Positions 1 to 42,716 of a DNA stretch of 42,716 bases are shown here, piece after piece. The DNA is from Campylobacterales bacterium. GTDB lineage: Bacteria; Campylobacterota; Campylobacteria; Campylobacterales; QNZT01. A program made the translations under genes and the position numbers. Every line of letters starts with the position of its first letter. Position 1 is the first letter of the stretch. The notes under the pieces were generated by a model. The model did not search any database, was not told the DNA's origin, and saw only the letters and a list, made by a program, of their open reading frames with translations. The stretch is taken from the NCBI GenBank assembly GCA_027066435.1, contig JAMONX010000058.1:1-42716 (forward strand), written 5' to 3'.

Positions 1-1
1 T

Positions 2-52
2 TTGAAAATAAAGTATACCTATTTTGAGATTAAACAAACAATAGAGGCATAA
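2..52 (+). CDS. possible 3' end of an upstream gene (partial)
   Basis: The second reading frame is open from the window edge to a TAA at 50-52, and the next start codon (TTG at 55) follows two bases later. The ribosome-binding site of that next gene would lie inside this tail, as is usual in a tight operon. Only 16 codons are visible, so no product can be named. The first frame instead stops at 25-27, so the assignment is tentative. Confidence 0.3.
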   Translation: MKIKYTYFEIKQTIEA

Positions 53-54
53 AA

Positions 55-429
55 TTGTACACACAAAAGCAACTTGAGAAGTACAAACGGATTAAGTATA
101 CCAGAGAGTTAGAGAGATTTGTAAACAGAATTGTAAGTTTTTTTCAAAAAGAGAACTCTAATAGAAAATCTTTTATAGAGTTAAGAGACAGAATTTTTAC
201 ACCTTTGGAAGATATTGAAAAAGTAGATTTAAATAACCACTACCACATAGAGCTTGAAAAGTTTGTTGAGATTGCTGCAAATTTGCCTGAAAGCACAAAA
301 AGTATCGATGAAATTGGAAAAATGTGTCTCCATGAAGCGAATAAACTACAGATGATAAAACGAAAAAAAGGCTTTACAAGAGCTAAACATAAAAAGAGGG
401 CTATTGAAGATGAGGAGAAGCACTATTGA
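55..429 (+). CDS. conserved small hypothetical protein
   Basis: A 124-residue basic, mostly helical protein with no signal peptide or membrane segment. It is rich in Lys, Arg and Glu, with a very basic patch near residues 101-116 that could bind nucleic acid. The TTG start is chosen because an AGAGG ribosome-binding site lies 7 bases upstream and no ATG is available. The stop overlaps the TTG start of the next gene (TTGA), so the two are translationally coupled, and that neighbour is an S1-type RNA-binding protein. I do not recognise the family; a role in RNA metabolism is only a guess from the neighbour and the charge. Confidence 0.75.
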   Translation: MYTQKQLEKYKRIKYTRELERFVNRIVSFFQKENSNRKSFIELRDRIFTPLEDIEKVDLNNHYHIELEKFVEIAANLPESTKSIDEIGKMCLHEANKLQMIKRKKGFTRAKHKKRAIEDEEKHY

Positions 430-1271
430 ATGAAAAACTAAAACTAGGAAGTATGAACAGACTCAAAATCGATAGAGAGAGTGATCATGGGTTATATCTT
501 GTGACAAATAATGGTGAAGAAGATGTGCTTTTACCAGGGATTTATATCACAAAAGACATGCATCTAGATGATAAGATAGATGTCTTTATCTACACTGATT
601 CAGAGGATAGGATAGTAGCTACAACAAAAAAACCAAAAGCGATGCTTGGAGAGTTTGGGCTTTTTAAAGTTGTAGATGAAACTCCTTTTGGTGTATTTGT
701 GGATTGGGGATTGCCAAAAGATCTATTTGTACCAAAATCTGTACAAAAAACTCCCTATATTGTTGGTAGAAAATATATCTTAAGAGTAGCATATGATGCC
801 AAAACCGATAGACTTTTTGGAGATAGTCGCATCGGAAGATACTTAGAAAATGACCCAAAAACTATGAAAGATATAAAAGTTGCAGATATCTTTATAATCG
901 CAAAAACTCCACTTGGATATAAGGTTATAGCAGATAACAGATATGAGGGTATGATATTTAAAGATGAGATATTTGAAGATATAAAAATAGGTGATTATAA
1001 AAAAGGTTATATTAAAAATGTAAGAGATGATGGAAAGTTTGACATTTCACTGCAACCTATTGGAAAAGAAAAAGATGAACTTTTAAGCCAAAAAATTATT
1101 GCCATTTTAAGTACAGATAAACACTTGCCTTATAACTATAAAAGTAACGCGGATGAAATCAAAAAAGTCTTTGGATTAAGTAAGAAAAATTTTAAAAAAG
1201 CACTGACAAAACTTCAAAATGATGATATTATCACAGTGGATGCATCTGGAATTAAACTAAAAGCAACATAA
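426..1271 (+). CDS. S1-domain RNA-binding protein, CvfB-like
   Basis: This 281-residue protein resembles the CvfB (conserved virulence factor B) family: consecutive S1/OB-fold modules and a C-terminal winged helix. One S1-like module spans roughly residues 75-130 with the typical segment GLFKVVDETPFGVFVDWGL; another spans about 145-210, ending in the S1-like FDISLQP. The tail (about 218-280) reads as a winged helix (ADEIKKVFGLSKKNFKKALTKL). CvfB proteins are cytoplasmic RNA-binding regulators. The TTG start overlaps the preceding stop and has a GAGGAG site 8 bases upstream; an ATG at 453 is a weaker alternative. It forms a two-gene unit with the small upstream ORF. Confidence 0.8.
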   Translation: MNEKLKLGSMNRLKIDRESDHGLYLVTNNGEEDVLLPGIYITKDMHLDDKIDVFIYTDSEDRIVATTKKPKAMLGEFGLFKVVDETPFGVFVDWGLPKDLFVPKSVQKTPYIVGRKYILRVAYDAKTDRLFGDSRIGRYLENDPKTMKDIKVADIFIIAKTPLGYKVIADNRYEGMIFKDEIFEDIKIGDYKKGYIKNVRDDGKFDISLQPIGKEKDELLSQKIIAILSTDKHLPYNYKSNADEIKKVFGLSKKNFKKALTKLQNDDIITVDASGIKLKAT

Positions 1272-1363
1272 GAGCCACCTTTTTTCATAAAAATAGTTAA
1301 TTATTTTACTTTTATTAAAAGTGCATATTTGTTATAAACTGTTAAAATATGATAAGGATTTCT

Positions 1364-2101
1364 ATGAATAAAAATATAGTAATAGCCATAGGTTTTGTAC
1401 TCATCACAGTCATCGGCTATCAAGCATATCTACTAAATAAAACCTCAGATGCAAAAGTGCAAATTGTAGAAGAAAAAAAACCAGAAATTTCAGTAACTAT
1501 TGAAGAAGAATCGATTGAAGAGAAAGTCAAAGAGTTAAATACTCCCGTTCAAAGCCAAATCAAACCAGATGATATGTTTGATGAAGAGCTTATAAAAGAG
1601 GACTTAAACAGACTTTTTTCAAATATATTTGGCAATCCAAAACTGCAAGAAGGAATCAAAGAGGGATTTAAAGAGATGCAAGAGCAACTTCAAGAAGGTA
1701 TCAAAGAGATGGAAAAGGGATTTGGAGAACTCTCTGGGGAAATTGATAAACTCTCAAAAAGTGATCCTTTTTTCAAAGATCTTTTAGGTGAGTTTTCACA
1801 AGCAAATCGACTAAAATTTACAGATCAAGAAGACAACTACTATCTCTCACTAAATATCCCTGGCGGTGCTGACTCTAAAGTCGATATCAAAACAGAAAAA
1901 AATTTACTAACAATAACGATAACTCAAAAAGTAATCCAAGAAAAACAGAGTCAAAATAGCACAATTTATAGCGAAAGTCTAAAAAAACATCAAAATACCA
2001 TAAGCATCCCAGATGATGCTTTTATAGAACATCTAAAAACTAAGTATCAAGATGGGATATTAGAGATAACTGTGCCAAAGGTCAATAAAATAGAGTCATA
2101 A
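1364..2101 (+). CDS. membrane-anchored Hsp20/alpha-crystallin-domain protein
   Basis: The 245-residue protein starts with one hydrophobic helix (about residues 4-22) and no lipobox or good signal-peptidase site, so it should be membrane anchored with the rest outside the cytoplasm. A Glu-rich linker follows, then an amphipathic helical region containing a near-duplicated unit (LQEGIKE twice). The last 100 residues read as an alpha-crystallin domain: DNYYLSLNIPGG, LLTITI and the C-terminal YQDGILEITVPK that is typical of small heat-shock proteins. Classical sHSPs are soluble and cytoplasmic, so this anchored form suggests an envelope chaperone, which is inference. The ATG at 1364 is chosen over one at 1349 because AAGGA lies 5 bases before it. 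It is a single-gene unit between CvfB and the aminotransferase. Confidence 0.75.
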   Translation: MNKNIVIAIGFVLITVIGYQAYLLNKTSDAKVQIVEEKKPEISVTIEEESIEEKVKELNTPVQSQIKPDDMFDEELIKEDLNRLFSNIFGNPKLQEGIKEGFKEMQEQLQEGIKEMEKGFGELSGEIDKLSKSDPFFKDLLGEFSQANRLKFTDQEDNYYLSLNIPGGADSKVDIKTEKNLLTITITQKVIQEKQSQNSTIYSESLKKHQNTISIPDDAFIEHLKTKYQDGILEITVPKVNKIES

Positions 2102-2132
2102 ATGAAAAATAATATTTTTATAGAGAAATCTT

Positions 2133-2141
2133 TGCTATAAT
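2133..2141 (+). promoter_or_regulatory. extended -10 promoter of the aminotransferase gene
   Basis: A perfect TATAAT at 2136-2141 is preceded by TGC at 2133-2135, an extended -10 of the vegetative sigma factor. The predicted start of transcription is about 2148, leaving a leader of some 24 bases that carries an AAAGG ribosome-binding site at 2159-2163. Confidence 0.6.
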
Positions 2142-2171
2142 CAAATAATTTTTATTACAAAGGTTTCTTTC

Positions 2172-3335
2172 ATGTTAACAAAAAGAGTACAGAGTTTATC
2201 CCCTTCACTTACTATAGCTATCTCAACTCTCGCAGCTGAGCTTAAAGCACAAGGTAAAGATATCATCAGCTTTTCAGCAGGAGAACCTGATTTTAATACC
2301 CCCGAAATTATCAAAGATGAGGCAAAAAAAGCACTAGATGAAAATTTCACAAGATACACTGCCGTTCCAGGATTCCCAAAACTTTTAGACTCTATCAAGC
2401 TAAAACTAAAAAGAGATAATAATTTAGAGTATAAATCCTCTCAAATCATTGTCAGTAATGGAGCAAAACATTCACTATTTAACCTCTTTCAAACAGTTAT
2501 AGAAGAGGGAGATGAAGTTATAATTCCCTCTCCTTATTGGGTTACTTATCCTGAACTTGTTATTTATAGTGGTGGAAAATCAGTCTTTATAGAGACAACT
2601 GATGAGGATGGTTTTAAAATCACACCAGAGCAATTAAAAGCTGCAATCACTCCAAAAACAAAGATGTTGATTTTAACCACACCATCAAACCCAACAGGTT
2701 CGGTATATAGTAAAGAGGAGTTAGAAGCACTTGGAGAAGTCTTAAAAGGCACAGATATCCTTGTCGCATCTGATGAAATGTACGAAAAACTGATATATGA
2801 GGGAGAATTTACAGCGACTGCAAGTGTAAGTCAAGATATGTTTGAGAGAACAATCACGATAAATGGTCTTAGTAAATCAGTTGCTATGACAGGTTGGCGA
2901 TTTGGATATCTAGCATCTCCAAAAGATGAACTCATAGCTGCTATGAAAAAACTTCAATCCCAAAGCACATCAAATATAAACTCCATCACTCAATATGCAG
3001 CAATAGTAGCACTAAAAGGAGAAGCTGATAGTGATATAGAGATGATGAGAAAAGAGTTTAAAAAAAGAAGAGATTTAGCGGTTAAACTCCTTAATGACAG
3101 CGATAAACTTTCTGTTTTAAAACCAGATGGTGCATTTTACCTTTTTGTAAATATTCAAAAGATATCTAATGACTCTATGACATTTTGTAAACAAATTTTA
3201 GAAGAAAAAGGTGTAGCTTTAGTTCCTGGTGTTGGATTTGGAAGTGAGGGGTATTTTAGGTTTTCATTTGCAACTGATGTAGATAGTATCAAAGAAGGAA
3301 TTACAAGAATCAAAGATTTTTGCGATAATTATTAA
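2172..3335 (+). CDS. aspC: aspartate aminotransferase (class I, PLP-dependent)
   Basis: A 387-residue fold-type I aminotransferase, full length for the family. Visible landmarks are FSAGEPDF near residues 34-41, which helps bind the substrate, PYWVTYP at 121-127 with the cofactor-stacking aromatic, NPTG at 173-176 with the conserved Asn, the Asp at 201 that contacts the pyridine nitrogen, and the Schiff-base lysine Lys235 in NGLSKSVAMTGWR. Near the C-terminus YFRFSFA carries the arginine that binds the substrate carboxylate. It transfers the amino group between aspartate and 2-oxoglutarate in the cytoplasm. An AAAGG site sits 8 bases before the ATG. Some members of this subgroup also accept prephenate or other amino acids, so the exact substrate range is open. 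Confidence 0.92.
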   Translation: MLTKRVQSLSPSLTIAISTLAAELKAQGKDIISFSAGEPDFNTPEIIKDEAKKALDENFTRYTAVPGFPKLLDSIKLKLKRDNNLEYKSSQIIVSNGAKHSLFNLFQTVIEEGDEVIIPSPYWVTYPELVIYSGGKSVFIETTDEDGFKITPEQLKAAITPKTKMLILTTPSNPTGSVYSKEELEALGEVLKGTDILVASDEMYEKLIYEGEFTATASVSQDMFERTITINGLSKSVAMTGWRFGYLASPKDELIAAMKKLQSQSTSNINSITQYAAIVALKGEADSDIEMMRKEFKKRRDLAVKLLNDSDKLSVLKPDGAFYLFVNIQKISNDSMTFCKQILEEKGVALVPGVGFGSEGYFRFSFATDVDSIKEGITRIKDFCDNY

Positions 3336-3349
3336 AGATTTTTAATTTA

Positions 3350-3389
3350 AATCCGATGTAGAGAAATAACATAATAACTATATCGGATT
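3350..3389 (+). promoter_or_regulatory. inverted repeat in the leader of the Tat-exported M15-like gene
   Basis: AATCCGAT at 3350-3357 and ATCGGATT at 3382-3389 are perfect reverse complements separated by 24 bases. The right arm contains the only purine-rich stretch (GGA) before the ATG at 3396, so folding would occlude the ribosome-binding site. It could also be an operator, or a weak terminator for the aminotransferase gene; there is no T-run after it. Confidence 0.3.
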
Positions 3390-3395
3390 ATAAAA

Positions 3396-3938
3396 ATGAA
3401 CAATAGAAGAGATTTTTTAAAAAAGAGTATTATTTTAGGTGCAGGTTTGACTGTCAGCCCTTATGAATTGTTTGCATTAAGAATGCCAGTAGATAGATCA
3501 ATAAAACTCTACAATGCCCACACAGGAGAGCATTTAAAAGCAACCTACTGGTCAAAAGACCACTTTGTGATTGATGAACTTAAAAAGATAAACCATCTTT
3601 TAAGAGACCATCGAACAGGTGAAGTACAAAATATGGATGTAAAACTTTTAGACCTACTCTACTCCATACAGCTTATAAGAGATACAACTAAACCTATAAA
3701 AGTATTTTCAGGATACAGATCAGAAAAGACAAATAGAAAATTAAGAGAGATTAGTGAAGGTGTTGCAAAAAATAGCTTTCACTTAAAAGCACAAGCTATT
3801 GATATAAATCTACCAGGAACTGAGCTTAAAAACCTAAAAAAACTAGCAACATTTCTTCGCCGTGGTGGAGTTGGATACTATCCAAGAAGCGGTTTTATGC
3901 ATATCGATACAGGCCCTATTCGTTATTGGGGTGGATGA
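3396..3938 (+). CDS. Tat-exported DUF882/peptidase M15-like protein (YcbK/MepK type)
   Basis: The 180-residue protein begins with a twin-arginine signal (NNRRDFLKKS at residues 2-11, then a hydrophobic stretch to about 27), so it should be exported folded. The mature part matches the DUF882 branch of the D-Ala-D-Ala carboxypeptidase-like M15 fold: VFSGYRS near 103-109, then His129 and Asp136 in SFHLKAQAIDI and His169 in GFMHIDTG, the expected zinc ligands. Members such as E. coli MepK cleave peptidoglycan cross-links. The C-terminal RYWGG is also typical. All presumed catalytic residues are present. It stands alone between the aminotransferase and rpsU. Confidence 0.85.
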   Translation: MNNRRDFLKKSIILGAGLTVSPYELFALRMPVDRSIKLYNAHTGEHLKATYWSKDHFVIDELKKINHLLRDHRTGEVQNMDVKLLDLLYSIQLIRDTTKPIKVFSGYRSEKTNRKLREISEGVAKNSFHLKAQAIDINLPGTELKNLKKLATFLRRGGVGYYPRSGFMHIDTGPIRYWGG

Positions 3939-3962
3939 CTTGTATTTTTTGAATAATTATGG

Positions 3963-3968
3963 TACAAT
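3963..3968 (+). promoter_or_regulatory. probable -10 box of rpsU
   Basis: TACAAT lies 39 bases before the rpsU start, in an A/T-rich stretch after the previous stop codon. It matches other -10 candidates in this window (TACAAT at 35822 and 41329). Confidence 0.4.
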
Positions 3969-4007
3969 TTCATCTTCAAAATACAGACGAGAGGTGGTGA
4001 TATCCAC

Positions 4008-4220
4008 ATGCCAGGTATAAATGTCAAACCTAGTGAATCATTCGAAGAAGCGTATAGAAAGTTTAAAAAACAGACTGATAGAAACTTAGTTGTAACTGAG
4101 AAAAGAGCAAGAAAGTTTTTTGAAACAGGTACTGAAAAGAGAAAAAAACAGAAAATTGCTGCAAAGAAAAAAGCACTTAAAAAACTATATATGCTTAGAC
4201 GATACGAGTCTAGACTATAA
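4008..4220 (+). CDS. rpsU: 30S ribosomal protein S21
   Basis: A 70-residue, strongly basic protein with the bS21 pattern: a start like [20 protein letters not shown], a central [17 protein letters not shown] and a basic C-terminal helix. bS21 sits on the platform of the small subunit and helps mRNA base pairing during initiation. A long purine-rich site (GAGGTGGTGA at 3991-4000) precedes the ATG. The gene is monocistronic here, with its own -10 box upstream and a hairpin downstream. Confidence 0.96.
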
Positions 4221-4228
4221 TTACTTTC

Positions 4229-4250
4229 ATACGGGATTTACTTCCCGTAT
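4229..4250 (+). terminator. hairpin after rpsU
   Basis: ATACGGGA (4229-4236) and TCCCGTAT (4243-4250) form a perfect 8-bp stem with a 6-base loop 8 bases past the rpsU stop. No U-run follows (AAAATCCC), so it may act as an RNA 3' end or partial terminator rather than a classical intrinsic one. Confidence 0.5.
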
Positions 4251-4301
4251 AAAATCCCACTTTAACTAAATCCCGATACAATAAACCAAAAAGGTTTTAA
4301 A

Positions 4302-4760
4302 TTGGTCGAATTTCTTTCAGTAAATCTTCTCTGGTGGCACTGGATAGTTCTTGGACTTATCCTTTCTGTTAGTGAAATATTTATGCCTCTTTTTATAATT
4401 CTTTGGTTTGGCTTAGCTGCTATCATAGTCGGTGTTATAGATCTTGGATTTGGGACTTTATTTATAACTGAGTTTTTTATCTGGATTGTACTTTCAGTTG
4501 TTTTTTTAATACTTTGGTTTCAATTTTTTAAACCAAAAACCGTTTCAAAAAGTGGACAAAGTGATTTTAAGCTTGGCACAAAAGGTATAGTAACCCAAAA
4601 AATTGAACCTCATAAAAGAGGAAAAGTACGATTTGATGCACCAGTTCTTGGAAGTAGTGAATGGATTGCAATCTCTGATAAAGAGATAGAAGTCGGTAAA
4701 CCTATATATATCGTTGATATTAACGGTCAATTATTAAAAGTAAATACGGAGGAAAAATAA
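4302..4760 (+). CDS. NfeD-family membrane protein (YbbK-like)
   Basis: A 152-residue protein with two or three hydrophobic helices in residues 9-76 and a soluble C-terminal OB-fold part (about 90-150; FKLGTKGIVTQKIEPHKRG then VRFDAPVLGSSEWIA). This is the short NfeD form that pairs with SPFH proteins. The pair is thought to form large membrane microdomain assemblies; the precise role is unsettled. The TTG start is supported by AAAAAGG 7 bases upstream. Its stop overlaps the ATG of the SPFH gene by one base, and a GGAGG site for that gene is inside its 3' end, so the two are made together. Confidence 0.87.
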   Translation: MVEFLSVNLLWWHWIVLGLILSVSEIFMPLFIILWFGLAAIIVGVIDLGFGTLFITEFFIWIVLSVVFLILWFQFFKPKTVSKSGQSDFKLGTKGIVTQKIEPHKRGKVRFDAPVLGSSEWIAISDKEIEVGKPIYIVDINGQLLKVNTEEK

Positions 4761-5608
4761 TGGAAATTCTAGTAGTACTACTCATAGTAGTAATTATAAC
4801 CCTTTTTGCAGGTGTAAAAATAGTTCCACAGGGTGAAGAGTGGGTAGTTGAGCGACTTGGAAAATTTAACGAAACTCTAAAACCAGGATTAAATGTCATA
4901 ATCCCTTATATAGATAAGGTACGACAAAAAGTTTCAACAAGAGATCTCATTCTTGATATACAGAGACAAGAAGTTATCACAAAAGACAATGCAGTAATCC
5001 TAACAAATGCAATAGCATTTGCAAGAGTCACAAAACCAGAAGATGCAATCTACGGAGTTGAGGATTTTAAACTAGCTATTCAAAACCTCATCATGACAAC
5101 ACTTCGTTCTATTATCGGTGAGATGAAACTTGATGAAGCACTCTCAAACAGAGATATCATCAAAGCAAAACTCAAAGATCAAATACTTGATGATATAGCT
5201 GACTGGGGAGTGACAATAAAATCGGTAGAGATTCAAGATATAACCCCATCAAGTTCAATGCAAACAGCAATGGAGCAACAAGCAGCAGCTGAGAGAGAGC
5301 GAAGAGCAGTAGAGACAAGAGCTGAGGGTGAAAAAAATGCTATGATATTGGAAGCTCAAGGAAAACTAGAAGCTGCAAAAAAAGAGGCGGAAGCTCAAGT
5401 AGCACTTTCAGAAGCATCTGCACAAGCTATAACAAATGTATCACAAGCAATCACAGATAAAGAGCTACCAACAATGTTCTTATTAGGAGATAGATATATA
5501 AACACTCTTGAAAAGATAAGCCAATCTCAAAACAGTAAGTTCGTCATCTATCCAGCCGATCTCCAAGGAGCTATCAAGGGAATGCTTGGAAATGTTATGA
5601 AAAAATAG
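4760..5608 (+). CDS. SPFH/band 7 membrane protein (QmcA/stomatin-like)
   Basis: A 282-residue stomatin-type protein. A single N-terminal hydrophobic helix (about residues 2-18) is followed by the band 7 domain (VPQGEEWVVERLGKFNETL, then IPYIDKVRQKVSTRDLILDI, to about residue 190). A long Ala/Glu/Gln-rich coiled coil follows (about 170-240, AAAERERRAVETRAEGEKNA). Such proteins oligomerise into cages or belts at the inner membrane and often associate with FtsH-type proteolysis. The NfeD partner is directly upstream. The gene converges on the next one, with only a small hairpin between the two stops. Confidence 0.9.
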   Translation: MEILVVLLIVVIITLFAGVKIVPQGEEWVVERLGKFNETLKPGLNVIIPYIDKVRQKVSTRDLILDIQRQEVITKDNAVILTNAIAFARVTKPEDAIYGVEDFKLAIQNLIMTTLRSIIGEMKLDEALSNRDIIKAKLKDQILDDIADWGVTIKSVEIQDITPSSSMQTAMEQQAAAERERRAVETRAEGEKNAMILEAQGKLEAAKKEAEAQVALSEASAQAITNVSQAITDKELPTMFLLGDRYINTLEKISQSQNSKFVIYPADLQGAIKGMLGNVMKK

Positions 5609-5620
5609 TAGAGCTATTTT
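5602..5620. terminator. short hairpin between convergent genes
   Basis: AAAATAG (5602-5608) and CTATTTT (5614-5620) form a perfect 7-bp stem with a 5-base loop that contains both stop codons' vicinity. A/U-flanked stems like this can act in both directions, but the stem has only one G-C pair and is weak. Confidence 0.3.
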
Positions 5621-6087
5621 CTGGAGATTTCAACAGATGCAATCTCCTCTACTAGCTTGACAAACTCCCCCTTTTCATCAAAAGTTATAGTCCCCTTCCC
5701 TCCTATTTTTCCTTTTTTTCGATATAAAAATAGACACTGTGAAGATTCACATTCAAGAGTTAAATCTTTTATCTCATTTATCTGATATTTTTTATATTTT
5801 GGTTTTTCACTAAGTGACTGAAAAAAAGCAAATAAAATCATATTTTTATCCCTTCTAAACTTTGCATCTTCAATCTTTGGCTCATCTCCAGAGTGAAATA
5901 TAAAATACTTTTTACGAATCAAAAACTTAGCAATAGGGTTAGTAACCCTTGCTTGAAGATAGTTTGATTTTAATGTATCCAAACTGCTTATCTCTCCAAG
6001 TGTAATCCCCTTGAACTTAACACTATAATTACTTGCATTTAGATTTATCACCGTTGTTATCAAAATTATAAATATCATTCTAAACAT
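5614..6087 (-). CDS. exported protein of unknown function
   Basis: A 157-residue protein with a Sec-type signal peptide (hydrophobic residues 3-17, likely cleavage after NAS near 19). The mature part is basic with alternating beta-type segments, including VKFKGITLGEISSLD, a motif I associate only loosely with small periplasmic proteins of this phylum. Two cysteines (ECESSQCLF) could form a disulfide in the periplasm. AAAGGA lies 7 bases before the ATG. I do not recognise the family. It is convergent with the SPFH gene, so a functional link there is not implied. Confidence 0.7.
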   Translation of the reverse strand: MFRMIFIILITTVINLNASNYSVKFKGITLGEISSLDTLKSNYLQARVTNPIAKFLIRKKYFIFHSGDEPKIEDAKFRRDKNMILFAFFQSLSEKPKYKKYQINEIKDLTLECESSQCLFLYRKKGKIGGKGTITFDEKGEFVKLVEEIASVEISRK

Positions 6088-6216
6088 AAATCATCCTTTT
6101 TATTATGATACTCTAATATAGTGTAAAATTTGTGTATATCTTAAATTTCAAAATTTTAAGACTATAAGCTACGGCTTTCTATACAAATATTTTACCATTG
6201 TAAGCCCATAATTTTG

Positions 6217-6486
6217 TTATCTTGGAAGTGTAAGTTGGTATCTTTGTTCTTCTTTTAGCCTCTCCGCAATCCATACCTTTATAATAGATTGTCTTGTTAC
6301 ACCAATTTTTTGAGCTTCATTATCCAATAGTTTTATTATATGTTCAGGAAAATCTACATTAATTTTTTTAGTTGATGTTTTTTCAAATTCATTTAATTTA
6401 ATAGCATTTGAAAAATCTAAATATTCACTAATATCTTCATCATTATCAAATTTTTTATCAAACTCTTTAGCTGTTATTGTTTTCAT
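6217..6486 (-). CDS. BrnA/CopG-type antitoxin
   Basis: A roughly 90-residue protein: an N-terminal half that should wrap around the toxin (MKTITAKEFDKKFDNDEDIS) and a C-terminal ribbon-helix-helix part (INVDFPEHIIKLLDNEAQKI, then GVTRQSIIKVWIAERL). That layout fits the CopG-like antitoxins paired with BrnT toxins. The start at 6486 is preferred over the longer reading from 6522 because the shorter form begins at the conserved MKTITA and overlaps the toxin 3' end by 20 bases. Toxin first, antitoxin second is the usual order for brnTA. The RHH part should bind the palindrome over the promoter upstream of the toxin. Confidence 0.8.
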   Translation of the reverse strand: MKTITAKEFDKKFDNDEDISEYLDFSNAIKLNEFEKTSTKKINVDFPEHIIKLLDNEAQKIGVTRQSIIKVWIAERLKEEQRYQLTLPR

Positions 6487-6748
6487 AATTTTTCTCCTCA
6501 TTTTTTCTACATCTTCTAACACTGATTATTCTATATTTATCTCTCCTGATTATAAATATGGCAACGAAACATTTTTTGTTAAGTTTTGAAATCATTGCAT
6601 ATCTAATTTCATTATCAATAATGTTAGCAGGAACGATTAAAGAATTTTTATCATCCCATAATGATTTAGCTTCTTCAAAATCAATTCCATGTTTTGCTTT
6701 ATTTATAAGACTTTTATTAATGTCATATTCAAAATCCAAATATTTCAA
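6467..6748 (-). CDS. BrnT-family toxin (DUF497)
   Basis: A 93-residue protein with the BrnT pattern: FEYDINKSLINKAKHGIDFE at the N-terminus, a central beta section (NEIRYAMISKLNKKCFVAIF) and the conserved RDKYRIISVRRCRKNEEKNY near the end. BrnT is a RelE-fold ribonuclease that blocks translation and is neutralised by BrnA. The start is a TTG with no strong ribosome-binding site, which would keep toxin output low. A consensus promoter and an inverted repeat lie just upstream. No residue known to be essential looks missing. Confidence 0.82.
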   Translation of the reverse strand: MKYLDFEYDINKSLINKAKHGIDFEEAKSLWDDKNSLIVPANIIDNEIRYAMISKLNKKCFVAIFIIRRDKYRIISVRRCRKNEEKNYENNNS

Positions 6749-6766
6749 CTATTTAATAATGATATA

Positions 6767-6805
6767 GAAACTATACCTTAATTATACATCAGAGTCAATA
6801 GTTTC
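6767..6805 (-). promoter_or_regulatory. promoter and palindromic operator of the brnTA-type operon
   Basis: On the minus strand TTGACT (6798-6793) is followed after exactly 17 bases by TATAGT (6775-6770), close to the sigma-70 consensus. GAAACTAT at 6767-6774 and ATAGTTTC at 6798-6805 are perfect inverted repeats that overlap the -10 and the -35 edge, with centres 31 bases apart, about three helical turns. This is a likely autoregulatory site for the antitoxin or toxin-antitoxin complex. Transcription would begin near 6763, giving a 15-base leader. Confidence 0.65.
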
Positions 6806-6818
6806 TTTTTTACTAAAC

Positions 6819-7040
6819 TCATCCTATGACATCTTTCAAAATCTCATCAAGATGCAAATCTCTAAAACCATCACTATCTTTTATACTTTTACAAGACCCA
6901 CAAGCTGTACCTGCATCTGTCTTATCCATAATCTCTTCAACACTTTTTAAATCATACTTTTTTATTGCATCTACAATCTCTTTGAGAGTTATTCCCATAC
7001 ATTCACATACTTCGTAATTGTCTTCAAATTCTTCTATCAT
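6819..7040 (-). CDS. BFD-type [2Fe-2S]-binding small protein
   Basis: A 73-residue protein built around the BFD-like [2Fe-2S] fold: VCECMGIT near the N-terminus and CGSCK about 34 residues later give the CxC...CxxC ligand set. This fold occurs in bacterioferritin-associated ferredoxin and in the middle domain of NifU-like proteins. A role in iron or electron handling is likely but the partner is unknown; no bacterioferritin is adjacent. Two in-frame ATGs (7043 and 7040) follow the AGGA site; 7040 gives the better 6-base spacing. It lies back to back with purT. Confidence 0.8.
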   Translation of the reverse strand: MIEEFEDNYEVCECMGITLKEIVDAIKKYDLKSVEEIMDKTDAGTACGSCKSIKDSDGFRDLHLDEILKDVIG

Positions 7041-7138
7041 CATTTTTCCTTTTTTTTTAAAGTATATCGTCATTCTAACAAATCATTTAACTTTTTGTCA
7101 ATATTTTGTATTATATTAAAAAACTCCAGAAGGCTATT

Positions 7139-8296
7139 ATGACATTTACAACTCCATTAAAATCAAACTCTATAAAAATCTTACTACTAGGCAGTGGAGA
7201 GCTAGGAAAAGAAGTTGCCATTGAAGCTAGTCGTCTTGGTGTTGAAGTTGTAGCAGTTGATGCATATGAAAATGCTCCAGCTCATCTGGTTTCTACTCGT
7301 TCATATGTTATCGATATGAAAAATGAGAAAGAGGTTTTAAGAGTTATCCGCCTTGAAAAACCAACTTTTATTCTTCCTGAGGTTGAGGCCATCAGTATAG
7401 ATGCTCTTTTTGTGGCAGAAAGTGAAGGTTTTACAGTCATACCAAATGCCCAAGCGGTTAATAAAACTATGAATCGTAAAAATATTCGTATCTTTGCATC
7501 CCAAGAGCTGGGGTTAAAAACTAGCGGGTACAAATTTGTGAAAACTTATGAAGAGTTAAAAGAAGCTAGTGAGGAGCTTGGTTTTCCTTGTGTTATCAAA
7601 CCTGTCATGAGTAGTTCAGGACATGGGCAAAGTGTGGCAAAAAGTGCTGATGATTTACTAAACTCTTGGGAGAAGGCAAAAGAGGCTAGAGGAAATGCAA
7701 GTGAGCTTATCGTTGAAGAGTTTATAAAATTTGACTATGAGATAACACTTTTGACAGCTAGAAATGGATATGAAACTATATTTTGTGAACCTATCGGGCA
7801 TATTCAAGAAGATGGGGATTATATCTTCTCTTGGCAGCCAATGCTGATGAGTGAAGTTGCAAAACAAAAAGCACAAGAGATTGCAAAAAAAGTTACTGAT
7901 GGATTAGGCGGTAGAGGTATATTTGGTGTGGAGTTTTTTATAAAAGATGATGAAGTCTATTTTTCAGAGCTAAGTCCACGCCCTCACGATACTGGTATGG
8001 TTACGATGTTAACACAATCTCAAAGTGAGTTTGCACTACATATCAGGGCGGTTTTAGGGTTGCCTCTTGATTTTATTTTTTATAGTGAGGGTGCGAGTGC
8101 AGCTTTTAAGTCGGATGTTGAGAGTGACAATCCAATATTTGAGATACCAAAAGAGTGTTTTAGTGCAAACTCTGATGTAAGAATTTTTGGCAAACCAAAC
8201 TCACATATTGGTAGAAGAATGGCAATTGTTTTAACATGTGGGAAAAATTCGCTAGAATTAGCAAAAAATCTTATTGCAAAAGTTAAAGGGGCATAA
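7139..8296 (+). CDS. purT: formate-dependent phosphoribosylglycinamide formyltransferase (GAR transformylase 2)
   Basis: A 385-residue ATP-grasp enzyme, normal length for Pur[18 protein letters not shown] (about residues 14-30) is the N-terminal signature; [18 protein letters not shown] holds the ATP-binding lysine and loop; [27 protein letters not shown] gives the Mg/ATP-binding acidic cluster. It formylates glycinamide ribonucleotide with formate and ATP in purine synthesis. The ATG at 7139 is chosen because it aligns with known PurT N-termini and has AGAAGG just upstream; the frame is open 33 bases further up. The stop overlaps the next start by one base. Confidence 0.95.
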
Positions 8297-8955
8297 TGAA
8301 ACATATCAAAAAGATATCTGACTACTCTATAGTAGGAGGGATGGGAGCTATATTAGTAGTAGGTCTTGCAGGTTGTGGTGGCGAAGGTACTGATAGTGGA
8401 TTGACACAAAACAGTGGATCTAACACCAATTCATTTCAAGAAGCTAGCCAAAAACAAGGAGCATTTGTTGTTATTCAAGAGGTTGCACCAAAAGAGTACA
8501 AAATAGTTGATGAATTTCCAAGTGTTGAGACTAGAGTTATCTTAAAAGGATTAGACGGAAGTGAAAAAATCCTCACACAAGAGGAACTTGACTTACTTGT
8601 AAAAGAGGAAGCGGCAAAAATTGATGCAGGCACATCAGAGCTTACCCAAGAGCAAGTTTCAAGTGGTTCTGGAGGAATGGGATTAGGTGGAACTATACTT
8701 GCAAGTATGGCTGGTGCAATGCTAGGAAGCTATATAGGTAATAAACTATTTAACAACCAAAATTATAAAAACAATAGACAATCAAGCTACAAAAACCCAC
8801 AAACTTACAACAAAAGTAAAAGCTCTTTCAACAAAGCAAAATCTGGAGCTAGTAAAAAATCAGGTTACTTTGGAAGTAAAAATCAAAGAAGTGGAGCAAA
8901 AAGAAGTTCAGGATTCTCAGGCTCAAAATCAGGGTCAAGAAGCTTTGGAGGTTAA
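8296..8955 (+). CDS. UPF0323-family lipoprotein
   Basis: A 219-residue lipoprotein: a signal with lipobox VGLAGC and lipidated Cys27, a middle domain (AFVVIQEVAPKEYKIVDEFP) and a glycine-rich helix (ASMAGAMLGSYIGNKLF). The tail from about 145 onward is low complexity in Ser, Lys, Gly and Asn, ending GSRSFGG. Length and features match the UPF0323 lipoproteins of Campylobacter (Cj0371 type). The ATG overlaps the purT stop. The glutathionylspermidine-synthase-like gene follows six bases later, a pairing also seen in Campylobacter and reminiscent of ygiB-ygiC in E. coli. The molecular function is unknown. Confidence 0.85.
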   Translation: MKHIKKISDYSIVGGMGAILVVGLAGCGGEGTDSGLTQNSGSNTNSFQEASQKQGAFVVIQEVAPKEYKIVDEFPSVETRVILKGLDGSEKILTQEELDLLVKEEAAKIDAGTSELTQEQVSSGSGGMGLGGTILASMAGAMLGSYIGNKLFNNQNYKNNRQSSYKNPQTYNKSKSSFNKAKSGASKKSGYFGSKNQRSGAKRSSGFSGSKSGSRSFGG

Positions 8956-8961
8956 TGCATC

Positions 8962-10143
8962 ATGAAACTTAAAAAAATAGAACCTCTAACTATAGAATTT
9001 TTAGAGAGTATTAACTTCTCCTGGCATACAGATTGTGACGATGACACACCTTATCTTGTAGATGAACTTATAGAAGTAAATGAAATGGAAGCTAGAGCTT
9101 ATGCAGATGCCTCAAATGAACTCTATGATATGTTTATAGAGGCTGGGGATTATGTCATAGAAAATGACCTACTCCACGATATAAATATACCATTTAATTT
9201 AGTAGAAGTTATAAAAGAGAGTTGGGAAAACGATGTCCACTGGCATCTTTACAGTAGGTTTGATTTTGCAGGTGGACTAGATGGAAAGCCTATAAAACTT
9301 TTAGAATTTAATGCAGATACTCCAACAGTTCTTCTTGAGAGTGCCATAGCTCAATGGGCGATACTAAAAAAGAACAATATGGATGAAGAGAGCCAATTTA
9401 ACAATATTTACGAATCAATAAAAGAAAACTTTCAAAGACTTATCACACTCCAAGAGAGTGTTGATAGTTTTTCAGAGCATTATGATGGTTGGAAGATTTT
9501 ATTTTCAAGTGTTAGAGGTGCGGGGGAAGATGAAGATACCACAAGATTTTTGATGAGTATCGCAAAAGAGGCAGGGTTTGAAACTGCATTTGCATATATC
9601 GATGAAGTAGAATTTAGTGAAGATAATGGGATATTTTTTGAAGATGAAAATTATGAATTTTTCTTTAAACTAATTCCTTGGGAAGATATCGCCACAGACG
9701 AGGGAGGATTAGCCACAATCTTAACCCAAATCATAAATAACCAAAAAGCAATCATCCTAAATCCAGCTTACACTCTCATGTTTCAAAGCAAAGCTTTTAT
9801 GAAAATTCTTTGGGATTTATACCCAAATCACCCACTATTACTTGAAACCTCTTTTGAACCACTTGAAGGTGCATATGTACAAAAACCAGCATTTGGAAGA
9901 GAAGGTGAAAATGTAATCATACACGGCGAAGATGGTGAGATTATAGATGAAAAAGATGGACATTATGAGAATTTTAAACCTATTTTTCAAAGATTTACAG
10001 AGCTAAACCGTGATGATGACGGAGCCTATTATCACGCAGGTGTATTTTTTGCATATGAAGGGTGTGGATTAGGATTTAGAAAGGCTCTAAGGGCTATTAT
10101 CGATGATGATGCGAAGTTTGTAGGGCATGTGATTAAGGATTAA
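8962..10143 (+). CDS. glutathionylspermidine synthase-like ATP-grasp ligase (YgiC type)
   Basis: A 393-residue protein of the synthetase-only family found in YgiC/YjfC. SRFDFAGGLDGKPIKLLEFN with ADTPT just after is the substrate/ATP signature; an acidic loop, YVQKPAFGREGENVI with the ATP-binding Lys, and a C-terminal YYHAGVFFAYEGCGLGFR complete the fold. It lacks the amidase domain of bifunctional glutathionylspermidine synthase. E. coli YgiC does not make glutathionylspermidine as far as is known, so the acceptor amine and peptide are uncertain. It follows the UPF0323 lipoprotein with a GGAGG site, and the pair probably acts in the envelope. It converges on the next gene. Confidence 0.87.
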   Translation: MKLKKIEPLTIEFLESINFSWHTDCDDDTPYLVDELIEVNEMEARAYADASNELYDMFIEAGDYVIENDLLHDINIPFNLVEVIKESWENDVHWHLYSRFDFAGGLDGKPIKLLEFNADTPTVLLESAIAQWAILKKNNMDEESQFNNIYESIKENFQRLITLQESVDSFSEHYDGWKILFSSVRGAGEDEDTTRFLMSIAKEAGFETAFAYIDEVEFSEDNGIFFEDENYEFFFKLIPWEDIATDEGGLATILTQIINNQKAIILNPAYTLMFQSKAFMKILWDLYPNHPLLLETSFEPLEGAYVQKPAFGREGENVIIHGEDGEIIDEKDGHYENFKPIFQRFTELNRDDDGAYYHAGVFFAYEGCGLGFRKALRAIIDDDAKFVGHVIKD

Positions 10144-10157
10144 ATACCCTTATTCAC
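10129..10157. terminator. bidirectional hairpin between convergent genes
   Basis: GTGATTAAGG (10129-10138) pairs with CCTTATTCAC (10148-10157) with a single mismatch and a 9-base loop. The stem spans the last codons of both convergent genes. There is no strong T-run on either side. Confidence 0.4.
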
Positions 10158-10647
10158 AATCAATCGAAACACTCTTTTCAACAAACTTAACATCTTTATA
10201 ATCATCTGGAATTTCAACAATTATATAAGGATTTTCTAAAGCTGTAGTTACAAGACATCCTCTACCTGGACTTTTTGAAAGAAGAGTCACTTCTGTAAAT
10301 CTACCACTATCTTTTATACTCTCTACAGATATGCTATATCCACCACTTGATTTTGTACCACTTTTTGCGATAATCATATTGCCTTGAAATTTTGGAGCTG
10401 TTTTGTTTGTTAATTTTTCATACTCTGTTTCAAATGCTTCAACATCGTTTGGTGTATCGCTATGATATACCAAAAACTCTTTTTTTCCTTCACTATACTC
10501 AAGATAGTCAGTTGGCACTTGTGATGTTTTGATTATATGAAACAGAGTAGTTGTGCTTTTTGTCTCTTTTTGTACAGTAGTTGATGTTGTGCATCCAGAA
10601 AATATTAATAGACTCAAAAGTATAAATAAAATTGACTTTTTTTTCAT
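10150..10647 (-). CDS. lipoprotein with PrcB-like C-terminal domain
   Basis: A 165-residue lipoprotein with lipobox LIFSGC (Cys near residue 17) after a basic, hydrophobic signal. The C-terminal half (about 85-155) resembles the PrcB C-terminal domain: IIAKSGTKSSGGYSISVESI, then EVTLLSKSPGRGCLVTTALE and a final NPYIIVEIP. PrcB is a component of the dentilisin protease complex in Treponema; in other bacteria the domain is of unknown role. The ATG at 10647 is chosen because GGAG lies 8 bases upstream; the TTG 15 bases earlier overlaps that site. The start overlaps the stop of a tiny upstream reading frame (ATGA). Confidence 0.7.
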   Translation of the reverse strand: MKKKSILFILLSLLIFSGCTTSTTVQKETKSTTTLFHIIKTSQVPTDYLEYSEGKKEFLVYHSDTPNDVEAFETEYEKLTNKTAPKFQGNMIIAKSGTKSSGGYSISVESIKDSGRFTEVTLLSKSPGRGCLVTTALENPYIIVEIPDDYKDVKFVEKSVSIDCE

Positions 10648-10727
10648 TGTGTTTTTCTCCAAATAAAAGTTTTAAAAACCATCAAAGCACCTATAGTGCC
10701 AACTTTCAATGCTTCTTTTGTTACCAA
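10644..10727 (-). CDS. possible small hydrophobic ORF coupled to the lipoprotein gene
   Basis: From a TTG at 10727 a 27-residue frame runs to a TGA at 10644-10646 that overlaps the lipoprotein ATG. The peptide would contain a short hydrophobic segment (VGTIGALMVFKTFIW) and a basic end, as in small membrane peptides. There is no good ribosome-binding site before the TTG; a 12-residue version from an internal ATG has AGGTG upstream. The frame may be chance, in which case this 144-base gap holds only the promoter of the lipoprotein gene. Confidence 0.2.
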   Translation of the reverse strand: MVTKEALKVGTIGALMVFKTFIWRKTQ

Positions 10728-10806
10728 CAAATATAGTTTAGCATAAAAATAAACTTTACCTATAAAACTTTAATTTTATTTTATGTTTTAAACTGTTTTT
10801 TTCACC

Positions 10807-11583
10807 TTATGTAACTATTATAACCTCTTTTTCCAATAAAATGCTATATTTTTCAAAAACTCTTTTTTTTGCCAACTCTATCAAAAAAAGTGCATCTTCA
10901 AAACTCGCTCCTCCTTCATTTACCAAAAAGTTTGCATGAACTTCACTAAAACTTGCCCTACCCTTTTTATAACCCTTGAGTCCTACAGCTTCGATGAGTC
11001 GTCCTGCATAATCACCATCTGGATTTTTAAAAACACTTCCTGCACTAGGGAGCGATGGTTGGTTTTTTCGCATCTTAGCAAAGATAGCAAGCTTCTCTTT
11101 GTCAAATCCTCTCTCTATTTTAAAAACAGCTTCATATACTATAGTTTCAATATCTGTAAAGCGGTATCCGTGATTTATATCCTCTTTTAAAATATATCCA
11201 TCAACTGTTTTTATCTTTATCAAATTGTTGAATATCTCATCATCTTTCATCCCTGCATTCATCTTTATAAGACCACCAAGAGTACCTGGCAATTTTGAGA
11301 GATACTCAAAACCTTTGATATTGTGTTTTTTACAGTATGAAAATATCCGTCCACTTTTAGTAGCCCCACCTACAAAAAGTCTATCATCTTCAAGATGCAA
11401 GTAGTCAAACTTTTTAGATAGCATAGATAAAGGAGGAGGATTATCTGATACTAAAAGATTGTTTGCACCACCTATTAGGAAGTGGTTTTTAGGTAAGGGT
11501 TGCATCTCGTCTATCAAAAAAACATCTACAACTGGACCTATTTTAATAGAGCTATATTTGGAGAAATCTATACTTTTTGTCAA
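10807..11583 (-). CDS. murB: UDP-N-acetylenolpyruvoylglucosamine reductase
   Basis: A 258-residue MurB, which reduces the enolpyruvyl group of UDP-GlcNAc-enolpyruvate with NADPH and FAD to make UDP-MurNAc for peptidoglycan. LIGGANNLLVSD is the FAD-binding loop, FEYLSKLPGTLGGLIKMNAG the FAD/substrate segment, and SLPSAGSVFKNP contains the catalytic serine; the last domain has GRLIEAVGLKGYKKG and EVHANFLVN. The start is taken as the TTG that overlaps the fliQ stop (TTGA); it lacks an obvious ribosome-binding site, so it is probably translated by coupling to fliQ. The frame is open 66 bases further upstream inside fliQ. Confidence 0.92.
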   Translation of the reverse strand: MTKSIDFSKYSSIKIGPVVDVFLIDEMQPLPKNHFLIGGANNLLVSDNPPPLSMLSKKFDYLHLEDDRLFVGGATKSGRIFSYCKKHNIKGFEYLSKLPGTLGGLIKMNAGMKDDEIFNNLIKIKTVDGYILKEDINHGYRFTDIETIVYEAVFKIERGFDKEKLAIFAKMRKNQPSLPSAGSVFKNPDGDYAGRLIEAVGLKGYKKGRASFSEVHANFLVNEGGASFEDALFLIELAKKRVFEKYSILLEKEVIIVT

Positions 11584-11846
11584 AATATAAAATCGGGAAT
11601 CATGTTGATAACTTTGGTCGTAAAATCTATCATCATGTTCATCATCCAAGGCATAGTAAAAATCAATATACCAACTACAACAATTATTTTTGGAACAAAT
11701 GAGAGTGTCATCTCATTTATCTGTGTAGTAGCTTGAAATATACTGATAATAAGTCCAGCAATAAGACCGCCAAGAAGCATAGGCAAGGAGAGATAAAGAG
11801 CTAGTTTAAATGTCTCAACTCCAAGTCCTATGAGCTTTGCTTCCAT
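11580..11846 (-). CDS. fliQ: flagellar export apparatus protein FliQ
   Basis: An 88-residue, two-helix membrane protein with the FliQ pattern: a first helix (ALYLSLPMLLGGLIAGLIIS), the conserved IFQATTQINEMTLSFVPKI loop and a second helix (VVVGILIFTMPWMMNMM). FliQ, with FliP and FliR, forms the export gate of the flagellar type III secretion system. It sits between mqnD and murB rather than beside fliP or fliR; such scattering of flagellar genes is common in this phylum. mqnD ends three bases upstream. Confidence 0.93.
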   Translation of the reverse strand: MEAKLIGLGVETFKLALYLSLPMLLGGLIAGLIISIFQATTQINEMTLSFVPKIIVVVGILIFTMPWMMNMMIDFTTKVINMIPDFIF

Positions 11847-11849
11847 CTT

Positions 11850-12713
11850 TTATGCAAACCTATAGTCGTTATACTCTTTTGGCACTAGATAGTCTCTAAC
11901 ATCCACCTTCTCTTCATAATACCCACCATCATAACCTATCTCAAAAAGCTTATCTATCGCATCTAATTGTAATTCACTCATACTGATAGAGTCAGCATTT
12001 GCATAGAGATTTAGATACTCTTTTAACTTCTCTTCATCAACTCTTATGAGATCTCTTTCTATTAGCATCTTTGATAGTAGTTTTTTATTTTTATATGCTA
12101 CTTCAACAGCTTTTGTTAAAACTTCTTCATATGCGATAGCTCTAGTTATAGGGAGTGAACGCCTTACGCCCATGCCACCAAGAGGAAGAGGCAAACCTCC
12201 ACCACTAAGCTCTTGCCAAACATCCCAAATCTCTCTCTCAACCTCCAAAGCATTATCATAAGTCAAAATACTCTCATGGATTAATACACCCGCATCTACC
12301 TCACCATCTAGTACAGCTTTCTCTATATCTAAAAAATTTTTATAGATGATTCTTGCATCTGGATAAGCGATTTTAAAAAGCAATGCATTTGTTGTATATT
12401 TACCACTTAGTGCGACTTTAAAATTCCGTTTAAGTTTGATACCTTTTTTCTTGATAAGTTTAGGACCATACCCCTCTCCAAAACTTACAGCTGTCCGAAG
12501 CAGTGCATACTCATCTTTGATAAGAGGATATAACCCAAAACTAATAGCTGAGATATCATAATAGTTCTCTAACGCTTTTACATTAAGAGTTTCAATATCT
12601 AGTGCAACATTGTCAAATCTCACATCTTTCATACCAACCCAACCAAACTTAATAGCATAAAACATAAAAATATCATCCGCATCTGGAGAGTGTGCAACTG
12701 TTACAACTTTCAA
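11850..12713 (-). CDS. mqnD: 1,4-dihydroxy-6-naphthoate synthase, futalosine pathway (MqnD)
   Basis: A 287-residue protein of the MqnA/MqnD periplasmic-binding-like fold. VAHSPDADDIFMFYAI at the N-terminus, YDISAISFGLYPLI, GYGPKLI, GKYTTNALLF, the IHES histidine motif and GGLPLPLGGMGV identify the MqnD branch. It converts cyclic dehypoxanthinyl futalosine to 1,4-dihydroxy-6-naphthoate, a menaquinone precursor. The TTG start has AAAGGA 5 bases upstream. It heads a minus-strand operon with fliQ and murB and shares a short divergent promoter region with the coiled-coil gene. MqnA is the main alternative, but the LPLPLG motif argues for MqnD. Confidence 0.85.
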   Translation of the reverse strand: MKVVTVAHSPDADDIFMFYAIKFGWVGMKDVRFDNVALDIETLNVKALENYYDISAISFGLYPLIKDEYALLRTAVSFGEGYGPKLIKKKGIKLKRNFKVALSGKYTTNALLFKIAYPDARIIYKNFLDIEKAVLDGEVDAGVLIHESILTYDNALEVEREIWDVWQELSGGGLPLPLGGMGVRRSLPITRAIAYEEVLTKAVEVAYKNKKLLSKMLIERDLIRVDEEKLKEYLNLYANADSISMSELQLDAIDKLFEIGYDGGYYEEKVDVRDYLVPKEYNDYRFA

Positions 12714-12730
12714 TATTATCCTTTCTGTTC

Positions 12731-12754
12731 ATTTTACCAAAATAAAGATATAAT
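12731..12754. promoter_or_regulatory. divergent -10 boxes for mqnD and the coiled-coil gene
   Basis: TAAAAT on the minus strand (12736-12731) would start mqnD transcription near 12724. TATAAT on the plus strand (12749-12754) would start the coiled-coil gene near 12761. The two boxes are only 12 bases apart, so polymerases at the two promoters should interfere with each other. Confidence 0.5.
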
Positions 12755-12779
12755 ATCTAAAATTCAATCTAGGAATCCT

Positions 12780-13250
12780 ATGATAAAAGAAATCTCAAAA
12801 AAGCTTACTATGAAAAAGACCTTTTTCGTAACTCAACTTGAGAGTTTTTTTAATACAATAAGCCAAGAGTATCAAGAGATTATAAATGAAAAAGAGATTG
12901 AAAATTCAATTTTACAAGAGAGGGTAAATAAACTAGAACTTGATGTAAAAAACCTTGTAGAGATTAGACGAAAGCTTGAAAAATCTGAACAAATTCATAA
13001 AAAACAGATAGAGTCCATGCAAGCCCAAACAGTAACTCTTCGTAAATCAAGTAACATAATAGACCAAAGCATCGGACTAAAAAATAAAATTGAAGCAAAA
13101 GATGATACACAAGAGTTAGAAAAACTAAAAGCAAAGATAAAACAACTCCAAGGCTTTATCTCAAAAGGTGCAACCGCATATAGTAATAATCTCGCAAATC
13201 AAAAAAGTGAAGAATTGATTCAAGAAATCAGCCAATCACTAAAAAAATAA
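12780..13250 (+). CDS. coiled-coil protein of unknown function
   Basis: A 156-residue soluble protein dominated by coiled coil (about residues 35-95 and 105-130), with heptad-like runs such as ILQERVNKLELDVKNLVEIR. The N-terminal 30 residues (FFVTQLESFFNTISQEYQEI) form a separate amphipathic helix. The ATG at 12780 is preceded by AGGA and lies 25 bases after a TATAAT; the frame is open further upstream only into the divergent gene. It stands directly before recA but has its own promoter, as does recA. I do not recognise the family. Confidence 0.75.
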   Translation: MIKEISKKLTMKKTFFVTQLESFFNTISQEYQEIINEKEIENSILQERVNKLELDVKNLVEIRRKLEKSEQIHKKQIESMQAQTVTLRKSSNIIDQSIGLKNKIEAKDDTQELEKLKAKIKQLQGFISKGATAYSNNLANQKSEELIQEISQSLKK

Positions 13251-13293
13251 TACATTTCAGAATGAAATATTTTTTTACTAAGAATAAATTTTC

Positions 13294-13302
13294 TGCTAAA
13301 AT
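13294..13302 (+). promoter_or_regulatory. extended -10 promoter of recA-eno
   Basis: TGC at 13294-13296 directly precedes TAAAAT at 13297-13302, an extended -10. The predicted transcript starts near 13309, with a leader of about 24 bases holding AAGGA before the recA ATG. No LexA-type SOS box is apparent between 13251 and 13332. Confidence 0.45.
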
Positions 13303-13332
13303 CAGTTAAAACATACAAAAAAGGATATAAAA

Positions 13333-14367
13333 ATGAATGAAAATAAAAAAAAAGCATTAGACTTAACGATAAAACAAATTGATAAAGCATTTGGAAAAGG
13401 TGCACTTGTAAGACTTGGAGATAAGGAGATAGAGCCTATTGAAGCAATCAGTACTGGATCATTGGGACTTGATATGGCACTTGGGATTGGTGGAGTTCCT
13501 AAAGGTAGAGTTGTTGAGATTTATGGACCTGAGAGTTCTGGTAAAACTACATTGGCACTTCAAATCACAGCTGAATCTCAAAAAAATGGTGGTATTTGTG
13601 CTTTTATAGATGCAGAACATGCACTAGATGTAAAATATGCTCAAAACCTTGGAGTTGATACAGAAAATCTTTTTGTTTCTCAACCTGATTATGGTGAACA
13701 AGCACTTGATATCGTTGAAACCATAGCAAGAAGTGGGGCAATTGATTTGATTGTTATAGATTCTGTTGCTGCCTTAACACCTAAAACTGAGATAGATGGA
13801 GATATGGGAGATACACATGTTGGGCTTCAAGCAAGGCTGATGAGTCAAGCTCTTCGTAAACTTACAGGTGTACTTCATAAGATGAATACAACAGTTATAT
13901 TTATAAATCAAATTCGTATGAAAATAGGCATGATGGGGTATGGTTCGCCAGAAACTACAACAGGAGGTAATGCTCTGAAATTTTATGCGTCTATAAGAAT
14001 AGATGTAAGAAGAATAGCCACGCTAAAACAAGCTGAGGAAAATATCGGAAATAGAGTAAAAGCAAAAGTTGTAAAAAATAAAGTAGCTCCACCGTTTAAA
14101 ATAGCAGAATTTGACATCATGTTTGGAGAAGGAATTTCTAAAGAGGGTGAATTAGTAGATTATGGGGTTAAACTTGATATAATTGACAAAAGTGGTGCAT
14201 GGTTTAGCTATGGAGACAAGCGACTAGGACAAGGACGAGAAAATGTCAAAGCATTGCTAAAAGAAGACCCGAAATTAGCAAAAGAGATAGAGGATGGCAT
14301 AAAAGTTGCTATGGGAATTACAGAGATAAACAAAGAAGAAGAGGAAAAAGGAGAAAAGAAAAAATGA
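13333..14367 (+). CDS. recA: recombinase A
   Basis: A 344-residue RecA, full length. Walker A GPESSGKT is at residues 65-72, the Walker [11 protein letters not shown] follows, and the DNA-binding loops L1 ([18 protein letters not shown]) and L2 ([20 protein letters not shown]) are intact. The C-terminal tail is Glu/Lys rich ([10 protein letters not shown]) and short. It polymerises on single-stranded DNA with ATP and drives strand exchange and SOS induction. The stop overlaps the eno start (ATGA), so the two are translationally coupled, the same gene order as in Campylobacter. Confidence 0.98.
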
Positions 14368-15629
14368 TTTATATTGATGATATATATGCTGATGAAGTGC
14401 TTGATAGTAGAGGAAACCCAACAGTAAGAGCAACTGTAACACTAAGTGATGGAACAAGTGCAAATGCAATAGTGCCAAGTGGTGCAAGCACTGGAAAAAG
14501 AGAAGCCCTTGAGCTAAGAGATGCCGATGAAAGATATATGGGAAAAGGTGTATTAAAAGCATGTGAACATGTAAATACACATATCTCTGATGAACTTATA
14601 GGAATTTCACCTTTTAATCAAGCAGAAATAGATGCAATCATCAAAGAATTAGACGGAACTGAGAACTATGCAAACCTAGGAGCAAATGCAGTATTAGGTG
14701 TATCTATGGCAGTAGCAAGAGCAGCAGCAAAAAGCTTAAATATCCCACTATACAGATATCTAGGCGGAAGCAATGCTATAACTATTCCTGTTCCTATGTT
14801 TAATATCATAAATGGAGGAAGTCATGCTAACAATAGTGTTGATTTTCAAGAGTATATGATTATACCATTAAACTTTGACTCACTAAGCGAAGCACTTAGA
14901 GCTAGTGCTGAAGTCTATCATACGCTTAAAAAAATTATTGCTGATATGGGCGAGAGTACAGCTCTTGGAGATGAAGGTGGATTTGCACCAAATCTAAAAG
15001 ATAATGAAGAACCGATTGTAGTTATCATGCAAGCTATCGAAAAAGCTGGATACAAAGCTGGAGAAGATATAGCAATCGCTCTTGATGTTGCAGCTAGTGA
15101 ACTCGTAGTTGATGGCGGTTATAAACTTGAAGCTGAAAATAGAGTGCTTAGTTCAGCTGAACTTGTTGATTATTATGCAACTCTTTGCGAGAAATATCCA
15201 ATTGTATCTATAGAAGATGGTCTTAGTGAAGATGATTGGGATGGATGGAAAATTCTTACAGAAAAACTAGCAAACAAAATACAACTTGTAGGAGATGATT
15301 TATTTGTTACAAATGAAAAAATTTTAAAAGAGGGAATTGATAAAAATATAGCTAATTCAATCCTTATAAAACCAAACCAAATAGGATCTGTTAGTGAAAC
15401 TATGGCAACTGTAAGATTAGCTCAAAGAAATGGTTATACTTGTGTTATGAGTCATAGAAGTGGAGAGAGTGAAGATGCATTTATCGCTGATTTTGCCGTA
15501 GCTTTAAATACAGGACAAATCAAAACAGGCTCAACAGCAAGAGGTGAGCGAACTGCAAAATATAATAGACTTTTAGAGATAGAACAAGATATCGGATTTA
15601 GCGAATATTTAGGCAAAGAGCTTTTCTGA
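14364..15629 (+). CDS. eno: enolase
   Basis: A 421-residue enolase. The N-terminus ([20 protein letters not shown]) and [15 protein letters not shown] loop are intact, as are [11 protein letters not shown] with the catalytic Glu, the Mg ligands in LDVAASE and [14 protein letters not shown], and the signature around [16 protein letters not shown] with the catalytic Lys. The C-terminus keeps [10 protein letters not shown]. It interconverts 2-phosphoglycerate and phosphoenolpyruvate in glycolysis or, in an autotroph, gluconeogenesis. It is second in the recA operon. Confidence 0.98.
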
Positions 15630-15633
15630 ACTT

Positions 15634-15903
15634 ATGAGCAATATAACAGATGAAATAGTTGTAAAAAGTGCTAATAATCACCACTTTTTACAAAAAATCA
15701 TTCTTATATTGTCTGTTATTCTTGCAGGGCTTTTTGTAGGGGAGACACTTTTTGGAAAAAATTCTTTAGAAGTTTACCTCTCTTTACAAGATACAAAAAA
15801 GCAGTTTGAACAAAAAATAGACAAAATCCAACACGAAAATGCAGCACTCCAAAAGCAGTATTTTGAACTTAAAAGTCTTTTACCAAAAGAAGAAGATAGA
15901 TGA
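15634..15903 (+). CDS. FtsB/DivIC-like septum formation protein
   Basis: An 89-residue bitopic protein: a cytoplasmic N-terminus of about 20 residues, one membrane helix (about 21-40; IILILSVILAGLFVGETLF) and a periplasmic coiled coil (50-82; LQDTKKQFEQKIDKIQHENA). Size and layout match the FtsB/DivIC family that bridges FtsL and FtsQ in the divisome. The position behind eno and before an AMIN protein equals that of Cj1671c in Campylobacter jejuni. Sequence similarity within this family is low, so the assignment rests on layout and synteny. Its TGA overlaps the next ATG. Confidence 0.72.
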   Translation: MSNITDEIVVKSANNHHFLQKIILILSVILAGLFVGETLFGKNSLEVYLSLQDTKKQFEQKIDKIQHENAALQKQYFELKSLLPKEEDR

Positions 15904-16472
15904 AAATATATCTAATAATATTTTTTATTCTCACACTCTCGCTAAGCGCTAGAGAAAACCCTTTTGAACCAGTTAAACAAGAGTTTAATGAAATTAAAAT
16001 ACCACCAAAAACAAAACCTATCCCAGTTCAAATAAAGATAGAAGAACAAATACCCATAGTTAAAACTATACCTATAATCAAACCTGAGCCAAAGATAGAG
16101 ATACCAATCGCTCCAAAAATCATTAAACCAAAACCTATACAAAAAAAGCATAAGCGATATAAGAGACCTAAAACTCCAAAGTTTATCTATCGTGGAGAGT
16201 TTACAAAGATATCACTTCATAAAAATGCCATAAAGATTGTTACAAAAGATAAGATGCTAAAACATTTCAAACTCAAAAGCCCAAATCGTATAGTGATAGA
16301 TTTTGAAAGATTTGATGTTGTTGAGCCGTTTTCTAAAACTATAGATGCAGTAAGAGTAAAAGGTTTAAGAGTTGGTCACCATGACTACTTTTATCGAGTA
16401 TCTTTTAAACTAAACAAATCTTATAACTATAAAATTTCAAAAAAACCTTACGGATATCTAATCAGTTTTTAG
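15900..16472 (+). CDS. exported AMIN-domain protein
   Basis: A 190-residue protein with a Sec signal (about residues 1-16, cut near LSA), a long Pro/Lys/Ile-rich stalk (about 25-92) and a C-terminal AMIN-like domain (about 95-190; FTKISLHKNAIKIVTKDKML, then NRIVIDFERFD). AMIN domains bind peptidoglycan and localise envelope proteins such as AmiC. There is no amidase domain here. The position after recA-eno-ftsB-like matches the glycoprotein CgpA (Cj1670c) of C. jejuni. The 3' end overlaps the convergent antiporter gene by 11 bases. Confidence 0.85.
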   Translation: MKIYLIIFFILTLSLSARENPFEPVKQEFNEIKIPPKTKPIPVQIKIEEQIPIVKTIPIIKPEPKIEIPIAPKIIKPKPIQKKHKRYKRPKTPKFIYRGEFTKISLHKNAIKIVTKDKMLKHFKLKSPNRIVIDFERFDVVEPFSKTIDAVRVKGLRVGHHDYFYRVSFKLNKSYNYKISKKPYGYLISF

Positions 16473-17628
16473 GATTCTCTTTTAACTCATACTTGTGCAT
16501 CACCTTTATACCAACCATAACGATTATAACTTCAAACAAACTAGCCAATATAAATGCATAGTATTGAAACTGATCAATACTACTGTTGTGATAAGCTAGT
16601 GTTACGATGGCTATCAAAAGAGTAAGTGGCATAGAGTGTGACAAAGCAAAATAGATAATCTCTCTAGTAGTTAAAACTCCACGAAATGATATAGATGCAA
16701 CTAAGCGGATAAAAATCATAGCAAATGTTATAAGTAGAGCTTGAATAACCAAGCCCTCTTCAAATAGCGAATCAAGACTAAAAGTAGATCCAATATATAC
16801 AAAAAAGATAGGAATTAAAAAACCAAATCCAAATGTAGAAAGTTTATGGGGAAGTTCCTCTTTATGTTCAAAAAATGTTGCTATAAAGACACCCGCTATA
16901 AATGCTCCAAAAGCAATTTCTAGTTTTAGCACTAACATCACAGCGATCATGAGAAAAAACAGAGCCATAGAGAGCCTGATATCTTTCTCATCTTTATCTG
17001 AATAGATTGGGATAAGATAAGTTTTTAGTTTTGGATACCACCAAAAAAGCACTCTTAAAAATTCAAATATAAAAGCCATAATAAACATAAAGACTACCAA
17101 AAGCCCAAGAGATTTATAAAGCTCCACACCCATGCCGTGTTCAAGAGCGGCCCCCGTGATAGTAAGAGCTGCTATACTTACAAGCTCTCCTAAAACACCA
17201 ATAGTCATAGAGAGATTAAGCCATTTTGTATCTTTATCAAACTCTTTATAGAGTGTAACAATCAAACCAAGAGAGATAAGAGGCAGCATCACTATAAAAA
17301 TACTACTAAATCCAAGAGCTTTACTAACTATAAAAGATAGAAGATATAGGAATATTATGTAGATGATACCTCGCCTAACTGTATCTTTGTCCTCTTTTTG
17401 TAAAAGCCGTAAATTTACTTCAGTTCCCGCCAAAAACATCAGATAAAAAAATCCAACCTCAGCGATAAGCTCAAAGAGATGGTTATAGCCAATAAACCCG
17501 ATATAACCTGCAATTGAACCCAAAACTATCTCTAAAGGAGTTGTAGGAACACTGAGAATTTTAGAGAGATATGGAGAGATAAAAATAATCACAGAGATTG
17601 TGACTATTATCGATATTTCACTAGCCAT
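16462..17628 (-). CDS. cation:proton antiporter (CPA2/KefB-type membrane domain)
   Basis: A 388-residue integral membrane protein with about 11-12 hydrophobic helices, matching the Na+/H+ exchanger fold of the CPA2 family. Typical segments are SPYLSKILSVPTTPLEIVLG in the first helices, FYLMFLAGTEVNL with the conserved acidic residue and KLEIAFGAFIAGVFIA. It stops after the membrane domain, lacking the TrkA-N domain of KefB/KefC. It would exchange K+ or Na+ for H+. The ATG at 17628 is preferred over an adjacent GTG. It overlaps the bioB 3' end by 8 bases, so it is third in the topA-bioB operon. Confidence 0.85.
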   Translation of the reverse strand: MASEISIIVTISVIIFISPYLSKILSVPTTPLEIVLGSIAGYIGFIGYNHLFELIAEVGFFYLMFLAGTEVNLRLLQKEDKDTVRRGIIYIIFLYLLSFIVSKALGFSSIFIVMLPLISLGLIVTLYKEFDKDTKWLNLSMTIGVLGELVSIAALTITGAALEHGMGVELYKSLGLLVVFMFIMAFIFEFLRVLFWWYPKLKTYLIPIYSDKDEKDIRLSMALFFLMIAVMLVLKLEIAFGAFIAGVFIATFFEHKEELPHKLSTFGFGFLIPIFFVYIGSTFSLDSLFEEGLVIQALLITFAMIFIRLVASISFRGVLTTREIIYFALSHSMPLTLLIAIVTLAYHNSSIDQFQYYAFILASLFEVIIVMVGIKVMHKYELKENPKN

Positions 17629-18460
17629 CACACTTTTCTGCTAATTTGAGTCCAAGTGACTCTATAAGCTTTAAATCTTTTCCTGGTTCATCACCACTTG
17701 TTGTGAGATAATCACCAATTACTATTGTATTTGCTCCTGCTTCAAATATTTCACCAACTCTACTTCCAAACATTTGCTCTCTTCCACCTGCTATCATAAT
17801 TTTTTTACAAGAGGATAACTCTTTTTTAACATATCTTATCATATCCAATGCTTCATCAACACTTAAAGAATTAGATAGTATTGGCAATGCACTATTTGGA
17901 TGGAAAAAATTTATCGCAACTGTATTTGGAGCTAAAGATGCGAGTGAAGAGACAAACTCTTCTCTATCTTTTTGACTCTCCCCCATACCAAATATACCAC
18001 CACTACAAAGTTTGAGTCCAGCCTCTTTTGTATTTAGACAAGTTTGATATCTATCTTGCCACAGATGAGTTGTGCATATCTGTCTATAATAGTTTTCACT
18101 TGTCTCTAAGTTGTGATTGTAACTTTTTATTCCATGCTTTTTAAGCTCCTTTAACTGCTCTATCGAGGCAGTACCATTACAAGCGATAAGATTAAAATCA
18201 GGTTCTACTTTTTTGACCGCAGATGCAATCTTGCATATATACTCCAACTTTGCATCTGTCATACCTTTTCCAGCAGTTACCAAACAAAATCCAACTGCTC
18301 TATTTACTCTTGCAACTTGTGCCTCTTTTACAACTTCATCTACACTTTTATGACGATAAGTCTCTATATCAGCACTAAATCTTGCACTTTGTGTACAAAA
18401 TGAGCAATCTTCACTACAGCTTCCGCTTGAGACATTGCTAATTGCACATAGATATATCAT
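17621..18460 (-). CDS. bioB: biotin synthase
   Basis: A 279-residue radical SAM enzyme. Cys15, Cys19 and Cys22 (CSEDCSFC) bind the [4Fe-4S] cluster; ARFSADIETYRHKSVDEVV, NHNLETSENYY, GGIFGMGESQKDRE and AGGREQMF are BioB landmarks for substrate and auxiliary-cluster binding. It inserts sulfur into dethiobiotin. It is shorter than the roughly 320-345 residues of most BioB proteins, as is usual in this phylum. It lies 3 bases after topA and overlaps the antiporter start; no other biotin gene is nearby. Confidence 0.95.
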   Translation of the reverse strand: MIYLCAISNVSSGSCSEDCSFCTQSARFSADIETYRHKSVDEVVKEAQVARVNRAVGFCLVTAGKGMTDAKLEYICKIASAVKKVEPDFNLIACNGTASIEQLKELKKHGIKSYNHNLETSENYYRQICTTHLWQDRYQTCLNTKEAGLKLCSGGIFGMGESQKDREEFVSSLASLAPNTVAINFFHPNSALPILSNSLSVDEALDMIRYVKKELSSCKKIMIAGGREQMFGSRVGEIFEAGANTIVIGDYLTTSGDEPGKDLKLIESLGLKLAEKCDG

Positions 18461-18463
18461 AAG

Positions 18464-20560
18464 CTATGCATCCACCCTATTTTTACACTTTATACACTCA
18501 AAAATCTCTTTTTTTCTAAGAGTTCTTGAAGCCATTATATATCCACAATCTTTTGCATCACAGATTTTTGTAGTAGGAAGATATGTAGATATAAACTTAC
18601 ATTTTGGATAGTTTGCACATCCATAAAATTTTCCTCTTCTTGATTTTCGCTCTACTATTCCTCCGCCACACTCTGGACATTTTATATCGGGCATAACTTC
18701 AACTACTTTTTTTTCAGTTGGTTTACCATCTCCATCAACATTTTGAGTATATTTACATTTTGGGAAACCGCTACAAGCTATAAACTCACCATAACGACCC
18801 TTTCTTTTTAAAAGCTCTTCACCACATTTTGGACACTTTTCACCAGTTGGAATCGCTATCTTTTGACTTTTGATATTTTTCTTGCCATCTTCTACCTCTT
18901 TGATAAAAGGGTCATAAAACTCCCAAAGAACTTTTTGCCAATCTTTTTTCCCCTCTGCTATCTCATCAAGGTTCTCTTCCATGCCTGAGGTAAAATTGCT
19001 ATCTACTATATTTGCAAAGTGCTTCTCCAAAAGTTCTATCACTTTAAAAGCATTTTCAGTAGGAATAAGTTGCTTTTTCTCAATCTCTATATAAGATCTT
19101 GAAGTTAAAAGTGAAATTGTAGGAGCATAAGTAGATGGACGCCCAATCTCCAAAGATTCTAGTTTTTTTATCAAACTAGCTTCAGAGTAGCGAGATGGAG
19201 GTTCGGTAAAGTGTTGATTTGCATCTAACTTACTAAGCTCAACATCTTGGTGTAATTCAAGTTCAGGCAATAACTTATCTTTGTCGTTACTTCCAAGAAC
19301 TTTATAAAAACCGTCAAATACCAACCTTCGCCCACTAGCTTTGAACTTTGAACTTTTACTCTCAAAGATGATAGATTGTGACTCAAAAAGTGCATCTGTC
19401 ATCTGAGAAGCTATAAATCTATTGTATATAAGAGTATAAAGTTTTAGTTCATCAGGCTTTAAAAAACTCTTTGCTATTTGCGGTGTAAAAGATAAAATAG
19501 TAGGACGAATAGCCTCGTGAGCCTCCTGTGCACCTTTTGATTTTGATTTATAATATTTTGGTTTTTCAGGTAAATATTTATTGCCATATGAATTTAATAT
19601 ATGCTCTCTTGCTCCTTCTATCGCTTCGGCTGCGATGTTTAAACTATCTGTTCTCATATAGGTAATTACACCTGTAACACCATTATCAGTCTTTACCCCT
19701 TCATATAGTGTTTGAGCAACAATCATCGTCTTTCTAGGGCTAAATCCTATAACTGAAGATGCCGTTTGTTGAAGAGTTGAAGTCATAAACGGAGGATTGG
19801 TAGAAGTTTTTCTCTGCTTCTTTTCAATAGCCCCTACTTTAAAACTCTCTTTTTCCACTCTACTTTTTATATCTTTTGCATTTTCCCCTAAAGAGATAGT
19901 CATCTTATCAATCTTCTTGCCATCAAACTCAACGATAATAGACTCTATACTCTTTTCAAACAATGCATCTATAGACCAATACTCAACAGGAATAAAGGCT
20001 TTTATTTCCCGCTCACGATCTACAACAATTTTCAAAGAAGAACTCTGTACACGCCCAGCACTTAAACCCTTTTGAATCTTAGATGCGATTAATGGAGAGA
20101 GACGATATCCCACAATTCTATCTAAAAGCCGCCTAGCTTGTTGTGCATTTACACTATCAAGATCTATCTTTCTTGGATTTTCCAACGAATAATCAATCGC
20201 CTTTTTAGTAATCTCATGAAAGACAATCCGAGGAATCTCCCCAGGGTCTTGACCAATTGCCATAGCGATATGATAACCAATGGCCTCCCCTTCACGATCC
20301 TCATCCGTCGCGATAAAGACACGATCACTTTTTTTTGCAAGATCTTTTATCTCTTTGACGATTTTAGAGTGATCTCTTGATACCCTATACTCTGGTGTAA
20401 ATATCTGATCTTCTATCTTAATTCCAAATGAACTCTTTGGAAGATCTCTGATATGCCCTTTACTTGCTATAACTGTATACTCTTTACCTAAAAAGTTTTC
20501 AATAGTCCTAGCTTTTGTTGGTGACTCGACGATAATTAAGTTTTTCAAATTGTTTTCCAT
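18464..20560 (-). CDS. topA: DNA topoisomerase I
   Basis: A type IA topoisomerase of 698 residues. LIIVESPTKARTIENFLG and ATDEDREGEAI form the TOPRIM part that binds Mg; VTGVITYMRTDS contains the active-site tyrosine that attacks the DNA strand; three C-terminal Cys4 zinc ribbons follow (CPKCGEELLKRKGRYGEF, CPECGGGIVERKSRRGKF and a more divergent third, CDAKDCG...CIKC). It relaxes negative supercoils. The ATG at 20560 is chosen because the longer reading from 20584 starts inside the -10 box of the promoter. No clear ribosome-binding site precedes it. It heads the topA-bioB-antiporter operon. Confidence 0.96.
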   Translation of the reverse strand: MENNLKNLIIVESPTKARTIENFLGKEYTVIASKGHIRDLPKSSFGIKIEDQIFTPEYRVSRDHSKIVKEIKDLAKKSDRVFIATDEDREGEAIGYHIAMAIGQDPGEIPRIVFHEITKKAIDYSLENPRKIDLDSVNAQQARRLLDRIVGYRLSPLIASKIQKGLSAGRVQSSSLKIVVDREREIKAFIPVEYWSIDALFEKSIESIIVEFDGKKIDKMTISLGENAKDIKSRVEKESFKVGAIEKKQRKTSTNPPFMTSTLQQTASSVIGFSPRKTMIVAQTLYEGVKTDNGVTGVITYMRTDSLNIAAEAIEGAREHILNSYGNKYLPEKPKYYKSKSKGAQEAHEAIRPTILSFTPQIAKSFLKPDELKLYTLIYNRFIASQMTDALFESQSIIFESKSSKFKASGRRLVFDGFYKVLGSNDKDKLLPELELHQDVELSKLDANQHFTEPPSRYSEASLIKKLESLEIGRPSTYAPTISLLTSRSYIEIEKKQLIPTENAFKVIELLEKHFANIVDSNFTSGMEENLDEIAEGKKDWQKVLWEFYDPFIKEVEDGKKNIKSQKIAIPTGEKCPKCGEELLKRKGRYGEFIACSGFPKCKYTQNVDGDGKPTEKKVVEVMPDIKCPECGGGIVERKSRRGKFYGCANYPKCKFISTYLPTTKICDAKDCGYIMASRTLRKKEIFECIKCKNRVDA

Positions 20561-20582
20561 GATTGTAATGTTTTGAGGAAGC

Positions 20583-20588
20583 ATTATA
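20583..20588 (-). promoter_or_regulatory. -10 box of the topA operon
   Basis: A perfect TATAAT on the minus strand (20588-20583). Transcription should begin near 20576, only about 16 bases before the topA ATG at 20560, which excludes the upstream in-frame ATG at 20584 as a start. Confidence 0.6.
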
Positions 20589-20711
20589 CCAAATTTGCTT
20601 TAGAATAAAAAAATATAATTATTTTCATTTTTAACTAAAAACAAATATATTTCATAAAAATTATAATAACTTTAAATAATCTAAAAAAGGTAAATTTTTT
20701 TACAAAAAGGG

Positions 20712-20738
20712 TTAAGTTTCTTTACTTTGGTACGATTT
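20712..20738 (+). promoter_or_regulatory. sigma-28 (FliA) promoter of the flagellin gene
   Basis: TTAAGTTT (20712-20719), exactly 11 bases, then TACGATTT (20731-20738). This fits the flagellar sigma-28 pattern TAAAGTTT-N11-GCCGATAA with the CGAT core kept. A leader of about 48 bases follows, with AAAGGA at 20781-20786 before the ATG. The rest of 20589-20711 is A/T-rich with no gene. Confidence 0.72.
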
Positions 20739-20792
20739 AGTTTGTAAGAAGCAAGGATGCTCTCTTAAAAAAACAAAACAAAAGGATTTACA

Positions 20793-22199
20793 ATGGGTTT
20801 TCAAATCAATACTAATGTGTCAGCGATGAATGCACACATGAACTCGGTTAACAACAATAGAGGTTTAGACAAGTCACTTCAAGCTTTAAGCTCAGGACTT
20901 AGAATTAATAGTGCAGCAGATGATGCATCTGGACTTGCAATCGCAAATCAACTTAACTCTCAAGCAGAGGGTCTAGGTCAAGCTATCAGAAATGCAAATG
21001 ATGGCATCAATGTAACTCAAACTGCTGATGGTGCTTTAGAAGAGTATACAAATATCATTAATACTGTAAGAGTTAAAGCTATCCAAGCAGCTTCTGATGG
21101 TCAAAACTCAAACTCTAGAGCAGCTATCCAAAAAGATATAGATAAGCTTTTAGAAGAGGCTCAAAATATTGCTGACACTACAAGCTTTAATGGTCAAAAA
21201 CTTCTTGATGGTAACTTTACAGATAAAAACTTTCAAATAGGTGCATATGCAAATGAGACAGTAGGTATCTCTATTACTAGTGCAAAAATTGAAAGTATTG
21301 GTGGATTTGCAGAAGGAACTGGTGCAAATGCAGTAGATGATGTTGATTTAGCTACTGGAGATTTAACGATTAATGGAACAGCTATCGTGGCATCCGCAGA
21401 TGGTACTGGTGATGGGCGTACAGCTGGTTCGGCTTGGGCAAAAGTACAATCTATCAATGCTAGTACATCTGAAACTGGTGTAACTGCTACAGCTAAAACT
21501 GAACAAACTGCTAGTGCAGCAGCAACTGCTGGTACTATTAATGCCGGAGATTTAACGATTAATGGTGTAGACATTGGTACTGTTGTTGTACAAAGCAATG
21601 ATGCTGATAATTCACTTATGAATGCAATCAATGCGGTATCCAACCAAACAAATGTAACAGCTTCTATAGATGCTGGTAAAGTCGTATTAACTGCTACTGA
21701 TGGTAGTGATGTTATATTGGGTGGTGCAACTGACAGGGATGGTATTACACACTTAGGTGATAATAGTGGTGGAATAACAACTAAAGGTAGTATTACACTA
21801 TCAAGTACTGATGGTACTATCAGTTTAGGTGGAGCTAATGCCGCTGCTCGTATAGGGCATACAGCACTAGCAATTGGAGAGACTGAAAGCTTAAAGACAG
21901 TTGATGTTCGTACTTATGAAGGTGCTCAAAAAGCTATAAAAATCACAGATGCGGCACTTAAAGATATCGATGAGATGAGATCAAATATAGGTTCTGTTCA
22001 AAATCAGTTAGAATCAACTGTTAGAAATATCTCTGTAACACAAGTAAATGTTACAGCAGCTGAATCTACAATTAGAGATGTTGATTTTGCTCAAGAGAGT
22101 GCTACCTTACAAAAACATAACATACTAGCTCAATCAGGTGTTTATGCGATGAGTCAAGCAAACTCTGCACAACAGAATGTAATGAGATTATTACAATAG
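20793..22199 (+). CDS. flagellin
   Basis: A 468-residue filament subunit. The N-terminal D0/D1 part (INTNVSAMNAHMNSVNNNRG, LSSGLRINSAADDASGLAIA) and C-terminal D1/D0 part (RDVDFAQESATLQKHNIL to AQQNVMRLLQ) are conserved and form the coiled filament core. The middle (about 175-370) is variable and holds two Flagellin_IN-like units beginning GDLTING. The segment INTVRVKAIQAASDGQNS, where TLR5 binds in enterobacterial flagellins, has the divergent epsilon-type sequence. Expression is from a sigma-28 promoter, and a strong hairpin follows the stop. The gene could be flaA or flaB; no second copy is in the window. Confidence 0.96.
   Translation: MGFQINTNVSAMNAHMNSVNNNRGLDKSLQALSSGLRINSAADDASGLAIANQLNSQAEGLGQAIRNANDGINVTQTADGALEEYTNIINTVRVKAIQAASDGQNSNSRAAIQKDIDKLLEEAQNIADTTSFNGQKLLDGNFTDKNFQIGAYANETVGISITSAKIESIGGFAEGTGANAVDDVDLATGDLTINGTAIVASADGTGDGRTAGSAWAKVQSINASTSETGVTATAKTEQTASAAATAGTINAGDLTINGVDIGTVVVQSNDADNSLMNAINAVSNQTNVTASIDAGKVVLTATDGSDVILGGATDRDGITHLGDNSGGITTKGSITLSSTDGTISLGGANAAARIGHTALAIGETESLKTVDVRTYEGAQKAIKITDAALKDIDEMRSNIGSVQNQLESTVRNISVTQVNVTAAESTIRDVDFAQESATLQKHNILAQSGVYAMSQANSAQQNVMRLLQ
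21357..21565 (+). repeat. 20-bp perfect direct repeat inside the flagellin gene
   Basis: The same 20 bases (GGAGATTTAACGATTAATGG) occur at 21357-21376 and 21546-21565, each encoding GDLTING. They are 189 bases (63 codons) apart, so recombination between them would remove one repeat unit in frame. They mark the starts of two Flagellin_IN-like units in the surface-exposed domain. Confidence 0.8.
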
Positions 22200-22216
22200 T
22201 AACTTCTTTTTACCTC

Positions 22217-22244
22217 TTTTCAAAAGCCTTTGGGCTTTTGAAAA
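22217..22244. terminator. terminator hairpin after flagellin
   Basis: TTTTCAAAAGCC (22217-22228) and GGCTTTTGAAAA (22233-22244) form a perfect 12-bp stem with a 4-base loop, 18 bases past the flagellin stop. The symmetric A/T ends let it serve the convergent PIN gene, whose stop is at 22249, as well. Confidence 0.8.
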
Positions 22245-22248
22245 ACAT

Positions 22249-22680
22249 TTAAACTCCAACTTTTTTACAAAACTCCTCACTACTTATAACCTCTATATCA
22301 GAAGCATAAAAGTTTTCATCATTTGAGATGATGAGATCGCAGTTTTGTTTTTTGGCTAGGATATATTGGATAGTATCTTCTAAATCTTTGTAGTTTTTAT
22401 TTTCTTTCATAAGTGTACAGGTTTGGGCTATTTCTTTGTTTGAGAATTCAATGACTTTTAGGGTTTTATTAAAAATTTCTATATTGCTTAATATCACATC
22501 CTTATCAATTTTTCTTCCAACATAATAAAGAGTCGTGATAATATCACAACTAGTAAAAAGTTCCATATCATCACAATTCAATATATACAAATAACTATCA
22601 ACACTATATAAAGAAAAAGGTCTATTTGTGCTAAGGGTATCCAAAAGAATATTTGCATCTAAAAATATCTTCTTATACAT
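22249..22680 (-). CDS. PIN-domain toxin (VapC-like)
   Basis: A 143-residue PIN ribonuclease-type protein. IFLDANILLDTL carries the first acidic residue, and later DLEDTIQYILAKKQNCDLII plus NDENF give the remaining acidic site with the typical IxTND-like ending. PIN toxins cut RNA with Mg ions. The start overlaps the upstream antitoxin gene by 8 bases, so the two are coupled. The subgroup resembles solitary PIN proteins with RHH antitoxins rather than classical VapBC. The active site appears intact. Confidence 0.83.
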   Translation of the reverse strand: MYKKIFLDANILLDTLSTNRPFSLYSVDSYLYILNCDDMELFTSCDIITTLYYVGRKIDKDVILSNIEIFNKTLKVIEFSNKEIAQTCTLMKENKNYKDLEDTIQYILAKKQNCDLIISNDENFYASDIEVISSEEFCKKVGV

Positions 22681-22906
22681 CCATTGAAGCTTTTATAGAC
22701 TGTATACTTTTCCCAACAAAGGCATCTGGCATACTACCTACAATACTTCTAAAAGCTCTTAGTTTTTCCTCTTTTGATATAATTTGATACTCCTCTTCTA
22801 TCAAATCTTTCACAACTTGTGTTTGAGTTTTACCATCTCTCTTCGCTAGCTCTTCAAGATGTTCTGCTGTCTCTTTATCAAAAATAAAATTCTTTCTTAC
22901 TCTCAT
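22673..22906 (-). CDS. ribbon-helix-helix antitoxin
   Basis: A 77-residue protein with an N-terminal ribbon-helix-helix DNA-binding part (RVRKNFIFDKETAEHLEELA, then KRDGKTQTQVVKDLIEEEY) and a C-terminal tail (FRSIVGSMPDAFVGKSIQSI) that should bind the PIN toxin. The ATG at 22906 is chosen for the AAAGGAG site just upstream; the frame is open 33 bases more. It precedes and overlaps the toxin gene. Direct repeats of TATACATA upstream are candidates for its own binding site. Confidence 0.83.
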   Translation of the reverse strand: MRVRKNFIFDKETAEHLEELAKRDGKTQTQVVKDLIEEEYQIISKEEKLRAFRSIVGSMPDAFVGKSIQSIKASMDV

Positions 22907-22932
22907 GATAAACTCCTTTATACAGATTTTAC

Positions 22933-22954
22933 TATACATATACTTTTATACATA
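22933..22954. promoter_or_regulatory. tandem TATACATA repeats between divergent genes
   Basis: TATACATA occurs at 22933-22940 and 22947-22954, 14 bases apart, in the 66-base gap between the antitoxin (minus) and methyltransferase (plus) starts. ACTATA at 22931-22936 gives a minus-strand TATAGT and TATACT at 22939-22944 a plus-strand -10, so the repeats cover both candidate promoters. RHH proteins often bind such short repeats. Confidence 0.35.
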
Positions 22955-22972
22955 TTAAGCTATACTCACCAA

Positions 22973-23545
22973 ATGCCACGAATAGATAACGATAAATTTT
23001 ACAAATCTGCCCTCAAAAAACACGGAGCTACAGCCAAAGGATTAAACTGGCACGATGATTACTCTCAACTAAAACGATTTGAAATAATTATAGAACTTCT
23101 TAAAGATGAACTCTCAGATTGTACTTTGATTGATGCAGGTTGTGGATTTGGGGATTTTTATGAATTTATTAAAAATCAAGATGCAAACTATATAGGATAC
23201 GATATAGTAGAAGAAAATTGTAATATTGCAAAGAAAAGAACAAAACAAAGAATTTATCTCAAAGATATTTTAAAAGACCCACTTGAAATGGCAGATTTTT
23301 ATATCGCTAGTGGTTCTATGAATATACTTAGCCGTTTTGAAACTTTTTTGTTTATAGAGAGATGTTTTGAACACTCTAAAAAGGGATTTATTTTTAATCT
23401 TCCTTATGGAAAAGATGAAAGTTATAACTTTAACTATTTTCTACCACAAGAGATAAAACATTTTGTTAAAAAGTTTGAGTGTAAGGTGGCTTTAGAAACT
23501 GGTTATCTACCAAACGACTTTACCGTCTTTTTAAAACGAATTTAG
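22973..23545 (+). CDS. class I SAM-dependent methyltransferase
   Basis: A 190-residue Rossmann-fold methyltransferase. LIDAGCGFGDFYEF is SAM-binding motif I, YIGYDIVEENCNIAKKR provides the acidic residue that contacts the ribose, and MADFYIASGSMNIL is the region of motif IV. The C-terminal part (FIFNLPYGKDESYNFNYFLP) should shape the substrate pocket; the substrate cannot be read from the sequence. The ATG at 22973 is chosen because anything longer would run into the divergent antitoxin gene; its ribosome-binding site is weak. Confidence 0.75.
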   Translation: MPRIDNDKFYKSALKKHGATAKGLNWHDDYSQLKRFEIIIELLKDELSDCTLIDAGCGFGDFYEFIKNQDANYIGYDIVEENCNIAKKRTKQRIYLKDILKDPLEMADFYIASGSMNILSRFETFLFIERCFEHSKKGFIFNLPYGKDESYNFNYFLPQEIKHFVKKFECKVALETGYLPNDFTVFLKRI

Positions 23546-23583
23546 ATAAAATCCCTTCAATTTAACACTCAGGGAATGAACTT

Positions 23584-24849
23584 ATGGGACAAACTATTAC
23601 AGAAAAGATATTTAGCGAACATGTAGGTCGAGAGGTAAAAGCTGGAGAGATTATCCGTTGTGATATCGATATGGTTATAGGAAATGATATCACAACACCG
23701 ATATCTATCCGTGCATTTGAGGAGAGTGGAGCTACAAAACTTGCCAAGCCTGATAACTTTTCAATTGTGATGGATCACTTTATCCCAGCAAAAGATATAG
23801 CAAGTGCAAACCAAGCAAAGATTAGCCGTGAATTTGCATATAAACATGATTTGAAACTATTTTTTGATGAGAAAGATATGGGAATTGAGCATGCTCTTCT
23901 TCCTGAAAAAGGCTTGGTAATTCCAGGAGATGTAATAATCGGAGCGGATTCTCATACTTGTACTCACGGGGCTTTGGGAGCATTTGCTACGGGTATGGGT
24001 TCAACTGATTTGGCATTTGCAATGATTACGGGTGGAAATTGGTTTAGAGTTCCTGAATCTATCAAGGTTATATTTAGCGGAAAACCAGGAGAACATGTTT
24101 ATGGAAAAGATTTGATTTTGGAGATTATCAGACAAATTGGAGTAGATGGGGCATTGTATCAGACACTTGAGTTTACTGGAGATACTATACAATATCTTGA
24201 TATGGATGATAGATTTAGTCTTTGTAACATGGCTATTGAAGCTGGAGCAAAGAGTGGGATTGTTGCGGTGGATGATATAACAAAAGAGTTTTTAAAAGAT
24301 AAAGATTTACGAGATGAGCCAAAATATCACTACTCTGATGCAGATGCATTTTATGTTAAAACAATAGAGATAGATGTGAGTAAATTATCTCCTATTATCG
24401 CCTACCCTCATCTGCCATCAAATGGAAAATCGATAGAAAAAGCAGTATCTGATAATTTAGCAATTGATCAGGTGTTTATCGGAAGTTGTACAAATGGGAG
24501 ATTGGGAGATTTGAGAATCGCTGCTAAAATCGTAAAAGGCAAAAGAGTCGCAAGAAAAACAAGGATGATAGTAACTCCTGCCACACAAAAAATCCTAAAA
24601 CAGGCAGAAAAAGAGGGTCTTATAGATATCCTCATAGATGCAGGAGCAGTTGTGAGCAATCCAACATGTGGAGCATGTCTAGGTGGATATATGGGAATTT
24701 TAGGAGATGATGAAGTTTGCATCTCAACCACAAACAGAAACTTTGTCGGACGGATGGGAGCAAGAAGTAGTAAAATATATCTTGCAAACTCAGCAGTTGC
24801 GGCTGCTAGTGCCATAGCTGGGAAAATCGTGGATCCAAGAGAGATTTAA
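23584..24849 (+). CDS. leuC: 3-isopropylmalate dehydratase large subunit (homoaconitase type)
   Basis: A 421-residue aconitase-family large subunit. Cys302 in GSCTNGRLGDLR and Cys362 and Cys365 in NPTCGACLGG bind the [4Fe-4S] cluster; ADSHTCTHGALGAFATGMGS is the substrate segment. The shorter length and sequence fit the LeuC/homoaconitase branch that isomerises 2-isopropylmalate in leucine synthesis. The small subunit (leuD) and leuA/leuB are not adjacent; mobA follows directly on the stop codon. Homoaconitase is the main alternative. Confidence 0.9.
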   Translation: MGQTITEKIFSEHVGREVKAGEIIRCDIDMVIGNDITTPISIRAFEESGATKLAKPDNFSIVMDHFIPAKDIASANQAKISREFAYKHDLKLFFDEKDMGIEHALLPEKGLVIPGDVIIGADSHTCTHGALGAFATGMGSTDLAFAMITGGNWFRVPESIKVIFSGKPGEHVYGKDLILEIIRQIGVDGALYQTLEFTGDTIQYLDMDDRFSLCNMAIEAGAKSGIVAVDDITKEFLKDKDLRDEPKYHYSDADAFYVKTIEIDVSKLSPIIAYPHLPSNGKSIEKAVSDNLAIDQVFIGSCTNGRLGDLRIAAKIVKGKRVARKTRMIVTPATQKILKQAEKEGLIDILIDAGAVVSNPTCGACLGGYMGILGDDEVCISTTNRNFVGRMGARSSKIYLANSAVAAASAIAGKIVDPREI

Positions 24850-25425
24850 TTGTACGATATCCCATGCATTATATTTGCTGGTGGTAAAAGTCGTCGCATG
24901 GGAAAAGATAAAGCTCTTCTTCCCTTTGGGGGATTTGATACTTTGACGGAGTTTCAACTCTCCAAATTCACACCCTATTTTCAAAAAGTTTTCGTGGGAT
25001 GCAAGAGCAAAGAGAAGTTTGATTTTGAAGCGGAGTTTATAGAGGATTCAAAGTCTTATGAAGAGTCTGCTCCATTTATCGGGCTTGTATCAGCATTTGA
25101 GACTTTAGATGTAGATGCCATCTTTGTTTTGAGTGTAGATGTACCGTTTTTTGATATTTGCCATTTTGAAAAACTTTATGAGCATTTAGATAATCATCAA
25201 GCAGTGATAGCCAAAAGTCCAAATGGCGAACAACCACTATGTGCAATATACAAAAGAGAGATATTACCTCATCTAAAAAAGTTAATTAGCAAAAAAGAGT
25301 ATCGATTTGCATCTCTTTTTAGGAAGATTTCATTGTCTATTGTAGAGTTTGATGATGAAAAGGTGTTTACAAATCTAAATACAAAACAAGATTATCAAAA
25401 AGCATTTTTCGATAAAATAATTTAA
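24850..25425 (+). CDS. mobA: molybdenum cofactor guanylyltransferase
   Basis: A 191-residue nucleotidyltransferase. FAGGKSRRMGKDKALLPFGG (about residues 9-28) is the GTP-binding signature and FVLSVDVPFF the Mg-binding motif; AVIAKSPNGEQPLCAIYKR is the typical downstream segment. It attaches GMP to molybdopterin for bis-MGD enzymes such as nitrate reductase or formate dehydrogenase. The TTG start immediately follows the leuC stop, so it depends on leuC translation. Confidence 0.92.
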   Translation: MYDIPCIIFAGGKSRRMGKDKALLPFGGFDTLTEFQLSKFTPYFQKVFVGCKSKEKFDFEAEFIEDSKSYEESAPFIGLVSAFETLDVDAIFVLSVDVPFFDICHFEKLYEHLDNHQAVIAKSPNGEQPLCAIYKREILPHLKKLISKKEYRFASLFRKISLSIVEFDDEKVFTNLNTKQDYQKAFFDKII

Positions 25426-25446
25426 TTAAACAGATACGGAGAGCAA

Positions 25447-26394
25447 ATGAGTGAAAAACTAACTCAGATAAAGAATGAAGTACAAAAAGTAATCGTTGGT
25501 CAAGAGGAGATGATAGACTCACTGCTCATAGGGCTTCTTTGTGAGGGGCATATACTTCTTGAAGGTGTTCCTGGACTTGCTAAAACTACAACTGTAAATA
25601 CCTTGGCAAAAACACTTGGACTGGAGTTTAAAAGAGTCCAATTTACACCTGATCTGCTTCCTAGTGATATCATAGGGACTGAGATATATGATCCAAAAAA
25701 TAATGAATTTAGAGTTAAAAAAGGTCCGATATTTACTAATCTTCTCTTAGCCGATGAGATAAATCGTGCTCCTGCAAAAGTTCAATCTGCACTTTTGGAA
25801 GCTATGCAAGAGAGACAAGTTACTATAGCTGATGAGTCATTTAAGATTCAAAGACCATTTTTGACTCTAGCTACGCAAAATCCTATCGAGCAAGAGGGTG
25901 CTTATTCGCTTCCAGAAGCACAACTTGATCGTTTTATGCTTAAAATTGTTGTTGGATATAACACAAAAGAGGAGGAGTTAGAGATTGTAACTCGTGTAGC
26001 TGAAGGGAAATTTGATGAAGTGCAAAATGTTGCATCTGCCCAGGACTTGAAAAAGCTTCAAGATGAAGTAAAAGATATTCATATAGATGAAGAGCTTAAA
26101 AAATATATCGTAAATCTTATATTTGCAACCCGAGAACCTGAAAACTATGGACTTTTAAAGTATAAAGAGTATATCCAATATGGAGCAAGTCCAAGAGCTT
26201 CTATCAACCTTTTTGCAGCATCTAAAGCTTATGCATATCTTAGGGGGAAAGAGTATGTTACTCCTGTTGATATCGCCCAGATGAGTAAAGATGTGCTTCG
26301 ACATAGAATTATTATGAGCTATGAAGCGGAAGCAGAAGGTATAACAAGCGATGAGATAATCGAAAAAGTTTTAGAGGCTGTTGATATTCCTTGA
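25447..26394 (+). CDS. MoxR-family AAA+ ATPase (Bat operon)
   Basis: A 315-residue MoxR ATPase. Walker A GVPGLAKTT is at residues 40-48; LLLADEINRAPAKVQSALLE is Walker B; ATQNPIEQEGAYSLPEAQLD holds sensor 1; DRFMLKI bears the arginine finger. The C-terminal lid spans about 200-315. MoxR proteins act as chaperones for vWA-domain partners, here BatA/BatB encoded downstream. A GGAGAG site precedes the ATG. The stop overlaps the DUF58 start (TTGA). Confidence 0.93.
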   Translation: MSEKLTQIKNEVQKVIVGQEEMIDSLLIGLLCEGHILLEGVPGLAKTTTVNTLAKTLGLEFKRVQFTPDLLPSDIIGTEIYDPKNNEFRVKKGPIFTNLLLADEINRAPAKVQSALLEAMQERQVTIADESFKIQRPFLTLATQNPIEQEGAYSLPEAQLDRFMLKIVVGYNTKEEELEIVTRVAEGKFDEVQNVASAQDLKKLQDEVKDIHIDEELKKYIVNLIFATREPENYGLLKYKEYIQYGASPRASINLFAASKAYAYLRGKEYVTPVDIAQMSKDVLRHRIIMSYEAEAEGITSDEIIEKVLEAVDIP

Positions 26395-27221
26395 GCAAGT
26401 TAAAAAAGATTCTCATAAAGACCAAACGGCAAATCTTTAGTGAAATAGCAGGAAACAATCCATCTATATTTGAGGGTGAAGGGTTTGATTTTGTAGAGCT
26501 TCGTGAATATGCCTATGGCGATGATGTGAGAAAGATAGATTGGAATGTAACGGCAAGGATGCAAAGACCTTTTATAAAAATCTTCAAAGAAGAGAGGGAG
26601 TTAAATATCGTTATAATCTCACTTCTTGGAGGAAGTGTGCATTTTGGATCAAAAAGATTTAAACAAGAGCTTATCGCTGGGAGTGCTGCACTTTTGGCAT
26701 TTTCGGCTGTTAAAAATGGGGATCTTTTCTCTTCATTTATCTACACAGATAAGATAGAATCTATGACAAAACCTACCAAAAATATTGGAGCAGTAAGAGA
26801 GAGTGTCTCTAATATTTTAGAGTTTGAAGCTTTGGGGAAGAGTTTGGATTTGAGTGAGTTTTCTAAAGTGATGTTTGAAAAGATAAAGAGAAAATCTATT
26901 ATTTTTGTTATTGGGGACTATTTTGGGGAGTTTGATTTTAGATTATTGGCAAAAAAGCATGAAGTTATAGCTATCATCACAAGAGATAAGCTAGAAGAAA
27001 ACCCTCCCACTCTTGGTCAAATAAACTTAATAGACCCTCAAACTCTTAAAAGTTCACTTATGAACATCGATGATGATTCAGTTAAAAGATATATAAAAAC
27101 CCTGCACCAAAAAGATAGCAACCTGTTTAAACATTTTCGTAAAAACAGAGTCACATTTACTAAAATCTATACAGATGAAGATCCATTTGTAAAGATGTCT
27201 AAACTATTTTTAAGAAGATAA
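26391..27221 (+). CDS. DUF58-domain protein
   Basis: A 276-residue cytoplasmic protein with the DUF58 hallmark: GFDFVELREYAYGDDVRKID, then WNVTARMQRPFIKIFKEERE. The C-terminal two thirds have a vWA-like fold (IVIISLLGGSVHFG, SIIFVIGDYFGEF) but no clear MIDAS. DUF58 proteins almost always follow a moxR gene and are thought to be part of the same complex. The TTG start overlaps the moxR stop, with no spacing. Confidence 0.9.
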   Translation: MSKLKKILIKTKRQIFSEIAGNNPSIFEGEGFDFVELREYAYGDDVRKIDWNVTARMQRPFIKIFKEERELNIVIISLLGGSVHFGSKRFKQELIAGSAALLAFSAVKNGDLFSSFIYTDKIESMTKPTKNIGAVRESVSNILEFEALGKSLDLSEFSKVMFEKIKRKSIIFVIGDYFGEFDFRLLAKKHEVIAIITRDKLEENPPTLGQINLIDPQTLKSSLMNIDDDSVKRYIKTLHQKDSNLFKHFRKNRVTFTKIYTDEDPFVKMSKLFLRR

Positions 27222-27223
27222 AG

Positions 27224-27607
27224 ATGGAAGAGCTAAAAGATATACGAGCATTGGAGCCTATCGGAGATATAAGTTTTTATCTATTTATCATCGCTTTGGT
27301 ATTTGTCTCACTCATCATTGGGGCATTGCTTTATAAACTCATAAGCACGATAAGAGAAAGAAAAAAAGATACTTTAAGAAAAAAGGTTTTACAAAGACTC
27401 AAAGATATTGAGTTTGACGATCCAAAAGATGCAGCTTACAAGATAACAAAATATGGCAGGTTTTTAGCAGATGATGAGAGAAGTAAAAAAATGTTAGAGC
27501 AGTTGTTAGAGCATCTTGAAAAGTATAAATTTACCAAAGATGTACCAAAACTTGATGATGATTGCATCTGGTATTACAATCTATTTTTAAAGAGTGTTGA
27601 TGGGTGA
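27224..27607 (+). CDS. DUF4381-like membrane protein
   Basis: A 127-residue protein with one membrane helix (about residues 17-40; FYLFIIALVFVSLIIGALLY) and a cytoplasmic, charged helical domain. Size, topology and place between DUF58 and BatA match the DUF4381 family. It probably anchors or scaffolds the complex at the membrane. The stop overlaps the next start by 8 bases. Confidence 0.75.
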   Translation: MEELKDIRALEPIGDISFYLFIIALVFVSLIIGALLYKLISTIRERKKDTLRKKVLQRLKDIEFDDPKDAAYKITKYGRFLADDERSKKMLEQLLEHLEKYKFTKDVPKLDDDCIWYYNLFLKSVDG

Positions 27608-28529
27608 TTTGACTTTTGAGTATCCATATCTATTTTTACTGATATTGGTTTTTATACTTTGTGCCTTTTTTTGCAAAGCTAAAAGTGAAGCTATACTTTT
27701 TCCTCATCTTGATATATTTTTACAAAGCTCTAGCAAGAGAACTATCTGGATTAAAATCTTAAAATGGGTTACGATTATAGCTAGTATAACTGCTCTTGCA
27801 TCTCCTATTATAGAAGATAAGGTAGAGATTGAAAACAAAGATGGCTACTCCATCGCTTTGGCTCTTGATGCAAGTGGCTCAATGAACTATGGGTTTGAGA
27901 GAAGGTTTATAACCCAAGGAGTTGAGAGCAAATTTGATGTATCGATAGAGATGGCACAAAAATTTATCCAAAAACGACCAGATGACCAAATAGGGCTTGT
28001 TGTGTTTGGAAACTTTGCCTATGTTGCTACACCACTAACTTATGACAAGATGATTTTAGGACAGATTTTAGGGGGTCTTAGTGCTGGAATCGCTGGGTCT
28101 AACTATACTGTTATAAATGATGCCCTCTTTCAAAGTGCTACACTTTTTAAAAACTCAAAGGCAAAAACAAAAATTATCATTTTATTAACCGATGGAGAGA
28201 GTCGAGGGGATAATGTTCCTTTTGATGTAGCTATGAGATTGACCCAAAAGTATGGAGTAAAAGTTTATACCATAGGCATAGGAAGTGCAGGAGAGTTCAA
28301 TGCAAAACATCTAAGACTCATAGCAGATAGAAGTGGTGGTACATTTTTTGAAGCTAGTGATAAGAGTACATTAGAAAAGATTTATGAAATGATTGATGAG
28401 TTAGAAAAGAGTAAGATTGAAAGTGAGAGGTATATCAAAAAGAGTTATTACTTTGAATATCCACTCTTTTTAGCTTTTGTAGCTCTTCTTTTTTATATAT
28501 TTCTTATAAATAGGAGGGATCTGTTGTGA
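27600..28529 (+). CDS. BatA-like vWA membrane protein
   Basis: A 309-residue protein with two N-terminal membrane helices (about 9-26 and 54-70), a periplasmic-type vWA domain and a C-terminal helix (about 285-305). The MIDAS is complete: DASGS at residues 90-94, a later threonine in SNYTVINDALF, and TDGES. This matches BatA of the aerotolerance operon. The ATG at 27600 overlaps the previous gene; a GTG 6 bases earlier is possible. It overlaps the following GTG start by 4 bases. Confidence 0.87.
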   Translation: MGDLTFEYPYLFLLILVFILCAFFCKAKSEAILFPHLDIFLQSSSKRTIWIKILKWVTIIASITALASPIIEDKVEIENKDGYSIALALDASGSMNYGFERRFITQGVESKFDVSIEMAQKFIQKRPDDQIGLVVFGNFAYVATPLTYDKMILGQILGGLSAGIAGSNYTVINDALFQSATLFKNSKAKTKIIILLTDGESRGDNVPFDVAMRLTQKYGVKVYTIGIGSAGEFNAKHLRLIADRSGGTFFEASDKSTLEKIYEMIDELEKSKIESERYIKKSYYFEYPLFLAFVALLFYIFLINRRDLL

Positions 28530-30202
28530 TATTTTTAGCTCCTGATTATATTCTGTTTATGATTGTACCAGCTTTGATATTTTTCTTTTTTATCATAAAA
28601 CACAAGAGAAATATCGATACTATATTTGACAAAGATACTCTTGAGAGATTAACTTTTGATGATGGGGGGATTGGGAAAGTAGGAAGAAATCTTATGCTAT
28701 TTTTAGCATTTTTCTTGATGATAATAGCCCTCTCACGCCCTGTTATAGAAAAAGGGGAAGTTACCATAAAAACAAAATCCATCGACATGATGATAGCACT
28801 TGATATCTCAAAATCTATGTTAGCATCTGATATATATCCAAACCGCTTAGAATTTGCAAAAAAGAAAATGGGTGAATTTATAGATGCATTTAAAGAGGCA
28901 AATATAGGGGTTATCGCTTTTAGCTCTGAGGGGTTTTTAGTATCTCCAATGACACAAGATAGCACAACACTAAAATACCTCATAAACAATTTATCACTCC
29001 AAAGCCTAAGCACAACTGGAACAAACCTCTTGATTCCTATCAAAAAAGGGGAGAGTTTTTTAAAAAAATCTAAACAAAAGATTGTCATTATATTTACAGA
29101 TGGTGGAGATAATGAAGAGTTTAAAAAAGAGCTTGAAGCTACACAAAAGACAGGAGTTCATGTCTATATCTACGCCACTGCCACAAACCAAGGAGCACCC
29201 ATACAAGAAAATGGAATTTCTATAAAAGATAAAGAGGGAAATATAGTCATCACAAAACTAAACCAAAAAATAAAAACTTTAGCGATAGAGAGTGGTGGAG
29301 CATATATCGTTGGGGGATTTAAAGATGATAGTATAGAGCTTTTAGTAGAAGATATCAAAAAGAAGTTCCAGATGCAAGATATAAACAGTAGAGAGATAAA
29401 AGAGTATAAAGAGCTTTTTTACTATCCGTTGGGTCTTGCTATCTTATTTTTACTACTTTCATTTAGTTCGTTTCCTAGAAAGAGTGGCATAAGTCTATTT
29501 ATATTGGTGTTTCTTGCTACCCAAAATCAAACTCTTGAAGCTGGGCTATTTGATTTTCAAACTATTGACAAAGCAAATGAAGCTTACCAAAACAAAGAGT
29601 ACAAAGAAGCCATTAAGATTTATGAAGAGGTGGTCAAACTAAAAAGAAGCCCTGAGAGTAATTATGATTTGGCAAATGCACTTTATAAAGATAAGCAGTA
29701 TGAAAAAGCCCTGCAAACTTATCAAAAAGTCAAAACCGATGATAAAAACCTAGAGTATAAAAAGCTTTTTAACTCTGCAAATAGTCAATTTGCTCTTGAA
29801 AAATATGAAGAGGCATTAAAGACTTTTGAGAAAGCTAAAAAATTAAAAACTGAACAAGATTTAGAAAAGAATATAGAGTTAACAAAAAAGATGATTAAGA
29901 AGAAAAACGATAAAGAGAAGAAAAACGATAAAGATAAAAATCAAGACGACAAAAAACAAAAAAAAGAAGATAAAGACAAAGAGAAACAGGGCAAAAAAGA
30001 AGAACAAGAGAACAAAAGTGATAAAGAAAGCAAAGAAAAAAAGAAAAAAGATGAAAAACAAAAGAAGACTAAAGAAGAGAAAATAAGCGAAAAAGAGGCT
30101 AGAAAATGGGAAGAGAGATTAGAGAGTGCAAAACCAAAAACAATGCCTATGCAGTTTCAAAACAGAGATATTCAAAGGAGAGTAGATGAAAAACCTTGGT
30201 AA
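28526..30202 (+). CDS. BatB-BatC fusion: vWA domain plus TPR protein
   Basis: A 558-residue protein that joins what are usually two genes. Residues 1-320 are BatB-like: helices at about 8-25 and 54-72, a vWA domain with MIDAS DISKS (93-97) and TDGGDN (191-196), and a helix near 300-316. A second hydrophobic stretch (about 321-335) leads to a BatC-like part with two or three TPR units (about 345-440; ANEAYQNKEYKEAIKIYEEV). The last 110 residues are almost all Lys, Glu, Asp and Gln, probably disordered. The start is GTG. The 3' end overlaps batD by 17 bases. Confidence 0.87.
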   Translation: MIFLAPDYILFMIVPALIFFFFIIKHKRNIDTIFDKDTLERLTFDDGGIGKVGRNLMLFLAFFLMIIALSRPVIEKGEVTIKTKSIDMMIALDISKSMLASDIYPNRLEFAKKKMGEFIDAFKEANIGVIAFSSEGFLVSPMTQDSTTLKYLINNLSLQSLSTTGTNLLIPIKKGESFLKKSKQKIVIIFTDGGDNEEFKKELEATQKTGVHVYIYATATNQGAPIQENGISIKDKEGNIVITKLNQKIKTLAIESGGAYIVGGFKDDSIELLVEDIKKKFQMQDINSREIKEYKELFYYPLGLAILFLLLSFSSFPRKSGISLFILVFLATQNQTLEAGLFDFQTIDKANEAYQNKEYKEAIKIYEEVVKLKRSPESNYDLANALYKDKQYEKALQTYQKVKTDDKNLEYKKLFNSANSQFALEKYEEALKTFEKAKKLKTEQDLEKNIELTKKMIKKKNDKEKKNDKDKNQDDKKQKKEDKDKEKQGKKEEQENKSDKESKEKKKKDEKQKKTKEEKISEKEARKWEERLESAKPKTMPMQFQNRDIQRRVDEKPW

Positions 30203-31682
30203 AATTATATTAACTTTTATCTTAATAACTATACCAATTTTTGCCCTAGAAGCCAAAATATCGCCCAAAACTGTTTATGAAGGAGACCAAGTATCTTTTA
30301 TCATAACTGCCCAAGGAGATGAGATAAAATTTCCAAAAAAAGAGAGAATAGCAGGATATAAAGTAACTAGTCAATCTATCTCAAGAAATATCTCAAACAT
30401 CAATGGCAAAGTTACAAAAACTCTATCAAAAGAGTATCTTTTTACCCCGCAAAATGACTTCATAATACCCCCTATAGAAGTTTTTATAGATGGAAAGACT
30501 CTACAAACAAAAAAGATAAAAGTAAAATTACAAAAAGAGAAAAGAGGCGATAAAGAGGCGTTTATATTTGAACTAAGTACTGATAAGAGTGAAGTTTATA
30601 TGGGAGAACCTATCAATGTTCTTTTTACATTTAAAAAACATTTAAGTATCGATATGGCTGAGGCGAATTTTAATGCTCCAAATTTTAACAACTTTTGGGC
30701 AAAGCCAACACCAAAAATTCCAGCAGAGATTGAGGGCGAATATATGGTCTATAAGATAAGATACTTAATTTTCCCTCAAAAAAGCGGTAACATAACCATA
30801 GACTCAGGTCGAATGGACGCAGGAATTATGCAAAAAAGATCGAGAGATTTTTTTAGCTTTGAGAGAGTCAAGTGGAAAAGTCTTTTTTCAAATAACCTAA
30901 CTGTAAAAGTAAATCCCCTACCTCAAGGTGTTGATATTTATGGCAATTTTAAACTAGATGCAAAAGTTGATAAACTAAAAACAAAAGCCAACGAACCAGT
31001 AAATCTAACAATAACCATAAAAGGTGTCGGAAATATAGATGATATAGAACCTTATAAGCTAGATATCAAAGATGCAATAGTCTATGCTGATAAGCCTGAA
31101 AAAAAAGTTTATACAAATAACAAAGAGGAGCTTGGAGAGTTTACTCAAAAATTTGCCATAGTCTCTGATAGAAACTTTACGATAAATCCTCTGGAATTTA
31201 AGTTTTTTGATAGCAACGATAAAGAGGTAAAACTTCTTATAAGCAGAGAGTTTAAGATAGAAGTAGAACAAAGTATGATAAAAACCCAAACTGCAAAATT
31301 AGAAAAGAGTGATAATACTCCTAAAATTGTAGAGACAAAAATAGTTTATGATAAAGCCTCAAAAACAAAACTTATATTATTTACAATTGGTGGATTTTTA
31401 GCAGGAGTTTTGAGTGCATTTTTACTAAAGTATCCTTGGAAAAAGAGAGAAGTTGATGAACTTCCACTTGCAAGAAAGGTTAAAAATAGTAAAAGTGATA
31501 AAGCATTGTTATCGCTTTTGCTCCCATATAGCAATAAATCAAAAAAGATGAAAAACCTAGTAAGAGAACTTGAAGAAAATATCTATGAAGGAAAAAGAAA
31601 TATTATAGATAGAGCAGATTTGATAAAAAATATTGAGAATTATCTTTTGAAAGAGAAGGATGTTGAGGATATACTTAGATAA
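30186..31682 (+). CDS. BatD-like protein
   Basis: A 498-residue exported membrane protein. A signal (about residues 1-20) is followed by several Ig-like beta domains (SPKTVYEGDQVSFIITAQG; NEPVNLTITIKGVGNID) and one membrane helix (about 395-413) with a cytoplasmic tail of about 85 residues. This is the BatD layout and it has the expected last position in the Bat operon. GGAGAG lies before the ATG, inside the preceding gene. Bat proteins were linked to oxygen tolerance and envelope integrity, but the mechanism is not established. Confidence 0.87.
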   Translation: MKNLGKIILTFILITIPIFALEAKISPKTVYEGDQVSFIITAQGDEIKFPKKERIAGYKVTSQSISRNISNINGKVTKTLSKEYLFTPQNDFIIPPIEVFIDGKTLQTKKIKVKLQKEKRGDKEAFIFELSTDKSEVYMGEPINVLFTFKKHLSIDMAEANFNAPNFNNFWAKPTPKIPAEIEGEYMVYKIRYLIFPQKSGNITIDSGRMDAGIMQKRSRDFFSFERVKWKSLFSNNLTVKVNPLPQGVDIYGNFKLDAKVDKLKTKANEPVNLTITIKGVGNIDDIEPYKLDIKDAIVYADKPEKKVYTNNKEELGEFTQKFAIVSDRNFTINPLEFKFFDSNDKEVKLLISREFKIEVEQSMIKTQTAKLEKSDNTPKIVETKIVYDKASKTKLILFTIGGFLAGVLSAFLLKYPWKKREVDELPLARKVKNSKSDKALLSLLLPYSNKSKKMKNLVRELEENIYEGKRNIIDRADLIKNIENYLLKEKDVEDILR

Positions 31683-31785
31683 ATATAAACTCTTACCTAT
31701 CTTCAGCCTTTTTAGATTAGGTCTATTACATTTTGGAGGTTTTAGCATGATGATTTTTAGGGTTTGTTTATTACCATGTTTTTAA
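31660..31785 (+). CDS. short hydrophobic ORF overlapping the batD end, possibly a gene remnant
   Basis: An ATG frame of 41 codons begins inside batD, +1 shifted, and ends at 31785. The stretch IFSLFRLGLLHFGGFSMMIF resembles the first helix of chromate-transporter-type proteins, in which a basic residue, Gly-Leu and Phe-Gly-Gly recur (F-K-I-G-L-x-x-F-G-G). The AAGGA upstream is too close to the ATG for good initiation. It runs into a decayed transposase fragment, so it is either a truncated gene or chance. Confidence 0.25.
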   Translation: MLRIYLDKYKLLPIFSLFRLGLLHFGGFSMMIFRVCLLPCF

Positions 31786-31858
31786 CAATATCAGAATCTC
31801 AATGAATGGCAAAGGTAAAGCTACTGATAATATTTGCATTGAAAGGTTTTCAATGTGA
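31769..31858 (+). pseudogene. remnant of an IS3-family transposase (integrase core, Glu region)
   Basis: In one frame the codons from 31787 read NIRISMNGKGKATDNICIER followed by F. This matches the conserved end of the IS3-type DDE domain (I-S-M-x-G-K-G-x-x-x-D-N-x-x-x-E-R-F/L-W) that carries the last catalytic Glu. It stops at a TGA at 31856-31858, lacks the rest of the gene and has no recognisable terminal repeats. The surrounding 31683-31960 has no other gene. Confidence 0.6.
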
Positions 31859-31961
31859 TTTAGTGGTTTTGAAAAAAGGGTACATTATACTAAAAATTTA
31901 GAACTTTAACTAAAATAACTCACCATTTAAATATAGACAATCTATATCACCCCAAAGAGTC

Positions 31962-31999
31962 AAGATAGCGATTTTTAAAGGTATAAAAATCGCTATCTT
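31962..31999. terminator. long terminator hairpin
   Basis: A perfect 16-bp stem: left arm from 31962 to 31977, right arm from 31984 to 31999 (arms around GATAGCGATTTTT), with a 6-base loop. On the plus strand it ends in five T residues (31998-32002), an intrinsic terminator for the Bat operon side; on the minus strand it lies just after the stop of the 32004 gene and would end that transcript. Confidence 0.8.
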
Positions 32000-32003
32000 T
32001 TTA

Positions 32004-32510
32004 CTATGCTGGGTCTTCAACTCTGACAGAGATAGGTTGTTGTGTAAAACCACTCACATCATAATCACCAGGTATTGATGAGTTTGCAAACATTGTAACT
32101 GTTAGCTGATAGATACCAGAGTTACTCAATGTATCTTCTTGCAATTTACCGGCAGGAACATCCACTGTATGTTTCCATTTAAATTTTGTTGCTGCACCTG
32201 AACCTGAAACTGTAACATTGCTTTTGGGTTCATTTGTTACTGCAAGAACAACATCAGCCCCAGGCCCGATAGACTCTGCATAAGCTTTGATAGTCCAGTT
32301 TTGAGCCATTGCACTCATCCATAGAGGTAACAAAAACCCTTGACCTTCCCACTCAATTTCCAATTTAAATGGTTCACTTGGATCCAAAACATTGTTTGAT
32401 TCATTTGGAAAAGCTACTGGAGCAACCGCTGGATCAATAACCTTAACACTCGTACACTTAAATTGTAACTTACCCGCACCTAAATCTGGATCGAAATATG
32501 TATTTGCCAT
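32004..32510 (-). CDS. beta-rich protein of unknown function
   Basis: A 168-residue acidic, soluble protein without a signal peptide. Alternating beta-type segments (FKLEIEWEGQGFLLPLWMSA, NWTIKAYAESIG, KFKWKHTVDVPAG, GIYQLTVTMFANS, GYDVSG-like region, PISVRVEDPA) suggest one Ig-like or jelly-roll sandwich. There is a single cysteine. The ATG at 32510 has AAGGAG just upstream; the longer frame from 32552 has none. It follows the response-regulator gene on the same strand after a 229-base gap with inverted repeats, and ends at a strong hairpin. I do not recognise the family; a product controlled by the adjacent two-component system is a reasonable guess. Confidence 0.7.
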   Translation of the reverse strand: MANTYFDPDLGAGKLQFKCTSVKVIDPAVAPVAFPNESNNVLDPSEPFKLEIEWEGQGFLLPLWMSAMAQNWTIKAYAESIGPGADVVLAVTNEPKSNVTVSGSGAATKFKWKHTVDVPAGKLQEDTLSNSGIYQLTVTMFANSSIPGDYDVSGFTQQPISVRVEDPA

Positions 32511-32540
32511 AATATACTCCTTAATATTTATTGTATATCG

Positions 32541-32608
32541 TGTTATAGCCAAATCAGCTTCATCTGTTTATAACATCACAAGGTGTAAAAAGCATCTTTA
32601 TTTACACC
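32541..32608. promoter_or_regulatory. two inverted repeats in the leader of the beta-rich protein gene
   Basis: TGTTATA (32541-32547) pairs with TATAACA (32569-32575), and GGTGTAAA (32582-32589) pairs with TTTACACC (32601-32608). Both lie in the 229-base gap between the response regulator and the beta-rich gene. A TATACT-like -10 on the minus strand near 32660 would place both structures in the transcript leader; either could instead be an operator. Confidence 0.35.
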
Positions 32609-32739
32609 ACCTCATCTATCCCCTCAATTAAAGATTTTAACCTTTAACTGATGTAAGTATAATATATAGAAGTCCTGCAAATGTTCGATTTTGCTTAATT
32701 TTGAGATTTATTTGAAATTTTAATAAAAAAATTATTTTT

Positions 32740-33420
32740 TTATATAATACTGTAGCCTACTCCATTTACATTTTTGATGATATCAGTACCAAGTATATGT
32801 CTAATTCTATGGATTAGTGACCTCAATGTACTAGCTTCTATCATTTTTCCCCAAATATGGTAACATATCTGCTCATTTGAGACACTTGTATTTTTATTTT
32901 TTGCCAATATCTCTATAAGCTTTAGTGGTTTTTTTCCCAAGGGCATCTCAATACCTTGTTTAAACAGACGATTTAACTTAGTGTTATAAATATATTCATC
33001 TTTGAGCTCTATGATATCTTGTTCTGAATTTTGATGTTGAATTTCATTTGAACTAAAGGCAAGTTTAATAGTAGCTAAAACCATTTTATCCTTATATGGT
33101 TTCATAAGATAACTGTGTGCTTGAGAAAGAAGAGCATAATCAATCATCTCATCCTCAGCATAAGCTGTTATAAATATAATCCTACACTTTTTGTCATATT
33201 GCCGTATCTGTACAGCAGCTTCGCATCCGCTTATATTATCTCCTAGCATTATATCCATCAAAACCATATCTGGCTTATATTGTTTTGCTTTAGTTATTGC
33301 ATCTGCTCCCTTATCAACAATACCAACTACTTCATATTCCTCCTGCTCTAATAGTACTTTTAAATACTCAGCAGAAAGCATTTCATCTTCAACTATTAAA
33401 ATAGTTTTACTTTTATCCAT
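32740..33420 (-). CDS. OmpR-type response regulator
   Basis: A 226-residue two-domain regulator. The receiver domain (residues 1-120) keeps the acidic pair near Glu11/Asp12, the phosphoacceptor Asp56 (VLMDIML), Thr85 (FITAY) and Lys107 (LMKPY). A short linker leads to a winged-helix effector (about 150-226; PLGKKPLKLIEILAKNKNT, then RSLIHRIRHILGTDIIKNV and GVGYSII). It should bind DNA when phosphorylated. It lies 63 bases after the histidine-kinase gene on the same strand and is the obvious partner. Confidence 0.92.
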   Translation of the reverse strand: MDKSKTILIVEDEMLSAEYLKVLLEQEEYEVVGIVDKGADAITKAKQYKPDMVLMDIMLGDNISGCEAAVQIRQYDKKCRIIFITAYAEDEMIDYALLSQAHSYLMKPYKDKMVLATIKLAFSSNEIQHQNSEQDIIELKDEYIYNTKLNRLFKQGIEMPLGKKPLKLIEILAKNKNTSVSNEQICYHIWGKMIEASTLRSLIHRIRHILGTDIIKNVNGVGYSII

Positions 33421-33483
33421 TTCTTATAGCCTTTATTAAAATAATTTTATATTATAGTAATAATTTTATTAATTTAAATAGTT

Positions 33484-34611
33484 TTAGTATGGTATTTTTA
33501 ATTGAAAGTTAAATCCACTATCAGTAAGTAATGAAAGTTCTGCATCCATCTGTCCTACCATCATACTTATTATCTTAAATCCTAGTGTGTTGTCTGTATC
33601 TATATTTATCTCTTTTTTGCCATTGTCTTTATATTTATAAATCAAAGCATTACTATCTTTATGAAGTGATATCTCTACCTTTGCATCTTGATTTGTAAAG
33701 GCATGTTTGATTGAATTTATAAGTAACTCATTTGTGATAATTCCAAGTTTTAAGATATCTTCTGTAGATAGAGAGATATGATTGCCCTCTACAGATATAT
33801 CTATATCTTTATCATTTAAATTTGTAATATTATCAACAAGCTTTTGAATATAAGTTGAAAATACTATATTTTCAAAATCTTGATGACTATAAAGTGTCTG
33901 ATGAACCATTGCAATAGATTGTATGCGAAGTCTGCTTTTTTCCAATATCTCATCTAGTTTTGAATCTTTATATGTTGACTTTTGTAGTCCTAGCATAGAT
34001 GAAACCATTTGTAGGTTGTTATTTACACGGTGGTGTATTTCATTTAGCAAAATCTCTTTTTGGTAGTTTGCATGTTCTAGTGCTTTATAGGATCCCTCAA
34101 TAACGATATGATAAAGCACTCCAAAAAATATAATAACCAAAGATGCAATAACAATTGACAATATATTTCCTTCATACAACACTTCCCTAAGTCCATCGTG
34201 TTGTACATAACCATACATATAAATTAAACCTACTATAAACTCATGAATAGCAGTAAAAGTCAATGCTCTCTTTAAAGAGAATAGAAAAAAATAGTTCAAT
34301 GGAACAATAACATGAAACAAAGCGAGTTTATACTTAACTTCAATCAATAATATATAAGAGAGTAAGGTAGCAAAAAGCACTAGTGAGTAGACACTAAATA
34401 AAAACTTCCTACTATATAAATAGTAAGCAAAACTCATAAATGTGAGCAAGGCAATAAAAGATTCATAGTAGACTAATTGAGTATTTCCAATTTGATAATT
34501 TGTAATTATTGCGATGATTAAAACTAATAAAAAACCTACAAACGCACCAATTAAAAAATTCTCTTTTTTATCATGGTTTTTGATGATAGATTTAAAATAT
34601 CTGTTTTCCAT
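33484..34611 (-). CDS. membrane histidine kinase with HisKA_2-type core
   Basis: A 375-residue sensor kinase. Residues 20-172 form about six hydrophobic helices with little periplasmic sequence, so it may sense a membrane or intramembrane signal. The transmitter begins LLNEIHHRVNNNLQMVSSML with the likely phosphorylated His194, the HisKA_2 pattern, followed by an HATPase_c domain with N-box NELLINSIKHAF and GLGF-like NTLGFKIISM. The G1 box is weak (YKDNGKK). It starts 8 bases after the hydrolase gene and is followed by its response regulator. Confidence 0.9.
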   Translation of the reverse strand: MENRYFKSIIKNHDKKENFLIGAFVGFLLVLIIAIITNYQIGNTQLVYYESFIALLTFMSFAYYLYSRKFLFSVYSLVLFATLLSYILLIEVKYKLALFHVIVPLNYFFLFSLKRALTFTAIHEFIVGLIYMYGYVQHDGLREVLYEGNILSIVIASLVIIFFGVLYHIVIEGSYKALEHANYQKEILLNEIHHRVNNNLQMVSSMLGLQKSTYKDSKLDEILEKSRLRIQSIAMVHQTLYSHQDFENIVFSTYIQKLVDNITNLNDKDIDISVEGNHISLSTEDILKLGIITNELLINSIKHAFTNQDAKVEISLHKDSNALIYKYKDNGKKEINIDTDNTLGFKIISMMVGQMDAELSLLTDSGFNFQLKIPY

Positions 34612-34619
34612 CGCTTAGA

Positions 34620-35654
34620 TTATACTTTGGAAGTATTTAATATAAATTTTCGTCTTATGGGAGTTATTTTTCTTGTATCATCAAAATAATTATCTGAATT
34701 CATCATAGTCAGATACATATCTTGAGTAAATAAATCATCTCCAATATACCAAGAATGGCTAACACTACCTATAACCTCATTGTCATCATTCATTCTTTGT
34801 TTCTGTTTTTTTGGAGTATAACTCTTGTCAAAATAATCACTACAATCAATATTTACAATATTTGGTGAACTATCAAGATCTAATCCATCTTTACCAGCTC
34901 TTCTTGAATCTTTATAAGGATATATCAAATCAGAGAACCATTCTATAACTTCAGAAAATGTTAATGCCCAATCATAACTACTATAATAATTTGTTACCCG
35001 ATTACAGTATCTATAAAATGCAAATGGCTCTTTACTAGATGCAGGGATGTCTGCACCTATAAATATAATTTGATCGACATTCCAAAATTCATTTGCATCT
35101 TTAAAAGCTTCTTTTACAATATATGCACCAGTTGAATGAGCCAATAAGTGGATTTTTATATTATAATCTGCATATATTTTATTGAAAGTAGTTAACTCTT
35201 TTAATCCATTGATTATAAATAAAGCACTCTCCGCTGCATCTTCTTGATCCTCCTTATAGTTAAAAGGATCACCTTTACTAGGCCAATCAAAACTAACAAC
35301 AATACCTTTAAATTTATCTTTTAATGATTTTTTTAACTGTCTATGTTTTTTAATTAACTTTTTTTGGTCAGTATTATACCCATGAATATGGAGAAGAATA
35401 TTGCCATGTTTTACTCCATTTTCATCTTCAAAAGTTTCCATATCGGCTATAACTCTTTTAAACCAAGAAATTGAGTCTTCTTGCTTAAAATCAACAGCAA
35501 TATCCCACCCTTTTGGCACAGTTAAAAAATGGATTGATTCACTTGGTTCATCACCAAATTTTCTATCTTCTTTTTCACCAAGTGAATTACTCATTAAATT
35601 TACTATTGATTTGTTAGAAATAATATTTCTAACACACATAATATAATCATTCAT
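34620..35654 (-). CDS. alpha/beta serine hydrolase (DUF900-like)
   Basis: A 344-residue cytoplasmic alpha/beta hydrolase. LLHIHGYNTD gives the oxyanion-hole HGxN, VVSFDWPSKGDPFNY is typical of DUF900-like hydrolases, and LLAHSTGAYI contains the nucleophile Ser174. A later Asp (NYYSSYDWAL) and His (SVSHSWYIGDDLF) can complete the triad. No signal peptide is seen, so the substrate is intracellular or delivered by contact. The ATG at 35654 is chosen because AAAGGA lies 5 bases upstream. It heads the minus-strand unit of hydrolase, kinase and regulator. The substrate is unknown; effector or signalling roles are possible. Confidence 0.8.
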   Translation of the reverse strand: MNDYIMCVRNIISNKSIVNLMSNSLGEKEDRKFGDEPSESIHFLTVPKGWDIAVDFKQEDSISWFKRVIADMETFEDENGVKHGNILLHIHGYNTDQKKLIKKHRQLKKSLKDKFKGIVVSFDWPSKGDPFNYKEDQEDAAESALFIINGLKELTTFNKIYADYNIKIHLLAHSTGAYIVKEAFKDANEFWNVDQIIFIGADIPASSKEPFAFYRYCNRVTNYYSSYDWALTFSEVIEWFSDLIYPYKDSRRAGKDGLDLDSSPNIVNIDCSDYFDKSYTPKKQKQRMNDDNEVIGSVSHSWYIGDDLFTQDMYLTMMNSDNYFDDTRKITPIRRKFILNTSKV

Positions 35655-35798
35655 GACCATCCTTTACAATAATAAATATATTAAAACTAGTAAATATATT
35701 TAATTTTTCTAATTATATCTATAAATAGTTTTATTATTGTTGCATTTAATATTAAATAGTTAATTTAATTTTAAAACTACATTAATTCAAGTTTTATC

Positions 35799-35827
35799 TT
35801 GACATAAACACAAATACCCACTACAAT
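35799..35827 (+). promoter_or_regulatory. consensus sigma-70 promoter of the second MoxR/vWA operon
   Basis: TTGACA (35799-35804), exactly 17 bases, TACAAT (35822-35827). This is the best -35/-10 pair seen in the window. Transcription should begin at about 35833-35835, at the ATG itself, so the mRNA should have no leader. The 173-base region from the divergent hydrolase gene is otherwise very A/T-rich and holds no gene. Confidence 0.7.
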
Positions 35828-35833
35828 TTAAGA

Positions 35834-37195
35834 ATGATAAAAAACATAAACAAAGATTTTAAAAACTCAAAAAACAGATTAATCCTATTTTTAGGCAAAT
35901 TTCACTCTTTGACAAGAGAGGAGTTAGAGATATTTTTAGATAAATTTGAAATAACTTATACAGATACTTTAGATGCAAATGTACAAATGTTTATAGAAGC
36001 AACCATAATGTCTCCTCTTGAAGAGGAGATAGCTTATGAAGCTTTTAAAAGAGGGATACCCTCTTATTCAACCGACCAATTTGAAAAGCTTTATGCACAA
36101 AATCTAAACCATAACTCTATTTTGATGAGTTTAAAACTGTCAAATAACCAAGATAGACTATCTCGCCTTCTTCATAATGTACATCTAAATGATACACTTT
36201 TTTTAAAACTATTTAACATGTATGATTGGGGAGAGGAAGAACTTTTTGGAAGTAGCGAAAATATGGAGATTTCTACCCTCTTTGCTAAGAGATTTTATAA
36301 AAAAGAGAGATTTGACCCAGCCTCTTTTCACTCTCCTGTATCCATCTTTGAAATTGCTATTATCAATGAAAATGCAGAGGTTTTAGAAGCGATGTTTAAC
36401 TTACCAACACTTACCGTAAAACAAAGCCGTAGAGGGGAAAGAAGACCAGAAAACATCAAAGAGGCATTGGCTACAAACCCTCATATAAACTCAAGTACAT
36501 TAAAAAAATTGTTAAGGATTAACGACTCTGGGGTTGATTATTTTCTAGCACAAAATACTCTTATAGATGAAAAAACTGCTATCACTTTGATAGATAGGAA
36601 CAATGCTGAGACAAAAATGTCTCTTTCATTAAATGAAAATTTGACAGATTATGTTTTTGAAGAGCTTTTAAAAGATACTAAACTTTATGAAAATCTACTT
36701 TTTGCTCAAAAAATAAATATGGAGCGTTTTAGCAAAATAGATACCTTGCATCCTAATATAGGAGCAAATAAAAACTTAAGCAATGAAGTTATAGAGGTAC
36801 TAATAGAGAAAAAAGATATAAAAATTTTAAAAAATTTTAGTGCAAATGAATCGATAAATCAAGATTTTTTACAAAAGATATATAAATTACAAATTGAAGA
36901 ACTTTTTTCACTTTTAGCAACAAATAGACATCTCTCTCAAACAATCATAAAAGAGCTTTATAAAAAAAATGAAATAGAGATAGACAAAAGTATCGCAAAA
37001 AACCCAAATACGCCAACTGATATACTAGATGCACTATATAAAAGAGATATTTTTGAAATTAACAAATCTTTAGCATTAAATGAATCTCTTTCAATCTTAC
37101 ACTTGCAACAGTTACAACTTGACACTAGACTTTTGAACAATCTCAAAGAAAACAGAACTTTTACAGAAAATATATTAAACAATTTAGGTATATAA
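35834..37195 (+). CDS. BRCT-like plus leucine-rich-variant-like repeat protein
   Basis: A 453-residue soluble protein. Residues 14-88 look like a BRCT domain: a hydrophobic strand with Gly (LILFLGKF), a helix, then EEEIAYEAFKRGIPSYSTDQ, as in the K-x-x-x-A-x-x-x-G-I-P pattern of BRCT. Residues 211-453 contain about ten units of 20-26 residues of the form S/A-L/I-A-x-N-x-x-L-x-x-x-x-L-x-x-L, for example SIAKNPNTPTDILDALYKRD, which resemble LRV repeats. Both assignments are by eye. It starts the operon and is followed one base later by a MoxR-like ATPase, suggesting a substrate or adaptor role. No ribosome-binding site precedes the ATG; see the promoter entry. Confidence 0.7.
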   Translation: MIKNINKDFKNSKNRLILFLGKFHSLTREELEIFLDKFEITYTDTLDANVQMFIEATIMSPLEEEIAYEAFKRGIPSYSTDQFEKLYAQNLNHNSILMSLKLSNNQDRLSRLLHNVHLNDTLFLKLFNMYDWGEEELFGSSENMEISTLFAKRFYKKERFDPASFHSPVSIFEIAIINENAEVLEAMFNLPTLTVKQSRRGERRPENIKEALATNPHINSSTLKKLLRINDSGVDYFLAQNTLIDEKTAITLIDRNNAETKMSLSLNENLTDYVFEELLKDTKLYENLLFAQKINMERFSKIDTLHPNIGANKNLSNEVIEVLIEKKDIKILKNFSANESINQDFLQKIYKLQIEELFSLLATNRHLSQTIIKELYKKNEIEIDKSIAKNPNTPTDILDALYKRDIFEINKSLALNESLSILHLQQLQLDTRLLNNLKENRTFTENILNNLGI

Positions 37196-37196
37196 G

Positions 37197-38201
37197 ATGA
37201 AATTAACAGATATTTATAACACACTCGAACACTTTACAAAAGACAATATACCCCTATTTATCTGGGGTCCTCCAGGGATTGGAAAGTCCTCTGTTGTGAA
37301 GCAAATTGCAAATGACCATAAGTTACAATTTATAGATTTGCGGCTATCGCTACTTGACCCTACGGACTTAAAAGGAATTCCATTTTTTGACCAAAAAAAC
37401 AACCAAGCAGTATGGGCGGCTCCAAATTTTTTACCAAAAGATAAAAACTCTAGTGGAATTTTATTTTTAGATGAGATAAACACAGCTCCACCATCTGTTC
37501 AAGCCTCTGCATATCAGCTTATACTTGATAGAAAAGTTGGAGATTATCTGCTTCCTGATGGGTGGAGTATAGTTGCTGCGGGGAATCGTGAAAATGATCG
37601 TGGAGTTACATATAGGATGCCACCTCCTCTTGCTAACCGTTTTGTACATCTTGAAATGGAGGTTGATTTTGAGGATTGGAAGTTTTGGGCATATAAGAGT
37701 GGTGTAGATATATCTATTATCAGTTTTTTAAACTTTGACAAAGAGAAGCTTTTTGTATTTGATCCAAACAGCAATGAAAAAAGTTTTCCAACTCCTAGGT
37801 CTTGGGAATATGTAGATAAAATTTTAAAATCAAAACTAAGCCAAAAACTCCTACTTGAATCCATAAGCGGAACAGTAGGAAAAGATACAGCCATAGAGTT
37901 TATGAGTTTTAGAAAAGTTATGGATAGATTACCAGATATAAAAAAAATTGCAACAGGAGAGATAAAAAGGGTCAAAGATGATGACCACAAAATCCTTTTT
38001 GCACTCTCAAGTGGGCTAATAAATCATCTAAAGGAGTCTAATGAAAAAGAAAAAATCGAAAATGTTTTACTATTTTCTTTTGAACTCCCACCTGAGTTTT
38101 CTATCATGCTTATAAAAGATATGCAAAAAAATTCTATAAAAGTTGAAAATGCTCCCTCTTGGGATTTGTGGGTGCGAAAGTTTAGCTACCTACTCTCATG
38201 A
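37197..38201 (+). CDS. MoxR-like AAA+ ATPase (second system)
   Basis: A 334-residue AAA+ ATPase. Walker A GPPGIGKS is at residues 24-31, Walker B ILFLDEIN at about 88-95, sensor 1 is Asn130 in AAGNR, and the arginine finger lies in PLANRFVHLEM. It is clearly distinct from the Bat-operon MoxR in sequence. Such ATPases remodel or activate vWA partners; the next gene, overlapping by 4 bases, encodes one. The C-terminal 120 residues form the helical lid. Confidence 0.9.
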   Translation: MKLTDIYNTLEHFTKDNIPLFIWGPPGIGKSSVVKQIANDHKLQFIDLRLSLLDPTDLKGIPFFDQKNNQAVWAAPNFLPKDKNSSGILFLDEINTAPPSVQASAYQLILDRKVGDYLLPDGWSIVAAGNRENDRGVTYRMPPPLANRFVHLEMEVDFEDWKFWAYKSGVDISIISFLNFDKEKLFVFDPNSNEKSFPTPRSWEYVDKILKSKLSQKLLLESISGTVGKDTAIEFMSFRKVMDRLPDIKKIATGEIKRVKDDDHKILFALSSGLINHLKESNEKEKIENVLLFSFELPPEFSIMLIKDMQKNSIKVENAPSWDLWVRKFSYLLS

Positions 38202-39286
38202 ATAGTGAAAAAAAACTAGAAATTGCAAAAGCAAAGCTGATGTTAGAACATCCCTACTTTGGCTCCATAGCTTCATCTCTAAAAATCACTACAAATGAGA
38301 AAATAGAATCATTTCAAAGTGATGGAGAAAAATTTGAATACAACAACGAATATCTAGCAAACCTAAATGTCGATGAATTAGAGTTTGCCCTTGCCAACTC
38401 TGCTATGCACTTCGCACTTTCACACAAGGAGAGAACAAGTCAAAGAGAACAGTGGCTTTGGCAACTAGCTACAGACTACACCATAAACTCAATGCTTGTC
38501 AAAAACAATCTATTTCCACCTGAACGAATAAATCTTGACAAGAGATTTGATGGCTTGTATGCAGAGGAAGTTTATGCGATACTAGAGAGTGAAATCGATG
38601 AAAAAGATTATCAAGAAAGTGAGGAAAATAGAAAAGAGGGCAAAAAAGAGCAAGTAACCCCAAGCGAAAAAGAGAATAAAGATGAAGATTTTTTAAACCA
38701 AATCCATCAAAAAATGAAAAACCAAGGAGAACTCCCAAAAGAGCTAAAGAGAGTTTTCCCTGAACTTTTTACAGATGCGATAGATTGGAGAACTCAACTG
38801 TATAGATACTTAAATATACATGCAAAAGAAGATTATAAATTTTTCCCACCAAATAAAAAATATATCCATCAAGGAATCGCCCTCCCCTCGCTAAATAGCG
38901 AACTTTTAAAAATAGTTGTTGCCATAGATACCTCAGGTTCAATCGACACAAAACTTTTAGCCTCATTTTTCGCCCATTTTCAATCAATCTGTGATAGTTT
39001 TAACTCATACCAAATCGACTTAATCTCTTGCGATGCAAAGATACAAGAGCATAGAGTCTTTTATCCTGGAGACAGGATAGAGTATAAAACAGTTGGCGGT
39101 GGTGGAACTGATTTTCGTCCTGTTTTTGAGTATGTAGATAGATATATCTTTGATGCAAACATATTGATATACTTTACCGATGGGCTTGGTACTTTTCCAA
39201 AGACCACTCCATCTTATGATACACTTTGGGTGATGATGGCTAAAAATAATGTTCCATTTGGAGAGGTTTTAGAGATAACAAAATAG
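38198..39286 (+). CDS. DUF2201-like pseudo-metallopeptidase with vWA domain
   Basis: A 362-residue protein. The N-terminal half (about 1-130) resembles DUF2201/metallopeptidase-like proteins, normally with an HE-x-x-H-x-x-x-x-H site; here the aligned stretch is NSAMHFALSH (67-76), so the first His and the Glu are lost while His71, His76 and Asp94 (ATDYTIN) remain. A charged linker (135-165) leads to a vWA-like domain with MIDAS DTSGS at 244-248, GGGTDF at 301-306 and TDG at 327-329. The MoxR-like ATPase gene overlaps its start. The domain calls are by eye. Confidence 0.82.
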   Translation: MNSEKKLEIAKAKLMLEHPYFGSIASSLKITTNEKIESFQSDGEKFEYNNEYLANLNVDELEFALANSAMHFALSHKERTSQREQWLWQLATDYTINSMLVKNNLFPPERINLDKRFDGLYAEEVYAILESEIDEKDYQESEENRKEGKKEQVTPSEKENKDEDFLNQIHQKMKNQGELPKELKRVFPELFTDAIDWRTQLYRYLNIHAKEDYKFFPPNKKYIHQGIALPSLNSELLKIVVAIDTSGSIDTKLLASFFAHFQSICDSFNSYQIDLISCDAKIQEHRVFYPGDRIEYKTVGGGGTDFRPVFEYVDRYIFDANILIYFTDGLGTFPKTTPSYDTLWVMMAKNNVPFGEVLEITK

Positions 39287-39317
39287 GCTATTAACTCTAT
39301 CTTAAGTAATTTTTTAT

Positions 39318-39323
39318 TATACT
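39318..39323 (+). promoter_or_regulatory. probable -10 box of the carbonic anhydrase gene
   Basis: TATACT lies 42 bases before the ATG, after the stop of the vWA gene. A TATAAT at 39347-39352 is closer to consensus but would leave almost no leader and lose the AAAGGG site. Confidence 0.35.
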
Positions 39324-39364
39324 TTCAATATCTTAATATAAGAAATTATAATAAAGGGAAAATT

Positions 39365-40099
39365 ATGGGAAAAATCTTAACAATTTCTGTGCTTTTAGCA
39401 ACAACGCTATTAGCTTCTGGTGGTGCTAAAAGTTGGAGCTATGGAGGGTCTGAAGGACCTGAGTTTTGGGGAGATCTTGCAGACAATTATTCAATGTGTA
39501 AAGATGGAAAAAATCAATCTCCTGTTAACTTAACAGATTTTACAGATACGAAGATGGAGCCTTTGACCCTAAATTATAAAGCATTTGGAACTAATTTTAT
39601 CAACAATGGACATACTGTACAGGTAAATTTTACGAAAGGAAGTAACTTAACAGTAGACGGTAAGGAATTTGAGTTAAAACAATTTCATTTTCATACACCA
39701 AGTGAAAATCATATCGATGGTAAAAGTTACCCTATGGAAGCACATTTAGTCCATGCTAGCAAAGATGGTGCACTTGCAGTTGTATCTGTGATGATAAACG
39801 AGGGAAAAAGTAGTAATCCATTTTTCAATACACTAGTCTCAAAAATACCCAAAAAAGCAAAACAGAGCAATGATATAAAAGATGCAAAACTAAATGCTCA
39901 CGATATGCTTCCAGAAGATAAAGATTATTATCGTTTTAGTGGTTCACTGACAACTCCACCTTGCAGTGAAGGGGTTAGATGGCTTGTACTCAAAACACCT
40001 GTAGAAGCTTCAAAAGAAGAGTTAGAAGCATTTAGTACAGTTATGGGAGATAACAATCGCCCAATCCAACCAATACATGCTAGAGAAGTATTAGAATAA
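39365..40099 (+). CDS. alpha-type carbonic anhydrase, exported
   Basis: A 244-residue alpha-class carbonic anhydrase. A Sec signal (about residues 1-18, cut near ASG) is followed by WSYGGSEGPEFWGDL, zinc ligands His108 and His110 (QFHFHTPSEN) and His127 (EAHLVH), the proton-shuttle-position His83 (NNGHTVQV), and LTTPPCSEGVRW with the gate-keeping Thr. Cys45 and the Cys of TPPC form the usual disulfide. It interconverts CO2 and bicarbonate in the periplasm; in an autotroph it would help inorganic carbon supply. It is monocistronic, with AAAGGG before the ATG. Confidence 0.95.
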   Translation: MGKILTISVLLATTLLASGGAKSWSYGGSEGPEFWGDLADNYSMCKDGKNQSPVNLTDFTDTKMEPLTLNYKAFGTNFINNGHTVQVNFTKGSNLTVDGKEFELKQFHFHTPSENHIDGKSYPMEAHLVHASKDGALAVVSVMINEGKSSNPFFNTLVSKIPKKAKQSNDIKDAKLNAHDMLPEDKDYYRFSGSLTTPPCSEGVRWLVLKTPVEASKEELEAFSTVMGDNNRPIQPIHAREVLE

Positions 40100-40119
40100 T
40101 TTATTATTTATTTACCTAA

Positions 40120-40605
40120 CTACTGAGTCAAATTCCTACACAACTCATTTGCGGTTGCTGACCCAGTAGTGGTTGAACAATTAAATAAACCATTGTTTAC
40201 AGTATAAGTAAAGTTCACATCAGTATTCATAATTTTATATGAATAAGTAGCCCCGACACCACTATTTGCAACAACTTTTCTCCAATGACCATTTTGATTT
40301 TTTGAGATAAGAGGATAATCAAAAAGTGTCATAGTAGCATTTCCATCAAATAATTCTTGATTATCTGCGGTAGTCGCATCATCAAGCAATGCTGGCCAAG
40401 CCGCACCCCTTGCTTGAAGCATATTTGTACTTCTTGTCAACATGATTGCATTTCTAATCGCCACTACATTTGCTTTACCTTTAACAATTTGTGCGTCATC
40501 TCTTGTAACTGCCATTTTTGAGATGGCTACACTTGATAATATGCCAAGTATTACAATTACAAAAATTATCTCTATCATAGTAAATGCTTTTCTTTGATGA
40601 TTCAT
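40120..40605 (-). CDS. type IV pilin-like/pseudopilin protein
   Basis: A 161-residue prepilin. The type III signal KAFTMIEIIFVIVILGILSS has the conserved Glu5 of the mature helix; cleavage would be before Phe. Unlike the neighbouring gene it has Ala instead of Gly at the -1 position, as is common in this phylum. Two Cys near the C-terminus (FNCSTTTGSATANELC) could form the disulfide loop of pseudopilins. It shares VILGIL and T-R-D-D-A with the gene upstream, pointing to duplication, but the rest has diverged. The second of two ATGs is chosen for spacing to AGAGG. Confidence 0.85.
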   Translation of the reverse strand: MNHQRKAFTMIEIIFVIVILGILSSVAISKMAVTRDDAQIVKGKANVVAIRNAIMLTRSTNMLQARGAAWPALLDDATTADNQELFDGNATMTLFDYPLISKNQNGHWRKVVANSGVGATYSYKIMNTDVNFTYTVNNGLFNCSTTTGSATANELCRNLTQ

Positions 40606-40683
40606 CATATACCTCTCTTGTTAATTTTAAAATAGTCATATGAGCTATGGTTATTTGAAAATTAAAATTTTTGTGATTGAAAA

Positions 40684-40710
40684 GTTAAGAGTCAACCCCT
40701 GACTCTTAAC
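40684..40710 (-). terminator. terminator hairpin after the first pilin gene
   Basis: GTTAAGAGTCA (40684-40694) and TGACTCTTAAC (40700-40710) form a perfect 11-bp stem with a 5-base loop. On the minus strand it is followed by TTTTC, as in an intrinsic terminator of the 40752-41240 gene. A second 7-bp hairpin (TGTGGTG at 40720-40726 with CACCACA at 40731-40737) lies between it and that gene. Confidence 0.72.
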
Positions 40711-40751
40711 TCTTGGAGGTGTGGTGAGGACACCACAGCCTACGGAACTAA

Positions 40752-41240
40752 TTAATATACAACTCTTGAGCCTCTAACAGCCAAAGTAACTGCTGGTATC
40801 ATAGCCTTAATCGCTGTACATTGTGTATCTGCAGATGCACCAATATGTCTAATTTCTAAGTCTGTTGCATTAACTTCCATAACAACACAATCTTGTAAAC
40901 CACCTGTATTAGTATCTGTTTTAAATTCAATCGCTACACCACTATTAGCTGCTACTGCATCATCAACCGTAGGAGTTGTCATTGCAGCCATTTCCATAAC
41001 CACATTTGAAAAGTCATCCCAACCATCAGTTGCTGCACCTAAAGCACCTGCTGGTGTAACACCTCTTGCTACTATTTGAGTCATTAACTCAGTCTTTGCA
41101 GTTTGAATATTTGATGCCATTTTTGAAATCTTAGCATCATCTCTAGTTGCTGCCAATTTTGGAATAGCTACAGCTGCCAAAATACCTAAAATCACGATCA
41201 CGAAGATCAACTCAATCATTGTAAAACCACTTCTTTTCAT
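40752..41240 (-). CDS. type IV pilin-like protein
   Basis: A 162-residue prepilin with the canonical start KRSGFTMIELIFVIVILGIL (Gly-Phe cleavage site, Glu5). The mature head is Ala/Thr-rich with two cysteines (LQDCVVMEV and DTQCTAIKAM) that probably form the disulfide-bonded D-region. No repeats are seen. It lies upstream of the related pilin on the same strand with a terminator between them, so the two are probably separate transcripts. A strong AAGGAG precedes the ATG. The genes for the assembly machinery are not in the window. Confidence 0.88.
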   Translation of the reverse strand: MKRSGFTMIELIFVIVILGILAAVAIPKLAATRDDAKISKMASNIQTAKTELMTQIVARGVTPAGALGAATDGWDDFSNVVMEMAAMTTPTVDDAVAANSGVAIEFKTDTNTGGLQDCVVMEVNATDLEIRHIGASADTQCTAIKAMIPAVTLAVRGSRVVY

Positions 41241-41368
41241 AAAGAACTCCTTGAAATTTTCCCCGACTCTTTTATTTGTCGTTAAGAGTATATCGGCTCA
41301 GTTAAAAATATCTTTACCCCTTTTTGGGTACAATAATCTCAAAATAGTATAAAAAGGAAGCATGTATC

Positions 41369-41671
41369 ATGACCACTTTACACCCTGTTAGACTCTCTTG
41401 TGAAGAAATAGATATCTTAAAAGAGTCGATTTTGCAGGTAGACTCAAGAGCTAAAGTTTATCTTTTTGGTAGTAGAGTAGATTTAGATAAAAGAGGTGGC
41501 GATATAGATATTCTTATTTTATCTGATTTGATGAAATTAAAAGATTTAAGAGATATTAGATTGAAATTTTTTAAAGAGTTTGGGGAACAGAAACTAGATA
41601 TAATACTAGATACCAACTCTGTTTCCAAAGCATTTACAAAAGTTATACCACAAAAGGCAGTAGAATTGTGA
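41369..41671 (+). CDS. MNT-type nucleotidyltransferase (MntA-like antitoxin)
   Basis: A 100-residue minimal nucleotidyltransferase. VYLFGSRVDLDKRGGDIDIL holds the GS motif (residues 34-35) and the paired aspartates (46 and 48) for metal binding. MntA antitoxins of HEPN/MNT systems inactivate the HEPN RNase by adding AMP to it. Its usual partner is encoded directly downstream but is only a 39-residue remnant here, so this antitoxin appears orphaned. The -10 TACAAT at 41329-41334 and AAGGAAG precede the ATG. The stop overlaps the GTG of the remnant. Confidence 0.82.
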   Translation: MTTLHPVRLSCEEIDILKESILQVDSRAKVYLFGSRVDLDKRGGDIDILILSDLMKLKDLRDIRLKFFKEFGEQKLDIILDTNSVSKAFTKVIPQKAVEL

Positions 41672-41787
41672 AAAAAGTTTTAGAAGAAAATATCCGTTTA
41701 TTAGAAGAACAGAAATCATGGCTCTATATCTCATATCAAGAGTGCAAAGCTATAGGAGTGAAAAAAAATAACTTTGGCAAAATTTAA
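41668..41787 (+). pseudogene. truncated HEPN (HepT-like) toxin gene
   Basis: A GTG frame of 39 codons follows the MNT gene in the position of hepT. The start VKKVLEENIRLLEEQKSWLY and [13 protein letters not shown] looks like the first helix of HepT-type toxins, which are about 130-150 residues long. The catalytic R-x4-6-H region is missing; the frame enters an 8-A tract (41761-41768) and ends inside uvrB. It is probably a deletion remnant, possibly kept because its translation carries ribosomes to the uvrB start. Confidence 0.55.
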
Positions 41788-42716
41788 ACTAAAGAGCGAT
41801 TTTTCCCCCGCAGGGGACCAACCTAGTGCTATAAAAAAACTCTCAAACTCTATCATGAGTGGAAACAGATACCAAACTCTAGTGGGAGTAACTGGTAGTG
41901 GTAAAACCTATACTATGGCAAAAATCATAGAAAAAACCCAACGACCAACGCTCATCATGACTCACAATAAAACTTTAGCTGCTCAGCTTTATAGTGAGTT
42001 TAAACACTTTTTTCCAAACAATCATGTAGAGTACTTTATCTCCTACTATGACTATTATCAACCAGAAGCTTATATACCTCGAACTGATATGTTTATAGAA
42101 AAAGATAGCTCTATAAATGAAGAGATAGAGAGGCTTCGTCTTTCTGCTACTGCTTCACTTTTATCATACAACGACATTATATGTATAGCTTCGGTTTCTG
42201 CAAACTATGGTTTGGGAAATCCTGCAGAGTATAAAAAAATGGTGCAAATTATTGAAGTTGGAAGTGAATTAAATCAAAAAGAGATGCTTTTAAAGTTGGT
42301 TGATATGGGATATAAGAGAAATGACAACTATTTTGATCGTGGAGATTTTCGAGTCAATGGGGATGTTGTTGATATCTATCCAGCTTATAGTGATGAAGAG
42401 GCGATAAGAGTTGAGTTTTTTGGAGATGATATAGAGAGTATTTACTATTTTGATTCACTTACCAATCAAAAAACAGCTGAAAAAGAGAAAGTTATCATCT
42501 ATGCAGCAAATCAATTTATAGTTGGTCAAGATAGACTGAAAATTGCTATAAAAGAGATTGAAGAGGGGCTGGCAGAGCAGTTAGCACACTTTAGGAGCAA
42601 TGGCAAACTAGTAGAGGCTCAAAGACTGCAACAAAGAGTCGAGTTTGACTTAGAGATGTTAAATGCAACTGGAGCTTGTAAAGGGGTGGAAAACTATGCT
42701 AGACATCTAACAGGCA
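41774..42716 (+). CDS. uvrB: excinuclease ABC subunit B (partial, runs off the window)
   Basis: The first 314 residues of Uvr[18 protein letters not shown] is Walker [19 protein letters not shown] motif Ia, and [20 protein letters not shown] the beta-hairpin that pries the strands apart; [12 protein letters not shown] and the [20 protein letters not shown] segment follow. UvrB verifies the DNA lesion in nucleotide excision repair. A TGA at 41759-41761 in the same frame means the start must lie after it; the TTG at 41774 is the only usual start codon left, though AGGAG (41754-41758) is 15 bases away and favours coupling to the remnant upstream. Confidence 0.9.

Follow-up and report, generated by a model that had tools for sequence, protein, structure and literature searches.

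The window, which is the whole 42,716-nt stretch of Campylobacterales DNA analysed here, contains three genes on the forward strand that encode a repeat protein (the lead protein), a MoxR-type AAA+ ATPase and a protein with a vWA domain (Table 1). Judged by the relatives of its proteins, the window belongs to the Campylobacterota and lies close to Sulfurovum. An earlier note on this DNA had described the genes as tightly packed, and the ORF coordinates confirm this, with a gap of 1 nt between the lead gene and the ATPase gene and an overlap of 4 nt between the ATPase and vWA genes. The same note had given 35799 as the start, but a promoter-like site begins at that position, and the ATG of the lead gene lies at 35834. 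The promoter-like site carries 11 of the 12 consensus bases and was the best of 17 sites in the region, where 18.1 sites of any kind are expected by chance. The nearest relative (locus L129) has the identical site with the same spacing upstream of its lead gene. Such a site would predict a leaderless transcript or one with a very short leader.

Table 1. Positions of the trio and of its sequence features in the window.
Feature	Position	Strand	Description or basis
Promoter-like site TTGACA-17-TACAAT	35799..35827	+	Ends 6 nt 5' of the lead-gene ATG
Lead gene	35834..37195	+	453 aa: BRCT-like N-domain, helical middle, ten LRV repeats
BRCT-like N-terminal domain (aa 1-90)	35834..36103	+	Secondary-structure order of the model; weak profile similarity to LigA BRCT; 1 of 25 members matches Pfam BRCT
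LRV solenoid (aa 208-453), ten units of ~26 aa	36455..37192	+	Family Pfam matches, self-comparison, model, Foldseek match to 1lrv
MoxR-type AAA+ ATPase, DUF2201-linked type	37197..38201	+	334 aa; Pfam, alignment, family profile
Walker A, GPPGIGKSS	37266..37292	+	Glycines and lysine invariant in 18 sequences
Walker B, LFLDE	37461..37475	+	Invariant (18 sequences)
DUF2201 protein: putative-metallopeptidase-like N-domain and vWA domain	38198..39286	+	362 aa; Pfam, alignment, model
Degenerate HExxHxxxxH, NSAMHFALSH (HE to NS)	38396..38425	+	Alignment with relatives
MIDAS motif DxSxS (DTSGS) of the vWA domain	38927..38941	+	Invariant, as are its Thr and Asp (T304, D328)

The three proteins of the operon

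Self-comparison of residues 196-445 of the lead protein gave peaks at lags of 26 and 52, the lag-26 value being reached by none of 500 shuffles, and the repeats resolve into ten units of 23-26 aa that match the predicted helices. In Pfam, 17 of 19 members of the lead-protein family matched LRV_2 and 11 matched LRV (best E 1e-12); the window protein searched alone gave no match to LRV or any other repeat family. The structural model of the window protein (pLDDT 91.7) matched the Azotobacter LRV protein 1lrv in Foldseek with a probability of 1.00 and a TM-score of 0.49 by target length. The family-level match to the LRV repeat proteins (PF01816/PF25591) and the LRV solenoid fold of the window model thus agree, and the roughly ten LRV-like repeats proposed earlier are upheld as ten units with a 26-residue period whose LRV identity is established at the level of the family. 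Eukaryotic armadillo proteins ranked above 1lrv by E-value in the Foldseek search, but superpose poorly.

The Azotobacter protein 1lrv carries an Fe-S cluster domain. While the lead protein shares its LRV solenoid, the window copy has no cysteine (0-5 in relatives) and has a BRCT-like N-domain instead; an Fe-S cluster as in Azotobacter was rejected, since conserved cysteines are absent. We found neither an enzymatic domain nor an evident metal-binding site in the lead protein, and sequence searches of the PDB with profiles of the lead protein, the vWA protein and the N-domain returned no relative. The lead protein is also the fastest-evolving of the three, with 59% identity to its nearest relative vs. 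79% and 69% for the other two.

The predicted secondary structure of the N-domain, beta-alpha-beta-beta-alpha-beta-alpha, has the order of the BRCT topology, and profile alignment (hhalign) with the BRCT domain of LigA ran in register over 69 columns with a probability of 24%, vs. 0.1-1.3% for three controls. Pfam BRCT was matched by one of 25 N-domains (E 0.0065). The topology and the weak similarity to LigA are in line with the BRCT-like N-terminus that had been read from the sequence; membership of the BRCT family itself is plausible only, and not proven.

The window ATPase matched Pfam AAA_3 and AAA_5 above cut-off, and G24, P26-S32, D92-E93, N130, R148 and R201 are invariant in 18 sequences, with Walker A, Walker B, sensor 1 and the sensor 2 arginine all conserved. 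A vWA partner is encoded nearby in the window and in most relatives, and together with the Pfam matches and the AAA+ motifs this sustains the assignment to the MoxR type. The family profile scored 560 bits for this ATPase vs. 22 bits for the Bat-type MoxR encoded upstream in the window, so that the two are unrelated beyond the AAA fold, as had been stated. The window ATPase is likewise remote from RavA and YehL, none of the three being close kin, and is close to phage and plasmid ATPases encoded with or near DUF2201 proteins; its best relatives in the PDB are midasins. A match to Pfam bpMoxR reached 16.9 bits, far under the 27-bit cut-off. TM0930 is one of the nine MoxR subfamilies (PMC11432383), and a DUF2201_N profile match is present in T. 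maritima.

The third protein matched Pfam DUF2201_N (E 3.5e-33) and DUF2201 (E 5.8e-23), the two domains (PF13203 and PF09967) scoring 115.8 and 81.8 bits against cut-offs of 23.2 and 26.4, respectively. These matches bear out its description as a vWA protein and, at the level of sequence, place it in the DUF2201 family of putative metallopeptidases, which the earlier note had overlooked. The MIDAS residues D244, S246, S248, T304 and D328 are invariant, and the vWA part of the model, which is of moderate confidence overall (pLDDT 76.5), matches vWA domains including the MIDAS domain of human midasin. The vWA domain ends at residue 360 of 362, and there is no C-terminal effector domain. The HExxHxxxxH motif is intact in the Chloroflexota, in most beta- and gammaproteobacterial, and in phage and plasmid DUF2201 relatives; its first His and its Glu are lost in every vWA protein of the Campylobacterota LRV clade that we saw, including that of the window. 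An active peptidase in this clade was rejected on these grounds, and proteolysis is therefore not the shared function.

Conservation of the gene arrangement

Among 200 Campylobacterota genomes the full-length lead gene was found in 21, with short LRV matches in two more, and DUF2201 in 27. All 21 genomes with the full-length lead gene also carried DUF2201, vs. only 6 of the 179 without it (Fisher p 2e-23, with relatedness of the genomes ignored). In 19 of 21 loci (window included) the ATPase gene is preceded by the lead gene on the same strand, at a distance of at most 112 nt in 16 of these. A second, partly overlapping set showed the same order in all 29 loci in which both genes were resolved, including those that have no vWA gene.

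Some loci depart from this arrangement. Two genomes (G047 and G177) have the lead gene away from the ATPase-vWA pair, L034 and L043 carry an insertion of one or two small genes, and L141 has the order vWA-LRV-ATPase. The vWA gene has moved away in L039 and in some Sulfurovum MAGs, with the lead gene and the ATPase gene still together, and across the Sulfurovum loci the LRV-ATPase adjacency is tighter than that of ATPase and vWA. The split ATPase gene of G177 was considered as a pseudogene and rejected, the interruption being an assembly gap of N. The genes around the trio differ between genera, and no neighbour common to the trio loci emerged as a candidate client.

The best 80 relatives of the ATPase include proteins from Proteobacteria, Firmicutes, an archaeon and Ktedonobacteria. 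In one Ktedonobacteria genome the gene immediately 5' of the ATPase gene encodes a pure LRV protein, and among the DUF2201 regions of its class an LRV gene is upstream in nearly all loci with the matching ATPase type and enough sequence. Further Chloroflexota loci and two Armatimonadota loci also have a gene for a pure LRV protein upstream of the ATPase-DUF2201 pair, as does a plasmid of Thermus oshimai. The trio with an LRV partner is thus found in at least four bacterial phyla, with differing LRV architectures and gene contexts. The earlier note had held that rare adjacency elsewhere would speak against its proposal; in Campylobacterota the genes are as a rule adjacent, and the same is seen again in three other phyla, which supports the view of a conserved trio that did not arise by local accident.

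ATPase-DUF2201 pairs that have no LRV neighbour are common as well, among them Campylobacterota type 2, the nif-linked type 3, and pairs in Proteobacteria and phages, and the LRV protein is therefore not part of the core. In a third Campylobacterota group the gene just before a divergent ATPase-DUF2201 pair encodes a BspA-type LRR protein, which suggests that such pairs repeatedly require a solenoid partner. At least three changes of the LRV label are required on a tree of 106 ATPases. A grouping of the Campylobacterota (LRV clade and type 2) with the Chloroflexota was rejected with a p-AU of 8e-12, a value to be read with care because the tree is a quick one and the group was named after a first tree had been inspected. 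As the LRV-linked ATPases of the two phyla fall into separate parts of the tree, the partnership must have arisen repeatedly or have been lost many times; the sequence tree fits repeated recruitment, and ancestral presence followed by many losses would be equally possible.

Relation to known MoxR-vWA systems

The closest parallel for the pair is NorQ/NorD, which inserts Fe into nitric oxide reductase and likewise combines a MoxR-type ATPase with a MIDAS vWA protein encoded with it. There, the vWA protein acts as a plug of the ATPase ring, and insertion of the metal into the client requires both proteins (PMC9976466, PMC13036017). A similar coupling of ring and vWA protein might be expected in the window pair. 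The window operon differs from NorQ/NorD in having a third, repeat-built protein, a vWA partner from the DUF2201 family and no accompanying gene for an oxidoreductase client. Three-component arrangements are known from predicted conflict systems, for which the literature describes four MoxR-vWA ternary systems together with two other versions (PMC7159879, PMC8195603). These share MoxR, vWA and a third component, namely VMAP, iSTAND, FtsH or a beta-propeller (Kaur et al., 2020; PMC7159879), and typically carry a C-terminal effector on the vWA protein. The window DUF2201 protein has no such effector, Pfam scans of the trio found no VMAP, iSTAND, FtsH or beta-propeller fused to vWA, and the third component is an LRV solenoid, which is none of those published; the trio is set apart from the published systems for these reasons.

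The AAA+/DUF2201 (COG0714-COG3864) pairs of N4-like phages, jumbo phages and plasmids comprise the same two families, adjacent or near each other, but the phage pairs have HExxH intact, unlike the window, and no relative of the lead protein was found in phages. The E. coli YehL/YehM/YehP/YehQ cluster also joins a MoxR ATPase and a vWA protein with extra large partners; it has no LRV protein, and YehL and YehP went undetected by our family profiles at E 10. The lead gene is not a member of an established MoxR system. A search of the open literature on DUF2201 and on MoxR with LRV (subscription papers lay outside its scope) yielded no description of the trio, in agreement with the earlier note, and the trio is a MoxR-vWA system with a third protein, an LRV repeat protein, for which we found no published description.

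A proposed remodelling machine and its rivals

Because the trio recurs in at least four phyla, it is very likely that the repeat protein functions as a genuine component of the machine. We consider it somewhat probable that the three genes specify a remodelling machine of the MoxR-vWA kind, to which the LRV repeat protein is a dedicated adaptor. By analogy with NorQ/NorD, the ATPase would form a hexameric ring, on which the vWA protein would sit, coupling ATP hydrolysis to the client through its MIDAS, as proposed for NorQ/NorD. The LRV solenoid, with the BRCT-like domain in Campylobacterota, would bind and present a specific client protein or complex, whose fate would be remodelling and not degradation. 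The sequence support for this machine consists of the intact ATPase motifs, the intact MIDAS alongside a lost HExxH, the LRV gene directly upstream and the recurrence across phyla. The solenoid is most simply read as a client-binding adaptor, although we infer the ring, the contacts and the adaptor role by analogy.

The main rival, which we regard as rather unlikely, is that the LRV protein is itself the client, assembled or remodelled by the MoxR-vWA pair and doing the real work, e.g., as a sensor or scaffold. Genes for a MoxR-vWA pair often accompany those for its client, as NorQD does NorBC (PMC9976466), and both the tighter LRV-ATPase adjacency of the Sulfurovum loci and the faster evolution of the lead protein would be consistent with such a role; the lack of an enzymatic domain or evident metal-binding site, together with the scarcity of cysteines, argues against it. 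That the three genes are adjacent by operon coincidence, with the LRV protein acting alone, is very improbable: the two genomes that hold the lead gene apart and the many pairs that have no LRV neighbour point that way, but the trio is found in four phyla, in varied gene contexts and with LRV proteins of different architecture, and this, as well as the co-occurrence counts, makes it so. A regulated metalloprotease, in which the LRV protein brings clients, the ATPase unfolds them and the DUF2201 N-domain cuts them, draws on the Pfam label of putative metallopeptidase and on the intact motif of Chloroflexota LRV trios, plasmids and phages; this is quite improbable, since every vWA protein of the Campylobacterota LRV clade has lost both the catalytic Glu and the first His of the motif.

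A conflict or defence system, in which the LRV protein would sense an invader and the MoxR-vWA pair would trigger the response, is also improbable, despite the precedent of ternary systems with a variable third component that are predicted to act in conflict (PMC7159879, PMC8195603) and the patchy distribution of the lead gene among the 200 genomes. Pfam scans found no effector domain on any trio protein, PADLOC gave no match of weight for the lead or vWA protein, and the third component is stable across the phylum and is not exchanged. The neighbours are as a rule not defence genes, being mostly genes of signalling, transport and metabolism; PADLOC analysis of 124 proteins encoded near the trio in 15 loci (those of the window and of 14 relatives) found nothing systematic, the strong matches among those listed being one or two helicases (GajB / DRT-type), with the rest generic nuclease and helicase families. 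No defence island was seen around the trio, and the defence option of the earlier note is not supported. Of the roles named there for the repeat protein the adaptor fits, and its view of the operon otherwise stands, as a conserved trio for which we found no described system.

If the LRV protein is indeed an adaptor, the MoxR-DUF2201 pair may, as a more tentative possibility, be a general remodelling engine with interchangeable solenoid receptors, the repeat protein picking the client in the manner of the adaptors of Clp proteases. Pairs of MoxR and vWA proteins occur widely, and a repeat component that recurs with one branch of them in four phyla offers a direct handle for finding the client. 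Such a machine would also give a first functional context to the DUF2201 proteins, to a set of bacterial LRV proteins and to the phage-borne ATPase-DUF2201 pair. The receptors in an engine of this kind would be BRCT-like plus LRV in Campylobacterota, plain LRV in Chloroflexota, Armatimonadota and Thermus, and BspA-type LRR in the other Campylobacterota group.

Promoter-like site, leader and downstream gene of the trio

In the window (35799-35836), only 6 nt separate the end of the -10 hexamer from the start codon of the lead gene, and no Shine-Dalgarno sequence lies between them, so that the lead gene may be expressed from a leaderless transcript. L129, the nearest relative of the window, differs in having a leader with AAGGA before its lead gene. 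An alpha carbonic anhydrase gene follows the trio in the window (table below); L129 has a gene of equal size after its trio, and in L030 a homologue is located close to the lead gene.

ATPase-DUF2201 pairs and lead genes with other upstream neighbors

A paralogous ATPase-DUF2201 pair was found in the nif-linked Campylobacterota loci of type 3, which lack an LRV neighbor (L170, L172, L174, L178 and L184). Because this pair lies directly downstream of genes for NifQ and for an ODP/flavodoxin protein (the former tested in L172, the latter in L170), the arrangement hints at a MoxR-vWA role in supplying the metal cofactor of nitrogenase.

Three loci carry a divergent pair with a BspA-type LRR protein encoded directly 5', which in L121 matches LRR_5 (E 9e-123). 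Among Betaproteobacteria and kin, a conserved protein of 292-299 aa precedes the pair and has no Pfam match whatever. In one genus, an ankyrin-repeat protein is encoded just 5' of the lead gene, a second repeat protein in its neighborhood.

Coordinates of features beside the trio and at related loci
Feature	Locus	Position	Remark
Alpha carbonic anhydrase	window	39365-40099	directly 3' of trio
Type 3 locus	L170	2355-6101	
Type 3 locus	L172	7651-10119	
BspA-type LRR protein	L121	2918-5119	
	L122	7821-10019	
	L123	3554-5686	
Conserved 292-299 aa protein	L177	7026-7925	
	L183	7068-7949	
	L198	7050-7928	
Ankyrin-repeat protein	L035	9309-9803	
	L036	8571-9074	
	L037	9218-9721	

Duplicated trio and phage homologues

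One Ktedonobacteria genome (L208 and L234) contains the entire trio twice, about 20 kb apart, with a TGA stop within the match of the second LRV gene. Homologues of the ATPase were present in 772 of 50,697 phage records (for example, L243, L244 and L245); in an N4-like phage the homologue's gene overlaps a DUF2201 gene whose product retains an intact HExxH, part of the putative metallopeptidase motif.
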